Shown piece by piece: positions 1 through 64,000 of a stretch of DNA of 64,000 bases. Position 1 is the stretch's first letter. The number at the start of each line of letters is the position of its first letter. The DNA comes from Rodentibacter pneumotropicus DSM 21403 (GTDB lineage Bacteria; Pseudomonadota; Gammaproteobacteria; Enterobacterales; Pasteurellaceae): NCBI RefSeq assembly GCF_000379905.1, contig NZ_KB904055.1, positions 1-64,000 of the forward strand, read 5' to 3'. Both the position numbers and the translations under genes were made by a program. The notes under the pieces were generated by a model. It was not told where the DNA came from, did not search any database, and saw only the letters and a program-made list of their open reading frames with translations.

Positions 1-264
1 GTGGGGCATTACTGTTTCATTTAATGAGTCAACTTCATGAAAATACCAGTGTTATCATTACGACAAACCTTGAGTTTTCAGAGTGGGGCACCCTATTTAC
101 TGAGGCAAAAATGACAAATGCACTTTTAGATAGGTTAATTCACCATTGCCATATTTTAGAAACGGGTAATGAATCTTATCGATTTAAACATCGTAATTAA
201 GAAATAATAAAAGTGGATCACTTTTAAAGGATCTTTGTGGTTCAATTTTGGAAGATCATTGACA
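1..264 (+). mobile_element. Right end of an IS21-family insertion sequence
   Basis: After the istB stop, the sequence carries reiterated GTGGATCA/AGGATC/AAGATCATT blocks (about 210-260) and ends in TTGACA at 259-264. Repeated short motifs running into a terminal TGTCAA/TTGACA are typical of IS21-family ends. The exact boundary is inferred, because the left end and the target duplication are outside the window. The tRNA-Ile2 gene begins about 155 bp further on. Confidence 0.65.
3..200 (+). CDS. IstB-like ATP-binding protein of an IS21-family element (C-terminal part, 5' end outside window)
   Basis: The frame is open from the left window edge to a TAA at 198-200 and encodes about 65 residues. 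It contains [13 protein letters not shown], then [20 protein letters not shown], which is the characteristic C-terminus of IstB, the AAA+ helper ATPase of IS21-family transposition. The N-terminal Walker motifs and the transposase gene istA would lie to the left of the window. No frameshift is visible in the part present, so the element may be intact. Confidence 0.9.
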
Positions 265-318
265 CGTATAACTAAGCATATAACTAAAATCTGTAGCTGT
301 AAACGTATAAACTCGTAA

Positions 319-402
319 GAAAACGTATGAAGAAATAAAGTAAAATGGCGTTGAGGCTAGTGTTTATAAGGGTTTGGTTTATGAAAACGTAAGAAGAAAT
401 AA
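319..402. repeat. Two-copy 20-bp imperfect direct repeat
   Basis: GAAAACGTATGAAGAAATAA (319-338) and GAAAACGTAAGAAGAAATAA (383-402) differ at one base and lie 44 bp apart. They fill the gap between the IS21 end and the tRNA gene. No function is evident; they may be a small duplication linked to the insertion. Confidence 0.45.
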
Positions 403-419
403 GATGAGAAAAGTCCGTT

Positions 420-496
420 TGGTCCCCCCTACCGGACTTGAACCAGTGACCAAGCGATTATGAGTCGCCTGCTCTAACCGACTGAGCTAAGGGGGG
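420..496 (-). tRNA. tRNA-Ile2 (anticodon CAT, lysidine-modified type)
   Basis: The reverse complement folds as a 77-nt tRNA. It has a CCCCCCT/AGGGGGG acceptor stem, the D-arm sequence TTAGCTCAG, anticodon stem-loop GCGACTCATAATCGC, T-arm GGTTCAAGTCC, discriminator A and an encoded CCA. The anticodon-arm sequence is the same as in E. coli ileX, so the CAT anticodon most probably belongs to the minor isoleucine tRNA, in which TilS converts C34 to lysidine to read AUA, rather than to methionine. Confidence 0.9.
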
Positions 497-582
497 AAAG
501 TGCGGTGATTATAGAGAAATAATCCGTTGAAGTCTATAAGGAAAAGGATGGTCGCTGAAAAAACAACCACCCTTATACTCAA

Positions 583-2649
583 TTATTGAAGCACGGAAAT
601 ATCTGCTACTTGTAAGAACAAGCTTTGCAACGTATTCAGAATCGCTAAACGATTTTGGCGTAACGCCGGATCTTCTGCGTTCACCATTACAGTGTCGAAG
701 AAATTATCCACCGGTGTACGTAAGTTAGCGAGTTTATCCAACACCTCTGTATATTTGCCTTGTGCAATTAACGGCTGCACGTCGGCTTTTAATGCCAGCA
801 CCGCTTCAGCTAAGGCTTTTTCCGCAGGCTCGACACAAGCGTTTAAATTAATCTCACCGATAGTAATATCCGCTTTCGCTAGAATATTTGCCACACGTTT
901 ATTTGCCGCGGCCAAAGCGTCTGCAGAATCTAAGGTACGGAAATGGGATACCGCACGCACGCGGGCATCAAAATCCGCTGGGCGGGTTGGGCGACGAGCC
1001 AATACCGCTTGAATAACATCCACTGCAATGCCTTCATCTTGATACCACGCGCGGAAACGCCCAAGCATAAAATCCACCACATCCGCAACCACATTTTTAT
1101 TGGTGAGTTTATCACCGAAAAGTGCGGTGGCTTTTTGCACTAAATCTTCCAAATCAAGAGGGAGATTTTTCTCGACGATAATACGTAACGCCCCCAATGC
1201 AGCACGACGCAAAGCAAAAGGATCCGCACTGCCTTTTGGTGCTTGCCCGATACCGAAAATCCCAGTGAGGGTGTCGAATTTATCCGCTAATGCAACCGCA
1301 CTTGCTACCAAGGATTTCGGCAACTCATCGCCGGCGAAACGTGGCATATATTGTTCGTTCAACGCTACCGCCACCTCTTCGTCTTCACCATCGTGGCGAG
1401 CATAGTGCATACCCATTACGCCCTGCGTATCGGTAAACTCAAACACCATATTGGTCATCAAATCACATTTTGACAGCAAGCCCGCCCGTTTCGCTTTGGC
1501 TTCGTCCGCCCCGATCTGTTTGGCAATTTCACCCGCAAGCTGTTCAATGCGATCCGTTTTATCACGCAATGTACCGAGTTGTTGTTGGAACAATACGGTT
1601 TCCAAACGTGGTAGGCGATCCACCAATTTTTGTTTTAAATCGGTTTTAAAGAAAAATTCCGCATCGGTTAAACGTGGACGCACCACTTTTTCGTTCCCTT
1701 CGATAATCGCACTTGGATCAGCTGGGTTAATATTCGACACGAAAATAAAGTGCGGTAATAATTTGCCCGCTTTATCATAAATCGGGAAATATTTTTGGTC
1801 GCCTTTCATTGTATAAACCAAGGCTTCCGCCGGTACGGCAAGGAAACGCTCTTCAAATTTCGCAGCCAACACGTTCGGATATTCCACCAATGAAGTCACT
1901 TCATCGAGTAAATCGTCCTCAATATCTGCCACACCACCAAGTGCGGTTGCTTTTTGTTGAGATTTTGCCAGAATTTCCGCTTTACGTTCGTTGAAATCGG
2001 CAATCACCGACCCCTTTTCACGCAATAATTGCGGATATTGATCAGCGTGTTGAATTTCAAATTCAGATTCGCCCAAGAAACGATGACCACGAATGGTGCA
2101 ACCACTTGCCACACCTAAAATTTCACCTTCAATAAGTTCATCACCCAACAACATCGTTACAGTATGAACAGGGCGAATGAATTGCACGGTTTTATCCGCC
2201 CAACGCATCGGTTTTGGAATCGGCAATTTCGCTAAAGCGTTTGCCACAATCTCACCAAGCAAATTTTTTGTCGGCTGACCTTCAATTTTTGCCCGATGAA
2301 CCAACCATTCGCCTTTGTCGGTAGCAAGGCGTTCCGCCTGATCAACGCTGATGCCGCAGCCTCTCGCCCAGCCCTCCGCAGCTTTGGTTGGCTTGCCTTC
2401 GGCATCAAACGCCGCCGATACCGCAGGACCGCGTTTTTCAATTTCTTTGCTCGGCTGTTGCGTAGCAAGTGCCAACACTTTCACCGCTAAACGACGTGGT
2501 GTAGCAAACCATTCAATTTTCTCAAAAGTTAAACCTGCTTGGTTCAATTCCGCTTGCACGTTATCCGCAAAGGCGGTGGCTAATGTTTTCAGAGCTTTTG
2601 GCGGCAGCTCTTCTGTACCGATTTCTACTAGAAAGTTTTGAGTTGTCAT
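583..2649 (-). CDS. glyS: Glycine--tRNA ligase beta subunit
   Basis: This 688-residue protein matches the usual length of bacterial GlyS (about 689). The N-terminus [16 protein letters not shown] is the family signature, and the C-terminal part is the HD-like and anticodon-binding region. With GlyQ it forms the alpha2-beta2 class II synthetase that charges tRNA-Gly in the cytoplasm. The start ATG at 2649 follows AGAGAAAAAC. In many gammaproteobacteria glyQ and glyS are adjacent. Here they are separated by about 1.2 kb carrying two small genes and a gene scar, so glyS may need its own promoter. Confidence 0.98.
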
Positions 2650-2689
2650 TGTTTTTCTCTTATCTAAAAATTCCGTGGGTTAAAACTAT

Positions 2690-2806
2690 TATTTCTTCGT
2701 TTTTCACTTCATTAATTCGTTGCCATAATTTTCATTCCCGAGCAGTTTGATTGCTGCGTAATTTCTGAGCATTTTCCTTTAAATATTTTTCATAAGGCTG
2801 AATCAT
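2690..2806 (-). pseudogene. Remnant of a DUF559-family (endonuclease-like) gene, N-terminal part
   Basis: On the minus strand from an ATG at 2804-2806 the sequence reads MIQPYEKYLKENAQKLRSNQ, then TARE-stop-KLWQRINE. The spacing and residues (PY..-LK-NAQ-LR-NQT-E-KLWQRI) match the start of DUF559 proteins, small restriction-endonuclease-fold proteins common in Pasteurellaceae. An in-frame TGA replaces the codon before KLWQ, and similarity is lost about 10 residues later as the sequence runs into glyS. The remaining 2807-2920 shows nothing else I recognise. Confidence 0.5.
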
Positions 2807-2920
2807 TCGCTAACTCGCCAATATCCAATCAAACTATAAAATATCAAATTCCAAAAACTAATTTTCCACTTCAAAATTATTTATGAATTTTGTCTTGTTC
2901 TTCGTTCTAATTGCACGCAT

Positions 2921-3118
2921 TCACTTATAATGTTCTTCACTGTCAAGCGGTGATATACATCGTTGTTTTGTGTAAGAAAAACTTTCTCCGGCAGAAACTA
3001 AACAACCATACATATCCCGTTTTTCAATAATTTTTGTCGTTTGGGGTGTTTGGCTACAAGCACTTAAAACACCGGCAAAAATGACCGCACTTGCGGTCGT
3101 TTTGAGGTTTTTCTTCAT
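2921..3118 (-). CDS. Small predicted lipoprotein, unknown function
   Basis: This 65-residue protein starts with a type II signal peptide: KK, a hydrophobic stretch, then the lipobox LSAC with the acylated cysteine at about residue 21. The mature part is only about 45 residues and has two further cysteines (YGCLV and QRCISP) that could form a disulfide. The start codon lies 3 bp after the stop of the upstream haem-binding-type gene, so the two are probably co-transcribed. I do not recognise a family beyond 'small lipoprotein'. Confidence 0.75.
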   Translation of the reverse strand: MKKNLKTTASAVIFAGVLSACSQTPQTTKIIEKRDMYGCLVSAGESFSYTKQRCISPLDSEEHYK

Positions 3119-3121
3119 TAT

Positions 3122-3775
3122 TTATTTCGCTTCTTTTTGTGCCGCCAATGCGGTCGGATTTGGCGTAGCTTCTGCAATTTTAGTTAAACGGTTACGATCC
3201 GTGTGATGGAAAGGCTCGTCATAGTTCGGGATAATCATTACCGTATCCTGCTCGTAAGACCAAGTGCCGTCATCGTTGATTTTCACCTTAAGGGTGTAAC
3301 TTTCCGTAGTAAAGTTTTGTTCAATAAACGGGTTAGAAATAATGCCATTGGTGAGTGAGCCCCGCACGGCTTTCACGGTAAATTCTTTTGCATCCGCTGC
3401 GGCATTTCCCGTTGCCATCAGGGTTTGTCCACGTGGAATACTTAAGGTGAAAAGAATATTACCCGTTGCCGGCTCCCATAACCAATAGCCCACTTGATCG
3501 TGGAAAGTTTCCACCTCATTGGGCTGAACAATACGGGTATGGTAGCGTAAACCATAAAAAAGCTGAGGACCGTTTGTTTGTGCATCAATGGGCTGTAATT
3601 CAATACGCTCGATATAGGGATCTTTCTCCGCACCTTCTGCTTTTGGATTGATATCCAACCCACGTTTGCCTTCCCAAATCCCAGCCATACCGGTTAAAGG
3701 ACCAAGATTAGCTAAGGTGTTTACATCGGGTTCGGCTTCCGTGTAAATGTCTTTTGGATATTGGTAATCGGTCAT
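3122..3775 (-). CDS. Nitrobindin-like haem-binding beta-barrel (FABP-like) family protein
   Basis: This 217-residue protein has no signal peptide. Near residues 31-40 it carries GIWEGKRGLD, a version of the GxWxGxG-type opening of the FABP-like haem-binding beta-barrel family. Alternating beta-strand segments follow (YGLRYHTRI, GYWLWEP, ILFTLSIPRG), and a late FHHTDRNRLTKI segment supplies histidines of the kind that bind haem in nitrobindins. That it binds haem or NO is inferred from the family. An RBS-like GGAGATAAAA precedes the ATG at 3775. It sits between glyQ and glyS and is followed immediately by a small lipoprotein gene. Confidence 0.75.
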   Translation of the reverse strand: MTDYQYPKDIYTEAEPDVNTLANLGPLTGMAGIWEGKRGLDINPKAEGAEKDPYIERIELQPIDAQTNGPQLFYGLRYHTRIVQPNEVETFHDQVGYWLWEPATGNILFTLSIPRGQTLMATGNAAADAKEFTVKAVRGSLTNGIISNPFIEQNFTTESYTLKVKINDDGTWSYEQDTVMIIPNYDEPFHHTDRNRLTKIAEATPNPTALAAQKEAK

Positions 3776-3821
3776 TTTTATCTCCTGTTTAATCCTGTCT
3801 AAAGTGCGGTCGTTTTTCAGG

Positions 3822-4730
3822 TTATTTTTTACAACCTGGGAAACCTAAGGCTTCACGGCTGGCATAATAGGCCTCCGCTACCCCTTTGGTTAAGGCTCGA
3901 ATACGTAAAATATAGCGTTGGCGTTCAGTCACTGAAATTGCTTTTCGTGCATCAAGCAAGTTAAAACTGTGCGCTGCTTTTAAAATGCGTTCATAGGCAG
4001 GCAATGGTAATGGTTTTTCTAATGCCAATAATTCTTGCGCTTCTTTTTCGTATTGGTCGAAACAGTAGAATAAGAAATCCGTATTGGCATATTCAAAATT
4101 ATAAGTGGATTGTTCTACTTCATTTTGGTGGAATACATCGCCATAGGTGGTTTTACCAAGTGGGCCGTCTGACCACACTAAGTCATACACGCTATCCACG
4201 CCTTGAATATACATGGCTAAGCGTTCTAAACCATAGGTGACTTCGCCTGTCACCGGTTTACATTCTAAACCGCCCACTTGTTGGAAATAAGTGAATTGGG
4301 TGACTTCCATCCCGTTCAACCATACTTCCCAGCCCAAGCCCCAAGCACCAAGAGTTGGGTTTTCCCAGTTATCTTCCACAAAGCGAATATCGTTTTTGGT
4401 TGGATCAAAACCGAGCATTTCAAGGGAACCTAAATACAATTCTTGAATATTATCCGGTGAAGGTTTAATCACCACTTGGAATTGATAGTAATGCTGTAAG
4501 CGATTTGGGTTTTCACCGTAGCGACCATCAGTCGGGCGGCGTGAAGGCTGAACATAAGCAAATGCCATTGGCTCCGGGCCTAATGCACGCAATGCGGTCA
4601 TTGGATGGGATGTGCCTGCTCCCACTTCCATGTCAAAGGGCTGAACAATAGTGCAACCTTGTTTTGCCCAATAATCTTGCAGGGCGAGAATCATACCTTG
4701 GAATGTTTTTACGTTGAATTGACTGCTCAT
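3822..4730 (-). CDS. glyQ: Glycine--tRNA ligase alpha subunit
   Basis: This is the catalytic subunit of the alpha2-beta2 class II glycyl-tRNA synthetase. It is about 302 residues from [18 protein letters not shown], the normal GlyQ start. Class II motif regions are visible, including [33 protein letters not shown] and [21 protein letters not shown] chose the ATG at 4730 over an upstream in-frame TTG at 4745 that would add five residues, because family members begin with MS-x-FxxxTFQ. It lies upstream of the haem-binding-type gene on the same strand. Confidence 0.97.
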
Positions 4731-4925
4731 AATCTTGAATATCAAATGTGATGAAAAAATGTCGCCATTATACTTGAAAGCAAGGGGCGGATAAAGGCGA
4801 AAAGTGCGGTGAGAAATAGGCGGGTTTTTATGAATGAAATTAACGCTTGATATGAAAAATCTCGATTAGGAAAGCAAAACCAGTTATGACAAAATACCCC
4901 TTTATTTAACCAAAGGAACATATCA

Positions 4926-6869
4926 ATGAAAAAAAATCTAATCACAACCGCACTTTTGCTTGGTTCTTCCACTTTTGTCTATGGGGAGTCTTCCGACACA
5001 GAACTTCCGCCCATTAACGTTTATTCCGCTTATGCTACACCGGTCAATCAAGATCAAACCGCATCATCCGTTACCGTTTTGACTGAAAAAGATTTTGCAT
5101 CACGTAATGCCACTTATGTGAGCGATGTGTTGAAAACCGTGCCGGGCGTGGCTATGGGAGTAAGTGGTGGGCGTGGAACTTCAACTAGCTTATTCTTACG
5201 AGGAGCGAATTCTAAACATACCGCGGTGATTATTGATGGTATTCGTGTAAATCCTGCTGATACTAACTTTGACTTTGGCGGATTATCTCTTAGCAATATT
5301 GAGCAAATTGAGGTATTGCGTGGCGAACAATCTGCTCTTTGGGGAAGTGATGCAATGGGGGGAGTGGTTTATATCACAACGAAAAGCGGTCTGTATAAAG
5401 ACAAACCATTTAATATTGATTTTGATTTAGGTACAGGTTCACACCGTACACGTGATGGTTCAGTGACGATTGCTGGTCAAAAAGATGGTTTTTATTATGC
5501 CCTTCATGGTGATAGCCATCGTACTCGGGGTATTTCAGCACGTAGCGAACGTATATTTAATTATACAAGTATTGCAGGGAAAACAACCAGCAATGTACCA
5601 GCAAGTGAAAAAGATGGTTTCCATCGTGATCATCTGTCTCTACGCTTAGGTTTTGATGATGGTAAAAAAGGTATAGATTTTCTTACTTCACATTCTTCTC
5701 AAACACTACATTTTGATAATAGTGCAACAAATGAAAAAGCATTTGATGACAATACACATATCCGAGAAACTCATTACAAATTAAGTGGTTATGTAGGCAA
5801 TTCAGATGACTTATTTGTTCATAAAGCATTGATAAGCCATATAAAAACAGACAATAATACAACCCAATATAGTTCATGGACATCTTCTGTGGGTAAAACA
5901 GAATATGAAAGCAAAAAATTAAATGCGAATTATCAGCTAGATATTAATTTTGATCGTGAAGGTGAAGTTAAACAAGCGATGAGTTTATTAGCTGATTATC
6001 AAAATACAAAATATATTGCTTCAACATATAATTTTAATAATAAAAAACTCACTGAAAAAAGTATTGCAGCCGAGTATCGTTTATTTACCGAATCAGATCA
6101 CAGTCTTTCTTTCAGTGGACGTTATACCGACAACAGTTTATTTGAAAACGCTTTTACTGCTCGCATTGCCGGTGCTTACCGTTTATCGCCAAACTTTAAA
6201 GCTCATGCAAGTTTTGGCAAAGCCATTCATAATCCAACCATGTCAGAATTCTATGGTTGGGGTGGCACTTGGCTAGCAAATCCAAACTTGAAAGCTGAGA
6301 AAAGTCTAGGTGGTGAATTAGGTTTATTGATGGAAAGCAATAATAAGCACCATAGCTTAGATTTAACCTATTTTGCTCGTAATGTAGATAATTTTCTAAG
6401 TGACGAAAATTCAGTCTTGGGCGATTATTCTCGTGCGACTAACCGAGCAGTAAACCGCAATGGAAAAACAAAAATTAAAGGTATAGAAGTGACATATAGC
6501 GGTAAATTTACTAATAATCTTTCTGGCTACGCAAATTACACTTACACCTATATCAAATCTGAAAACGATCAGTATGGCTTAAATTATGTTCGCCGCCCTA
6601 AACATACAAGTAATCTTGGTTTAGCTTATCAAATCACTGAAAAGCTTGGCTCTAGTTTAAATGTTTCTTATATGGGCAAACGCCTTGATTCAGGTGATTT
6701 CAAAATGCCGTCTTACACATTGGTTAATTTAGGTGTGAACTATCAAATTATTTCAAACTTAAATATTTATGCTCATTTAAATAATGTTTTTGATAAAAAA
6801 TACGAAAATATCATTGGCTACGGTCAAGACGGTCGCAATGTTTATGTTGGATTGAAAGGGTCGTTCTAA
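4926..6869 (+). CDS. TonB-dependent outer-membrane receptor, BtuB/CirA-like
   Basis: This 647-residue protein has a signal peptide (residues 1-20, KKNLITTALLLGSSTFVYG). A TonB-box-like segment (ELPPINVYSA) follows, then a plug domain of about residues 35-150 with VTVLTEKDF, LKTVPGV, FLRGANSKHTAVIIDGIRV and EVLRGEQSALWGSDAMGGVV. The rest is a beta-barrel ending in the aromatic residue F (GLKGSF) needed for outer-membrane assembly. The plug and length resemble BtuB-type receptors, but the ligand (cobalamin, haem, siderophore or other) cannot be read from sequence. I found no cobalamin riboswitch or clear Fur box in the short upstream gap. An AAGGA RBS precedes the ATG. A USS-pair terminator follows at once, so it is probably transcribed alone. 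Confidence 0.93.
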   Translation: MKKNLITTALLLGSSTFVYGESSDTELPPINVYSAYATPVNQDQTASSVTVLTEKDFASRNATYVSDVLKTVPGVAMGVSGGRGTSTSLFLRGANSKHTAVIIDGIRVNPADTNFDFGGLSLSNIEQIEVLRGEQSALWGSDAMGGVVYITTKSGLYKDKPFNIDFDLGTGSHRTRDGSVTIAGQKDGFYYALHGDSHRTRGISARSERIFNYTSIAGKTTSNVPASEKDGFHRDHLSLRLGFDDGKKGIDFLTSHSSQTLHFDNSATNEKAFDDNTHIRETHYKLSGYVGNSDDLFVHKALISHIKTDNNTTQYSSWTSSVGKTEYESKKLNANYQLDINFDREGEVKQAMSLLADYQNTKYIASTYNFNNKKLTEKSIAAEYRLFTESDHSLSFSGRYTDNSLFENAFTARIAGAYRLSPNFKAHASFGKAIHNPTMSEFYGWGGTWLANPNLKAEKSLGGELGLLMESNNKHHSLDLTYFARNVDNFLSDENSVLGDYSRATNRAVNRNGKTKIKGIEVTYSGKFTNNLSGYANYTYTYIKSENDQYGLNYVRRPKHTSNLGLAYQITEKLGSSLNVSYMGKRLDSGDFKMPSYTLVNLGVNYQIISNLNIYAHLNNVFDKKYENIIGYGQDGRNVYVGLKGSF

Positions 6870-6873
6870 ACCA

Positions 6874-6901
6874 AAAGTGCGGTCAATTTTAACCGCACTT
6901 T
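6874..6901 (+). terminator. USS inverted-pair terminator after the TonB receptor
   Basis: AAAGTGCGGT and ACCGCACTTT form a perfect 10-bp stem around an 8-nt loop, directly after the receptor stop. It is built from two opposed DNA uptake signals, a known arrangement in Pasteurellaceae. The U-tract is weak. Confidence 0.75.
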
Positions 6902-6914
6902 AGAACCACTTCAT

Positions 6915-6948
6915 AAAAAACGGTATCCCAAATTCGATACCGTTTTTC
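6915..6948 (-). terminator. Terminator of the murJ-ispH operon
   Basis: AAAAACGGTATC and GATACCGTTTTT form a long stem ending in T-runs on both strands, just downstream of the ispH stop (6950). It can serve both convergent units. Confidence 0.85.
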
Positions 6949-6949
6949 T

Positions 6950-7894
6950 TTAATTTACTTCTTTAATTCGTAATTCTTTTGGTACTTCAAAGAACATATT
7001 TTCTTCCAGCCCTTGAAGTTCTTCCAATTCATTCGCACCAAATTCTTTTAAACGGGCAATGATTGATTGTACTAATTCTTCCGGTGCTGAAGCCCCTGCG
7101 GTAATCCCAATCGTTTCTACCTTATCAAACCAGTCCGGTTGAATATCGGCAGGATCGTCAAGGAGCTGTGATTGCACGCCCATACGGGAGGCTAATTCCG
7201 CCAAACGGTTAGAATTAGAGGAGTTTTTCGAGCCCACCACTAAAACAAGATCCGATAGTTTTGCCAACTCACGCACGGCTTCTTGGCGGTTTGTTGTAGC
7301 ATAGCAAATATCATTTTTGTGAGGACCTTGGATTGAGGGATATTTTTCTTTTAATACTGAAATCGTTTCCGCCGTGTCATCCAAAGAAAGAGTGGTTTGG
7401 GTCATAAACGTCAGCTCATCGCTTTCTTGCACCGGTAAACGGGCAATGTCTTCGACGCTTTCAACCAGATAAATACCACCTTCATCATTGCTGTATTGCC
7501 CCATTGTACCTTCGACTTCCGGATGTCCTTTATGACCGATAAGAATCGCTTTCGTTCCTTTACGGCTAGCTCGAGCAACCTGCATATGCACTTTAGTCAC
7601 TAACGGGCAAGTGGCATCAAAAACCTTTAATTGGCGATCTTTGGCTTCTTGGCGTACCGCCTGAGAAACGCCGTGAGCCGAGAAAATCACAATAGCGCCG
7701 TCCGGTACTTCACTCAACTCCTCAACAAAAATAGCGCCACGTTCACGTAAACCATTCACCACAAAACGGTTATGCACCACCTCATGACGCACATAAATCG
7801 GTGCGCCATGAATTTCAAGGGCAAGCTCTACAATGCTAATAGCACGGTCAACACCGGCACAAAAACCTCTTGGATTGGCTAAAATTATCTTCAT
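6950..7894 (-). CDS. ispH: 4-hydroxy-3-methylbut-2-enyl diphosphate reductase
   Basis: This 314-residue IspH (LytB) catalyses the last step of the MEP isoprenoid pathway, reducing HMBPP to IPP and DMAPP with a [4Fe-4S] cluster. The three cluster cysteines are visible in PRGFCAG (C12), DATCPLV and [11 protein letters not shown]. Family motifs VVHNRFVV and SAHGVS are present. Its ATG overlaps the lspA stop in an ATGA arrangement, so the two are translationally coupled. E. coli has fkpB between lspA and ispH; it is absent here. Confidence 0.98.
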
Positions 7895-8409
7895 TTTTGA
7901 CCGCTCTTTTCTGTTTGTTTATCTTGTCCTTTTTTCTTTTCGCTTTTAAATGCATCCAGCATAAGCAAGCCCGCACCAATACAAATCGCCACATCTGCCA
8001 CATTAAACACGGGGTAATGATAAATATCCCAATAAAAATCCAAAAAATCCACCACAAATCCGTGATAGGTGCGATCCACCATATTCGCCAATGCGCCGCC
8101 AATGATTAAGGCATAGGCGCTATTTTGTAGTTTTTGATCTGCGGTGTTTTTCTTTAAAAAATACATCAGCATCAGGGAAATACCGATAGCCAATACAATG
8201 AAAAAGTATTTTTGCCAGCCATCGTGATCGGCTAAAAAGCTGAAAGCAGCGCCGTAGTTACGCACATAAGTAAGATTGAATACAGGTAAGATATTAATGC
8301 TTTCGTATAAATCAAACTTCTGCACCACAAGATATTTCGTTAATAAATCAAGGGCAAAAGCCACCGCACTTAACCAAAGAAAGGAGAGACCGGATTTTGT
8401 TTTAGCCAT
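7891..8409 (-). CDS. lspA: Lipoprotein signal peptidase (signal peptidase II)
   Basis: This 172-residue inner-membrane aspartyl protease has four hydrophobic segments. It cleaves prolipoprotein signal peptides before the lipidated cysteine. The catalytic aspartates are in FVVDF (D121) and FNVAD (D139), with NYGAAFSF and NMVDR as supporting motifs. It lies between ileS and ispH in the conserved minus-strand block and overlaps the ispH start. Confidence 0.98.
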
Positions 8410-8430
8410 AAAAAATTCCTAAATAAATGC

Positions 8431-8458
8431 AAAGTGCGGTCAAAATCAACCGCACTTT
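8431..8458 (-). terminator. USS inverted-pair hairpin between ileS and lspA
   Basis: AAAGTGCGGT, 8-nt loop, ACCGCACTTT. It lies inside the apparent operon, between the ileS stop and the lspA start, so it may attenuate rather than end transcription. There is no U-run of note. Confidence 0.55.
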
Positions 8459-8475
8459 GAATATAACAAATCACA

Positions 8476-11301
8476 TTATGCAAAATGGCGAATTTCACCA
8501 TTACCTGCCACATTTTCCACACAACGTGGGCATAGCGCAGGATGTTGAGGATTGATGCCGATTTGGTCGGAATAATGCCAACAACGTGGACATTTTTCAC
8601 CGCTTGAACGCACCACTCTCACCGCAATGCCCTCAAGTTCGCCTTCTGCTACCTCTGTTGGCTTATCCGCAAGTGGTTTGACTATGGCTTTTGAGGTAAT
8701 GAGAACAAAGCGTAATTCATCACCAAGTTGTTCAAGCAATGCGCGGTATTCGTCATTGGCATAAAGGGTCACTTCTGCTTCTAACCCGCCACCAATCACT
8801 TTTTCATTACGGGCAATTTCCAACACTCGGTTCACTTCAGAACGTACATTAATGAGTTTTTGCCAATAGGCGTCATCTAATTTTTCGTTTTCACCTAATC
8901 CGAACAAGCCGGTGTAAAATTCTTCGGTGAAGACAAACTCCGCACGCTTATTTTCGATTGTTGGTAAATATTGCCAAATTTCATCTGCGGTGAAAGATAA
9001 AATCGGTGCCATCCAACGTACTAAGGCTTCTGAAATATGCCACAAAGCGGTTTGACAGCTACGACGAGCAAGGCTATCCGCTTTGGTGGTATATTGACGG
9101 TCTTTGATGATATCTAAATAGAATGATCCCATCTCCACGGAACAGAAACGCATTAAGCGTTGCACCACCGCATGGAATTGATAGTTATCATAAGCATCAA
9201 TAATTTCTTTTTGTGCGTCCAATGCGCAAGCCACCGCCCAACGATCGAGGCTAATCATCTCTTCCGCTTTCACTAAATCACGTTTTGGATCAAAACCGTT
9301 TAGATTTGCTAACAAGAAACGCGCGGTGTTGCGAATACGGCGATAGCTATCTGCCGCACGTTTTAAAATTTCATCGGATACAGTCATTTCACCAGTGTAA
9401 TCCGTTGATGCCACCCATAAGCGTAAAATATCGCCACCGAATTTATCCATCACTTCTTGTGGTGTCACAATGTTGCCGATGGATTTTGACATTTTTCGTC
9501 CTTGACCATCCACCGTAAACCCGTGGGTAAGCACCTGTTTATAAGGTGCTTTATTATCTGTTGCGGTAGAAAGCATTAAGGATGACATAAACCAGCCTCG
9601 GTGTTGATCTGAACCTTCCAAATACATATCCGCACTGTTGCCGGCAAATTCATCACGATTTGCCACCACGGAAGAATAGGTCGATCCTGAATCAAACCAT
9701 ACATCTAAGGTATCCGGTACTTTGCGATAATGTTCTGCATCCGCACCGAGTAATTCTTTTTCGTCCAAATCCCACCAAGCTTGAATACCGGCTTTTTCCA
9801 CTCGTTTTGCCACTTCTTCAAGCAATTCTAAAGTACGAGGGTGTAATTCTTCCGTTTCCTTATGGACGAACATCGTCATCGGCACGCCCCAAGTACGTTG
9901 ACGAGAAATACACCAGTCAGGTCGATTTTCCACCATTTTTTCAATACGCGCTTGTCCCCAACTTGGAATCCAGCGTACTTGTTTAATTTCTCCAAGCGCT
10001 TGTGGGCGTAGCCCTTTCACTTCCATACCGATAAACCATTGCGGTGTCGCACGGAAAATAATCGGGGTTTTATGACGCCAACAATGTGGGTAACTGTGCG
10101 TAATTTTTTCTACTTTCAATAAATTGCCCGTTTCTTGCAATTTTTCCACTACAAGGGGGTTGGCTTCAAATACGCCTTTACCGGCAAAAAATGGGGTTGT
10201 GGAAACAAATTTGCCGTCATTTGCCACAAGACATGCCATTGGCAAATCATATTTTTGCCCCACAATAAAGTCATCTAAACCGTGATCCGGTGCAGTATGT
10301 ACCAAACCGGTACCACCATCGGTAGTAACATGATCACCTAAAACCACAGGCACACTATAATCGTTAAAAGGATGACGGAAACGAACTAACTCAAGGGCTT
10401 GACCTTTCACCGAACCCAATATTTCTATCTTTTCAATTCCAACAGCCTTCGCCACAGATTCAACAAGATCAGCCGCCAAAATCACTCTCTCATCGCCTAA
10501 TTGAACAAGTTGATATTCTAGCTCCGCATTTATCGCAATCGCACGGTTAGAAGGAATTGTCCAAGGTGTAGTTGTCCAAATCACCGCAGAAAGTTTGCCG
10601 CTACCTTTGCCTTGTGCATTAAATTTGGCTTCAATTTCATCCGCACTTTCTGCCGGAAAACGGACATAAATAGACGGCGATACTTTGTCTTCATATTCCA
10701 CTTCCGCTTCCGCCAAAGAAGAACCACAATCCAAACACCAATGGACAGGTTTTGAACCTTTATAGAGATGACCATTTTCAATCACTTTGCCAAGGGTGCG
10801 AATGATGTTGGCTTCCGTATCAAAATTCATCGTTAAATACGGATTATTCCAATCGCCCAAGACACCTAAACGAATGAAATCTTTCTTTTGACCTTCCACT
10901 TGTTCCGCTGCATATTCACGACATTTTTGACGAAATTCCGCCGCTGAAATTTTCTCGTTTGGTTTTCCCACCAAACCTTCCACTTTCAGCTCAATCGGTA
11001 AACCGTGACAGTCCCAACCCGGAATATAAGGGGAATCAAAGCCGAGTGCAGTCTTGGATTTAACAATAATATCTTTTAAGATTTTGTTTACTGCGTGACC
11101 GATATGAATACTCCCGTTTGCATAAGGAGGTCCATCGTGCAAAATAAAGGATTTTTTACCTTTTGCCGCTTCACGAATTTTTTGGTAAAGATTTTTCTCA
11201 TACCAATTTTTCAACATCACAGGCTCGCGCTTGGCTAAATCACCACGCATTGGAAAACCTGTTTCCGGTAAATTAAGCGTGTTTTTGTAATCGACTGTCA
11301 T
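8476..11301 (-). CDS. ileS: Isoleucine--tRNA ligase
   Basis: This class I synthetase has about 941 residues from [18 protein letters not shown]. The HIGH motif is at residues 66-69 (SIHIGHA) and KMSKS is in [10 protein letters not shown]. The CP1 editing domain includes [17 protein letters not shown]. The C-terminal zinc-binding tail has the cysteine pairs CPRCWH and CPRC. I chose the ATG at 11301, with GGA about ten bases upstream, over a TTG at 11313. The gene follows ribF closely on the same strand, the conserved ribF-ileS-lspA order. Confidence 0.98.
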
Positions 11302-11316
11302 TTTATTTTCCAATTT

Positions 11317-12255
11317 TTACTTTTTAAAATTCTTGCTAAAAAACGCTTTTGCGGTTTCAACATCCCGTTTAATCTGTGCTTTTAAATCATCAAAAGAGGA
11401 AAATTTCATTTCCTCTCTTATTTTATGGCAAAACTCAACCTCAACCTGTTCGCCATAAATCGTCTTTGAAAAATCAAATAAATGCACTTCTAATAATTGT
11501 ATTACGCCATTAATCGTTGGGCGTCTTCCTATATTGGCGACACCGTTAAAAATCTCGCCGGATTTTAACCGCACTTTTACCACGTACACGCCTTGAATCG
11601 GATTCACTTGGCGATGCAAACGAATATTTGCGGTAGGAAACCCCAATGTTCTGCCTAATTTATTGCCATGAATCACACGACCAAAAATACGATAAGGTTT
11701 TCCTAACAAACTTTCTGCAAGGGATAATTCATCTTTTGCTAAGGCTTCCCGAATGGTGGTACTGCTAATACGTTGTTCATCCAAACAGAAACTGTGATTG
11801 TCTTCCACGGTAAAGCCGAAACGCTCTCCCGCTTTTTTTAACATGGCAAAATTGCCTTGACGGTTGGCGCCAAATTGAAAATCATCGCCAATACTTAAAA
11901 ATTTTACGTGGAGCTGATTCACTAATGTTTGTTCAATGAACTGCCCTGCTGATTGTGCCGCAAAAGTGCGGTCGAATTTCGCTACAACTACCACATCCAC
12001 ATCGGCTTGCTGTAAATAATAGAGCTTATCACGCAAACGCATTAAACGAGCAGGCGCATTATCCCCCATAAAATATTCTCGGGGCTGCGGTTCAAACAAT
12101 AGTACCGTCATGGGTAAATTTAATTCGTCCGCTTTTTGGCGAAGGTGGCGCAACACGGCTTGATGACCTAAATGCACACCGTCAAAGTTGCCGATGGTAA
12201 GCGCACAACCTTGTAACAGCCGGCTTGCATGGTGCAGCCCACGAATTAATTGCAT
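11317..12255 (-). CDS. ribF: Bifunctional riboflavin kinase / FAD synthetase
   Basis: This 312-residue enzyme makes FMN and then FAD from riboflavin. The N-terminal nucleotidyltransferase domain has TIGNFDGVHLGHQAV and SSTTIREAL. The C-terminal flavokinase domain has GRVIHGNKLGRTLGFPTAN. The ATG at 12255 gives MQLIRGLHHAS, matching the family start; an upstream GTG at 12267 is in frame but less likely. A USS lies within the coding sequence near 11963. It is part of the murJ-ribF-ileS-lspA-ispH block. Confidence 0.97.
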   Translation of the reverse strand: MQLIRGLHHASRLLQGCALTIGNFDGVHLGHQAVLRHLRQKADELNLPMTVLLFEPQPREYFMGDNAPARLMRLRDKLYYLQQADVDVVVVAKFDRTFAAQSAGQFIEQTLVNQLHVKFLSIGDDFQFGANRQGNFAMLKKAGERFGFTVEDNHSFCLDEQRISSTTIREALAKDELSLAESLLGKPYRIFGRVIHGNKLGRTLGFPTANIRLHRQVNPIQGVYVVKVRLKSGEIFNGVANIGRRPTINGVIQLLEVHLFDFSKTIYGEQVEVEFCHKIREEMKFSSFDDLKAQIKRDVETAKAFFSKNFKK

Positions 12256-12301
12256 TATTTTACCCACAAAAATGACAGAATTTCGGCATTATAACGATAA
12301 G

Positions 12302-13876
12302 TTAGTTTTTTGTCAGCAAATGGTGAGGACGAATACCCAAGAAAATCAACACCATCCCATAAACAATCGCTGCCAGTGCAATTAACCAAGCCAACCAATG
12401 GGTCCGTTGCATAAAACTCATGACCGCCCATTCACTAATCGTTGGAGTGTAATACCACACCGCCGCTCCCATAACACAGGCAGACAATAAAACTTTCACG
12501 AAAAAGACCGCACTTTGGCGTGAAAAATGATACACATCGGATTTCGCCAAACCACGATAAAGCAAGTAAGCATTAAGGGTCGCCGACATGGCTGAAGCCA
12601 TGGCTAACCCCACATAGCTAAAGGGAATCGCCAATACATTAAATCCCATATTGCTCACCATGGCTATAATGCCGATTCTCACCGGTGTTTTGGTGTCTTG
12701 CCGCGCATAGTAGCCATTGGCAAGAATTTTAATCAGCATAAAACTCAACAATCCGGCATTAAACGCCCACAACGAATAGGAGGCGGCGTGCACATCCTTA
12801 AGTGTAAAACTCCCCCGCATAAAAAGCGTCAGTAACATAGGTTGAGCCAGTACGGCGATGCCTACCGCAGCCGGTACGCCAAGCAATAAAATCATTCGCA
12901 CGCCCCAATCCATTGTGTTGCGAAAATCTACCGCACTTTGTTCGGAATTATCTTCCCTATTTACGTGATGACGTGCGAGTGTAGGTAAAATCACCGTAGA
13001 AATGGCAATGCCGAACAACCCGAGAGGAAATTCTAACAAACGATCTGAATAATAAAGCCAGCTAATAGATCCCGTCATTAAAAAACTGGCAATGACCGTA
13101 TCCAGTAACAAATTAATCTGGCTGACGGATACACCAAACAACGCCGGAATCATCAATTTACGAATTTTTACCACGCCCTCATCGTGCCACGCCCATTTCG
13201 GTCTCACCAAAAGCCCGGCTTTTTTCATAAAAGGAATTTGGAATAAAAATTGCAATAAACCGCCAAGAAAAATCCCAATGGCAAGCGCAAGATCGGGATT
13301 ATCCATTCTCGGCGCTAAGAAAAGTGCGGTCACAATCATCGCAATATTTAGTAACACCGGCGAAAAAGACATCACGCCAAACTTGCCCAGCGTATTCAAT
13401 ACTGCACCGAAAAGTGCAACAAAGGTGACAAACCACAAATAGGGAAAAGTAATTTTTAATAGTAAAGAGGCTTGTTCAAACTTATGGGCATCAGGGCCGT
13501 CATTCAGCCAATCGGTGAACCAGCCCATGCCAAATAATGCGGCAACAACAGGCGACCCCACCATCGCCAATAAGGTCACGATACTCACCAAACCGCCTAA
13601 TGTGCCGGAAACTTTACCGATAAATTCACGGGTTTTGTCCAGATCACCCGTTTTACGATATTCTGCCAACACAGGTACGAAGGCTTGAGAAAATGCCCCT
13701 TCCGCAAACAAACGACGGAGAAAATTCGGAATACGGTTGGCAAATAAAAAAACATCAGCCGCCGCACCTGCACCAATCAGATGTGCGATGACGACATCGC
13801 GTACTAAACCTAACACACGTGATAATAATGTCATACTGCTGACAATCACGCCTGATTTTAAAAGTCGTTTACTCAA
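12302..13876 (-). CDS. murJ: Lipid II flippase MurJ
   Basis: This 524-residue polytopic membrane protein of the MOP superfamily flips lipid II across the inner membrane for peptidoglycan synthesis. Family landmarks are SSMTLLSRVLGLVRDVVIA at the N-terminus, FANRIPNFLRRLFAEGAFSQ and GVPAAVGIAVLAQP. About 14 hydrophobic segments fit MurJ. It is the first gene of the minus-strand block ending in ispH and is divergent from rpsT. Confidence 0.97.
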   Translation of the reverse strand: MSKRLLKSGVIVSSMTLLSRVLGLVRDVVIAHLIGAGAAADVFLFANRIPNFLRRLFAEGAFSQAFVPVLAEYRKTGDLDKTREFIGKVSGTLGGLVSIVTLLAMVGSPVVAALFGMGWFTDWLNDGPDAHKFEQASLLLKITFPYLWFVTFVALFGAVLNTLGKFGVMSFSPVLLNIAMIVTALFLAPRMDNPDLALAIGIFLGGLLQFLFQIPFMKKAGLLVRPKWAWHDEGVVKIRKLMIPALFGVSVSQINLLLDTVIASFLMTGSISWLYYSDRLLEFPLGLFGIAISTVILPTLARHHVNREDNSEQSAVDFRNTMDWGVRMILLLGVPAAVGIAVLAQPMLLTLFMRGSFTLKDVHAASYSLWAFNAGLLSFMLIKILANGYYARQDTKTPVRIGIIAMVSNMGFNVLAIPFSYVGLAMASAMSATLNAYLLYRGLAKSDVYHFSRQSAVFFVKVLLSACVMGAAVWYYTPTISEWAVMSFMQRTHWLAWLIALAAIVYGMVLIFLGIRPHHLLTKN

Positions 13877-14062
13877 AACATTTTTCTCTTGGCTAAAAAT
13901 TTTGCTTAATTGTATAGAAATTTTGTTTTTACGCTATATTCCACGTAAAAAAACTGATAAAATCCGCCCACATCGTTTGTGTGAGCCCCTATTGAAAGCG
14001 CTTGTAAAAATAACGATGCTTACTTTCGGTTGTGTCTCACCGAAATCAACACAAATTTTCCA

Positions 14063-14091
14063 TTGACAAACGTATAAAAAATCGTCATATT
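14063..14091 (+). promoter_or_regulatory. Sigma-70 promoter of rpsT
   Basis: TTGACA (14063-14068), a 17-bp spacer and CATATT (14086-14091) lie about 50 bp upstream of the rpsT start. The consensus -35 and optimal spacing fit a strong ribosomal-protein promoter. Calling this a promoter is inference from sequence only. Confidence 0.7.
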
Positions 14092-14142
14092 GACGCCCTT
14101 TATTTTGTCACACTAATTAACAGAAATTTTAGGAGTTTGACC

Positions 14143-14406
14143 TTGGCTAATATCAAGTCAGCAAAAAAACGCGCGGTTCAATCTGAAAAACGTCGCCAAC
14201 ACAACGCAAGCCAACGCTCTATGATGCGTACTTACATCAAAAAAGTTTATGCTCAAGTAGCAGCAGGTGAGAAAGCAGCAGCTGAAGCAGCATTCGTTGA
14301 AATGCAAAAAGTTGTTGACCGTATGGCTTCAAAAGGCTTAATCCACGCTAACAAAGCAGCAAATCACAAATCTAAATTAGCTGCACAAATCAAAAAATTA
14401 GCGTAA
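14143..14406 (+). CDS. rpsT: 30S ribosomal protein S20, TTG start
   Basis: This 87-residue small basic protein binds 16S rRNA and has the S20 sequence ([20 protein letters not shown] to the [10 protein letters not shown] end). The start is a TTG at 14143, preceded by AGGAG, giving exactly the family length. The longer ATG-started frame from 14032 adds sequence unlike S20 and lies across the promoter. E. coli rpsT also uses TTG, which lets S20 repress its own translation. It is divergent from murJ. Confidence 0.97.
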
Positions 14407-14418
14407 TTAAAACAGCTT

Positions 14419-14451
14419 AAAAAAAGACCGCACTTTGATGTGCGGTTTTTT
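14419..14451 (+). terminator. rpsT terminator
   Basis: A-run, GACCGCA, short loop, TGTGCGGT, T-run: a classical intrinsic terminator about 15 bp after the rpsT stop, partly made from a USS. Confidence 0.85.
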
Positions 14452-14544
14452 ATTGCCTAAATTATAGAAAAAGTGCGGTTAAAATTCTCTGTGATTTTTT
14501 CGGTATTATATAGAAAATGCACAAAAGCGGTCATTTTAACGAAA

Positions 14545-14573
14545 TGTAGGGACACAGGCAGTGTGTCCCTACA
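14545..14573. repeat. Perfect 11-bp palindromic hairpin
   Basis: TGTAGGGACAC and GTGTCCCTACA flank a 7-nt loop (AGGCAGT) between rpsT and srmB, followed by an A-run. It could be an extra terminator, but the T-run is on the wrong side for rpsT. The form (short GC-rich palindrome in an intergenic gap) suggests a dispersed repeat. No second copy is seen in this window. Confidence 0.5.
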
Positions 14574-14640
14574 AAAAAACAAAATAAAATTTGTGCAACA
14601 ACGACATAATACCGTGATTTTTAACCGCACTTTTCGTTTT

Positions 14641-15963
14641 CTAATTGTCTTTCCCTGAACTCGGCTTTCTCCGCTTCCCGATATTTTTCGTATCCTTGTG
14701 ACGCAATTTCACTTTTTTCTTCGCCTCTTCTTTTTTCTTTTCTTCCCGTTTGGCTTTAATGCGGGCTTTTTGCTTTTTAGTCACCGATTTAATTTCACCG
14801 TCTTTCGGTGGTTTGGTACGGGGTTCCAAACCTTCCAGAACACGGGCTTTTAATATTTCTTCCGTATAACGCTTAATTTTGCCTAGTAATTTATAATCGT
14901 GGGCTTCCACAAAAGAGACCGCTGTCCCTTTTTTGCCTGCTCGAGCGGTACGCCCAATACGGTGTAAATAAGTATCCGCACTATATGGCAAATCGAAATT
15001 CATCACATGGCTGACGTCATCAATATCAATACCACGGGCTGCCACGTCCGTTGCCACTAACACCGTCACAACGTCCGATTTTAATTTATCAATGGCATTA
15101 TTACGCTGGGTTTGCGCCATTTCCCCTTCCAAATAGGTGGAACGAATCCCACGCTTGCGTAAAATTTCCGCCAGTTCACGCACTTCTTCACGACGGCGTA
15201 CAAATACGATACCACGATCAACATTTTCCGTTTCAATGAAACGAGCCAATAATTTCACTTTGTGTTCATAACTATCCGCGTGGTAATACCACTGATTGAT
15301 TTTTTTACGTTCACGGCGGCTTGGCTCCGCATCCACTTTCACCGGATCATTAAGCAAGCGTTCGGCAAAATCCACCAATAATTCACCTTCAAGGGTGGCT
15401 GAAAACAATAAGGTTTGTTTACGCCAACGGGTTTCCGCCGCAATTTTTTCCGCATCTTGCCCAAATCCCATTTGTAACATTCTATCGGCTTCATCAAAAA
15501 TTAGGATTTCCACCGAACGACAATCAAAATTCTCTTCCTGAATATATTGTAATAAACGTCCCGGTGTCGCCACCACCAAATCCTGATTGGTGTTAAATAC
15601 CTCACCGTGATTTTGATATGCCACACCGCCGGTGATTGTGGCAATATTTAAATGGGTAAATTGCGCCAATTCTTCCGCTTGTTGCGCCACTTGCATGGCT
15701 AATTCTCGGGTGGGCGTTAATACCAAAACTCTCGGTGGACCGGGCTTACGGCGCGGATAATCAAGCAGATGTTGCAATGCCGGTAATAAAAATGCGACGG
15801 TTTTTCCCGTGCCAGTGGGAGCAGAACCTAATACATCACGGGCTTCCATTGCCGCCGGAATTGCATTTAATTGGATCGCTGTTGGGCGTGAGTAGCCTTT
15901 TTTTTCAATAGCTTGAAGAAGTTCAGGGGAAAGATCGAATTGTTCAAATTGAGGAAAATTCAT
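14641..15963 (-). CDS. srmB: ATP-dependent RNA helicase SrmB
   Basis: This 440-residue DEAD-box helicase has a Q motif (GYSRPTAIQ), Walker A SAPTGTGKT (K54), PTRELAMQV, DEAD in LIFDEADRM, SAT in LFSATLEG, and HRIGRTARAGKKG. The C-terminal tail is very rich in lysine (KAKREEKKKEEAKKKVKLR), as in SrmB, which acts in 50S ribosome assembly. It is divergent from trmN6; in E. coli srmB and the trmN6 homologue yfiC are also neighbours. The start ATG is at 15963. Confidence 0.93.
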   Translation of the reverse strand: MNFPQFEQFDLSPELLQAIEKKGYSRPTAIQLNAIPAAMEARDVLGSAPTGTGKTVAFLLPALQHLLDYPRRKPGPPRVLVLTPTRELAMQVAQQAEELAQFTHLNIATITGGVAYQNHGEVFNTNQDLVVATPGRLLQYIQEENFDCRSVEILIFDEADRMLQMGFGQDAEKIAAETRWRKQTLLFSATLEGELLVDFAERLLNDPVKVDAEPSRRERKKINQWYYHADSYEHKVKLLARFIETENVDRGIVFVRRREEVRELAEILRKRGIRSTYLEGEMAQTQRNNAIDKLKSDVVTVLVATDVAARGIDIDDVSHVMNFDLPYSADTYLHRIGRTARAGKKGTAVSFVEAHDYKLLGKIKRYTEEILKARVLEGLEPRTKPPKDGEIKSVTKKQKARIKAKREEKKKEEAKKKVKLRHKDTKNIGKRRKPSSGKDN

Positions 15964-16063
15964 TATTGTACGGTTCTTTGTTAAAATTGCCGCGAATTAT
16001 ACCTGAAAAGCCCCGAAACGCCTAAAAATAAACAGGAAAGTGCGGTCAATTTTAAAAATATTT

Positions 16064-16762
16064 ATGAGTAGTTTCACCTTTAAACAATTTCACATTAATC
16101 AACAACATTGTGCAATGAAAGTGGGCACAGACAGCATTTTACTGGGTGCTTGGGCAGATATTGAACAGGCTAAAAATGTGTTAGATATGGGCTGTGGCAC
16201 CGGTCTGTTAGCCTTAATGCTCGCGCAACGAAGTTCTCCGGATTGTTCTATTTCTGCGGTGGAATTAGATCCTGCCGCCGCTCAACAGGCACGGGAAAAT
16301 ATTGCAATTTCGCCTTGGCAAGAACGCATCAATCTCATTCACGCAGATGTCCAACATTTTTTACATACCACATCGGAAACCTTTGATCTCATTGTCGCCA
16401 ATCCGCCCTATTTTAAACAAGGCGTGGAATGTAAAAACGAAGAACGGGAATTAGCCCGTTATACTAAGCAAAGTCATTTAAACTGGCTGGTTTGGGCGGC
16501 TGAACGCTTATCCGAAAAGGGAAAAATCAGTTTTGTACTGCCTTATGAAGCGGCAAAAACACTCGAAAAACTAACCGCACTTTATTGCATAAAACAAACG
16601 GAGATCATCACAAAAATCGGCAAATCACCACAAAGAATGTTAATCACCTTTTCAAAACAACCACAAAAATTATTGCGTGATCAAATCGTGATTTACAATG
16701 AGAAAAATTGCTATACAGGCGAGTTTGTCGAATTAACGAAAGATTTTTATTTGAAATTCTAA
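16064..16762 (+). CDS. trmN6: tRNA1(Val) (adenine(37)-N6)-methyltransferase
   Basis: This SAM-dependent methyltransferase of about 232 residues begins MSSFTFKQFHINQQHCAMKVGTD. It has a glycine-rich SAM motif (VLDMGCGTGLLALML) and the N6-adenine catalytic motif NPPY (IVANPPYFKQG). It modifies A37 of tRNA-Val1. I chose the ATG at 16064; the longer frame begins at a GTG (16040) lying inside a USS. It is divergent from srmB. Confidence 0.93.
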   Translation: MSSFTFKQFHINQQHCAMKVGTDSILLGAWADIEQAKNVLDMGCGTGLLALMLAQRSSPDCSISAVELDPAAAQQARENIAISPWQERINLIHADVQHFLHTTSETFDLIVANPPYFKQGVECKNEERELARYTKQSHLNWLVWAAERLSEKGKISFVLPYEAAKTLEKLTALYCIKQTEIITKIGKSPQRMLITFSKQPQKLLRDQIVIYNEKNCYTGEFVELTKDFYLKF

Positions 16763-16829
16763 TGATAAAGGCGAGCTCAAATTTCTCAAGGTCGCCTTCT
16801 TCATATCCCAAATAGGAGGAATTTTATGC

Positions 16830-17504
16830 TTATTTTTTCAATTTCGTCCAGTTGTAATAACCGTAAAGGGAGTTCAGCAAATATGCGCTATACATTAAAT
16901 ACATCGCCTGCGTTTCCGCCCATAAAATAATAGAAAGAATATTAAGGACAATCCATAACAGCCATTGTTCACGATAACGCAAAATCATCAGCAACTGAGC
17001 CGCTACCACGATAATGGTTGTTAAACCGTCTAAATCGGTTGAGCTTCCGCCCGCTGTCTGTAAGACTTGCACAAATAAAAACGTACCGATACCGATAAAA
17101 AGCGCAAGGGCAATCCAACCTTTTGGTGTGAGTGCTTTTGCCACCACACTTTCACCGCCATTGTCATTTTGCATATTGTTTTTCCACATGAAATAGCCGA
17201 TAAACTGTGCCGGCAAATAGACATAAAGTACGGTGTTCATTTCCCCTAAGAAATTTTGCCCCCATGCCACATAAAAATAGGTATAAGCAAAAATCAAGCC
17301 GAAGAAATAGTTGCTGATTTTCCCTTTACTCACCAATACCACACACAAAATACCCGATATGCCTGAAATCATTTCTAGCAGGGTATTATCATCTTGCTGC
17401 ACATACGCCCAAATTTGTGCAATGATAAACACCACCAACCAGATCACCTCAAAAGGTTTCCAACCGGATAAAAACTCACGTTTAAGACGTTCAGACCAAT
17501 CCAT
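16830..17504 (-). CDS. pnuC: Nicotinamide riboside transporter PnuC
   Basis: This 224-residue inner-membrane protein has about seven hydrophobic segments and family motifs including WLLWIVLNI and SLYGYYNW near the C-terminus. PnuC imports nicotinamide riboside. In Pasteurellaceae, many of which cannot make NAD de novo, it is central to NAD salvage. GGAGTAAAAA precedes the ATG at 17504. No neighbour of the pathway is present. The gap 17505-17681 holds a USS and nothing else clear. Confidence 0.93.
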   Translation of the reverse strand: MDWSERLKREFLSGWKPFEVIWLVVFIIAQIWAYVQQDDNTLLEMISGISGILCVVLVSKGKISNYFFGLIFAYTYFYVAWGQNFLGEMNTVLYVYLPAQFIGYFMWKNNMQNDNGGESVVAKALTPKGWIALALFIGIGTFLFVQVLQTAGGSSTDLDGLTTIIVVAAQLLMILRYREQWLLWIVLNILSIILWAETQAMYLMYSAYLLNSLYGYYNWTKLKK

Positions 17505-17681
17505 TTTTTACTCCATAATAATGAAAAAACATGTCATTTTTGCACCGCACTTTGGCAAAGTAAAGCATAGAATCGGAACAATCATCACGATTGTGATAGA
17601 GATCACGGTTTTCATTGCTTTCCCTTTGAATCTGGCTACAATAGCCGCCCGAATTTTAATGAATAAAAAATAGAGAACTGT

Positions 17682-20468
17682 ATGACATCTTTTGCCCTTG
17701 GTCAGCGTTGGTTAAGCGGAAGTGAAAATAATCTTGGATTAGGCATCGTTACCGCCTTTGATACACGTACTGTGACTTTGCATTTTCCCGCCTCTGACGA
17801 AACACGTATTTATTCTATCGCTCAAGCTCCCCTTACCCGCATTCAATTTAACAAAGGCGAAGCCTTAAACCATAAAGACGGCTGGCAAGGCAAGATTGCG
17901 GATATTCAAACCATAAACGGCTTGAATTTTTATTTGGTAAAAAATCCGCAGGGTGAACAAGTGATCGTGCAAGAAGGCGATATTTCACCGCTTATTTCCT
18001 TTAGTTCGGCGAAAGATCGTCTATTTTCCGCACAACTCCATCGCAGCCATCATTTTGCTTTGCGTTATCGCACGCTAAAACATCAACAGGCCCAATTTCA
18101 ATCACCATTGCGCGGTTTACGTGGTATTCGCGCGGGCTTAATTCCCCATCAATTACACATTGCTGCTGAAGTGGGGAATCGTGTGAATCCTCGGGTACTA
18201 CTTGCTGATGAAGTGGGCTTAGGCAAAACCATTGAAGCCGGTATGATTTTACAAAATCAGCTGTTTGCCGAAAAAGTTCAACGTGTGTTAGTGCTTGTAC
18301 CGGAAACCTTGCAACATCAATGGTTGGTTGAAATGCTCCGCCGATTTAATTTACATTTTTCACTGTTTGATGAAGAACGCTGTGCCGATTTTGCCACCAC
18401 AGGGGAAAATCCTTTTAGCTCGGAATCGCTGATTATTTGCGCCTTAGATTGGTTAGTGAACTCGCCAAAACGAGCGGAACAAGCCCTTGATGCGGGTTTT
18501 GACTGCCTAATTGTGGACGAAGCCCATCATTTGGCTTGGTCTGAAACCGCCCCAAGCCGTGCGTATTTATATGTTGAACAACTTTCAAAGGTGATTCCTT
18601 CCGTATTATTACTTACCGCTACACCGGAACAATTAGGGCAAGAAAGCCACTTTGCCCGCTTGCGATTACTCGATCCCGAACGCTTTTTTGATTATGCAGC
18701 CTTCCAAGAAGAACAACAGCACTATCAACCGGTTGCCAATGCCGTTCAGTCTCTGTTAGCGGAAAAGCCATTAAGTGCAGTGGAAAAAAATCAGATTTCT
18801 ACGCTATTAAAAGAACAACATCTCGATCAACTTTTCCAAGGATTGGCTTCCCAAAACGAGGAAATACAGCAAGAGGCACGTCAAACCTTAATCCAAAACT
18901 TGATTGATCGTCATGGCACAAGCCGTGTGCTATTCCGCAATACACGCCAAGGGGTGAAGGGGTTTCCACAACGTATTTATCACTCAATCACGTTAAGGGT
19001 TGAAAATCAGACTCAAACGGAAGAGGTGAAAACCCAATGGCTGTTAGATTTTTTAAAAACACAACGTGATAAAAAAATCTTTGTGATTTGCCAACACGCT
19101 CAAACAGCAATTCACCTTGAACAACATTTACGAGAAAAAGAAGGGATTCGTGCCACCGTTTTCCATGAAAAAATGTCTATCATTGAACGTGACCGTGCCG
19201 CCGCTTATTTTGCCGATATGGAAAATGGCGCACAGGTTTTACTCAGCTCCAGTATTGGCTCAGAAGGGCGAAATTTCCAGTTTGCAGACAGGTTAGTCTT
19301 ATTTGATTTGCCGCAAAACCCTGATTTACTTGAGCAATGTATTGGGCGTTTAGATCGAATCGGACAGTTGAATGATGTGCAAATTTATCTGCCTTGTGTG
19401 GAAAAATCTGCCGATGAGGTATTGGCTCGCTGGTATCACGAAGGATTAAATGCCTTTGAACAAACCACACCAATGGGTATGGCATTATTTGAACAATTCT
19501 CTGAATCGCTACAAAAAGTGCGGTCAAATTCAACCGCACTTTCAGAGCTAGATAACCTCATTGCAGACACCAAACAAGCACGAGAAAAACTTAAAATAGC
19601 ATTGGAACAAGGGCGCGATCGTCTTTTAGAACTGAACTCCAATGGAGGAGAACAGGCAAAACAGTTAGCCAATTCTATCGCCGCACAAGATAACGAGGTA
19701 GAACTCGTCAATTTTGCCCTGAATTTATTTGATATTATCGGCGTAGAACAGGATGATCTAGGCGAAAACAGTATTGTGATCACCCCGACCGGCACGATGC
19801 TTGTTCCTGATTTTCCGGGCTTAAAAGAAGAAGGAGTGACGGTCACTTTTGATCGCCAACTTGCCCTTGCCCGTGAAGAATTGGAATTTCTCACTTGGGA
19901 TCACCCTATGATCCGCCAAGGTATCGATCTCATTGCTTCAGGTGATATCGGGAAAGCGGCAATGGCATTACTGATTAACAAACAATTACCTGCCGGCACA
20001 CTCTTGTTAGAATTAATTTATGTGGTGGAAACACAGTCGCCGAAAGGATTACAGCTTAATCGTTTCTTACCGCCTACGCCGGTCCGCTTGTTGCTTGATA
20101 ACAAAGGCAATAATATCGCAGAACAGGTAGCATTCGACACCTTGCACAGCAAATTAAAGCCCCTTGGTAAAGATGTAGCAAATAAAATGATCAAAATGGC
20201 ACGTCCGACTTTGGAACCATTATTTGTTCTTGCTGAAAAAAAGATCCGGATGCTTGCCCCAACTTATATTAGCCAAGCACAGAAATTAGCGGATCAAACT
20301 CTGAGTGCGGAAATCAATCGATTACAAGCCTTACAAAAGGTGAATAAAAATATTCGCCAAAGTGAAATTGAGGTTTTAGCGGCGCAACGTGATCAATCTT
20401 TAGAAACATTGGCAAAAGCGACATGGCGATTGGATAGCCTCCGCGTTATCGTCACCAATAAGGAATAA
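17682..20468 (+). CDS. rapA: RNA polymerase-associated ATPase RapA (HepA)
   Basis: This 928-residue Swi2/Snf2-type ATPase recycles stalled RNA polymerase. It has an N-terminal Tudor-like region ([20 protein letters not shown]), Walker A in [18 protein letters not shown], motif [14 protein letters not shown], and helicase lobe 2 with [14 protein letters not shown] and [12 protein letters not shown]. It is about 40 residues shorter than E. coli RapA (968) but keeps all these motifs. A USS inverted pair is embedded in the coding sequence at 19515-19542. It is followed after 2 bp by rluA, probably co-transcribed. Confidence 0.96.
19515..19542. repeat. USS inverted pair inside rapA
   Basis: AAAGTGCGGT, 8-nt loop, ACCGCACTTT: the same geometry as the intergenic USS terminators, but within the rapA reading frame, where it encodes [10 protein letters not shown]. 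No T-run follows, so termination is not expected. Confidence 0.8.
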
Positions 20469-20470
20469 TT

Positions 20471-21130
20471 ATGGCACTGATTGAATATCATCCCCCACTG
20501 AAACCGTATTTAGATATTATTTATCAAGATAACTATATTTGCGTGGTCAATAAACCGAGCGGATTGCTTTCCGTACCGGGCAATCAACCACAGTATTACG
20601 ACAGTGCAATGAGCCGTGTGAAAGAAAAATTCGGTTTCTGCGAACCTGCGCATCGTCTTGATATGGCAACCAGCGGCCTTATTTTGTTTGCCTTAAGCAA
20701 AGCGGCAGACAAAGAACTCAAGCGTCAATTTCGTGAACGTGAACCGAAAAAGCATTATCAAGCTTTAGTGTGGGGACATCTTGCACAAGATCGTGGTGAA
20801 ACGAATTTGCCGATGATTTGTGATTGGGAAAACCGCCCACGCCAGCGTTTAGATTTTGTCTTTGGCAAAAGAGCGGTCACAAAATTCGAAGTTCTAGCAC
20901 GATTACCCAATAACAGCACAAGGGTAAAGCTAACCCCTATTACCGGACGTTCCCACCAATTACGTTTACATATGCTGGCATTAGGTCACCCGATTTTAGG
21001 AGATAAATTCTACGCCCACCCACAAGCCAAAAGTATGTCATCACGCCTTTGTTTACATGCACAATCATTAAGCATCACCCACCCTATCACGGGTGAACCG
21101 ATGACTTTTTTTGCTGAGGTGGATTTTTAA
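20471..21130 (+). CDS. rluA: 23S rRNA pseudouridine(746) / tRNA pseudouridine(32) synthase
   Basis: This 219-residue RluA-family enzyme has the catalytic aspartate at D64 in HRLDMATSGL, plus VVNKPSGLLSVPG and the RSHQLRLHMLALGHPILGD region. It makes pseudouridine in 23S rRNA and in some tRNAs. It starts 2 bp after rapA; the rapA-rluA pairing is common in gammaproteobacteria. A strong hairpin shared with the convergent PTS gene follows. Confidence 0.95.
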   Translation: MALIEYHPPLKPYLDIIYQDNYICVVNKPSGLLSVPGNQPQYYDSAMSRVKEKFGFCEPAHRLDMATSGLILFALSKAADKELKRQFREREPKKHYQALVWGHLAQDRGETNLPMICDWENRPRQRLDFVFGKRAVTKFEVLARLPNNSTRVKLTPITGRSHQLRLHMLALGHPILGDKFYAHPQAKSMSSRLCLHAQSLSITHPITGEPMTFFAEVDF

Positions 21131-21138
21131 AGAAAAAC

Positions 21139-21163
21139 CTCCTCCCCAAAACGTGGGGAGGAG
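21139..21163 (-). terminator. Terminator of the PTS gene, shared with rluA
   Basis: CTCCTCCCC and GGGGAGGAG form a 9-bp GC-rich stem with a 7-nt loop. On the minus strand it is followed by GTTTTTC, so it acts best for the PTS gene ending at 21172. Confidence 0.85.
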
Positions 21164-21171
21164 ACAATTAT

Positions 21172-22665
21172 CTAATCTTCTTTCCCTAAAATCTGATTTA
21201 CTTCGCTTTTATATAAGACGGCTTTTGCCCCAAAAATGGCTTGAATTCCCCCACCAACTTCCAACACATCAATGGCACCAAGGGATTTTAAGCGGGCTTT
21301 ATCCACCAATTTCACATCCCTAACAGAGACCCGTAAACGGGTAATGCAAGCATCCACATTTTCGATATTTTCCGCACCGCCAAGACCTGTGATGATCTGA
21401 TGGGCATTTTCAGTTAGAGAGGAGCTTTGCTGTTCCACACTTTCCTCTATCTCTTCCCCTCTTCCCGGTGTCATCACATTGAAGCGGGTAATTAAGAAAC
21501 GGAACGAGAAATAATAAAGGGCTGCCCAAGGAATCCCTACCAAAACCACGCGAATCCAATGTGTATTCCCATCGCCTTGTAAAATACCGAAGAGCAAGAA
21601 ATCAATAAATCCGCCGGAGAACGTATTCCCAATGGAAATATTCAGTAAATCGGCAATATAGAAAGAAACACCGTCCAAAAATGCGTGGAAAACATAAAGC
21701 CAAGGTGCAACGAATAAGAACATAAACTCGATAGGTTCGGTAATACCGGTAATAAATGAGGTTAACGCTGCACCTAAAAATAATCCGCCAATTTTTGCGC
21801 GTCTGGATTTTGGTACACAATGATACATAGCTAAACAAGCAGCCGGTAAACCAAACATCATGGTATCAAAACGACCGGCAAAAAAACGCGTACCCTCGGT
21901 AAACAAACCTTGATGGTTAGGATCCGCTAATTGGGCAAAGAAAATTTTTTGTGCACCGACAATCGTTTCGCCGTTCACGATTTCAGTTCCACCCAATTCG
22001 GTGTACCAAAATAGCGGATAGATCATATGGTGTAATCCCACTGCGCCACTTAGCCGCATGAGGAAACCATAGAAAAATGTTCCGATCTCGCCCATTGAAG
22101 CAATGCTTTTGCCTGCGGATACCAGCCAGCCCTGAAAAGTCGGCCAAATTAAAAAGAAAATTGCGCCGATAAAAATCGACATAAATGCCGTAACGATTGG
22201 CACAAATCGAGAACCGCCAAAAAAGCCCAAAATTTGCGGTAATTGGATATTATGATAACGATTATGTAACTTTACTGTCACCAATCCCATCACTAATGCT
22301 CCGATCACACCGGTATCAATACTTTTTACTTCAGGGGAGAAAAGAGGAATTAAGGCAGAAATCGTTCCTGTCATAATTAAATAACCGACGACTGCTGCAA
22401 GTGCAGCCACCCCTTTATCCCGTTTTGCCAGCCCAATACCTAAACCGATACAAAGAAACAATGCCAAATTCGCAAATACGATCGAACCAGCGGAAGACAT
22501 AATTTGAAAAATCCCCTGCAACAGTGAATTATCCAGTATGGGATAGGCTTGCAGTGTAGCTTTATTAGATAACGCTCCGCCGATTCCAAGTAGCAAGCCG
22601 GCGGCAGGTAAAATAGCAATCGGCAGCATAAAGGCTTTACCGATTTGTTGGAGTTGTTTAAACAT
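21172..22665 (-). CDS. PTS sugar transporter EIICB, glucose/maltose subfamily (PtsG-like)
   Basis: This 497-residue protein has an N-terminal EIIC membrane domain (about residues 1-390) with IAILPAAGLLLGIGGAL, GLHHMIYPLFWYTELGG and GITEPIEFMFLFVAP. The C-terminal EIIB domain (from about 415) carries the phosphorylated cysteine in NVDACITRLRVSV. No EIIA domain is fused, so a separate Crr-type EIIA is needed. Sequence places it in the glucose family (PtsG, MalX, NagE relatives). Glucose is the most likely substrate but not certain, so no symbol is given. It is a single-gene unit. Confidence 0.88.
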   Translation of the reverse strand: MFKQLQQIGKAFMLPIAILPAAGLLLGIGGALSNKATLQAYPILDNSLLQGIFQIMSSAGSIVFANLALFLCIGLGIGLAKRDKGVAALAAVVGYLIMTGTISALIPLFSPEVKSIDTGVIGALVMGLVTVKLHNRYHNIQLPQILGFFGGSRFVPIVTAFMSIFIGAIFFLIWPTFQGWLVSAGKSIASMGEIGTFFYGFLMRLSGAVGLHHMIYPLFWYTELGGTEIVNGETIVGAQKIFFAQLADPNHQGLFTEGTRFFAGRFDTMMFGLPAACLAMYHCVPKSRRAKIGGLFLGAALTSFITGITEPIEFMFLFVAPWLYVFHAFLDGVSFYIADLLNISIGNTFSGGFIDFLLFGILQGDGNTHWIRVVLVGIPWAALYYFSFRFLITRFNVMTPGRGEEIEESVEQQSSSLTENAHQIITGLGGAENIENVDACITRLRVSVRDVKLVDKARLKSLGAIDVLEVGGGIQAIFGAKAVLYKSEVNQILGKED

Positions 22666-22954
22666 AGGTTCCTCACATTAATTTGAAATTTGCGATTCCT
22701 ATTATAAAGCTAATAGCCCCAAGCGAAATCACAAATGACACTATTTTTTCTTATCATCAGATCAGACAAGTCCAAATAGCTGCACTCTATGACTAAATAA
22801 CCTTGTGATCAATAAGCAGACTCTCATTTTGTGATAGTACTAACTCTCTTTACAGAAATTTAATTTCCTAACTTTCTCTCTTTAAGAGTACACGTCATCA
22901 GAAAGCAAATGGGCTGCTAACCGTAACTCTCAAACTTTATATAAGGAGAAAATA

Positions 22955-23035
22955 ATAAAAAAATCGAACAAAACTATCTTAGTCGCTTTATTAACCAGTG
23001 TTATGGCGTTCAGTGCGGTAAATATAGCACAAGCA
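22955..23035 (+). pseudogene. Signal-peptide stub of a lost secreted protein (possibly ygiW)
   Basis: After an RBS (AAGGAG, 22944-22949), an ATA replaces the start ATG. The frame reads KKSNKTILVALLTSVMAFSA then VNIAQA, a textbook signal peptide ending in AQA. The mature protein is missing: the frame runs into histidine-kinase sequence and stops at a TAA (23064-23066). Because the following remnant is QseC-like, and ygiW-qseB-qseC is a known Pasteurellaceae gene order, the stub may be ygiW. That identity is inference. The rest of 22666-22954 is AT-rich with no gene seen. Confidence 0.55.
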
Positions 23036-23042
23036 ATTTTCT

Positions 23043-23274
23043 GCTATGTTATTGAAAGTGGAGGATAACGGTAAAGGTATTCCCAAAAAACGGAAACACG
23101 TACTTGATCCTTTCTACCAAATTCTTAGTTCGGACGGAACAGCAAGGCAGAAGACTTAGCTTAGCAATCGCCATGGAAATCGTGAAGCAGTACGGTGAGA
23201 CATTAACACTGAAAGACAGCGAGAAGTTTGAAACCGGGTTATTGGTGGAAGTATGGTTGCCGAGGGGATTATAG
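23043..23274 (+). pseudogene. Remnant of a QseC-like sensor histidine kinase (ATPase domain end)
   Basis: The frame from 23046 reads LLKVEDNGKGIPKKRKHVLD, then PFYQILSSDG, which is the G1 box and following part of a histidine-kinase catalytic domain. A stop and frameshift near 23150 interrupt it. The other frame resumes with LSLAIAMEIVKQYGETLTLK and continues to VEVWLPRGL-stop at 23272-23274, the C-terminus. Everything upstream (sensor, HisKA and, if the operon guess is right, the response regulator) is deleted. Confidence 0.7.
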
Positions 23275-23319
23275 ACAGTTTTTCTACCTATTTTATTATT
23301 AAAGTTTAAATTTATACTG

Positions 23320-23355
23320 AGAAGAAAGCATTCCATACAAGGAATGCTTTCTTCT
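23320..23355 (-). terminator. Strong hairpin downstream of iolG
   Basis: GAAGAAAGCATTCC, 6-nt loop, GGAATGCTTTCTTC: a perfect 14-bp stem immediately beyond the iolG stop (23360). The T-run is poor on the minus strand, but position and stability make a terminator likely. Confidence 0.7.
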
Positions 23356-23359
23356 GGTA

Positions 23360-24370
23360 TTAAACAATTTCACTTAATTTGACCGGTCGTCCTTCATCAA
23401 GGGAACGTTTAGCCGCTAGAGCAATAACGACAGGTTGTAACCCGTCATTACCATTCACCAATGTTGGTTTGTCATTGATAATAGCATCAATAAAACAAGA
23501 TATTTCATTAGCAAAAGATTGCATATAACGTTCTAAGAAGAAATATTTTGGTTTTTCAGCAATTACGCCTGTTTCACAAGAATAAACGGCTGTTGAATCG
23601 GCATCATTTTTTGTTTGAACCGCACCTTTTGAACCAAATACCTCGGCACGCTGATCATAACCATAAACTGCCTTACGGCTATTATCGATCACCGCTATCG
23701 CCCCATTTGCCAGTTTTAGGGTAATCACCGCAGTATCAATATCCCCTGCTTTTCCAATTTCCGGATTAACCAATACTCCTCCGGCTGCATAAACTTCAAC
23801 CACCTCACTACCGGATAAATATCTAACCATATCAAAATCATGGATTGTCATATCGAAAAACATTCCACCAGATACTTTGACATATTCAATTGGCGGGGCA
23901 TCCGGATCACGAGATGTAATACGAATTAAATGAGGTTCACCAATATCTCCATTTTCTACGCGTGTCTTAATTGCCTTAAAATTATGGTCGAAGCGACGAT
24001 TAAAACCTACTTGGAATTTCACGCCTGCTTTTTCTACTTCATGGAGTACCTCTTTAATTCTGTTAATATCAGCATCCACCGGTTTTTCACAAAAAACGTG
24101 TTTTTCGGCTCGAGCCGCTTCAATTGAAATGAGGGCATGAGTGTTAGTTGAGGAACAAACTAAAACTGCATCAATTTCCGGATCTTGAAGAATTTTTTTA
24201 TAATCTTCATAGATATTTGGAATTCCCATTTCTTTTGCCCAATTAATTAGCTCGTCTGTTATTTTTACATCTGAAATTGCCTTAACTTCCGCCCCTTTGA
24301 CATATTTTGTAATACTTTCCGAATGCACACGTCCGATACGTCCGGCACCAATAATACCAACCTTAATCAT
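23360..24370 (-). CDS. iolG: Inositol 2-dehydrogenase IolG
   Basis: This 336-residue Gfo/Idh/MocA oxidoreductase has an N-terminal Rossmann motif (VGIIGAGRIGRVH), the catalytic lysine in HVFCEKPVD and the DMTIHDFDMVRYLSG signature. It oxidises myo-inositol to 2-keto-myo-inositol (scyllo-inosose) with NAD, the first step of the iol pathway. It is the last gene of the minus-strand unit iolD-iolE-iolG, starting 2 bp after iolE. The context supports IolG over other members of this broad family. Confidence 0.92.
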   Translation of the reverse strand: MIKVGIIGAGRIGRVHSESITKYVKGAEVKAISDVKITDELINWAKEMGIPNIYEDYKKILQDPEIDAVLVCSSTNTHALISIEAARAEKHVFCEKPVDADINRIKEVLHEVEKAGVKFQVGFNRRFDHNFKAIKTRVENGDIGEPHLIRITSRDPDAPPIEYVKVSGGMFFDMTIHDFDMVRYLSGSEVVEVYAAGGVLVNPEIGKAGDIDTAVITLKLANGAIAVIDNSRKAVYGYDQRAEVFGSKGAVQTKNDADSTAVYSCETGVIAEKPKYFFLERYMQSFANEISCFIDAIINDKPTLVNGNDGLQPVVIALAAKRSLDEGRPVKLSEIV

Positions 24371-24372
24371 AA

Positions 24373-25269
24373 TTAAATCCCCGCTGTTTCTTTAATATAT
24401 TGACGACCTTTCACGGCATACTCAAACGGATTGGCAATAGCCGGATCTTGCTCAGCTTCTACCACCATCCAACCTTTATAATCGTGCTTCTCAAGAAGCT
24501 CAAAAATCGGTTTGAAATCAATAACTCCATCGCCCGGAACAGTAAATGTTCCTTTACGTACCCCTTCTAAGAAACTTAAGTTTTTCTCCTTCACCTCTGT
24601 AACAACATCATCACGCACATCTTTCAGATGAACATGGCAAATGCGGTCGATATATTTTTCTAATACCTCAAGCATCGCTTTTTGAGATCCTTCGGAATAA
24701 TAGAGATGACCGGAATCAAAGAGTAAATAAACGTTATCATTGACAACCGACATATATTTATCAACTTCAGCCGGCGTTTGAATCCCTGTTCCCATATGAT
24801 GATGCAAACAAACTTTCATCCCTTTTTCTTCTGCAAGTTTGGCAAGCTCGTTATAACCTTCAGCAAGTTTTTGCCACTCTTCCTCAGTAAAAATTGGTTT
24901 TTCCTTAAAAACGGCTTTTGTTGTCCCTTGAATACTGTAGCTTTGTTCCGAGCAACCGATAACTGTCGCCCCCATCGCATGCAAGAAATCACGATGTTTG
25001 ATAAATTCTTGAATGGTTTTCTCTTTTTTGCCCTCAACAAAAAACGTACTAAACCAAGCGTTGCAAATTTGTATACCGCGAACATTTAATTTATGTTTCA
25101 ATACGTCCACATCGCGCGGATATTTATTGCCCACTTCACAGCCCGTGAAACCGGCAAGAGCCATTTCACTAATACATTGTTCAAAAGTATTTTCTTTACC
25201 GAGATCCGGCATATCATCATTAGTCCAACCAATAGGAGCAATCCCTAGTTTCACATTTTCAGCTTTCAT
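24373..25269 (-). CDS. iolE: Myo-inosose-2 dehydratase IolE
   Basis: This 298-residue TIM-barrel (xylose-isomerase-like) protein begins [19 protein letters not shown], the IolE signature. [11 protein letters not shown] and VVEAEQDPA supply metal-binding and active-site residues. It dehydrates scyllo-inosose to 3D-trihydroxycyclohexane-1,2-dione, the second step of inositol catabolism. It lies between iolD and iolG. Confidence 0.95.
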
Positions 25270-25312
25270 AATTTTTCCTCACTAATTAAATGATTAAATT
25301 CAAATACCGTGT

Positions 25313-27250
25313 TTAATAGCGCCGAGATTCGCGAATATGTTTCACACTATTTTGATGCGCCTCTTGAATACGTTCTTTCTCAGAAACCTCTGCCACACCA
25401 ACATGCCACCAACTTCCATAACCGTGAATCATCGTTTTTGGTAGAACTTTGATATCAATTAAGGTTGAAATTACTTGTTTTTTCGCATCTTCAAGTGCGA
25501 AACGTAGCTCTTCTTCATTTGTGACCTTGTAGGTTTTACAACCGTAAGAAGCGGCATTCATCGCAAAATCAACGGGGACAAAATTTCCATCCAATTGGTT
25601 CGTTAGCGGATTTCTGAAGCGGAATTCTGTTGCAAAACTATCCATTCCATGACCGATTTGTAAATTGTTAATACATCCGTTAGTCATATTATCGAATAAA
25701 ACAACATTAATTTTTTTGCCTTCTTGAATAGATGTCACAAGCTCTGAATGCAACATCATATAGGAACCGTCACCCAATAACGCATAGACTTCTTTTTCAG
25801 GTTGAGCCAATTTAACGCCTAAAGCCGCATTGATTTCATAACCCATACAGGAATAACCGTATTCCAAATGGTAAGTTTCTTCGCCTTTTGATTGCCAAGC
25901 CCGTTGTAAGTCGCCGGGGAGGCTGCCGGCAGCACCGACAATCACGCTATTTTCATCTAGAACCTCATTTAAAATTCCAAGTACCCGACTTTGGGGTAAA
26001 TGAGATTTCGTCAGCTTAATAAATTCCTCATAGACTTTTTCTCTATCTAAGGCATCATCCACTTCAGGAATAAAATTATCAGAATAAGAAATGTGATAGA
26101 TACGCTGTAATTCTTCATTAAAACGTTGTTTTGCTTCTGATATTTGATCTCCCCAGTTCGCTTGGTAATGTGCCGATTGTAAAAGTGCGGTCAGTTTTTC
26201 CAGTGTTTTCTTCGCATCGGCAACAACTTGCACACCATCAAGTTTATAAGCATCAAATCGGGCAATATTAATATTTAAATATTTTGCATTTGGATTTTGG
26301 AAAAGCCATTTTGAGGAGGTAGTGAAGTCGGTATATCTCGTTCCTATTCCGATAATAAGGTCCGCCTCTTTGGCAAGTAAATTAGCGGATAAACAACCGG
26401 TTTCACCAATGCCTCCTACATTAAATCCGTGAGAAGAAATGACCGCACTTTTTCCTGCCTGTGTTTCCGCAAACGGAATATGGAATGCTTCTGCAAAAAT
26501 TTTTAATTGTTCCGCAGCTTCAGAATAACGAACTCCGCCACCGCAAATAATGAGGGGCTTTTGACTTTTCATAATGAGCTCAAATGCGGAAGAAAGCATA
26601 GGTTCGGTTGGTAAGGTTCGTTCAATTCTATGAATCCGTTTTTGTAAGAAATAATCAGGGAAATCATAGGCTTCGGACTGAACATCTTGTGGAAGTGCGA
26701 TAGTAACAGCTCCTGTTTCCGCCGGATCCGTTAATACACGCATAGCATTGATACAAGCAGTCATCAGTTGTTCCGGACGATTCACTCTATCCCAGTATTT
26801 ACTCACTGCTTTAAAAGCATCATTGGTACTGATACTCAAATCATAGGGTTGTTCGATTTGCTGTAGCACGGGATCAGGTTGACGAGTGGCGAAAACATCA
26901 CCGGGGAGTAAAAGAAGTGGAATTCTGTTTGCCGTTGCGACCGCCGCAGCGGTAATCATATTTGCTGCACCGGGGCCTACGGAGGAAGTGCAAGCATAAA
27001 TTTTTTTACGTAAATTTTGCTTTGCAAATCCTGTAGCGACATGCGCCATTCCTTGTTCATTACGCCCCTGTCTCACAATCAGTTCGCCGCTGTCTTGTTC
27101 TAGCGCCTGCCCAATTCCTAATACGTTGCCATGCCCAAAAATACCAAATACACCTTCAACAAATTTCGTGACTTTACCATCAAATTCCACATATTGATTA
27201 TCAAGAAATTTTACCAATGCTTGTGCAACTGTTAGTTTTATCGCTTTCAT
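25313..27250 (-). CDS. iolD: 3D-(3,5/4)-trihydroxycyclohexane-1,2-dione acylhydrolase IolD
   Basis: This 645-residue thiamine-diphosphate enzyme has an N-terminal Pyr domain ([16 protein letters not shown] with a nearby [12 protein letters not shown]) and a C-terminal PP domain with [13 protein letters not shown], then NMTNGCINN, the GDG...NN ThDP-binding motif. It opens the ring to give 5-deoxy-D-glucuronate. Two USSs lie in the coding region. It is first in the iolDEG unit, divergent from iolC, with GGAGACC before the ATG. Confidence 0.96.
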
Positions 27251-27322
27251 TACGGTCTCCTTCGGGATAATTTGATATCCGTTGTAGTATATTTATGCTT
27301 TTTTTAAATTGGAATATATTTG

Positions 27323-27356
27323 AAATGAAAATTTCATTTTTGAGACATAGATCAAA
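27323..27356. promoter_or_regulatory. Candidate operator and CRP-like site in the iolD/iolC divergent promoter
   Basis: A perfect palindrome AAATGAAAATTTCATTT (27323-27339, 8-bp arms around one base) is followed by TGAGA-N6-TCAAA (27341-27356), which matches the CRP consensus TGTGA-N6-TCACA at 8 of 10 positions. A related pair lies in the iolB/iolA gap. The palindrome is a candidate site for the RpiR-type regulator encoded at 29505-30338. Both assignments are inference. Confidence 0.5.
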
Positions 27357-27539
27357 CTTTTAGGCTAATGTCTCCGACTTTAGTTGGCGGTACATTTACT
27401 TTTAAGGAAAATCGTCCATAAACTTTAGAAAGATATGTGATCGACATCTCAAAATCATTTTTTTGAAGTTGATTTTTTTTGAAAAAAATATTTCAATATT
27501 AAAAATATGATAGCTTTAAAAATACAAGGGGGTAACATC

Positions 27540-29456
27540 ATGAAAGAAGTTGAAAAAAAATTAGATCTTATCTGTTTGGGACGCGTAGCTGTTGATTTTT
27601 ATGCACAACAAATCGGTGCCAGATTAGAGGATGCCTCATCATTTTCTAAATACCTTGGCGGTTCTTCCGGTAATGTTGCTTATGGAACAGCTGTTCAAGG
27701 AATAAAATCCTCTATGTTGGCTCGTGTCGGTGATGAGCATATGGGGCGTTTTCTCCGTGAAGAACTCCAACGTGTCGGTGTAGATACGAGCCATCTCATT
27801 ACAGATAAAGAGCGATTAACCGCACTCGTTATCTTAGGGATCAAAGATCAGGATACGTTCCCGCTCATTTTTTATCGTGAAAATTGTGCCGATATGGCCA
27901 TTAACAAAAACGATTTTGACGAAGCATATATTGCTTCCGCAAAGGCATTGGCAATAACAGGAACCCATTTATCTCATCCCAAAACACGTGAGGCCGTATT
28001 AACAGCCTTAGAATATGCAGGACGGAATAATACTAAGCGTTTACTTGATATTGATTATCGCCCTGTTCTATGGGGATTAACTTCCTTAGGCGATGGTGAA
28101 ACACGTTTTATTGATTCAGAAGCCGTGACAAAATCGTTACAAGAAGTATTACACCATTTTGATGTTTTAGTAGGAACCGAGGAAGAATTTCATATTGCCG
28201 GTGGTTCCACCGATACATTAACCGCATTAAAAAATATCCGCCAATTATGTGATGCCGTCTTAGTGTGTAAACGAGGCGCATCAGGTTGCTCTGTTTTTGA
28301 GGGAAAAATTCCGGATGATCTTGACGGAGGTCTTAATGTATATGGTGTTCGTGTTGAAGTGCTGAATGTTCTCGGTGCCGGCGACGCTTTTATGTCAGGG
28401 TTAATTCGAGGCTACATTAATAACGAAGGTTGGGAACAATCTTGCCGCTATGCAAATGCCTGTGGTGCTTTAGTCGTTTCCCGTCATGGTTGTGCTCCTG
28501 CTATGCCAACAAAAGCCGAATTAGATGATTATTTAGCTCGGGTACAATTTGTTCCCCGTCCTGATATTGATGAAAGACTTAATCACTTACACCGAGTGAC
28601 GACAAGAAAAAATCAATGGGACGATTTATGTATTTTTGCTTTTGATCATCGCAAACAACTTGTTGATATGGCGAAAAAAGTCGATGCCGACATTGCACGA
28701 ATACCAAAATTAAAACAGCTTCTCTTAAAAGCAGCAGAAAAAGCGGCAAGTGATGAAAATATTACTCAAGGACACGCAGGCATTTTGGCCGATACCACAT
28801 TTGGGCAAGCCGCGCTTAATGAAATTACCGGTAAAAAATGGTGGATTGGCCGCCCGATTGAGCGCCCTTCTTCTCGTCCTTTACGTTTAGAGCATGGCGA
28901 CCTTGGTAGCCAATTGGTCAATTGGCCACAAGAACATATAGTGAAATGTTTGGTATTCTACCATCCAAAAGATGCACCTGAAATGAAGGCGGAACAAGAC
29001 GAAAGTTTGAAACAAATTTATCAAACTTGTTGTAAAACCGGACATGAATTTCTACTTGAAGTTATTTTGCCTCATGATATGGAGCAAGATGAGAAATATT
29101 ACGCCGAAATGCTTACTCACTTTTATCAATTAGGCATTAAACCGGATTGGTGGAAATTACCAGGATTATCTTCATCAGAATGGGACAAAATCAGCGAGCT
29201 AATCCAAAAAAATGATATCGATTGCCGAGGTATTTTAATTTTAGGTTTGGATGCTCCGGAAGAACAATTTGAATCGACCTTTAATGCGGCAGCCAATAAA
29301 CCTTTGGTTAAAGGCTTTGCGGTAGGAAGAACAATCTTTGGGCAACCTTCAATGGAGTGGTTAGCGGGTAAATTAAATGATGACGAGTTGATTCAACAAG
29401 TCTCTCAACGTTATCAACGATTAATCAAACTTTGGAAATTACGTAATGAACCTTAG
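27540..29456 (+). CDS. iolC: IolC: 5-dehydro-2-deoxygluconokinase fused to a DUF2090 aldolase-type domain
   Basis: This 638-residue fusion has an N-terminal PfkB kinase (about residues 8-330) with the start LDLICLGRVAVDFYA, YLGGSSGNVAYG and the catalytic signature NVLGAGDAFMSGLIRGY. A C-terminal DUF2090 domain (from about 345) opens with WDDLCIFAFDHRKQL. The kinase makes 5-dehydro-2-deoxygluconate 6-phosphate. In such proteobacterial fusions the C-terminal domain is annotated as the aldolase that splits it to DHAP and malonate semialdehyde. No separate iolJ is seen here, which agrees. I chose the ATG at 27540 (RBS AAGGGGG) over one 33 bp upstream. Confidence 0.93.
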   Translation: MKEVEKKLDLICLGRVAVDFYAQQIGARLEDASSFSKYLGGSSGNVAYGTAVQGIKSSMLARVGDEHMGRFLREELQRVGVDTSHLITDKERLTALVILGIKDQDTFPLIFYRENCADMAINKNDFDEAYIASAKALAITGTHLSHPKTREAVLTALEYAGRNNTKRLLDIDYRPVLWGLTSLGDGETRFIDSEAVTKSLQEVLHHFDVLVGTEEEFHIAGGSTDTLTALKNIRQLCDAVLVCKRGASGCSVFEGKIPDDLDGGLNVYGVRVEVLNVLGAGDAFMSGLIRGYINNEGWEQSCRYANACGALVVSRHGCAPAMPTKAELDDYLARVQFVPRPDIDERLNHLHRVTTRKNQWDDLCIFAFDHRKQLVDMAKKVDADIARIPKLKQLLLKAAEKAASDENITQGHAGILADTTFGQAALNEITGKKWWIGRPIERPSSRPLRLEHGDLGSQLVNWPQEHIVKCLVFYHPKDAPEMKAEQDESLKQIYQTCCKTGHEFLLEVILPHDMEQDEKYYAEMLTHFYQLGIKPDWWKLPGLSSSEWDKISELIQKNDIDCRGILILGLDAPEEQFESTFNAAANKPLVKGFAVGRTIFGQPSMEWLAGKLNDDELIQQVSQRYQRLIKLWKLRNEP

Positions 29457-29467
29457 TTTGTATTAAG

Positions 29468-29502
29468 AAAAAATGCCCTTGATTAAAAAACAGGGGCATT
29501 TT
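29468..29502. terminator. Bidirectional terminator between iolC and the RpiR regulator
   Basis: AAAAATGCCCTTG and CAGGGGCATTTTT pair with one G-T mismatch, and A/T runs on both sides suit the two convergent genes. Confidence 0.85.
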
Positions 29503-29504
29503 TA

Positions 29505-30338
29505 TTATTCCTTATCCTTTTCTTTTTCCAGACCGAGCGTAATAGCAAGAGTTTGAACAAGGCTCATTGTGACACATTGAGAGCGGAATCCCAGTACTTG
29601 AGCTTCTTTTACAACAAAAGAAACATCACTAAAAACGAGTAACGGGCTAATTTGGCTATCCGTAATAGCAATTTGTTTAATTCCTTTTTTAGCCGTAGTC
29701 TGGGTAATATTAAGGGTTTCATTTGCATAAGGCGAAAAACTAATGGAAACCACCACATCGCCAGCTTTTACTTGATTAAGTTGTTCATCAAACATTCCAC
29801 CTAATCCGTTAATTAAGAAAGAACGACAATCTAAATGATGGAGTGCATAATTTAAGTAGCAAGCAACACTAAAAGAACGTTTTAATCCCACAATAAAAAT
29901 ATTATTTGCTTCTTTTAGTATTTTAACCGCTGCATAAATTTGCTCGTTTTCAGTACTATTCGCTAATTGTTGTAATGACTGACTATTGGCATGTGCAAAT
30001 ATGGCTAAAATATTTTCCGGAGATTCACTTCCTTCAACTTGATTGATCTTATGTGATAATTGTAAACGTTCCGTATAATTTGTTGTTTTCTCCATTAAGT
30101 TTTCACGAAAAATCTGCTTCATTTCATTGAATCCGGAAAAACCGAACTCCGCAGCAAACCGAATCAATGTAGAAGGTGGAACATTTGCTTTTTCCGCTAT
30201 TGTTGCAACAGTATCAAAGACCACACTGTCACTGTTATCAAGAATATATTGAGCAACCTGCTTTAATCTTTTACTTAAACCGTCATAACGTGTTTGAATT
30301 TCCATTTTCAACATGGTCAATTGAGATTTCTCTTTCAT
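29505..30338 (-). CDS. RpiR-family transcriptional regulator, probable inositol-locus repressor
   Basis: This 277-residue protein has an N-terminal RpiR helix-turn-helix (about residues 10-85: LKQVAQYILDNSDSVVFDTV, NVPPSTLIRFAAEFGFSGF) and a C-terminal SIS sugar-phosphate-binding domain (NIFIVGLKRSFSVACYLNYA and VVVSISFSPY). Its location between iolC and iolB makes it the likely local regulator responding to a pathway phosphate. Proteobacterial IolR proteins are of this family, unlike the DeoR-type IolR of Bacillus. Which promoters it controls is inferred only. Confidence 0.88.
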   Translation of the reverse strand: MKEKSQLTMLKMEIQTRYDGLSKRLKQVAQYILDNSDSVVFDTVATIAEKANVPPSTLIRFAAEFGFSGFNEMKQIFRENLMEKTTNYTERLQLSHKINQVEGSESPENILAIFAHANSQSLQQLANSTENEQIYAAVKILKEANNIFIVGLKRSFSVACYLNYALHHLDCRSFLINGLGGMFDEQLNQVKAGDVVVSISFSPYANETLNITQTTAKKGIKQIAITDSQISPLLVFSDVSFVVKEAQVLGFRSQCVTMSLVQTLAITLGLEKEKDKE

Positions 30339-30407
30339 AAGTTCTGTACCCTAATTGTTCAAATATTTTTATTATCCTATCCGGTTAAATAAATATTTCA
30401 AGAAAAA

Positions 30408-30432
30408 CGGTCATTTTCTTAAAAAATGACCG
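30408..30432 (-). terminator. Terminator downstream of iolB
   Basis: CGGTCATTTT and AAAATGACCG form a 10-bp stem, followed on the minus strand by a T-run. It sits between the iolB stop and the regulator gene and contains part of a USS. Confidence 0.75.
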
Positions 30433-30468
30433 CACTTTTAGATGATATTTTATTGATTCCGGATTGAA

Positions 30469-31296
30469 TCAAGATTTCTTCTCATATTCTTCCGTATTAA
30501 TCCATCGATGATCTTGTTCCCAAGTAAATTTCCATTTTCTTACCGGTCCCGCCATAACATTTAAATAATAATTATCATATCCCGCAATAGTTGCAACAGG
30601 GTGATAACCACGAGGAACTTGAACCACATCACCATCATAGACAGCCATACATTCATCTAAAGAACGATCATCCGTGTAAACACGTTGTAGTGCAAACCCT
30701 TGAGAAGGAGAGAAACGGTGATAATAGGTTTCTTCCAAATAAGTTTCTGTGAGTGAATTTTTATCATCATGCTTATGGCTTGGGAAAGAACTCGTATTTC
30801 CTTCATCTGTAAAAACCTCAACAACCAGCAACGCATCTGCGCTTTCCGTTTCAGGCAAGATATTATGAACAAGACGCTTATTCTTGCCATATCCCCGTTT
30901 TTCTACGCCAATATCCTCAGGTTTAATCAATCTTATTGGAAAATTCCCCTGACTTGGTGCACGACAAACGGCTAATTCTAAATAACTATCCGCCTGAATA
31001 ATGACAGATTGTGAGTGAGGAACATAAAGTGCATAGGGAGGGATACGTTCAAAAGGCGTACTACGATTACCTACCTGAATAAAGGTTTCCGTTGCTGTTT
31101 TAAACGTCGCTTTACCCGCAATAATGACAAAACAAACCTCCGTATTTTGTGTATCAAATTCAAGTTTTTGTTGAGCCTGTAAATGATACATTTCAAATCC
31201 TACATATTCCCATCCTGCTGTTAGCGGTGTAATTTTTTGTACTTCACCATTTTTTTCCGGATGGTTTTTTCTTGATTTAGAAAGTAAATTTGACAT
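30469..31296 (-). CDS. iolB: 5-deoxy-glucuronate isomerase IolB
   Basis: This 275-residue bicupin has a C-terminal cupin with the metal-binding motif SFPSHKHDDKNSLTETYLEE and a second histidine in VPRGYHPVATIAGYDNYY. It isomerises 5-deoxy-D-glucuronate to 5-dehydro-2-deoxy-D-gluconate, the fourth pathway step. It is divergent from iolA, and its start is preceded by GGAGAAAAT. Confidence 0.95.
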   Translation of the reverse strand: MSNLLSKSRKNHPEKNGEVQKITPLTAGWEYVGFEMYHLQAQQKLEFDTQNTEVCFVIIAGKATFKTATETFIQVGNRSTPFERIPPYALYVPHSQSVIIQADSYLELAVCRAPSQGNFPIRLIKPEDIGVEKRGYGKNKRLVHNILPETESADALLVVEVFTDEGNTSSFPSHKHDDKNSLTETYLEETYYHRFSPSQGFALQRVYTDDRSLDECMAVYDGDVVQVPRGYHPVATIAGYDNYYLNVMAGPVRKWKFTWEQDHRWINTEEYEKKS

Positions 31297-31382
31297 ATTT
31301 TCTCCTTTACTAGTAAGAGATAGGACGTTAGCTTTCCATCATACTCCATTTATTTATCTAATCTATGACGACTTTTCTAAAA

Positions 31383-31421
31383 TTAGACATGGATCACAAA
31401 AATAAAACAAACATTTCATTT
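31383..31421. promoter_or_regulatory. Candidate regulatory sites in the iolB/iolA divergent promoter
   Basis: TTAGACATGGATCACA (31383-31398) shares GACAT-R-GATCA-M-A with the site beside iolC and has a perfect CRP right half (TCACA). The 17-mer at 31405-31421 (AAACAAACATTTCATTT) matches the iolC-side palindrome at 14 of 17 positions. The motif order is reversed relative to the iolD/iolC region. Binding by CRP and the RpiR regulator is inferred. Confidence 0.45.
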
Positions 31422-31541
31422 TAAGATAAGAATGATTGAAAAAGATATATTAATTTCATAAGCTATATTTGTTAAAGCTAATCACAATGTAAATCTTAAC
31501 CTTACAAATATCTTATCTTAATACTATATAAGGAGCTCAAA

Positions 31542-33050
31542 ATGGAAACTGTCTATAATTTTATTAATGGTAAACAAGTTCCAAGTAGAGGAACTGAAGC
31601 ATATCCTATTTATAATCCCGCAACCGGCGAACAAATCCGCCAAGTCATAATGAGTACATCAGAAGATGTGTATGAAGCCATTGATGTAGCACAACGTGCT
31701 TTTGCGGAATGGTCTGCAACATCACCATTACGCCGCTCACGTATTATGTTCAAATTTAAAGAGTTATTACAGCGAGACTGGGATGTATTAGCTAAAATTA
31801 TTGTTGAAGAGCATGGTAAAGTGTATTCTGATGCCTGTGGAGAACTCACTCGAGGTTTAGAAGTGGTTGAGTTTGCATGTGGAATTCCCCATTTACTTAA
31901 AGGCGAATTTTCTGAACAGGTAGGACGAGGAATTGATATCCATTCTTCACTGCAACCATTAGGGGTGGCAGTCGGCATTACACCATTTAACTTTCCTGCT
32001 ATGGTCCCTATGTGGATGTTCCCGGTGGCAATTACTTGCGGTAATACCTTTATTTTAAAACCGGCAAAAGCGGATCCTTCACTCTCCATTAAATTAGCAG
32101 AATTATTAAAAGAAGCGGGTTTACCAGACGGAGTTTTCAATGTTGTTCATGGCGATCGCCAAGATAATGAAATTTTATTACGCGATCCAAGAGTACATGC
32201 TGTAAGTTTTGTCGGTTCTACACCTGCCGCAGCTCATGTCTATAAAATGGGAGCTGAGTTTGGTAAACGGGTGCAAGCTTTTGGTGCAGCGAAAAATCAT
32301 GCTTTAATCATGCCGGATGCAGATATTGAATCAACGGCTAATGCATTATTAGGTGCCGCATTCGGTGCCGCTGGAGAGCGTTGTATGGCAATTTCTTTGG
32401 CTGTCACCATTGATGATGAAACCGCAGACAAATTAATAGCTACATTAAAACCTAAAGTTGAGGCCCTTCGCTATGGTCCGGGTATTCCCAAAGAAGGGGA
32501 AAAAGAAATGGATTTCGGACCGCTTATTAGCCAACAACATCTTAATAATGTTACTAATTACATTACAAAAGGCGTGGAGGAAGGTGCAACCCTGCTTGTG
32601 GACGGGCGTGGTAAAAAACCGGTTGGACATGAAAACGGCTTCTTTATTGGAGGCAGTTTGTTTGACAACGTTACCCCTGATATGGTGATTTATAAAGAAG
32701 AAATCTTTGGTCCTGTTCTTGGTATTGTTCGAGCGAAAAACTTTGAGCAAGCGATGAAATTAATTAACGAGCATCCTTACGGTAACGGTACGGCAATCTT
32801 TACCTCCAATGGCGGTGCCGCACGTGAGTTTGCCTATCACGTTCAAGCAGGTATGGTCGGCGTTAATGTTCCGATTCCAGTTCCGATGTCCTTTCATTGT
32901 TTTGGCGGTTGGAAACATTCAGCCTACACAACATTAAATATTTACGGACCTGATGGCGTGCGTTTCTACACGAAAATGAAAACAGTCACAACCCGCTGGC
33001 CGAGTAAATATGTGATTGAAAATGCTGCATTCAGTATGCCAACATTATAA
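31542..33050 (+). CDS. iolA: Malonate/methylmalonate-semialdehyde dehydrogenase (CoA-acylating)
   Basis: This 502-residue aldehyde dehydrogenase has PFNFPAMVPMWMFP at the cofactor site and the catalytic cysteine in AAGERCMAISLAV. It converts malonate semialdehyde to acetyl-CoA and CO2, the last step of the iol pathway; homologues are also called MmsA. GGAG precedes the ATG. It heads a plus-strand unit with a hairpin after it, and its place in the inositol locus favours IolA. Confidence 0.94.
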   Translation: METVYNFINGKQVPSRGTEAYPIYNPATGEQIRQVIMSTSEDVYEAIDVAQRAFAEWSATSPLRRSRIMFKFKELLQRDWDVLAKIIVEEHGKVYSDACGELTRGLEVVEFACGIPHLLKGEFSEQVGRGIDIHSSLQPLGVAVGITPFNFPAMVPMWMFPVAITCGNTFILKPAKADPSLSIKLAELLKEAGLPDGVFNVVHGDRQDNEILLRDPRVHAVSFVGSTPAAAHVYKMGAEFGKRVQAFGAAKNHALIMPDADIESTANALLGAAFGAAGERCMAISLAVTIDDETADKLIATLKPKVEALRYGPGIPKEGEKEMDFGPLISQQHLNNVTNYITKGVEEGATLLVDGRGKKPVGHENGFFIGGSLFDNVTPDMVIYKEEIFGPVLGIVRAKNFEQAMKLINEHPYGNGTAIFTSNGGAAREFAYHVQAGMVGVNVPIPVPMSFHCFGGWKHSAYTTLNIYGPDGVRFYTKMKTVTTRWPSKYVIENAAFSMPTL

Positions 33051-33056
33051 ATGTTT

Positions 33057-33096
33057 AGAGAGATAGCTAAAACCAAAGGCTATCTCTCTTATTTTT
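33057..33096 (+). terminator. Terminator after iolA
   Basis: AGAGAGATAGC and GCTATCTCTCT form a perfect 11-bp stem followed by TATTTTTA. It separates iolA from the downstream dehydrogenase. Confidence 0.85.
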
Positions 33097-33120
33097 ATAC
33101 GTACAATAAAGGAGAGCATA

Positions 33121-34260
33121 ATGAAACAGATAAGAACCGGTTTGATTGGTACAGGATATATTGGACGTTGTCATGCAATTGCCTATTCACAAGTAGCAAC
33201 GGTTTTCCCGCTTAAAGCAGAACTAGTATTAGATTATTTAGCAGAAATTACACCGGAATTGGCAGAACAAAAAGCCAGAGAATTTGGTTTTAAGCGCGCC
33301 ACAGGAAATTGGCGCGATATAGTCAACGATCCGAATATTGATGTAATTGATATTTGTACGCCGAACTTTCTTCACAAGGAAATTGCATTAGCGGCTATCG
33401 CAAACGGCAAACACGTTTACTCAGAAAAACCTCTTGCATTAACTGCCGCAGATGCCAAGTTAATGTATCAAGCGGCAAAAAAAGCCAGTGTTAAAACCTT
33501 GGTCGGGTTTAACTATATCAAAAATCCAACCACCCAATTAGCAAGGGAAATCATTACAAAAGGTGAAATAGGTGAGGTTATCCACTTCTACGGTACACAT
33601 AATGAAGATTATCTTGCCAATGAAAATACACCGTTAGATTGGCACTGTATAAAAGAAAAAGCCGGTTTAGGCTCATTAGGCGATCTTGCCGCACACATTG
33701 TACGAATGTCCCAATATTTGCTGGGACAAGAGATCATCTCTGTTATCGGTGATATGCAAACTGTCATTCAAACACGACCGAATCCTAACAATCTCCAAGA
33801 GCGTTTAGCCGTAGAAAATGAAGATCAGGCAACGGCATTAGTCCGCTTTGGTAACGGGTGTATGGGGACGATTGAGACCTCCCGTATTGCTTGCGGGCGT
33901 AAAATGGGACTAAGTTATGTCATTACCGGCACTAAAGGCTCTATTATCTATACACAAGAAAGAATGGCTGAATTAAAACTCTATTTGCACGATGAAAACC
34001 CCGCCAGACAAGGATTTAAAACTATTTTAACCGGACCGCTTCATCCTGATTATAAGAATTTTTGTGTCAGTGCGGGCCACGGAATTGGGTTTAATGATCA
34101 AAAAACAGTGGAAATAAGGGATTTAATCAACGGAATTTCTGAAAATTCGACCGCACTTTATCCTGATTTTGAAGAAGGTTATAAAGTATCAAGAATCTTG
34201 GATGCTATCGCGTTATCTTGTGAACAAAAACGCTGGGTTAATGTGGAAGAAATCGAGTAA
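33121..34260 (+). CDS. Gfo/Idh/MocA-family oxidoreductase, probable second inositol dehydrogenase
   Basis: This 379-residue protein has a Rossmann motif (TGLIGTGYIGRCHA), the EKP catalytic motif (HVYSEKPLAL), GSLGDLAAHIVRMSQYLLG and a C-terminal beta-sheet domain. It is clearly different from the IolG at 23360-24370 (longer, different signature region). It may act on another inositol isomer (scyllo- or D-chiro-inositol) or on a pathway ketone, but the substrate is not readable. GGAGAGC precedes the ATG. It lies between terminators, so it may be its own unit downstream of iolA. Confidence 0.85.
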   Translation: MKQIRTGLIGTGYIGRCHAIAYSQVATVFPLKAELVLDYLAEITPELAEQKAREFGFKRATGNWRDIVNDPNIDVIDICTPNFLHKEIALAAIANGKHVYSEKPLALTAADAKLMYQAAKKASVKTLVGFNYIKNPTTQLAREIITKGEIGEVIHFYGTHNEDYLANENTPLDWHCIKEKAGLGSLGDLAAHIVRMSQYLLGQEIISVIGDMQTVIQTRPNPNNLQERLAVENEDQATALVRFGNGCMGTIETSRIACGRKMGLSYVITGTKGSIIYTQERMAELKLYLHDENPARQGFKTILTGPLHPDYKNFCVSAGHGIGFNDQKTVEIRDLINGISENSTALYPDFEEGYKVSRILDAIALSCEQKRWVNVEEIE

Positions 34261-34282
34261 CAAAGATTTCTCAAGATCTCAT

Positions 34283-34311
34283 AAATAGGTGCTTGTAAAG
34301 CACCTATTTTT
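34283..34311 (+). terminator. Terminator after the Gfo/Idh gene
   Basis: AAATAGGTGCTT and AAGCACCTATTTTT form a strong stem with a T-run. The following gap 34312-34552 is AT-rich and holds GATCTAGTTCACA (about 34379-34391), a CRP-like half site, presumably part of the ABC operon promoter. Confidence 0.85.
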
Positions 34312-34552
34312 ACATCGAAAAATGAATTAAATATTTCACTATTTTAAATTAAAACTTTTAACACTAAAACAAGATCTAGTTCACATTTTTGAAATTTGAC
34401 CATTGCAGAGCATATAAACTAAATGATATATATACAACAAATTATTTATTCCAATTTTAAATTTAGCGAAATTTATATTTCTTAAATATTCTAGTAGGAT
34501 AGCCGTATTTCTATTCTTTTTGTTATCCATTAACTAAAAAAGGAGTAATCTC

Positions 34553-35491
34553 ATGAAAAAAACACTATTGGCATTATTATTTGGTAGTGCTTTATTAACC
34601 TCCCAAGCGACCATGGCTAAAAATATAGTCATTGGCGCACCAATGGTTGCCTTCTCCGACAAATGGCAAACCTATCTTCAAGATGCGGTTCGTGAGTTTG
34701 ATAAAGCTCATGATGATGTCGAAATTAAACTTGCCGATGCTAACGGCGATCCGGCGCGTTTGTTAAATGATGCAGAAACCTTTATTGATCAAAAAGTTGA
34801 TGCATTACTTGTTGTTCCAACGGATCCGAATATTGTCAAAGTAATCGGAAGAAAAGCCAAACGAGCCGGCATTCCTCTCATTGTGATTAATCGTAAACCT
34901 TTAGATGAAGATATGCAGTATGTCACCAGTTACGTCGGCTCCGATGAAATTGAAGGTGGACGCATTCAAGCAAACTTTATTGTAAATACATTAGATGGTA
35001 AACCTGCCGAAGCCGCTATTTTAATGGGGCCTTTAGGTCAAGATGCACAAATTAAGCGGACCCAAGGTAACAAAGAGATTTTTGCGCAAAATAAAAATAT
35101 CAAGATCTTTACCGAGCAAGAAGGTAAGTGGGATAGAGCTAAAGGATTAGAAATTGCTGAAAACTTACTTGCGGTAAATAAAAACCTAAATGTCATTGTA
35201 AGTAATAATGATGAAATGGCAATAGGCGCCGTATTAGCGGGTAGAAAATTAGGGCTTAAAGACGAAGATTTAATTATTGTAGGTTTAGATGCCACACCGG
35301 ATGCACTAGACTACCTTGGTAAAGGATTAGATGCAACCGTGTTCCAATCTGCTGCTGGTCAAGGTATGACCGGTGCGGAAATGGCATATCTGGCAGCTAA
35401 AGGCGAAAAAGTACCTTCTGTAAAATGGGTTCCTTTTGAACTTGTCACACCGGATAAAAAAGAGGAATACCAAGCAAAATATAAAAAATAG
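34553..35491 (+). CDS. Sugar-type ABC transporter substrate-binding protein, probable inositol binding (copy 1)
   Basis: This 312-residue periplasmic protein has a signal peptide (KKTLLALLFGSALLTSQATMA) and belongs to the peripla_BP_4 / ribose-binding-like family: ANGDPARLLNDAETFIDQ, VDALLVVPTDPNIVKVI, VSNNDEMAIGAVLAGRKLG, VGLDATPDALDYL. Close relatives in Pasteurellaceae inositol loci are known myo-inositol binding proteins, and the context supports that ligand. It heads the operon with a second paralogue, the ATPase and the permease. AGGAG precedes the ATG. Confidence 0.9.
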   Translation: MKKTLLALLFGSALLTSQATMAKNIVIGAPMVAFSDKWQTYLQDAVREFDKAHDDVEIKLADANGDPARLLNDAETFIDQKVDALLVVPTDPNIVKVIGRKAKRAGIPLIVINRKPLDEDMQYVTSYVGSDEIEGGRIQANFIVNTLDGKPAEAAILMGPLGQDAQIKRTQGNKEIFAQNKNIKIFTEQEGKWDRAKGLEIAENLLAVNKNLNVIVSNNDEMAIGAVLAGRKLGLKDEDLIIVGLDATPDALDYLGKGLDATVFQSAAGQGMTGAEMAYLAAKGEKVPSVKWVPFELVTPDKKEEYQAKYKK

Positions 35492-35509
35492 TGTTTCAAT
35501 CAACCCTAA

Positions 35510-35535
35510 TGGAAAGGACCACATTGTCCTTTCCA
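35510..35535 (+). promoter_or_regulatory. Stem-loop between the two binding-protein genes
   Basis: TGGAAAGGAC, 6-nt loop, GTCCTTTCCA: a perfect 10-bp stem in the 80-bp gap, without a T-run. It could protect the upstream mRNA end or partly attenuate, giving more binding protein than membrane components. That role is inferred by analogy with other binding-protein operons. Confidence 0.55.
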
Positions 35536-35572
35536 CTTACTCACTAAGGTATCTCAAACGAAGGAATAAGCT

Positions 35573-36505
35573 ATGTTAAAAAAGATATACATCTTAGTTC
35601 TTGGTCTTTTTTTCACTCCTCTCATTCTTGCTAAATCCGTTGTGGCTGGCGTTTCAATATATAGCCTTGCCGATAAATACCCGACTTATTTACAGGATTC
35701 AATGAATAAATTTGTGTATTCACAAGCTAATCTTAAATTTAAATATGCTGATGCCAATGGCGATCCGGCAAAAATGCTAAATGATATAGAAAATTTTATT
35801 GATTCCAAGGTGGATGCATTAATCGTGATGCCAACAGATCAGAAAATTGTAAAAGCTATCGGATTAAAAGCAAAGAAAGCTAAAGTTCCTTTAATTGTCG
35901 TTACTGTAAAACCAAATGAAGAAGATATGCAATATGTAGCAAGTTACGTAGGGTCTGAGGAAATTAAAAGTGGAGAAATGCAAAGTGAATTTATTATTAA
36001 TTCACTAAATGGAAAACCGGCTAAAGCAATGATTTTATTAGGTCCATTGGGGTTGGAAGCTCAAATTAAACGCACAGAAGGTAATAAAAAGATTTTTGCT
36101 CAATATCCTGAAATTAAAGTGGTCGCGGAACAAGAAGCAAAATGGGATCGCTCAAAGGGTATGGAAGTAACAGAAAATTTACTTTCGGCACATCGCGATA
36201 TTAATGTGATTCTTAGCAATAATGACGAAATGGCAATCGGGGCATTGCTTGCAGCAAAGAAATTAGGTTTCAAAGATAAAGATCTGCTCATTGTAGGAAT
36301 TGATGCAACACCGGATGCACTGAGTTATTTAGGTAAAGGTCTTGATGCTACCGTTTATCAATCAGCCTCTGAACAGGGGCGATTGAGTGCCGAGATGGCA
36401 TACAAAGCCGCATTAGGTGAAAAAATTCCAAAATATAACTGGATTCCTTTTGAATTGGTGACACCTGATATGAAAGAAAAATATATCAATAAATATAAGG
36501 AGTAA
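35573..36505 (+). CDS. Sugar-type ABC transporter substrate-binding protein, paralogue (copy 2)
   Basis: This 310-residue paralogue of the preceding gene shares the same motifs (ADANGDPAKMLNDIENFID, VDALIVMPTDQKIVKAI, LSNNDEMAIGALLAAKKLG, VGIDATPDALSYLGKGLDAT). It has a signal peptide ending near LAKSV. Divergence is greatest in the first 60 residues (YSLADKYPTYLQDSMNKFVY against FSDKWQTYLQDAVREFDKAH). This suggests altered ligand range after a tandem duplication. It ends 69 bp before the ATPase gene. Confidence 0.9.
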   Translation: MLKKIYILVLGLFFTPLILAKSVVAGVSIYSLADKYPTYLQDSMNKFVYSQANLKFKYADANGDPAKMLNDIENFIDSKVDALIVMPTDQKIVKAIGLKAKKAKVPLIVVTVKPNEEDMQYVASYVGSEEIKSGEMQSEFIINSLNGKPAKAMILLGPLGLEAQIKRTEGNKKIFAQYPEIKVVAEQEAKWDRSKGMEVTENLLSAHRDINVILSNNDEMAIGALLAAKKLGFKDKDLLIVGIDATPDALSYLGKGLDATVYQSASEQGRLSAEMAYKAALGEKIPKYNWIPFELVTPDMKEKYINKYKE

Positions 36506-36574
36506 ATTGACCGCACTTTCTCACCATAATGACGATTTTTAATATTCATTCTTAACCGATTTAAGGAGTTAAAA

Positions 36575-38080
36575 ATGGCTAATAATTCAAACTCCCCATA
36601 TATTTTAGAAATGAGAAACGTATCAAAAACATTTCCGGGGGTGAAAGCACTTGACGGTATCAATCTTCGTGTTAGACGCGGAAGCATCCATGCATTAATG
36701 GGAGAAAATGGTGCCGGAAAATCTACTTTGATGAAAATACTATACGGAATCTATATCCCCGATGAGGGAGGAGAAATAATTTTAGACGAAAAACCCTTTA
36801 AACCAAACCGCCCGATTGATGCTATTCGTTGTGGCTTGACGATGGTTCCACAGGAAATTTCTCCGGCAGCCAATTTAACTATTGCGGATAATTTTTACTT
36901 AGGACGTGAAATCACACAAGGTAAGTTTTTTCTCGATCAAAAGACAATGAATAAACAAACCTCGGCTATTTTAAAAGATTTAGGCGTACCAATGGATGTT
37001 ACAACTAAAATGTCTGATGTGTCGGTAGCAAAAGCACAATTGGTAGCCATCGCGACTGCCGTTTCCAACGATGCAAAAGTCATCATTATGGACGAACCCA
37101 CCACCGCATTAACGGAAAATGAAGTTGAACAGCTTTATCGAATCATTGAAACAGTCAAAGCGAGGGGAATTGCGATTATTTTTATTTCCCATAAGTTAGA
37201 CGAAGTTTTCCGTGTATCCGATGAAATTACGGTCATTCGTGACGGTCAATATGTGGATACCAAACCAACTAAAGAAGTCAGTAAAGAACAACTCATTTCT
37301 ATGATGGTCGGGCGCGATATGTCCGAAATGTTTCAACGTGAACGTTTTGAACTTTCAGATGAAATTGCACTTGAAATAAAAAATTTCACTCGTGCAGGAT
37401 ATTACCAAGATATTAATTTCTCCGTACGTAAAGGCGAAATTTTTGGTATCGCCGGATTAGTCGGTGCCGGGCGTTCTGAGATCGTGGAGGGATTATTCGG
37501 TTATAAGCCGGCGGATAGCGGCGAAATTTATATTAAAGGTGAAAAGACTATTATTCATAATCCGCTTGATGCCATGAAGTATAAAATCGGCTTTGTAACG
37601 GAAGATAGAAAACTAACCGGACTGTTTTTGAACCTAAGCATTACTGACAATATGATTATGCCGAAAATGTCCCCCTATCTTGAGAACCTCCTAGTGTCAG
37701 TGACAAGAGCTCAAAAAACAGCCAATGAACAAAAAATAAAATTAAAAATTAAAGCACCCAATGTTCAGGTCATGACTAATAATCTTTCCGGTGGGAATCA
37801 GCAAAAAGTATTACTTGCCCGATGGTTGTTGTTAGAACCGGACATCCTTATCCTAGACGAACCGACAAAAGGGATTGATGTAGGCGCAAAAGCAGAATTG
37901 TATAAACTGATGGTAGAGCTATCAAAACAAGGAAAAACCATCATTATGATTACTTCGGATATGTTGGAACTTTTATCAATGAGCGATCGAGTAATGGTAA
38001 TGCACGAGGGGCGTCAAGTAGGCATTATTCCTCACACGGAGCTAACACAAGAACGGGTTCTTGAATTGGCTTCAGGTTAG
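36575..38080 (+). CDS. Sugar ABC transporter ATP-binding protein (RbsA/IatA type)
   Basis: This 501-residue protein has two fused nucleotide-binding domains. NBD1 has Walker A GENGAGKST and Walker B VIIMDEPTTALTENE. NBD2 has the degenerate Walker A GLVGAGRSE, signature LSGGNQQKVLLARWL and LILDEPTKGIDVGAK. This one-chain, two-NBD layout is typical of ribose/xylose/inositol-class importers, and it would energise the adjacent permease. AAGGAG precedes the ATG. Confidence 0.94.
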   Translation: MANNSNSPYILEMRNVSKTFPGVKALDGINLRVRRGSIHALMGENGAGKSTLMKILYGIYIPDEGGEIILDEKPFKPNRPIDAIRCGLTMVPQEISPAANLTIADNFYLGREITQGKFFLDQKTMNKQTSAILKDLGVPMDVTTKMSDVSVAKAQLVAIATAVSNDAKVIIMDEPTTALTENEVEQLYRIIETVKARGIAIIFISHKLDEVFRVSDEITVIRDGQYVDTKPTKEVSKEQLISMMVGRDMSEMFQRERFELSDEIALEIKNFTRAGYYQDINFSVRKGEIFGIAGLVGAGRSEIVEGLFGYKPADSGEIYIKGEKTIIHNPLDAMKYKIGFVTEDRKLTGLFLNLSITDNMIMPKMSPYLENLLVSVTRAQKTANEQKIKLKIKAPNVQVMTNNLSGGNQQKVLLARWLLLEPDILILDEPTKGIDVGAKAELYKLMVELSKQGKTIIMITSDMLELLSMSDRVMVMHEGRQVGIIPHTELTQERVLELASG

Positions 38081-38129
38081 TTATTTTATTCAGCACGAGC
38101 AGCTTTTAATTAAAAATGAGAGGTTTACT

Positions 38130-39083
38130 ATGGAAAACGTGACATTGAAGAAAATGATCAATGCTTATGGGATGGTCTTAATTTTAATTCTTCTCTTTTT
38201 GGGATTATCAATTTCAATTGATGGTTTTTTCTCAGCAAGAACAGTATGGAGTATTATTGAACAGGTCTCTATGTTCGGCATTATCGCCATTGGGGTAACA
38301 TTTATCATCATTACCACCGGTATTGATTTATCATCTGGTTCAGTCGTGGCTTTAACTGCGGTAGTATCAGCTTCGGTGGTCACAGGGGGAGATACCGTTT
38401 CAGCAGCGTTACTCGCTTTTGCCGTCTCTATTCTAATTGGTGCCGGATTGGGATTAATTAACGGAGGACTTACGGCAATGGGTGGCATTCCGCCATTTAT
38501 CTCCACATTAGGAATGATGATTATTGCACGCGGAGCGGCGCAACTTTATTCTGACGGTCGTCCGATTGACGCCTCTTCCGAAGCCTTTACTTGGATTGCC
38601 GATGTCAATATTTTAGGACTACCGGGATTGGTACTACTATATATTTTAATTGTTATCATCAGCCACATTTTACTCAGCCGTTCGACATTCGGTCGCCATG
38701 TTTATGCGGTAGGCGGAAACTTAAATGCCGCAAAAATTTGCGGAATTAATACAAATCGTACCTTAATCTGGGTTTATATTCTTGGTGGTGCATTATCCGG
38801 TCTGGCAGGTGCATTGCTCGCATCCCGTACTTATGCGGGTAACCCTTCTTATGGATTAGCTTGGGAACTTGATGCTATTGCCGCAGCTGTTATCGGTGGC
38901 GTTTCCCTAAGCGGCGGTTTCGGCACAATTCCCATGTGCGTGATCGGCGCATTAATTATTGGCACAACCAATAAAGGATTAAATATGCTCGGCGTTGATC
39001 CATATTGGCAACAAATTGTAAAAGGTGCAATTATTGTTATTGCCGTATTACTTGATACATTAAAACGTCGCAAAAAAGGTTAA
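38130..39083 (+). CDS. Sugar ABC transporter permease (RbsC/IatP type)
   Basis: This polytopic permease has about 317 residues and eight to ten hydrophobic segments. It includes the family motifs FIIITTGIDLSSGSVVALTA, GGIPPFISTLGMM and AVYAVGGN-like HVYAVGGNLNAAKICGI. I chose the ATG at 38130 (RBS GAGAGG); the longer frame overlaps the ATPase stop. It is the last gene of the importer operon and is followed by a terminator. Confidence 0.93.
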   Translation: MENVTLKKMINAYGMVLILILLFLGLSISIDGFFSARTVWSIIEQVSMFGIIAIGVTFIIITTGIDLSSGSVVALTAVVSASVVTGGDTVSAALLAFAVSILIGAGLGLINGGLTAMGGIPPFISTLGMMIIARGAAQLYSDGRPIDASSEAFTWIADVNILGLPGLVLLYILIVIISHILLSRSTFGRHVYAVGGNLNAAKICGINTNRTLIWVYILGGALSGLAGALLASRTYAGNPSYGLAWELDAIAAAVIGGVSLSGGFGTIPMCVIGALIIGTTNKGLNMLGVDPYWQQIVKGAIIVIAVLLDTLKRRKKG

Positions 39084-39093
39084 TCAAATAGAT

Positions 39094-39114
39094 AAGCGGA
39101 TTTTGAATCCGCTT
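39094..39114 (+). terminator. Terminator of the inositol importer operon
   Basis: AAGCGGATT and AATCCGCTT pair around a 3-nt loop, followed by CTTCTTTATATTTTT. Confidence 0.75.
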
Positions 39115-39207
39115 CTTCTTTATATTTTTCACCTAATTATCCTATTCCCTTGCATTCTCCCCTTTACAGTGTCAAACTCTCCTCAATTTTTAAAACTGTA
39201 AAACATA

Positions 39208-41541
39208 ATGACAAAAAGAAAATATCAAGATCCCCATTACCAACAAGAATTAGCGAAGTACGGTAATCCTATCCCAAGTCGGGAGCTTATTTTAAGTGTG
39301 ATTCGCGAAAATAATGCACCAATGAATCGGGAAGAAATTTTGACCGCACTTTCCATTCGTAATGAGGAAAAAATGGAGGCAATGAGACGCCGTTTACGTG
39401 CTATGGAAAATGATGGACAGCTAGTGTTCACTAAACGTAAACGCTATGCCCTGCCGGAAAAATTAGATCTTGTTAAGGGGCTAGTGATCGGTCATCAAGA
39501 AGGCTACGGCTTTTTACAAGTCGAGGGCAAAAAAGAGGATTTATTCATTCCCAATCATCAGATGCAACGAGTTATGCACGGTGATTTTGTATTGGCACAA
39601 CCGACAAATTTAGATCACCGTGGACGCCGTGAAGTACGTATTGTACGAGTATTGGAAAGCCGCAAAAAACAAATTGTCGGTCGCTTTTTCTTGGAAAATG
39701 GCTTTGGTTATGTTGTGCCTGACGACAACCGTATCGGGCGTGATATTCTTGTACCAAACGAACACCGCAACGGCGCACGTATGGGGCAAGTGGTTGTGGT
39801 GGAATTGCAACAACGCTCCGCTGCTTTCAATCAGCCAATAGGGGTTATCACAGAAATTTTGGGCGATAGCATGGCGAAAGGGATGGAAGTCGAAATTGCC
39901 TTACGCAATCACGACATCCCCCACCAATTCCCAAGTGCGGTGGAAAAATATGTTAAAAAATTCACTGAGGAAGTCCCTGAAGACGCAAAGAAAGGTCGTG
40001 TGGATTTGCGTGATTTACCGCTCGTCACCATTGACGGTGAAGATGCACGGGATTTTGATGATGCAGTGTATTGCGAAAAACAGAGCAAAGGTTGGAAACT
40101 TTGGGTAGCGATTGCGGATGTCAGTTATTACGTACGTTTGCATTCAGCCCTAGATAACGAAGCCCATAATCGGGGGAATTCGGTGTATTTTCCAAATCGA
40201 GTCGTGCCGATGCTACCGGAAATTTTATCTAACGGCTTGTGTTCGCTCAATCCGCAAGTGGATCGTCTATGTATGGTGTGCGAAATGCACATTTCTGCCA
40301 AAGGCAAACTCACCAGTTATCGTTTTTATGAAGCAGTGATGAATTCCCACGCACGTTTGACCTACACCAAAGTGGCGAAAATTTTGGAAGGTGATAGGGA
40401 ACTTCGTGAACGTTATTACGCGCTCGTCCCTCATTTAGAGGAACTTTATCATCTTTATCAGGCATTACTTTCCGGCCGTCATCAACGTGGTGCCATTGAT
40501 TTTGAAACCATTGAAAGCAAATTTATCTTTAATGCCATGGGGCGCATTGAACGAATTGAGCCTGTGATCCGCAACGATGCCCATAAAATCATTGAAGAAT
40601 GTATGATTCTTGCCAATATCGCTGCCGCTAATTTTATGGAAAAACATAATGAACCGGCCCTGTATCGTATTCACGCTACGCCAAGTGAAGAAAAACTCAC
40701 ATCATTCCGCGCCTTTCTTAGCGAGTTTGGTTTAACCTTGGAAGGAGGACTAAAACCGACCACGAAAGATTACGCCGAACTGTTAGAAAAAGTCAAAGCT
40801 CGACCGGATCACGAGCTGATTCAAACTATGCTACTCCGCTCTTTAAGCCAAGCAGTGTACAATGCGGACAATATCGGACATTTTGGTTTAGCATTAGAAC
40901 AATACGCCCATTTTACTTCGCCTATTCGCCGTTATCCTGATTTAACGCTTCACCGAGGTATTAAATATCTGCTTGCTAAAGAACAAGGTGTAAAACGTAA
41001 AACTACCGACAGCGGCGGTTATCATTATTCTTTTGATGAGATGGATCTACTTGGCGATCATTGCTCTATGACCGAACGTCGAGCAGATGATGCCACCCGT
41101 GAAGTGGCGGATTGGCTGAAATCTGAATATATGCAAGATCACGTTGGCAATGAATTTAATGGCGTGATTTCTTCTGTGACCGGTTTTGGTCTGTTTGTAC
41201 GTTTAGACGACTTATTCATTGATGGCTTAGTGCATATCTCAACCTTAGAAAATGATTACTATCAATTTGATGCCACAAGACAGCGCCTAATCGGTGAAAA
41301 CAGTGGAATGCAATATCGTTTAGGCGATAAAGTGCAGATTCGTGTTGAAGCGGTTCATCTAGAACAAAAAATGATCGACTTTTCACTTATCGGTAGTGAA
41401 CGCAAACCTCGTCGAGCAGGAAAAACGGCAAAAGAGAGAGAAAAGAAAATCTTTAAAGAACTACCGCCCAAAGCCACGAAAAAGCGTAAAAGTGCGGTTA
41501 AAAATACAAAAGTTTTTCAAAAAAAGACAAAACGGAAATAA
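39208..41541 (+). CDS. rnr: Ribonuclease R
   Basis: This 777-residue 3'-5' exoribonuclease has an N-terminal helix-turn-helix and cold-shock regions, then the RNB domain with catalytic acidic residues in [12 protein letters not shown] and [16 protein letters not shown]. An S1 domain ([20 protein letters not shown]) and a lysine-rich tail follow. It degrades structured RNA. It is followed after 45 bp by rlmB, the same order as in E. coli. Confidence 0.97.
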
Positions 41542-41586
41542 GAGGATGACAGCATTCATCCTAAAATCAAAAAATAGAGAAAAATT

Positions 41587-42327
41587 ATGTCAGAACAGAT
41601 TTATGGTATTCACGCCGTCAATAGCATTTTAGCCCATACGCCGGAGCGTTTAATTGAGGTATTTGTATTAAAAGGACGTGAAGATAAACGCTTACAGCCT
41701 TTGCTTAATGAACTCCACGCAATGGGTATCAGTGTACAATTTGTCAATCGCCAAACCTTAGATAAAAAGGCAAACGGTGAAGTACATCAAGGGGTTATTG
41801 CACGCGTACAGGCCGCAAAAGAGCTTAATGAAAATGATCTTGATGCAATTCTTACCGGCAAACAAAATCCACTTTTATTGATACTTGATGGGGTAACCGA
41901 TCCCCATAATCTTGGAGCTTGTTTACGTACCGCAGATGCGGCAGGGGTAACGGCAGTCATTGTACCAAAAGATAAGTCCGCACAACTCACCTCAGCGGCA
42001 CGCAAAGTCGCCTGTGGTGCTGCGGAAACCGTGCCTCTCATTCGTGTCACTAATCTTTCCCGCACCCTGCGTGATTTACAACAAAATCACAATATTTGGA
42101 TAGTAGGCACTGCCGGTGAAGCGACAGAAACCCTTTATCAAAGCAAATTGACCGGTGCACTGGCTCTCGTGATGGGTGCAGAGGGAGAAGGAATGCGCCG
42201 TTTAACCCGTGAGCATTGCGATCAATTAATTAGTATTCCAATGGCAGGATCTGTCTCATCGTTGAATGTTTCGGTCGCAACCGGCGTATGTTTATTTGAA
42301 ATCGTGCGTCAACGGTTCAGTACATAA
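41587..42327 (+). CDS. rlmB: 23S rRNA (guanosine(2251)-2'-O)-methyltransferase
   Basis: This 246-residue SpoU/TrmH (SPOUT) methyltransferase has an N-terminal substrate-binding domain ([12 protein letters not shown]), then the knotted SAM-binding motifs [38 protein letters not shown] and [20 protein letters not shown]. It methylates G2251 in the 23S P-loop. It lies downstream of rnr, probably in the same transcript. Confidence 0.96.
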
Positions 42328-42354
42328 ATATCTAAAAAAGCGACCGCACTTTAT

Positions 42355-42390
42355 AAAAAAATACCGAGTATCTTAGACTCGGTATTTTTT
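42355..42390. terminator. Bidirectional terminator between rlmB and brnQ
   Basis: AAAAATACCGAGT and ACTCGGTATTTTTT form a long stem with A and T runs, suiting the convergent rlmB and brnQ. Confidence 0.88.
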
Positions 42391-42405
42391 ACTGTTCATA
42401 TATTT

Positions 42406-43704
42406 TTAAACTTTTTTTCGTCCTAATAATAACGATAAAGCCAAGGCAACAAATGCCGGAATCAACCATGCCATACCATCGGAATAAAGCGGTAAATGAC
42501 TCAGTAAATTCTCAAGGGTTTGTGGTAGTAAATCAACATTTTTCAAACTATCACAAGCACTAAAGAATACCGTAACCAATAAAGTGAAGTAATAACTGAA
42601 TTTAATATTCGGCAATTTACTACGGACAATTTGCAGTAATACCAACATTATCGCTACCGGATAAATCAGCAACAATGCAGGAATAGTAATTCTCAATAAT
42701 TCCGTTAAACCTGTTTGAGCAACCGTTGTGGTTACAATCGTAAATACAACGACCCAAAACGGGTAAGATAAACGGACATGAAATTTAGAGAAATAATCCG
42801 CACACGCACTGGTCACCCCCACAAGTGTGGTCATATTCGCCAGAATAATAATGCCCGACATAATCCAAGTCCCGGTAAAGCCAAATAAAGCATTAACATA
42901 ACGGGAGAAAATTTGCCCGCCGTTGGTTGCACCGTCCGCCACTTGTGCACTGGTTGCCCCCAGATAGAACAATGAAAAATACAGCATTGCCAATAAAAGC
43001 ACGGAAATCAATCCTGCAGAAATCGTATATTTCATGACTTTTTGTGGAGAGGTAACATCCCGTACTGCTAAGGCTCGTGCAACAATCCCACCAAAGGCAA
43101 TAGCCGCCAGCACGTCCATAGTTTGATAGCCACTGATTAAACCGGATGTAATTGCAGGATTTGTGGCATAAGCCTTGCTTGGTTCAACAATGTCAGAAAG
43201 TGGGGAGATAATGACATTCACGGCAACAACAACTAATAATACAAGCAATGCCGGTGTCATAAATTTCCCTACTGTCGAAATAATTGTATTCGGACGCAAC
43301 ATAAACAGCATACCGACAATATTAAAAATAAGGGAAAAAATAAAATGTGCGTGACTGCTGTCATCCACGATATTCAGCGGTAACCATGCCATTTCATAGG
43401 CAACATTGGTCACACGCGGCATTGCGAATAATGAACCAATCACTAAATATAAGGTGATTAAAAATATTACCTCAGCCCATTTTGGCAAATCGCGGGTAAG
43501 TTCTTCCCCTCTCCCAAGCATAGCCACAATAACCAAAGTAATGAATGGCATGAATACACCGGTCAATACAAAACCCAAAGATGCCGTTGCCCAATGCGTG
43601 CCTGCTGTAAACCCTTCCATTGGCGGAAAAATAACATTTCCAGCGCCTAAAAAAAGCGCAAAAATCATCATTCCTAAAATAATAATATCTTTACGAGTAA
43701 ACAT
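42406..43704 (-). CDS. brnQ: Branched-chain amino acid transporter (LIVCS family)
   Basis: This inner-membrane protein has about 432 residues and 12 hydrophobic segments. It starts MFTRKDIIILGMMIFALFLG and includes GAGNVIFPP, the family N-terminal motif. It imports Leu, Ile and Val with Na+ or H+. I chose the ATG at 43704, preceded by GAGAATACT, over one at 43734, which has no RBS. The gap to nhaA (43705-43937) contains a USS and presumably both promoters. Confidence 0.93.
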   Translation of the reverse strand: MFTRKDIIILGMMIFALFLGAGNVIFPPMEGFTAGTHWATASLGFVLTGVFMPFITLVIVAMLGRGEELTRDLPKWAEVIFLITLYLVIGSLFAMPRVTNVAYEMAWLPLNIVDDSSHAHFIFSLIFNIVGMLFMLRPNTIISTVGKFMTPALLVLLVVVAVNVIISPLSDIVEPSKAYATNPAITSGLISGYQTMDVLAAIAFGGIVARALAVRDVTSPQKVMKYTISAGLISVLLLAMLYFSLFYLGATSAQVADGATNGGQIFSRYVNALFGFTGTWIMSGIIILANMTTLVGVTSACADYFSKFHVRLSYPFWVVVFTIVTTTVAQTGLTELLRITIPALLLIYPVAIMLVLLQIVRSKLPNIKFSYYFTLLVTVFFSACDSLKNVDLLPQTLENLLSHLPLYSDGMAWLIPAFVALALSLLLGRKKV

Positions 43705-43937
43705 AGTATTCTCAATTAATAAAAAGGAGTTCATTCTACTATAAAGTACCCGATAACCCTAATCTTCAAATAAAAAAATGTGAGCTCGATCATTCTGTTA
43801 ATATCAACGCAAAAACAACCATAGAAACCACCGCACTTTCATACCGATATTTTCCGCAGATAAATAAAAATATGGTAGTATCCAAGCTTCTTTGAGTTTT
43901 TATTGTAGTTATTTTTTTATTTTTGGGAGATCTTTTA

Positions 43938-45101
43938 ATGTTGCAATTGATACAACAATTTTTCAAACTCGAATCATCTAGCGGAATTTTATTACTCTTT
44001 GCCGCTCTTATCGCCATTTTGTTTGCCAACTCACCGTTAGGTACCATTTACAATGATTTTTTACATTTACCGGTGAGTGTTCAAGTTGGGACTTTCGCTA
44101 TTGGCAAAACCTTACTCCATTGGATTAATGATGGCTTTATGGCAGTCTTTTTCGTTTTAGTAGGGTTAGAGGTAAAGCGTGAATTGTTAGAAGGGTCTCT
44201 TTCCAGCTATCAAAAAGCTATTTTCCCTGCTTTCGCCGCAGTCGGCGGAATGGTCATTCCGGCATTAGTCTATGTCTTTATTGCCTATCAAGATCCTACG
44301 CTTGCCAATGGCTGGGCAATTCCAATGGCAACGGATATTGCTTTTGCCCTTGGAATTATGGCACTTTTAAGCAAACAAGTGCCACTACCGTTAAAAGTTT
44401 TTTTGCTGGCACTTGCCATCATTGATGATTTAGGCGCTATTGTCGTCATTGCGTTGTTCTTCTCCCACGGACTAAGTATTCAAGCACTTATCTTCGCTGC
44501 TATTGCGATTATGTTACTCATCATACTCAATCGTTTTAAAGTAACCGCACTTTGTGCCTATATGGTAGTTGGCATAATTTTATGGGCATCCGTATTAAAA
44601 TCCGGCGTACATGCCACACTAGCGGGCGTCATTATCGGTTTTTGTATCCCACTGAAGGGAGAAAAAGGTGAAACACCATTAGAGGATTTTGAGCATTTAC
44701 TTGCACCTTGGACTTCATTCCTTATTTTACCTTTATTTGCTTTTGCTAATGCCGGAGTAAGTTTTGAAGGGTTAGATTTCTCTATGCTGACATCGCCATT
44801 GTTACTCGCCATTGCCCTAGGATTGATTATCGGCAAACCGCTTGGCGTATTTGGTTTCAGTTATCTTTCCGTTAAGTTGGGAATTGCCAAGTTACCGGAA
44901 GATATTAATTTTAAACAAATTTTTTCTGTTGCTATTTTGTGTGGTATCGGTTTTACCATGTCCATGTTCCTCGCAAGCCTTGCTTTTGATGAGAATACCG
45001 GAGAAAGTGTCAATACCCTATCCCGTTTAGGCATCTTGCTCGGCTCAACATTTTCCGCTATTGTGGGGTATATTTTCTTAAAACAAACCACAAAAGCATA
45101 A
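43938..45101 (+). CDS. nhaA: Na+/H+ antiporter NhaA
   Basis: This inner-membrane protein of about 387 residues starts [20 protein letters not shown]. The paired transport aspartates are in [17 protein letters not shown], and [12 protein letters not shown] and [12 protein letters not shown] are further NhaA signatures. It exports Na+ in exchange for protons. The ATG at 43938 follows GGGAGA, and the longer frame adds only five residues. A USS-pair terminator follows at once. Confidence 0.97.
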
Positions 45102-45112
45102 TATTACACTAA

Positions 45113-45140
45113 AAAGTGCGGTTAATATTGACCGCACTTT
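45113..45140 (+). terminator. USS inverted-pair terminator of nhaA
   Basis: AAAGTGCGGT, 8-nt loop, ACCGCACTTT, then a T-run (to 45144): an intrinsic terminator made of two opposed uptake signals, 11 bp after the nhaA stop. Confidence 0.88.
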
Positions 45141-45298
45141 TTTTAATTTCACTATTTTGGCTCGGCACAGAAGTTTCACCTTCTGATTATTTGACTTATA
45201 TTCCCATTTGGGCAAGTCTGATTTTGTTGGGGCTAAACGGCTTGATAAAAAACAGAGATAAAAATAACCGCACTTTAGCCTACAAGATCTATAAATAA
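45116..45298 (+). CDS. Possible small membrane protein, uncertain
   Basis: A 60-codon frame starts at a GTG inside the nhaA terminator hairpin and encodes one or two hydrophobic segments (LILTALFLISLFWLG and IPIWASLILLGLNGLI) with a basic tail. The membrane-protein character and the PSDYLTYIPIW segment look real. The start has no RBS, and the first residues are simply translated USS. It may be a decayed gene or chance. I do not recognise a family. Confidence 0.3.
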   Translation: MRLILTALFLISLFWLGTEVSPSDYLTYIPIWASLILLGLNGLIKNRDKNNRTLAYKIYK

Positions 45299-45403
45299 GT
45301 CATTCTCTTGCGAATAAAGTGCGGTCACAAAAAACAACGTTTTTGAACATTGGCTTTGCCCACCCCCTCAATAGGGGAACGAACGAGCTAGAGAGTTTAT
45401 GAA

Positions 45404-45541
45404 AGCCTTTTCAAAAATTAGTTTTAAGAATCGCTGTATGCTAACCTTCCACTTCCTAGTGTGTCTGTCGAAATGATTTGTCCGCCGTAGCTTCTACCTT
45501 CCGGAGCTAGATTCAATCCACAATCCAATTGGCAGTTTTGA
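45404..45541 (-). pseudogene. Degenerate copy of the 3' end of uvrA
   Basis: This stretch aligns with the last ~140 bp of the intact uvrA at 52967-53105, in the same orientation. It shares CGCTGTATGC, AACCTTC, ATTTGTCCGCC, CCTTCCGGA and CCACAATCCAAT, in the same order and at nearly the same spacing. It has many substitutions and small deletions (for example 2 bp after AAGAA and about 10 bp in the middle). It cannot be coding. It lies directly left of the ato island, while the intact uvrA lies directly right of it. Confidence 0.88.
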
Positions 45542-45565
45542 CCGTGCTTTCACTTTACATCTTCA

Positions 45566-46465
45566 TTATTTGACTTTAAATAATTTTAATAACAAGTCAA
45601 AAATATAATTCTCAACTGTTGAATAATTATTTTTCTTTAACCGACAGAGCGTAACCCGCCATAAAATCGGTTCATTAATTTTACGGCATACAAATTCTGG
45701 TGATTGATATTGCTCAGCGATTGGATAAGGTAATATCGTTAATAAATCCGAATTTAATTTAACCGCATTTAGCATAAAGTCCCAAGAACCGGATTCAATA
45801 ATAATCTTTGGATAAATATTATAGCGTTCAAAACGTTCTTTTAATTGATGGGCTATCATAAAATTCTTATCAAAAATTGCCATTTTTTGTTTATTTAAAT
45901 CTTCCCATTCAATCTTTTCTTTTTTTGCTAACGGATGATTTGGAGATAGAAAAAGTGCCAGCTCAGAATGATGAATAGCAAAAGAATCAATAATATTTTT
46001 AGATATTCCTTCAGGATAAAGCAGAACCGCGAGATCGACCTGTTCTAGTAATAATTCACTTTTTAATGCAAACGCACCTTGTTCTTTCACTGTAATGTTA
46101 ATTGCAGGATTATTTAATATAAGTGAAGGAATAACATCGGAAAATACGACGGATAAGATTAAGGGAGGAATGCCAATAGTAATATTACCGACTATCTTTG
46201 TATGTTCATTATGTAAATTACGGTGCATTTCATTATGTTTAGTAATCAGTGCTTTTGCATCGTGATAATAATTCTCGCCGATGTAAGTTAGCCCCATTAT
46301 TTTTCCATTTGATCGTTTAAATAATTGAATTTCCTCTTTATGTTCAAAGTCAGAAATCATCATACTAAGGGTCGGCTGAGAAATGTATAAATTTTGAGCC
46401 GTCTTGCTTAAATTAAAGTTATTTTCAACAATAGCAACAAAGTAGCGTAAATGGCGAATATCCAT
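45566..46465 (-). CDS. LysR-family transcriptional regulator of the ato island
   Basis: This 299-residue protein starts [20 protein letters not shown] with the N-terminal winged HTH ([20 protein letters not shown]) and has a C-terminal effector-binding domain. I chose the ATG at 46465 (GGAG upstream) over one ten codons earlier. It is divergent from atoD, the usual LysR arrangement, so it probably activates the ketone-body operon. In E. coli, ato is instead controlled by the AtoSC two-component system. The inducer is unknown. Confidence 0.9.
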
Positions 46466-46659
46466 CTTTCTGTTCTCCGTAAAACTTATAGGCAATATAA
46501 GTGACTTTTCTATTTTCGTATAAATTAAATTTATATAGTTCTAAAAAATCTGTATTTCTCCTCCTAAATTCATTCTGATATTCTGCTTTTTAAGCTTGGT
46601 AAATAACAGGAAAATACATTCTCGTAACGAAATTTTTTGCCATTTTATACCTGAAGTTA

Positions 46660-46682
46660 GGCATATTTCCAGTATTTATGCC
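46660..46682. promoter_or_regulatory. LysR-type operator candidate upstream of atoD
   Basis: GGCATA-N11-TATGCC is a perfect inverted repeat with the T-N11-A geometry of LysR-type binding boxes. It lies in the 315-bp gap between the divergent regulator and atoD. A third half-site (TGCC) lies about 20 bp to the left. Function is inferred. Confidence 0.55.
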
Positions 46683-46780
46683 ATTCATTAAATAAAAATT
46701 TATGATGTTCGTTTTATTTTAAACGAAAGGCGTTTTTATTATAAAAATTTTTGATTGGAAACGTTAATTTGGAGAAAACT

Positions 46781-47431
46781 ATGTCAAAAATTATTCCTAT
46801 CACTGAATTAAAGAAACATTTCTTTGACGGTATGACGTTAATGTCAGGCGGTTTTATGGGGGTGGGTACGCCTGAGAAAATCGTTCAAGCTATTTTGGCA
46901 GCGGAGGTTAAAAATATTCAGCTGATTTGCAGCGATACCGCACAGGTTCACAATGGTGTCGGTCCATTAATTGTGCATGATCGGGTTAAAAAGGTTTTTG
47001 CTTCTCATATTGGTACTAATCCGGAAACGGGGAAAAAAATGATTTCCGGTGAAATTGAGGTTGAGTTAATCCCTCAGGGAACCTTTGCAGAACGGGTGAG
47101 AGCCGGTGGCGCAGGGTTAGGCGGATTTTTAACGCCTACCGGCGTCGGTACAGTGGTAGAAGAGGGTAAACAAAAAATTGATCTTGACGGCACGACTTAT
47201 TTATTAGAACGCCCACTCAAAGCGGATATTGCCATTCTTAAAGCGGATATTGCCGACGAAGACGGTAATTTGATTTATAACGGGGCCGCTCGCAATTTTA
47301 ATCCGCTGATGGCTCTGGCGGCGAAAACCGTCATTGTTGAAGCTGACCAAATCGTCAAGGCAGGAACACTCGATCCAAATCAAATTATGACTCCTGCAAT
47401 GTTGGTTGATTACCTTGTTTCTAGTCATTAA
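46781..47431 (+). CDS. atoD: Acetoacetate:acetyl-CoA (short-chain acyl) CoA-transferase, alpha subunit
   Basis: This 216-residue family I CoA-transferase A subunit has the signature [17 protein letters not shown], and [16 protein letters not shown] matches AtoD. With AtoA it moves CoA from acetyl-CoA onto acetoacetate or other short-chain fatty acids. The ATG at 46781 follows GGAGAAAACT. It is the first gene of atoDAEB-hbd-permease. It could equally be called a butyrate/acetoacetate CoA-transferase. Confidence 0.94.
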
Positions 47432-47442
47432 AGGAGAACATT

Positions 47443-48117
47443 ATGAACGCAAAAGAATTAATTGCCCGCCGTATCGCAATGGAACTTAAAGATGGTGATA
47501 TCGTTAATTTGGGAATAGGCTTACCGACTTTAGTCGCCAATTATCTACCCGATAATGTCGATATTACCTTGCAATCCGAGAATGGTTTTTTAGGGCTAAC
47601 CGCTCACGATCCACAAAACGATAATCCGAATGTAGTGAATGCCGGCGGTCAGTCTTGTGGAATTAAAGCCGGCGGGGCATTTTTTGACAGTGCATTTTCA
47701 TTCGCACTCATTCGAGGCGGACACGTTGATGCTTGTGTACTCGGTGGATTAGAAGTCGATCAACAGGCAAATTTAGCTAATTGGATGGTGCCGGGCAAAA
47801 TGGTGCCGGGAATGGGCGGTGCAATGGATTTAGTTACCGGGGCAAAAAAAGTCATTATAGGTATGGAGCATTGTGCTAAATCCGGTAGTTCAAAAATCCT
47901 CAAGCAGTGTAGTTTACCTCTGACAGCAGTAAAAAAAGTCAAAATGATTGTTACCGAGTTAGCCGTATTTGAATTTGAACAAGATAAACTCATTTTAAAA
48001 GAACATGCACCGAATGTGGATTTAACGACAATTCGAGCAAAAACAGAGGCAGATTTTATCGTTGCCGATGATTTCAAACCGATGGTAATTAGCCAAAAAG
48101 GATTGTCCCATGATTAA
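47443..48117 (+). CDS. atoA: Acetoacetate:acetyl-CoA CoA-transferase, beta subunit
   Basis: This 224-residue family I CoA-transferase B subunit has its catalytic glutamate at E46 in LQSENGFLG. The GLGMGLPTLV-like segment (NLGIGLPTLVANYLP) precedes it. It begins 11 bp after atoD and overlaps the atoE start by 8 bp, indicating translational coupling. Confidence 0.95.
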   Translation: MNAKELIARRIAMELKDGDIVNLGIGLPTLVANYLPDNVDITLQSENGFLGLTAHDPQNDNPNVVNAGGQSCGIKAGGAFFDSAFSFALIRGGHVDACVLGGLEVDQQANLANWMVPGKMVPGMGGAMDLVTGAKKVIIGMEHCAKSGSSKILKQCSLPLTAVKKVKMIVTELAVFEFEQDKLILKEHAPNVDLTTIRAKTEADFIVADDFKPMVISQKGLSHD

Positions 48118-49453
48118 CCGCATTTCCCGTGGTATGACAACGTTTGTCAGTCGATATATGCCAGAACCGCTTGTATTAGCGGTTTTGCTGAGTATCGTTA
48201 TCTTTTTTTGTGCATGGGGATTTACCGAGCACACTCCTATTCAATTAGTCAATATGTGGGGAGACGGCTTTTGGAATTTGCTCTCATTTAGTATGCAAAT
48301 GGCAATGGTGGTTGTAACAGGAAATGCGCTTGCCTCTGCCCCACAAATCCGGCGTTTTCTTGGTATTACCGCTTCTATCGCCCAAACGCCTTCTCAAGGA
48401 GTTATGCTGGTTACTTTTATGAGTGCTCTTGCTTGTATGATTAACTGGGGATTTGGTTTAGTTGTAGGAGCGATGTTTGCTAAAGAAGTTGCCAGACGTA
48501 TTCAAGGAAGCGATTATGCTCTCCTCATCGCCTGTGCCTATATCGGCTTTATGACGTGGGGAGGCGGATTTTCCGGCTCAATGCCCCTACAAGCCGCCAC
48601 ACCGAATAATCCTATTGCCCACCTCATTAGTTCAGAAAACAATCCTCTAGGCATAGTGCCTGTTAACCAAACCTTATTTACCGGCTATAACATTTTTATC
48701 GTTCTGATGTTGTTAACTTGCCTACCTTTTATTACCAAAATGATGAACCCAAAAGGTAATGAAGTACGCACTGTCGATCCCGCATTATTACAACCTGATC
48801 CCGATTTTACGAAAAGATTAGATCAAAATGCCACATTTGCCGAAAAAATTGAAGAGAGCCGGCTATTAGCTTATCTCATTGCAGGTACAGGTTTTGGTTA
48901 TTTAGCAATCACTTTTTATCAAAATGGATTTAGTCTAACCATTAATACGGTCAACCTTATTTTCTTGATGGCCGGGATTTTATTACACGGTTCTCCGGCA
49001 GCCTATGTTAGAGCAATTACTAATGCCGCACGTAGTACCGCAGGTATTTTAATTCAATTCCCGTTTTATGCCGGTATGCAACTGATGATGGAACATTCCG
49101 GGTTAGGCGGAATGATTACCGAGTTTTTTGTCAATATCTCCAATAAAGAGACGTTTCCGCTTTTAACTTTCTTTAGCTCTGCCCTCGTCAATTTTGCCGT
49201 ACCGTCCGGTGGCGGACATTGGGTAGTACAAGGACCATTCGTCATTCCTGCCGCCCTTTCCCTTGAAGCCGATTTAGGTAAATCGGTAATGGCGATTGCT
49301 TATGGCGATATGTGGGCAAATATGGCACAGCCGTTCTGGGCATTGCCGGCACTTGGCATAGCTGGACTCGGGGTAAGAGATATTATGGGCTACTGTATGA
49401 CAGCCCTTATTTTCACCACGCCAATTTTTGTCATCGGACTCTATTTCTTATAA
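48110..49453 (+). CDS. atoE: Short-chain fatty acid transporter AtoE
   Basis: This 447-residue polytopic membrane protein has about 12 hydrophobic segments and matches the AtoE family ([55 protein letters not shown]). It imports acetoacetate or butyrate-type acids. It overlaps atoA by 8 bp and precedes atoB by 17 bp. Confidence 0.94.
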
Positions 49454-49470
49454 ATCAACAGGAGAAAATA

Positions 49471-50652
49471 ATGGAAAATATTGTAATTGTCAGTGCTGCC
49501 AGAACAGCAATCGGTCGCTTTGGTGGCGGATTAGCGAATACAAGTGCGGTCGATTTAGGGGCTATTGTGATTGATGAAGTGCTAAAACGTGCTGCTCTTA
49601 ATGCTTCTGAGGTAGATGAAGTCATTATGGGCAATGTTTTACAAGCCGGTTTAGGACAAAATCCTGCCCGCCAAGCGGCACTTAAAGCAGGAATTGGTGA
49701 AGATGTTTCATCTTTTACGATCAATAAAGTATGTGGTTCCGGTTTAAAAGCAGTTGTCCTTGGCGCACAAGCAATTGCAGTGGGTGATGCCGATATTATT
49801 GTCACAGGCGGAATGGAAAATATGAGCCAAGCTCCCTATGTACTGGATAGTAAAGTTCGCTTTGGTGCCAAAATGGGCAATTTAACCCTAAGAGATACAA
49901 TGGTAGAAGACGGTTTAACCTGTGCGATTAACCATTACCATATGGGGATAACCGCAGAAAATATCGCTCAGCAATATCAACTTAGCCGAGAAGAGCAGGA
50001 TCAATTTGCGCTTCGCTCACAAACTTTAGCAAAACAAGCGATCGAATCCGGTGCTTTTTCTGCAGAGATCGTACCGGTGAACGTGAAAACCCGTAGAGGA
50101 GAAAGCTTGTTTAACCAAGATGAACATCCGACTTTTGATACGACTGCCGAAACACTAGCCAAATTGCGCCCGGCATTTATCAAAGACGGAACCGTCACTG
50201 CCGGTAACGCCTCCGGTTTAAACGATGGTGCGGCTGCATTACTGTTAATGAGCGAAAGCAAAGCCAAATCGCTCGGTTTAACGCCGTTAGCCCGTATTCG
50301 CAGCTACGCCGCCGCAGGTAATGACCCAAAAGTAATGGGATTAGGTCCAATCCCTGCGGTTCAAAAAGCCTTAGCCAAAGCGGACTTAACGCTTGAACAA
50401 ATTGATTTAATCGAAGCCAACGAAGCCTTTGCCGCTCAAGCCCTAGGCGTTGCAAAATCGCTGCAACTGGATCTCACTAAAACCAATGTAAACGGTGGTG
50501 CAATCGCACTTGGTCATCCGATTGGCGCAAGCGGTGCGAGAATTTTAGTCACCCTACTTTACGGCTTGCAAGCAAGAAACAAGACATTGGGCTTAGCCAC
50601 CTTGTGTATTGGTGGTGGGCAAGGTATTGCAATGATTGTTGAGCGCCTTTAA
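49471..50652 (+). CDS. atoB: Acetyl-CoA C-acetyltransferase (thiolase)
   Basis: This 393-residue thiolase starts [19 protein letters not shown]. Its acyl-accepting cysteine is C88 ([11 protein letters not shown]). The catalytic His is in [16 protein letters not shown] and the second Cys in LCIGGGQG. It cleaves acetoacetyl-CoA to two acetyl-CoA. I chose the ATG at 49471 (RBS AGGAG); the longer frame runs through atoE. It contains the only Hin-type USS I found in the island (49541). Confidence 0.97.
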
Positions 50653-50684
50653 ACCCTTAACCTTTATTTAAACAGGAGCTATCT

Positions 50685-51446
50685 ATGTTAAGTAACAAAA
50701 CGGCCATTGTAACCGGTGCAGCAAGCGGTATCGGTTTAGCGATCAGCCAAAGCCTCACACAAGCGGGAGCAAATGTTGTGATGGTTGATATTAACCAACC
50801 CCTTTTAGCACAACAAGCCCAAACCTTACAAGCCGCATCTATTTCGGCGGATCTTTCTAAACGAGTGGAATGTAAAGCGGTTGTAGATTATGCGGTTGAG
50901 CAGTTTGGCGGGGTGGATATCCTCGTGAATGTTGCCGGAATTCAAACCGTCTCACCGATTGTGGATTTTCCCGAAGATCGCTGGGATTTTATGATGAATG
51001 TGATGCTAACTGCCCCTTTCTTACTCACCAAATATAGTTGGCCTTATATGCAAAAGAAAGGTTGGGGACGGGTGATTAACTTAAATTCTATTCACGGTTT
51101 GGTCGCTTCGGAGTTTAAAGCCGCCTATGTTTCCGCCAAACACGGCTTATCCGGATTTACTAAAACAGCCGCCTTGGAGGGAGGACCTTATGGTATTACG
51201 GTTAATTCTATTTGCCCGGCCTATGTACGAACTCCGCTAGTCGATAAGCAAATCGCCGATCAAGCAAAACACCACCACATTTCCGAACAAGAAGTCATTA
51301 GTCAGATTATGTTGCAAAAAGCAGCGGTAAAACGGCTAATTGAACCGACTGAAATTGGAGAATTCGTGAAGTTCCTCTGTTCAGATGCTGCGGCCTCCAT
51401 TTCCGGTGCCAGTTTACCGATTGATGGCGGCTGGACAGCCGGCTAA
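50685..51446 (+). CDS. 3-hydroxybutyrate dehydrogenase (SDR family)
   Basis: This 253-residue short-chain dehydrogenase has the cofactor motif TGAASGIG (residues 10-17), the NVAGIQ structural motif, catalytic Ser in NLNSIHGLVAS and YVSAK for Tyr/Lys. The sequence NSIHGLVASEFKAAYVSAKHG is characteristic of D-3-hydroxybutyrate dehydrogenases (BdhA/HbdH). It would oxidise D-3-hydroxybutyrate to acetoacetate for the preceding Ato enzymes. AGGAG precedes the start. Confidence 0.92.
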   Translation: MLSNKTAIVTGAASGIGLAISQSLTQAGANVVMVDINQPLLAQQAQTLQAASISADLSKRVECKAVVDYAVEQFGGVDILVNVAGIQTVSPIVDFPEDRWDFMMNVMLTAPFLLTKYSWPYMQKKGWGRVINLNSIHGLVASEFKAAYVSAKHGLSGFTKTAALEGGPYGITVNSICPAYVRTPLVDKQIADQAKHHHISEQEVISQIMLQKAAVKRLIEPTEIGEFVKFLCSDAAASISGASLPIDGGWTAG

Positions 51447-51454
51447 CCCCATAC

Positions 51455-51477
51455 ACGCACCGTTACAAGCGGTGCGT
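51455..51477 (+). promoter_or_regulatory. Stem-loop between the dehydrogenase and permease genes
   Basis: ACGCACCG, 7-nt loop, CGGTGCGT, followed 15 bp later by TTTTTT. It may be a weak terminator or attenuator within the operon. It contains ACAAGCGGT (51465-51473), the Apl-type uptake-signal core. Confidence 0.5.
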
Positions 51478-51548
51478 TGGCCCTACTTTTTTGCAACCAC
51501 GAACGGGAGTATTCAACGTTCAATATAAAAAGAAAATAAGGAGAACTT

Positions 51549-52874
51549 ATGCTCAGTTTAATCGGTATTTTTGTCGGATTAGTTTTACTGATGTTTTTAG
51601 CCTTTAGAGGGTATTCAATTGTGTGGATTGCCCCTTTATGTGCCGCCATAGTGGCATTCACCGGTGGGCTTGATATTTTAGATGCCTATTTAGGCAGCTA
51701 TATGAACGGCTTAGTCGGTTTTGTCAAAGCGTGGTTTCCGGCATTTTTATTAAGTGCCATATTTGGTAATTTAATGGACGTAACCGGTGGAGCAAAATCT
51801 ATCGCCGTTTGGCTAACCAAAGTAATGGGATCAAAAAGTGCTATAGCCTCTATTGTGTTGGGTTGTGCATTATTAACCTATGGTGGTGTGAGTTTATTCG
51901 TGGTTGTTTTTGCGGTTTATCCGCTGGCTTTAGCGGTATTTAAAGAGGCAAACATTGGCCGCCGCTTAATTCCCGGTACGATTGCCTGCGGTGCATTTAC
52001 CTTTACGATGACGGCATTACCCGGCTCACCACAAATTCAGAACCTTATCCCAACCCAATATTTCGGCACAGATGCAATGGCTGCCCCGATAATGGGCTTA
52101 ACCGCATCTGCCGTGCTATTCTTTGGTGGCGTCGCCTACCTTGAATATCGTCGCAAAAAATATGCCGATAACGGCGAGTATTTTGTTGAACCTGAAAATT
52201 CGATTGTAGCGGAACAGCAAGAGCAGCTACCCAACCCATTACTCGCCATTTTGCCCTTAGTAAGCGTTATTGTTGTACTAAATTTTATACCGCCACTGAT
52301 CGGGCTAAACAATGGCGATCCCAAAAATATTGTACTGGCATTATTAGCCGGCATTGGGCTCGTTGTTTTACTTAATCTGAAACAACGCAGTCGCTTTATC
52401 CCAGCGATCGGTAAAGGCGCAAATGGTGCGGTCGGTGCGATTATCAATACCGCAGCGGCTGTCGGATTTGGCAGTGTCGTCAGAATGGCACCGGGCTTCG
52501 AACATTTAACTGCGATGATCTTAAACATTCCGGGCAGCCCATTAATTTCCTTATCCGTTGCCGTCAATATTTTAGCCGGCGCAACCGGATCTGCCTCCGG
52601 CGGAATGGGTATTGCGTTAGAAGCCTTAGGTGAAAAATACTTAGCGATTGCCAAACAAGCCAGTATTTCCCCCGAGGCTTTTCACCGTATCGCCTCATTA
52701 TCTTCCGGCGGTTTGGATACCATGCCTCATAATGGCGCAGTATTAACCTTACTGAGTAATACGGGGATGACTCATAGAGACTCTTATCTTGAGATTGCCA
52801 TAACGTCGTTTATTATGCCGATAGTTGCCACAATCATTGTTATCTTATTATTTAGTTTATTTGGCATTTACTAG
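51549..52874 (+). CDS. GntP-family permease, probable 3-hydroxybutyrate transporter
   Basis: This 441-residue inner-membrane protein has about 12 hydrophobic segments. GntP-family features include LTYGGVSLFVVVFAVYPLAL, TALPGSPQIQNLIPTQYFGT, TGSASGGMGIALEALG and SSGGLDTMPHNGAVLTLL. Family members move gluconate and related hydroxy acids, and those next to hydroxybutyrate dehydrogenases are annotated as D-beta-hydroxybutyrate permeases. Here the gene context supports that substrate. GGAG lies upstream of the ATG at 51549. It is the last gene of the island. Confidence 0.88.
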   Translation: MLSLIGIFVGLVLLMFLAFRGYSIVWIAPLCAAIVAFTGGLDILDAYLGSYMNGLVGFVKAWFPAFLLSAIFGNLMDVTGGAKSIAVWLTKVMGSKSAIASIVLGCALLTYGGVSLFVVVFAVYPLALAVFKEANIGRRLIPGTIACGAFTFTMTALPGSPQIQNLIPTQYFGTDAMAAPIMGLTASAVLFFGGVAYLEYRRKKYADNGEYFVEPENSIVAEQQEQLPNPLLAILPLVSVIVVLNFIPPLIGLNNGDPKNIVLALLAGIGLVVLLNLKQRSRFIPAIGKGANGAVGAIINTAAAVGFGSVVRMAPGFEHLTAMILNIPGSPLISLSVAVNILAGATGSASGGMGIALEALGEKYLAIAKQASISPEAFHRIASLSSGGLDTMPHNGAVLTLLSNTGMTHRDSYLEIAITSFIMPIVATIIVILLFSLFGIY

Positions 52875-52893
52875 GAAAAACACTCAATAAATT

Positions 52894-52932
52894 GACCGCA
52901 CTCTCTGCCTCAACAGAGCCTAAAGTGCGGTC
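52894..52932. terminator. USS-pair terminator between the permease and uvrA
   Basis: GACCGCACT and AGTGCGGTC form a 9-bp stem with a longer 21-nt loop that itself contains CTCTG/CAGAG. A T-run follows on the plus strand. It serves the two convergent genes and marks the right end of the island. Confidence 0.75.
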
Positions 52933-52955
52933 GATTTTTATCAAGTTTTCTCCCA

Positions 52956-55787
52956 TTAACCTTTCTCTAATATAGGTTTCAAGAATCTCGCTGTATGCGA
53001 ACCTTCTATTTTCGCTACATCTTCCGGTGTGCCTGTCGCAATAATTTGTCCGCCACCACTGCCCCCTTCCGGACCAAGATCCACAATCCAATCGGCGGTT
53101 TTGATCACATCTAGATTATGCTCAATCACCACAATGGTATTGCCTTGATCACGCAAGCGGTGAAGCACAGCAAGTAATTGTTTAATATCGGCAAAATGTA
53201 ACCCCGTGGTCGGTTCATCCAAAATATAAAGGGTTTTCCCCGTATCACGTTTGGAAAGCTCAGTCGCCAATTTGACACGTTGAGCCTCCCCACCAGAAAG
53301 CGTCGTGGAGGATTGCCCTAAACGGATGTATGACAATCCCACATCTATTAAGGTTTGCAGTTTACGAGCAATCATCGGAATGGCATCAAAAAACTCACGC
53401 GCCTCTTCCACCGTCATATCCAAGACTTGATGAATGGTTTTGCCTTTATAGCGGATTTCTAAAGTTTCACGGTTATAACGTTTCCCTTTACATTGATCAC
53501 AAGGAACATACACATCCGGTAAAAAGTGCATTTCCACTTTGATCACACCATCGCCTTGGCATGCCTCACAACGACCGCCACGTACGTTAAAACTAAAACG
53601 CCCCGGATTATAACCACGAGCCCGGGCTTCCGGCACACCGGCAAAAAGTTCACGGATAGGTGTGAATAAACCGGTATAAGTCGCAGGGTTAGAACGTGGT
53701 GTTCGCCCGATTGGACTTTGGTTAATATCGATGACTTTATCGAAATGCTCCAATCCTTCAATGGATTTATAAGGAGCATAATCGGTTTTATCTGCACGGT
53801 TTAAGGCATTTTGAGCAAGAGGGAATAAGGTATCGTTAACCAACGTGGATTTGCCCGAACCCGATACGCCTGTAATACAAGTGAATAAACCGACGGGAAT
53901 ATCTAAATTCACATTTTTTAAATTATTACCGGATGCGCCTTTAAGTTTTAACCATTTTTTCTTATCAAGTGCGGTCCGTTTTTTCGGAATTTCAATTTGT
54001 TCGGCTCTCGATAAAAATTTTCCTGTAATTGAATTCGGATTTGTCATAATAGCTTTCGCATCACCCTGTGCGATCACTTGTCCACCGTGAACACCCGCCC
54101 CCGGTCCGATATCAATAATATGATCGGCAGCACGGATCGCATCTTCATCATGTTCTACCACAATCACCGTGTTACCAAGATTGCGTAAATGAATCAGCGT
54201 GTTCAATAAACGTTCATTATCACGCTGATGCAAACCGATAGAAGGCTCGTCCAGCACGTACATCACGCCCACTAAGCCTGCTCCGATTTGGCTGGCAAGA
54301 CGAATCCGTTGCGCCTCACCGCCCGAAAGAGTTTCGGCAGAACGGGAAAGAGAGAGGTAATTTAACCCTACATTCACCAAGAACTGTAAACGCTCACGAA
54401 TTTCTTTCAGAATTTTCTCGGCAATTTGTGCTTTTTGCCCCGTTAATGAAAGTGCGGTAAAAAATTCGAGGGTTTCACCAATGCTTTTTTCAGAAATCAT
54501 TGGTAAATTAGTCGGTCCGATATAAACATTCCGAGCTTCCGGACGCAAACGTGAACCGTCGCAATCGGCACAAGGACGATTGCTGATATTTTTTGCTAAT
54601 TCTTCCCTCACCGACATAGACTCCGTTTCTTTATAACGGCGCGCCATATTGTTTAAAATACCTTCAAAAGGATGTTTCCGAATCACCACATCACCGCGAT
54701 CATTCATATATTGAAATTCAATCTCTTCCTTGCCTGAACCGTGCATGATTATCTGCTGAATTTTTTTCGGCAAAGTTTCGTAAGGCACATCCACATCAAA
54801 ATCATAATGTTTTGCAAGGGAAGTAAGCATTTGATGATAATAAAAATTTCGGCGATCCCAGCCTTTCACCGCTCCACCAGAAAGGGAAATACTCGGATTT
54901 TGTACCACACGCGTTTCATCAAAATATTGCTGAACGCCCAGACCATCACAAGTTGGACAAGCCCCCGCCGGATTGTTAAAAGAGAACAAACGGGGTTCTA
55001 ATTCCGGTACGGAATAGCCACAATGCGGACAGGCAAAATTGGCAGAAAACACCAATTCTTCCGCTTTCGGATTATCCATATCCGCCACAATTACCGTACC
55101 GCCGGAAAGCTCCAATGCCGTTTCAAAAGATTCCGCTAAACGAGTGGCTAAATCCGACCGCACTTTGAAACGATCTACGACGACTTCAATAGTATGCTTT
55201 TTCTGTAATTCAAGTTTTGGCGGATCAGACAAATCACAAATCTCGCCATCAATTCGCGCACGAATATAACCTTGTGCCGCAATGTTTTCTAATATTTTAA
55301 CGTGCTCCCCTTTACGATTTTTAACCACCGGTGCAAGCAACATCATTTTAGATTCTTCAGGTAAACTTAACACCTTGTCCACCATTTGACTGATGGTTTG
55401 AGCGGTAAGCGGTACATCGTGATTCGGGCAGCGAGGTTCACCTACTCGGGCAAAAAGGAGACGTAAATAATCGTAAATTTCCGTGATAGTTCCCACTGTG
55501 GAACGAGGGTTATGGGAGGTAGATTTTTGTTCGATAGAAATCGCCGGCGATAAACCTTCAATGGAATCCACATCCGGTTTTTCCATCAAAGATAAAAACT
55601 GACGGGCATAGGCGGAAAGAGACTCTACATAACGGCGTTGTCCCTCCGCATACAACGTATCAAATGCCAAAGAGGATTTGCCGGAACCGGAAAGACCGGT
55701 GATCACAATCAATTTATCGCGGGGAATGGTTAAGTTGATATTTTTTAGATTGTGGGTTCGCGCCCCACGAATGTCGATATTTTCCAT
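52956..55787 (-). CDS. uvrA: Excinuclease ABC subunit A
   Basis: This 943-residue DNA-damage sensor of nucleotide excision repair has two ABC ATPase modules with Walker [11 protein letters not shown] and [13 protein letters not shown] signatures are [12 protein letters not shown] and [12 protein letters not shown], and there are zinc-finger pairs ([30 protein letters not shown]). It is full length. It is divergent from ssb across a LexA-type box, as in other gammaproteobacteria. A degenerate copy of its 3' end lies at 45404-45541. Confidence 0.98.
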
Positions 55788-55849
55788 AAATAATTCGTTC
55801 TGCTAATTATTTTTTCAATAATTGCGAGCATTATCGCACATTTCAATAT

Positions 55850-55865
55850 CTGTGCAAATATCCAG
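55850..55865. promoter_or_regulatory. LexA (SOS) box between uvrA and ssb
   Basis: CTGTGCAAATATCCAG fits the CTG-N10-CAG SOS consensus with an AT-rich centre, in the divergent uvrA/ssb region where an SOS box is expected from other gammaproteobacteria. LexA control of uvrA, and possibly ssb, is inferred. Confidence 0.7.
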
Positions 55866-55942
55866 TTAAATCTTATAGATCTTTTCCAAAATTTCAGGCA
55901 AAATAACTTCACTTTTTTAATACGAAAAATGAGGATTCTTCA

Positions 55943-56446
55943 ATGGCAGGAGTAAATAAAGTTATTATTGTGGGTCATTTAGGTAATGACCCTGAAATTC
56001 GCATGATGCCAAATGGTGATGCCGTCGCTAATATTAGTGTCGCAACCAGTGAAAGTTGGAATGATCGTAATACCGGTGAACGTCGTGAAGTCACAGAATG
56101 GCATCGCATCGTGTTCTATCGTCGTCAAGCAGAAATTTGTGGCGAATATTTGCGTAAAGGTTCGCAAGTATATGTAGAAGGTCGCCTGCGTACCCGCAAA
56201 TGGCAAGATCAAAACGGACAAGATCGCTACACTACAGAAATTCAAGGTGATGTGATGCAAATGTTAGGCGGTCGCAACCCAAATGCAGGTGGATACGGAG
56301 CACCGGATATGGGACAAAGCAGTCCGCAACCATCTTATCAAGCAAGCTCTAATAACAGTTATCAGTCATCCCGTCCAGCCCCACAACAAGCAAAACCACA
56401 GGCTGAACCGCCAATGGACGGTTTTGATGATGATATTCCGTTCTAG
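55943..56446 (+). CDS. ssb: Single-stranded DNA-binding protein
   Basis: This 167-residue SSB has an N-terminal OB fold ([40 protein letters not shown]), a Q/P/S-rich linker and the conserved acidic tip DDDIPF that recruits replication and repair partners. It is divergent from uvrA. A strong terminator follows, and beyond it the rhs remnants begin. Confidence 0.98.
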
Positions 56447-56489
56447 CACCCATATATTTTATAAATGTAAAATATAAGTCTTAATACTC

Positions 56490-56525
56490 AAGAGAATCCT
56501 TTTAAATAAAGGATTCTCTTTTTTA
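56490..56525 (+). terminator. ssb terminator
   Basis: AAGAGAATCCTTT and AAAGGATTCTCTT form a long stem, followed by TTTT. Confidence 0.88.
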
Positions 56526-56532
56526 CATTAAT

Positions 56533-56718
56533 TTTGACCCCAAGCATCATAACGCCCCCGCCAAATCAGTTTACCATCACTGTCCGTCTCTCTCGGTATG
56601 CCGATTTGGTCACAGTGGAAGTAGTTAATCTCGTGCTCAATCCGGTTTCCCTGTCCGTCCGTGCGGGCAATACATTGTGCCAACGGCTCGTAGCTATTTG
56701 AATCTCGGTAAAGAGAGA
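56533..56718 (-). pseudogene. Rhs core remnant (third copy, no tip)
   Basis: This 185-bp stretch closely matches 58033-58220 and 59303-59485, the HCDQIGIPREM...DGKLIWRGRYDAWG part of the Rhs core. It has a 3-bp deletion (CCGTCTCTC for CCGTCATCTCCC) and diverges at both ends. No tip sequence or open frame is attached. It lies between the ssb terminator and the orphan immunity gene, and is probably the oldest displaced rhs end. Confidence 0.85.
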
Positions 56719-56749
56719 AACACTAGCTATCGGGAGGTTGTCTTTAAAA

Positions 56750-57343
56750 CTATTTGTTTAGTTTTTGGAAAGTATATTTATCACAATAAATAGCAACAGC
56801 CTCCCAATTTGTCGTAACTTCCTCATTATTAACAATGATCCTAACCTCTTTTTTGTTTTTCTCTAGATACTTATCACGTAGAACTTCTGTAGGCAGTAAT
56901 CCAAATTGATTTAGATTATTTTGATTATGTATATATATTTCTTTATTGGGATCATCAATATCTAAAAATATCGGATAAATGCCCTCTATAATCGCACCAT
57001 CTTGATTGTTATAAATATCCCACCCTAAGAAATATAAATCATTTAAACTTAATCGTTTATCCCAATCATCTTTATAAAATAAGGAAACTCTTTCCCGATA
57101 CAAATTTGTTGTAGCGGTGAATATTAAATAACAATCATCCATTGACAACTTTTCTATTAGCCTCCTATCTTTTAAGATTAAATCATTTGTATAGTCAAGC
57201 TCTTGAAATTCCACATATGGTTTGATTTTTTCTATAAATTCATGACTATTCATATCCTCACATAAATATGAAGATATTATTTTTTGATTGCCTAATTTAT
57301 ATACTTCTTTATATATATCAAAATGATGTAAATATAGCTTCAT
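56750..57343 (-). CDS. Candidate immunity protein for the orphan Rhs tip
   Basis: This 197-residue soluble, acidic/aromatic, AT-rich protein has no signal peptide (MKLYLHHFDIYKEVYKLGNQ). It starts 19 bp after the orphan Rhs tip, with AAGGTGA as RBS. Position directly after a toxin tip is the standard place for an immunity gene. I do not recognise its family. WDIYNNQDGAIIEGIYPIF and EEVTTNWEAVAIYCDKYTF are its most distinctive parts. The immunity role is inferred from context only. Confidence 0.65.
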   Translation of the reverse strand: MKLYLHHFDIYKEVYKLGNQKIISSYLCEDMNSHEFIEKIKPYVEFQELDYTNDLILKDRRLIEKLSMDDCYLIFTATTNLYRERVSLFYKDDWDKRLSLNDLYFLGWDIYNNQDGAIIEGIYPIFLDIDDPNKEIYIHNQNNLNQFGLLPTEVLRDKYLEKNKKEVRIIVNNEEVTTNWEAVAIYCDKYTFQKLNK

Positions 57344-57362
57344 ATATTATTCACCTTATATA

Positions 57363-57851
57363 TTAAGGGTAAGAAGGAGGATCTACTTTACCATTCAAAT
57401 TAATTGCACCTGTTGGAATATAGTAAGTATGATGACCATACTCACGCATTACTTTTTTAGTGTGTTCCCAGCGACAAGAACAATCATTTGGGTTTTGGTT
57501 TATTGAAAATAATTTAAAATGAGGAATACCTTGCCCTCCATTATTTCGAGCTCCATCAACGCCTATTTGAACAGTTCTTGGACCAATATAACCTATAGTT
57601 CCTACTGGATAAGGTTTACAAGGCGGACACTTCTTCTTATCACATTTAGAGGTGTTTTCCGATTTAGCTTGTGTAGCAGACTGAGCCTTATCATGCTCTT
57701 CCTTCGCATCCATAATACCCGCTGCAATAAGAATGCCTGTTAAAGCTGTTCCTACATACGCCAATCCTTCCAAAATCCAAGGGACTGCCGGTGCAAGTGC
57801 CGGCGCAAATAATCCCAAGGGATCCGTTTGATTTCTGCACCGTTCCCTCAA
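57363..57851 (-). CDS. Orphan Rhs C-terminal toxin tip, out of frame with its core
   Basis: The frame encodes the Rhs junction DPLGL followed by FAPALAPAVPWILEGLAYVG (a hydrophobic segment). Then comes a cysteine cluster KCDKKKCPPCKPYPVGTIGY and a tip ending HFKLFSINQNPNDCSCRWEH and beyond. CPPC-PVGTI linkers leading into NQNP-N-C-C-W sequences are common in Rhs and other polymorphic toxins. The toxic activity is not identifiable. It has no proper start and is shifted from the core frame near 57820-57860, so it is probably silent unless recombined onto an intact core. Its immunity candidate follows. Confidence 0.7.
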   Translation of the reverse strand: MRERCRNQTDPLGLFAPALAPAVPWILEGLAYVGTALTGILIAAGIMDAKEEHDKAQSATQAKSENTSKCDKKKCPPCKPYPVGTIGYIGPRTVQIGVDGARNNGGQGIPHFKLFSINQNPNDCSCRWEHTKKVMREYGHHTYYIPTGAINLNGKVDPPSYP

Positions 57852-58366
57852 ACCGATACAAATTCATCCCACCTTTCAACCCTATCGGGTCCTGTGTCGT
57901 AAACCGCCCTGTTATCGGGTCATAGTAGCGCAGGAAGTTATAGTGCAACCCCGTTTCTTCATCATAGTATTGGTTTTGTAACCGAAACGGCTGGTGGGTG
58001 CCTGCCGTATTTTTCGGGTAGCGCTCTCGGATAAGAGCACCCCAAGCATCATAACGCCCCCGCCAAATCAGTTTACCATCACTGTCCGTCATCTCCCTCG
58101 GGATGCCGATTTGGTCACAGTGGAAGTAATTGACCTCGTGCTCAATCCGGTTGCCCTGTCCGTCCGTGCGGGCAAGACATTGCGCCAGTGGCTCATAGCT
58201 ATTTGGGTGGCGGTAAATATAGGTGAAAGTGCGGTCGGTTTCGGTGCCGTTTTTGTGGTCATGTCGGATTTCCTGCACCAAGTGCGAACCGTCCCAGATA
58301 AATTCGCTGTGTAACGCTTTTTCGCCCCCGTTGTTCAGTTTCCATTTGGCTAGCCGTCTGCATCTA
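57841..58366 (-). pseudogene. Displaced Rhs core fragment (second copy)
   Basis: This half-kilobase is nearly identical to the 3' core of the large VgrG-Rhs gene (59115-59626): LAKWKLN, GSHLVQEIRHD, HCDQIGIPREM, NQYYDEETGLHYNFLRYYDP and TQDPIGLKGGMNLY. It has no 5' part. It begins at 58359, directly abutting the 3' end of the membrane immunity gene. After NLYRF the frame shifts, so the adjoining tip (57363-57851) is in another frame. This is a typical orphan rhs module left after tip displacement. Confidence 0.88.
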
Positions 58367-58675
58367 ATATGCAATAAGATCATAGCTCAATAAAATAGAA
58401 GTTATAATAAAGAAAATAAAATAGGATAAAATCATCATAATTATCATATTTAACATCAAAACTAAATAACTGACATATGCTTTACCAGAAAACTTTATAT
58501 AAACTTGATAAATAAAAAAAATAATTGGTGTATATATAAATAAAATAGTATTTTTATCCATGTAAAGCCAAAACAAATACATAAACCTATCATTAACCAA
58601 AAGAGATAAAATACTCATTAAAGAAACATAAATAATAATATATACATTTTGAATCATTAACTCTAATTTTCCCAT
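58364..58675 (-). CDS. Small membrane protein, candidate immunity to the VgrG-Rhs toxin tip
   Basis: This 103-residue, very hydrophobic protein has three or four membrane segments (YIIIYVSLMSILSLLV, TILFIYTPIIFFIYQVYI and the long AYVSYLVLMLNMIIMMILSY region). Its ATG is 2 bp after the VgrG-Rhs stop, with AAGGTGA as RBS inside the toxin gene. Its 3' end runs into the displaced rhs core. Low GC and position mark it as the cognate immunity gene. A membrane location suggests the toxin acts at or across the inner membrane. No family is recognised. Confidence 0.7.
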   Translation of the reverse strand: MGKLELMIQNVYIIIYVSLMSILSLLVNDRFMYLFWLYMDKNTILFIYTPIIFFIYQVYIKFSGKAYVSYLVLMLNMIIMMILSYFIFFIITSILLSYDLIAY

Positions 58676-58677
58676 AT

Positions 58678-61600
58678 TTACTTCACCTTCTTAATTTTTA
58701 AGATGTCTTTTTCTACTTCTGTTGCAAAATCTTGACAATTATTCATTAATAAACTGTAATTATCATTACCAAAAACTGGATTATTTCTTATTACTATTTC
58801 CCCATTATCTGCTTTCTCTAAAGTTGGTTTCGTTCTATTTTTCACATTATTTACAGCTTGCCTCATAGTCTCATCATCATAATGAGTGCTAGAACATTTA
58901 TATCCTTGTATTGAAGTCTCAGAGAATAGTCCATCTCCACCATATCCTATATTAGTTCCATCATCATAAAAAATATGTTCATGAAAGAATCCTAAATCTA
59001 AACCACCTCTAAAATTAGGATCTATATCACTGCTTCCAGGAAGAGCTTTCAAGGCTCTAGTACAAAAGCGTGCTAATCCCAAAGGATCAACCCATGCCTG
59101 TACATTAGGTGCAAATTGATAAAGATTCATCCCACCTTTCAACCCTATCGGGTCCTGTGTCATAAACCGCCCTGTTATCGGGTCATAGTAACGCAGGAAG
59201 TTATAATGCAACCCCGTTTCTTCGTCATAGTATTGGTTTTGTAACCGAAACGGCTGGTGGATGCCTGCCGTATTTTTCGGGTAGCGCTCTCGGATAAAAC
59301 CGCCCCAAGCATCATAACGCCCCCGCCAAATCAGTTTACCATCACTGTCCGTCATCTCCCTCGGGATGCCGATTTGGTCACAGTGGAAATAGTTGACCTC
59401 GTGCTCAATCCGGTTTCCCTGTCCGTCCGTGCGGGCAAGACATTGCGCCAGCGGCTCATAGCTGTTCGGGTGGCAGTAAATATAGGTGAAAGTGCGGTCG
59501 GTTTCTGTGCCGTTTTTGTAGTCATGTCGGATTTCCTGCACCAAGTGCGAACCGTCCCAGATAAATTCGCTGTGTAACGCTTTTTCGCCCCCTTTGTTCA
59601 GTTTCCATTTGGCTAACCGTCTGCCCAACGGGTCATAATCATACCCCCAACTTTCCTGTTTGTAACGGGTGTAAATCTCCGCTTTTATCAGCCGATTTTT
59701 TAAATCATAGGTATAACGTTGGTAATCATCCTCTGCCCATTTGCGCTCAATCAGATTCCCCAAACTGTCATAGGTAAAACGAATACCTTGATAATTAACC
59801 ACCCGGTTGTCGTGAACCTTTTCCGTCGGGCTATTGACGAGGTTATGTGCCGGGTCAAAATAAAAACCTTGGACTTGAGGTTGAGAATGCCCTTGACTCT
59901 CCGCTTTGGCAATCCGCCCCAGATTGTCATACTGATATTGCGTCTGTTGCGGTGCCTCAAACGGTTTAGGCGGGAACGCCGTGCGCGTTTGGGTCAGATT
60001 ACCCAGACTGTCGTAGCCGTAAGTGCGGTCAATTTGTGCGCCGTTTTGGCTGTGGGCAAGCCCCGCCTGCTGTTGCACCAACCGTCCCATCTCGTCATAA
60101 CGGTAACGCTCAGTCAGCTGCCCCTGGCTTCGAACAATTTCACGATGAAGATTATCCCGCGCCATTTCACTGATGAGTTGATGATTGAGCTTGATACCCG
60201 ATAAATGTCCCGTACCATAGTAAAAATAACCTATACTATCCCCCGACGGCAGGCTGGTTTTTAAGCGGTTGCCATTCCCATCATAATCATAGGCAAGCCG
60301 CTTCCCTCCCTGACTTTCTTCCACTAAACGCCCTATCGCATCATAACGAAAATCAATCTGCTGCCCGCCACTTTCGACCGCACTCATCCGTCCGTTTAAA
60401 TCAAACCGGAATCGGGTTTGGTGGGTGCTCTCTCCCTGACGGATAACCTCTTCGGTCAGCTGTCCCAAGCTATCGTACCTAAATTCCGCTATCCGTATCG
60501 CCGCTTTATTCCTCTCTCCACGTTCCGTCACACCATAATCCATGCGACGCATCAGATTCCCCTGTCGGTCATATTCATACTGCGTGAGCTTATCATCAAA
60601 CCCCTTCGCCCAAATCACCCTGTCCAATTCGTCATACACAAAACGGTAGGTGGCGTGGTTTTCGTTAGTCAGCCCGACCAGTCTCCCTGCTACGTCATAA
60701 CCATAGTGAAAGTGATGACCTTGTACATTGGTTTTTATACTGAGTAAGCCGTCAGCCCGGTATTGATAGCGGGTTCGGTTGCCCTGTGGGTCAATCACCT
60801 CTGTCATACGCCCCGCCTTGTCGTAGCGGTAAGCGGTGCGCTCTTGATTCGGTAACACCATGGCTATCAGCTGTTGTCGTTCGTTGTAGTCATAGCGGGT
60901 GGTGTGACCCTGCGCATCCGTTTGTGCGGTAAGTTGCCCCCATTCGTTATAACAAAAACGGCTTTGATTGCCCGAACAGTCCGTCACTTGGCTCAGTTGA
61001 TAGTTGTCATCATACGCAAACAAGGTATCATTACCCAACGGGTCGGTACTGGAAGTCAGAAGTCCTTTGTCATTATAGACATACTGCGTTTTTTGATTTA
61101 ACGCATCAAGGCGTTCAATCACGTTGCCCCTGTCGTCATAATGATAACGGGTCAGGTTGCCAAGCGCATCCGTTTGTCCCGTTAAACGACCCTCATTGTC
61201 ATACATAAAATACAACATCGCATTATCCGGGCGGGTCAGTTTCGTCATCTGTCCCTGTGGGTTGTATTCAAAATAACGATGTTGCCCGGAGGCGTCGGTC
61301 TGCCGTAACACCCGACCCAGCTTATCCCGCTCAAACAACACAGCCTGACCATCCTTTGACACCTGCTTGACCAGTTCATTGTGCTCATCAAAGTGATATT
61401 CTTCACGTCTGCCCAGCACATCGCTCACCACCGTGTGGCCCGGAAAATAAGCAAATTCCCAACGTTCACCCAGACTGGTCGTATTGCGAATCACTTTGCC
61501 CCTTGGCGTATATTCGTCATACTCATAAGCAGACACTAAACCTGCCGCATCTTCATGAGAAATCATCAGGTGATGCCGATAGCCGAATTGACGGACAATA

Positions 61601-64000
61601 TTGCCTAAGCCGTCTTTCACCCAAATTAAATCCCCTTCGCTATTGTAGCCATAAGAGACTAATTGACGGGCAGATAAAGGGGCGGCAAGGAGCGTCTCGA
61701 CACCGTCGGAAAGTGCGGTCGGATTTTTCGCTGTTTTTTGTAGCCCTTCCTGTAATTGACTCAGGTCTATATCGGAAAAGGATTGTGTCAGTAAATACAC
61801 AGCGGTCAGTCGCCATTGTGGTGAGACATCGTCGTGTTCAGACCCATCTATCTGTGGTGTGGTAGCGTGTGGGGTGATGTGTAGTATCCTATTTGTTGTT
61901 TCAGCATTGTCGGTCAGATTGGTAAACTGCAACCCAAACACCCGCCCATTGCCGTCCACAACCGCATAAGGTAGGTTATCCTGCCCGTATAAGAACTGTT
62001 GGCGATTACCATGATTATCCCCAATCTGCGTGAGCACAAAATTCCTGTTTCCACCCTGACGGGTAAAGGTAAAATGCACCATTTTATCCGACGAGGAAAG
62101 ACGAACCGTCTCGGCAGATAAACGCTGCACCCAAATCTGCTCCGCCTGAATATACACCGGTATCCCGTCATTCATCATTGACGGCAACCTAATCTCCCGT
62201 CCCTGCTCGTCAAGATAAACCAACTGCTCAATGTGCACGACGGATTGACTCGTCCTCTCAATGTTCGCCTCCCCCTCTGCCGCCATATCGCCCATCAGCG
62301 TTTCCGCCGATATTGCCGTTAAACGGGATTCGATACGTTGACTGCCGTTCACCAACCAGCCCTGACCCAGCCAACCAATATGGGATACATCGGAATAATA
62401 ACTTCGCCGCCAACTCAGCGGCATTAAACCCGGAAGCGCAAAATCCACTTCATGGCTTAACAACTTAATCCCCAAAATCGGATTCACCGGACGTCCCACC
62501 GCCGCAGCCTGTTTACACGCAACACATTCGCCTTCCACCGAACGTCCGCCCGCCACGGCGTTGTCTTTCACCGTCAACGGCCCTTCAATCGTCACTACGC
62601 CTTTTAACGTAATCCCTTTTTCATTCAGGTGAATCTCGCCGCCTCGGCTTTCCAGTCGGATTTCATCTTTGCCGGTCACGTGCATATTTTGACTGATAAG
62701 CGTCAAGCGTTCTGCGGTACTCAAATGCGTATTGTGGCTGACGTCAATCTTATAATCCTTGCCCACCGTTAAACCATAATCCTGTCCCACTATTTCATGT
62801 TGGTCTAGCAAGACGTTTAGGCTGCGCATCATGCCCACATTGTGCAACTCATTCATCACAATGTTGGTCATCCGGTTAAAGCCCACCGTGAGCAACTCAT
62901 TTTGTTTTATCGTCTGCGAACGGTTTTTCCCCACCGTAATTTTTTCATTACGTCCGACCTTCTCCGTCCGATTGCGTCCCACTTTCGTGGTCTCATCATG
63001 ATTCACGACGTTATTTTGGTCTCTTTGCGCATGAAGAAAGACTTCTTCTTTATCTTTTTCATCCTCAAAACGCAATTCGTTAAAGCCGTTACCCTTATGC
63101 GTCTTCGACTTTATCGTCATCCGCGTTTTATGCTCCGGCAAAGGATACGGCGGCTCCGTCGTACTGTGATAAGTCCGTCCTGTGATTATCGGTTGGTCCG
63201 GGTCGCCTTCTAAAAAGCTGACAATCACCTCGTGACCGATTCGCGGTATCATCATCGCACCAAACTGCGCACCCGCCCAGCCCTGACTCACCCGTACCCA
63301 GCAGGAACTGTGTTCGTTGTTGTTACCCAATCTGTCCCACGGGAACTGTATCTTGACCCGACCCCAGCGGTCACAATATATCTCTTCTCCCGCCGGTCCC
63401 ACCACATGGGCCACCTGCTGACCGTCCACCTTGGGCTTCTGCTGTGGTGTCGGACGCCACGCCTTACCGCGCGGTATCAGTTTGATGGTGTTTTCATAAC
63501 GGTTGCCCGCCTCCCCCGCTTCTTCCTCCAATACGCCGCTTTGCCAACCTCGGTGTACCACCCCCACCACTAACCAATCCTGATTAAATCGTGCCCGTCT
63601 ATGCCCGGTTAAACTAAAGCAATACCCCGGCATCACGCGCAGGTCATCACTTTTTGCCTGCGCCACTTCCGCTTCCCGTTGTTCGTATTCCAATCGGTAG
63701 CGGCTAAACGGTTCACCTTGTTCATCCCGTTTATAACGTCCCGGATAATCATAACGCTCATATTGCCCGACCCGATGCTCGCCCAACACATTCGCGATAT
63801 TATGAACCGCTTGATGCTCCTGATTGTAACGTGGATTCGTAAACGTATAATCACGCAGGGTTTGCCGGGTTGAACCCAGTGTTTCCTCATAATCCCAATG
63901 CCAAACCGCCGCCTGCGGACGCTCGCCTGACGGCATCCCATTGTACAATAACTCTCCCTTGGTCTCCGCGAGCGCCGCACTGTTACAAAAGTGTAAAATA
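58678..64000 (-). CDS. VgrG-Rhs fusion, type VI secretion spike with Rhs cage and toxin tip (5' end outside window)
   Basis: The frame is open from the window edge, with no stop up to 64000, and encodes more than 1,770 residues. Counting from the TTG at 63948, residues 1-170 are gp27-like VgrG sequence (MPSGERPQAAVWHWDYEETL). Residues 175-290 form the gp5 OB domain (DRWGRVKIQFPWDRLG, GHEVIVSFLEGDPDQPIITG). Residues 300-460 form the repetitive spike (VGRNRTEKVGRNEKITVGKN). From about 475 the Rhs entry domain (NPILGIKLLSHEVDFALPG) leads into many YD repeats and the core end TQDPIGLKGGMNLY. DPLGL precedes a 131-residue tip with FFHEHIFYDDG and NNCQDFATEV. No PAAR domain is seen. Immunity and displaced rhs modules follow. 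Confidence 0.93.
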   Translation of the reverse strand, partial: ILHFCNSAALAETKGELLYNGMPSGERPQAAVWHWDYEETLGSTRQTLRDYTFTNPRYNQEHQAVHNIANVLGEHRVGQYERYDYPGRYKRDEQGEPFSRYRLEYEQREAEVAQAKSDDLRVMPGYCFSLTGHRRARFNQDWLVVGVVHRGWQSGVLEEEAGEAGNRYENTIKLIPRGKAWRPTPQQKPKVDGQQVAHVVGPAGEEIYCDRWGRVKIQFPWDRLGNNNEHSSCWVRVSQGWAGAQFGAMMIPRIGHEVIVSFLEGDPDQPIITGRTYHSTTEPPYPLPEHKTRMTIKSKTHKGNGFNELRFEDEKDKEEVFLHAQRDQNNVVNHDETTKVGRNRTEKVGRNEKITVGKNRSQTIKQNELLTVGFNRMTNIVMNELHNVGMMRSLNVLLDQHEIVGQDYGLTVGKDYKIDVSHNTHLSTAERLTLISQNMHVTGKDEIRLESRGGEIHLNEKGITLKGVVTIEGPLTVKDNAVAGGRSVEGECVACKQAAAVGRPVNPILGIKLLSHEVDFALPGLMPLSWRRSYYSDVSHIGWLGQGWLVNGSQRIESRLTAISAETLMGDMAAEGEANIERTSQSVVHIEQLVYLDEQGREIRLPSMMNDGIPVYIQAEQIWVQRLSAETVRLSSSDKMVHFTFTRQGGNRNFVLTQIGDNHGNRQQFLYGQDNLPYAVVDGNGRVFGLQFTNLTDNAETTNRILHITPHATTPQIDGSEHDDVSPQWRLTAVYLLTQSFSDIDLSQLQEGLQKTAKNPTALSDGVETLLAAPLSARQLVSYGYNSEGDLIWVKDGLGNIVRQFGYRHHLMISHEDAAGLVSAYEYDEYTPRGKVIRNTTSLGERWEFAYFPGHTVVSDVLGRREEYHFDEHNELVKQVSKDGQAVLFERDKLGRVLRQTDASGQHRYFEYNPQGQMTKLTRPDNAMLYFMYDNEGRLTGQTDALGNLTRYHYDDRGNVIERLDALNQKTQYVYNDKGLLTSSTDPLGNDTLFAYDDNYQLSQVTDCSGNQSRFCYNEWGQLTAQTDAQGHTTRYDYNERQQLIAMVLPNQERTAYRYDKAGRMTEVIDPQGNRTRYQYRADGLLSIKTNVQGHHFHYGYDVAGRLVGLTNENHATYRFVYDELDRVIWAKGFDDKLTQYEYDRQGNLMRRMDYGVTERGERNKAAIRIAEFRYDSLGQLTEEVIRQGESTHQTRFRFDLNGRMSAVESGGQQIDFRYDAIGRLVEESQGGKRLAYDYDGNGNRLKTSLPSGDSIGYFYYGTGHLSGIKLNHQLISEMARDNLHREIVRSQGQLTERYRYDEMGRLVQQQAGLAHSQNGAQIDRTYGYDSLGNLTQTRTAFPPKPFEAPQQTQYQYDNLGRIAKAESQGHSQPQVQGFYFDPAHNLVNSPTEKVHDNRVVNYQGIRFTYDSLGNLIERKWAEDDYQRYTYDLKNRLIKAEIYTRYKQESWGYDYDPLGRRLAKWKLNKGGEKALHSEFIWDGSHLVQEIRHDYKNGTETDRTFTYIYCHPNSYEPLAQCLARTDGQGNRIEHEVNYFHCDQIGIPREMTDSDGKLIWRGRYDAWGGFIRERYPKNTAGIHQPFRLQNQYYDEETGLHYNFLRYYDPITGRFMTQDPIGLKGGMNLYQFAPNVQAWVDPLGLARFCTRALKALPGSSDIDPNFRGGLDLGFFHEHIFYDDGTNIGYGGDGLFSETSIQGYKCSSTHYDDETMRQAVNNVKNRTKPTLEKADNGEIVIRNNPVFGNDNYSLLMNNCQDFATEVEKDILKIKKVK

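Follow-up and report, generated by a model that had tools for sequence, protein, structure and literature searches.

A VgrG–Rhs fusion gene at the end of the window

The window, the whole 64,000-nucleotide stretch of DNA analysed here, opens a contig of 183,199 bases in the 2.26 Mb draft genome of Rodentibacter pneumotropicus DSM 21403. In the ORF list, a minus-strand reading frame remains open, with no stop, from 58678 to the end of the window. The sequence past position 64000, fetched from the contig, contains the missing N-terminus of a VgrG protein and an ATG at contig position 64527; 527 bases of the gene thus lie outside the window, and its product has 1,949 amino acids and a mass of ~214 kDa. 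The N-terminal residues of this product are those that start the plain VgrG of the same genome.

Searches of the full-length protein (Pfam and NCBIfam) found a VgrG head followed by a complete Rhs polymorphic toxin set (entry domain, YD repeats and Rhs-associated core). The head matched TIGR03361 at residues 16–521 (599.5 bits against a cut-off of 186.35) and, over the full length of the model, TIGR01646 (436.5 bits, above cut-off), with Pfam matches to Phage_GPD (PF05954, 27–330), an OB fold (PF04717, 386–453) and Gp5_trimer_C (470–572). Behind it lie the Rhs entry domain DUF6531 (PF20148, 678–735, E 1.2e-16), ten RHS_repeat stretches, an RHS match (1713–1747), the Rhs-associated core and an LRAT match (1890–1939). 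The original prediction placed VgrG, entry domain, YD repeats and toxin tip in one uninterrupted frame with no PAAR domain between spike and cage. The domain order of the complete ORF confirms this observation and its coordinates: there is no stop between 62400 and 62600 that would separate vgrG from rhs, and no PAAR domain was matched anywhere in the protein, junction included (Pfam, E up to 0.05). Elsewhere in the genome, Pfam finds PAAR once, in an 89-residue protein of its own that lies beside the plain vgrG on another contig, C3. No transmembrane window was found in the whole fusion chain. By sequence alignment the cage is homologous to the solved Rhs shells 8qja, 7q97 and 8cp6; the predicted cage model (mean pLDDT 56.6) is too weak to place the path of the linker or the closure of the shell. 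GC content is 0.516 in the head as far as the window covers it, 0.496 in the cage, 0.315 in the tip and 0.196 in the ORF behind it, a candidate immunity gene.

Table 1. Features of the vgrG-rhs locus (window coordinates; residues are those of the 1,949-aa product)
Feature	Position	Strand	Details
vgrG-rhs fusion gene	58678..64000, on to contig 64527 (ATG)	-	1,949 aa
VgrG head: gp27-like hub, OB fold, start of spike	62965..64000	-	residues 16-521; N-terminal part beyond window
Distal beta-helix of spike	62572..62880	-	residues ~550-652; apparently cargo-specific
Junction CxxC-K-x-A-A-A-x-G-R-P-V-N-P-x-L-G and DUF6531	62323..62535	-	residues ~665-735
YD-repeat cage	59608..61671	-	residues ~953-1640; ten PF05593 stretches
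Rhs-associated core	59074..59316	-	residues 1738-1818; TIGR03696; D1792 and D1814
Toxin tip	58681..59073	-	residues 1819-1949; candidate catalytic H1849, C1931
Immunity candidate, 103-aa membrane protein	58364..58675	-	2 bases after tip
Displaced (orphan) rhs 3' end	57363..58383	-	core copy 57691-58383, tip 57363-57851, in different frames
197-aa ORF after orphan tip, possible immunity gene	56750..57343	-	by position only
Second rhs relic	56538..56695	-	161-column match, 93.2% to main gene

The junction recurs in other Pasteurellaceae

A survey of 140 Pasteurellaceae genomes with a 576-residue query around the junction returned a match in 28, and at least 8 of the 140 carry the fusion that the original prediction had asked to see elsewhere in the family, one of them broken and three ended by contig ends. 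A single unbroken match crosses the junction in six genes from five genomes (G000, the genome studied here; G017; G118, twice; G121; and G126) at 72–100% identity, and a diverged form in one frame was found in three more (G043, G099 and G015). The complete fusions have 1,949 (G000), 1,916 (G017), 2,017 and 1,959 (G118) and 1,887 (G043) amino acids; those of G121, G126 and G099 run into contig ends, and that of G015 breaks off at 948 residues.

Several vgrG copies stop at contig ends in the draft studied here, as would fit an assembly or annotation artefact that joins two separate genes. The junction is nevertheless repeated in other assemblies, with 72–78% identity across it, and one of these, that of G017, is a single contig. 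This conserved junction refutes an artefact, to which we attach next to no probability. Contigs C1, C4, C9, C13, C20 and C22 of the draft break off within vgrG copies, in some cases with runs of N, and the assembly does not resolve further vgrG loci.

We also scanned with the junction alignment a collection of 84,980 genomes (its size by its own description), which yielded 42 loci. A VgrG head lies in the same ORF in six of them: Rodentibacter mrazii, R. caecimuris (two), Rodentibacter sp. Ppn85, Muribacter muris and Aggregatibacter actinomycetemcomitans. DUF6531 matched in 55 of 398 Pseudomonadota genomes, among which we found two further VgrG-headed fusions (G788, 2,023 aa; G545, 1,929 aa), a lower bound that covers seven of the nine other matches in frames of more than 1,700 residues. 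A whole-protein survey of 394 genomes of the order scored the best two candidates per genome and gives no fusion count. In its most suggestive candidate, G412 (frame of 2097 aa), vgrG and rhs turned out to be two genes, of which rhs has a PAAR-like start by eye. In A. actinomycetemcomitans HK_961, a fusion is split into a front and a back piece that ~8 kb of sequence with phage-tail-like genes separates; these loci (L061/L104 and L073) were treated as pieces and excluded from the intact fusions. The VgrG–Rhs fusion is thus rare and recurrent, and it is already on record.

A probable papain-like toxin tip and a membrane-protein neighbour

Within the Rhs-associated core, the aspartyl self-cleavage pair D1792/D1814 is spaced as D1324/D1346 of RhsA, 22 residues apart. 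All five complete fusions keep this spacing; one reads DLLGL for DPLGL, the otherwise open R. caecimuris fusion at L058 3935–9814.

The tip that follows has 131 residues, and tips differ between homologues. Its LRAT match reaches 24.7 bits in the whole chain and 30.1 bits with the tip as query (Pfam cut-off 24.3) and covers positions 65–115 of the 120-position model. H1849 and C1931 are invariant in 8/8 sequences, the His preceding the Cys. In a structure comparison of the tip (VIA-align), PPPDE structures were among the matches listed and LRAT structures were not, which does not count against an LRAT fold. The tip resembles a permuted cysteine enzyme of the papain type (LRAT/PPPDE-like). The 103-residue ORF behind it has three to four hydrophobic segments, and similar ORFs follow the other LRAT-like tips. 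Since an LRAT/PPPDE-like tip is paired with a small membrane protein, the toxin probably acts at the membrane from the periplasm. A PADLOC search with the tip, immunity and orphan proteins gave no match at E up to 0.01.

We then compared 17 distinct tips for a hydrophobic start. Nine are LRAT-like (eight with NNCQ[DH]F and one shortened homologue); none of these starts with a hydrophobic segment, and each is followed by an ORF with two to four hydrophobic segments. The one phospholipase A2-like (PLA2-like) tip shows the same pattern, so that ten tips in all lack a hydrophobic start and have an ORF with TM windows behind them. Five others do start with a hydrophobic segment (over 1.6). Among these, one sits on an intact fusion (G017), where the neighbour has 94 residues and no TM windows; for three of the five, no neighbour was found under the rule used. 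In all five the segment is strongly hydrophobic and lies right behind the self-cleavage motif (L055 3967–4371, L058 701–1741, L073, L146 149–1108 and L150 30–770). Of the remaining two tips, one (L063) shows neither feature and the other (L147) lacks a hydrophobic start and has an ORF with TM windows next to it.

Exchange and displacement of cage ends and tips

The two R. caecimuris fusions are identical over their first ~1,080 residues. Beyond that point, one is 91–95% identical per comparison window to the R. pneumotropicus gene (until residue ~1822), whereas the other is 43–82% identical. Downstream of the active R. caecimuris gene at L058 we found a 2,518-column block that matches window positions 57663–60180 at 98.3%. 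The displaced unit that it represents holds the cage end of the R. pneumotropicus gene, its tip (128/128 residues) and its immunity ORF (103/103). The window has a displaced 3' end of its own, in which 513 nt match the main gene at 95.5% and which forms a 300-nt direct repeat, as well as a second relic (Table 1). The 197-residue ORF after the orphan tip has no family match in Pfam, NCBIfam or PADLOC searches; its single weak match has an E of 0.05. These sequence comparisons show that strains differ by swapped and displaced cage ends and tips. Rhs 3' ends are commonly displaced in this way; in the present case the rhs gene is fused to vgrG.

The distal spike appears to travel with the cargo

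The CxxC-K-...-G-x-P-V-N-x-x-L-G segment at the junction also heads Rhs proteins of Neisseria and others that have no VgrG in the ORF. That segment therefore marks where the Rhs module begins, and the two parts are cleanly joined. Upstream of it, we compared the fusion with the plain VgrG of the same genome and with the fusion of another genus (G017). Fusion and plain VgrG are 70–90% identical per 50-column window over columns 50–499, and identity falls from 84–90% (columns 400–499) to 26–28% (columns 550–649), where the two fusions are still 76–80% identical. Over columns 550–699 of the spike, the fusion is 76–88% identical per 50-column window to that of the other genus and 14–28% to the plain VgrG of its own genome. 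The distal spikes of fusion and plain VgrG also differ in length and by small insertions and deletions. G043 (L060) carries three VgrG genes that are near-identical to residue ~584–593 and then diverge inside the spike, and their cargoes are none (plain, 679 aa), a lipase_3 domain (974 aa) and an Rhs cage with a PLA2-like tip. These comparisons suggest that the distal spike travels with the cargo rather than with the head. A unit moving with the cargo would then include the outer VgrG spike, which bears on how cargo is sorted by spikes.

Trees of the parts bear on how the fusions arose. In a tree of 59 VgrG heads, eight of them fused, the label 'fused' needs four changes, also when well supported branches alone are counted; the Muribacter row is a long branch whose placement is unsure. 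In a tree of 34 Rhs cores, the eight Pasteurellaceae rows form one clade (100/100) and the label changes twice; 17 rows, including the Muribacter fusion, had been left out as too short or too poorly covered. The clade holds five fused proteins, the detached A. actinomycetemcomitans back piece and two G009 paralogues, one of which is ended by a contig end. The longer G009 protein (L063) has a different N-terminus, common to two neighbouring ORFs, one of them pesticin-like. In an entry-domain tree our gene was labelled unfused, since the locus used (L019) stops before the head, and we did not use the label count of that tree. Taken together, the core clade and the head tree show one Rhs lineage behind two or more VgrG heads and behind one head of another kind. 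Several fusions or an exchange of heads can both fit these trees, and gene conversion between heads can mimic either.

One or three cages per spike

VgrG heads are expected to trimerise, and the original prediction had asked whether one or three cages fit on a trimer. The question is a real one. A trimer made up of fusion chains alone would bear three cages on its spike, and the distal spike would sort like with like. The likeness of the distal spike between the fusions of two genera and its unlikeness to the plain VgrG of the same genome both fit such sorting, as does the G043 trio, in which each near-identical head has its own spike and its own cargo. The difficulty is space, as three cages of the size of RhsA (~86 x 65 A, as given in a section of PMC8765631) at one tip may exceed the room in the apparatus. 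We give homotrimers about an even chance. Alternatively, one fusion and two plain VgrG chains would give one cage per spike and leave space for a PAAR protein. The high identity of the heads, near-identical in G043, would permit such mixing, and more vgrG pieces are present in the genome, but distal spikes that differ in both sequence and length would have to pair with each other, and we regard heterotrimers as rather unlikely. Because the distal spike goes with the cargo, the sequences favour homotrimers, and with them three cages per spike. The covalent link of cage to spike makes the number of cages per VgrG trimer directly measurable, by mass or by cryo-EM.

Is the link between spike and cage kept?

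Several known Rhs effectors are cut at an N-terminal site. RhsA is cut between H304 and P305 (in the portion of PMC8765631 consulted), and Rhs effectors of A. dhakensis and V. parahaemolyticus are cut at x/PVxxxxGE, as described in an excerpt of PMC11461821; according to the same excerpt, Tse15 is cut at another motif with a Glu, and its cage is rarely secreted. All nine fusion sequences contain G-R/H-P-V-N-P, which in our gene reads G-R-P-V at 678–681. A cut here, behind the spike, would leave the covalent link to serve folding and loading only, with the cage held or shed later; the conserved motif, placed as at these sites, and the example of Tse15 speak for it. The catalytic residues of the known N-terminal Rhs cleavage are absent at the matching positions of the fusion, with alignments read by eye: at +7/+8 from the proline the Glu of TseI is replaced by I687 and K688, and of the RhsA triad S999 takes the place of Cys538 and N1015 that of His555, with only H991 kept. 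Cleavage behind the spike is a genuine possibility, short of an even chance. The covalent link of spike and cage that had been predicted stands for the chain as encoded, one polypeptide with no PAAR in between. A lasting link is less secure, as a scissile-type G-R-P-V is present, with the known catalysts absent.

Delivery and a proposed mechanism

The genome encodes a type VI apparatus, as the original prediction had proposed to check. NCBIfam searches found TssB, C, E, F, G, J and K as well as TssD, H, L and M above cut-off, with TssA just under it (224.6 against 230.1 bits). The cluster lies on contig C3 with the plain vgrG; PAAR is found there by Pfam, its NCBIfam match being under cut-off. 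Behind this vgrG (L010 11278–15682) are a protein weakly like the Tle1 chaperone Tla1, which also has a DUF4123 match, and a protein like the type VI effector family BTH_I2691; the latter and the Tla1-like protein both score under NCBIfam cut-offs.

It had been argued that the fusion needs no adaptor or PAAR docking. The EagR/DcrB chaperone family has no match in the genome, the chain has no TM window, and the six DUF4123 adaptor-domain matches of the genome are all on other contigs, which together fit a chaperone-free fusion. The claim about PAAR is weaker, as the stand-alone PAAR protein could cap the spike. That the fusion dispenses with PAAR or adaptor is thus plausible.

We propose that the gene product is an antibacterial type VI effector whose own VgrG part serves as carrier of the Rhs toxin cage, an explanation that we consider likely. 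The heads would trimerise as a spike on the Hcp tube, and the cage, folded behind the spike and joined to it by a short linker, would keep the tip harmless, with the aspartyl motif freeing the tip inside the cage. Firing would deliver spike and cage to the periplasm of a neighbour, where the released tip, as a permuted papain-type cysteine enzyme, could hit membrane lipids or membrane-bound proteins; the 103-residue membrane protein would shield kin. We propose that an N-terminal PAAR is absent because the spike replaces it, and that transmembrane helices and EagR are absent because a periplasmic target makes both unnecessary. In support of this explanation are the domain order, the complete ORF, the spread of the fusion to at least 8 of 140 genomes, the type VI apparatus, the absence of EagR and TM matches, the Asp pair, the nine LRAT-like tips that lack a hydrophobic start and precede ORFs with hydrophobic segments, and the joint recurrence of tip and 103-residue ORF. 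A precedent for such a target is Tox-Act1, a permuted NlpC/P60 effector that is a phospholipase with a membrane-associated immunity protein, in the excerpt of PMC12994826 consulted.

A broader reading joins the tips to the spike. The genes would be assembled by a three-part exchange, of a general VgrG head, of a cargo-specific distal spike and cage front that enforce homotrimers, and of a swappable cage end and tip. Because the spike takes the N-terminus, the helix for crossing the inner membrane would have moved behind the self-cleavage site, into tips with cytoplasmic targets, and would be absent from periplasm-acting tips (LRAT/PPPDE-like and phospholipase A2-like) with membrane immunity proteins. 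This scheme, which draws on the comparison of the 17 tips, is speculative, and on balance we think it unlikely; if true, it would mean three cages and three toxins per shot.

Comparison with known systems

The closest known counterpart is PDB 8qja_A, a chain of 1,879 residues entered as 'Putative type VI secretion system YD repeat-containing Rhs element Vgr protein', which is a VgrG–Rhs fusion. Like the product of our gene, it joins in one chain a VgrG head (query 26–542 on 26–546), a CxxC before the entry domain and an Rhs cage; it differs in a longer stretch between head and cage, in its distant sequence, and in that the chain ends where our tip starts. Its source organism may be Advenella, and it is presumably the protein described in Kielkopf et al., Structure 2024.

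Among PAAR-Rhs effectors, RhsA of Pseudomonas protegens and Rhs1/Tre23 of Photorhabdus share with the fusion the cage, the aspartyl self-cleavage, the variable tip and the immunity gene. In contrast, they have an N-terminal PAAR, transmembrane helices and EagR (in the sections of PMC8636562 and PMC8765631 consulted), where the fusion has VgrG. Evolved VgrGs (VgrG2b with a metalloprotease domain, the G043 VgrG with lipase_3) likewise carry cargo behind the spike, whereas our gene has in that place a complete Rhs cage ending in an exchangeable tip. Tox-Act1 of the Salmonella type VI system resembles the tip, by analogy, in its permuted His...Cys papain-type core and its membrane-associated immunity; unlike it, our tip rides inside an Rhs cage on VgrG. 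The PPPDE1/DeSI peptidases differ from the tip in sequence (16% identity; a human enzyme) and may differ in function.

Fusions of this kind have also been noted in the literature. Rhs is 'less commonly' fused with VgrG according to an excerpt of PMC13324451 (2026, citing Kielkopf et al., Structure 2024), VgrG stands at the toxin N-terminus in certain cases according to part of Zhang et al. 2012 (PMC3482391), and passages of PMC8636562, PMC13285283 and PMC8125069 treat VgrG–Rhs complexes, or PAAR and other heads. No account of a Pasteurellaceae VgrG–Rhs fusion was found in the literature titles and abstracts searched, most subscription papers being outside reach. The VgrG–Rhs architecture was thus known before, with 8qja_A and the excerpted PMC13324451 as precedents. 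What is added here is a distal spike that appears to be cargo-specific, one Rhs clade on at least two VgrG heads, the exchange of cage ends and tips, and a test case for the number of cages per spike.
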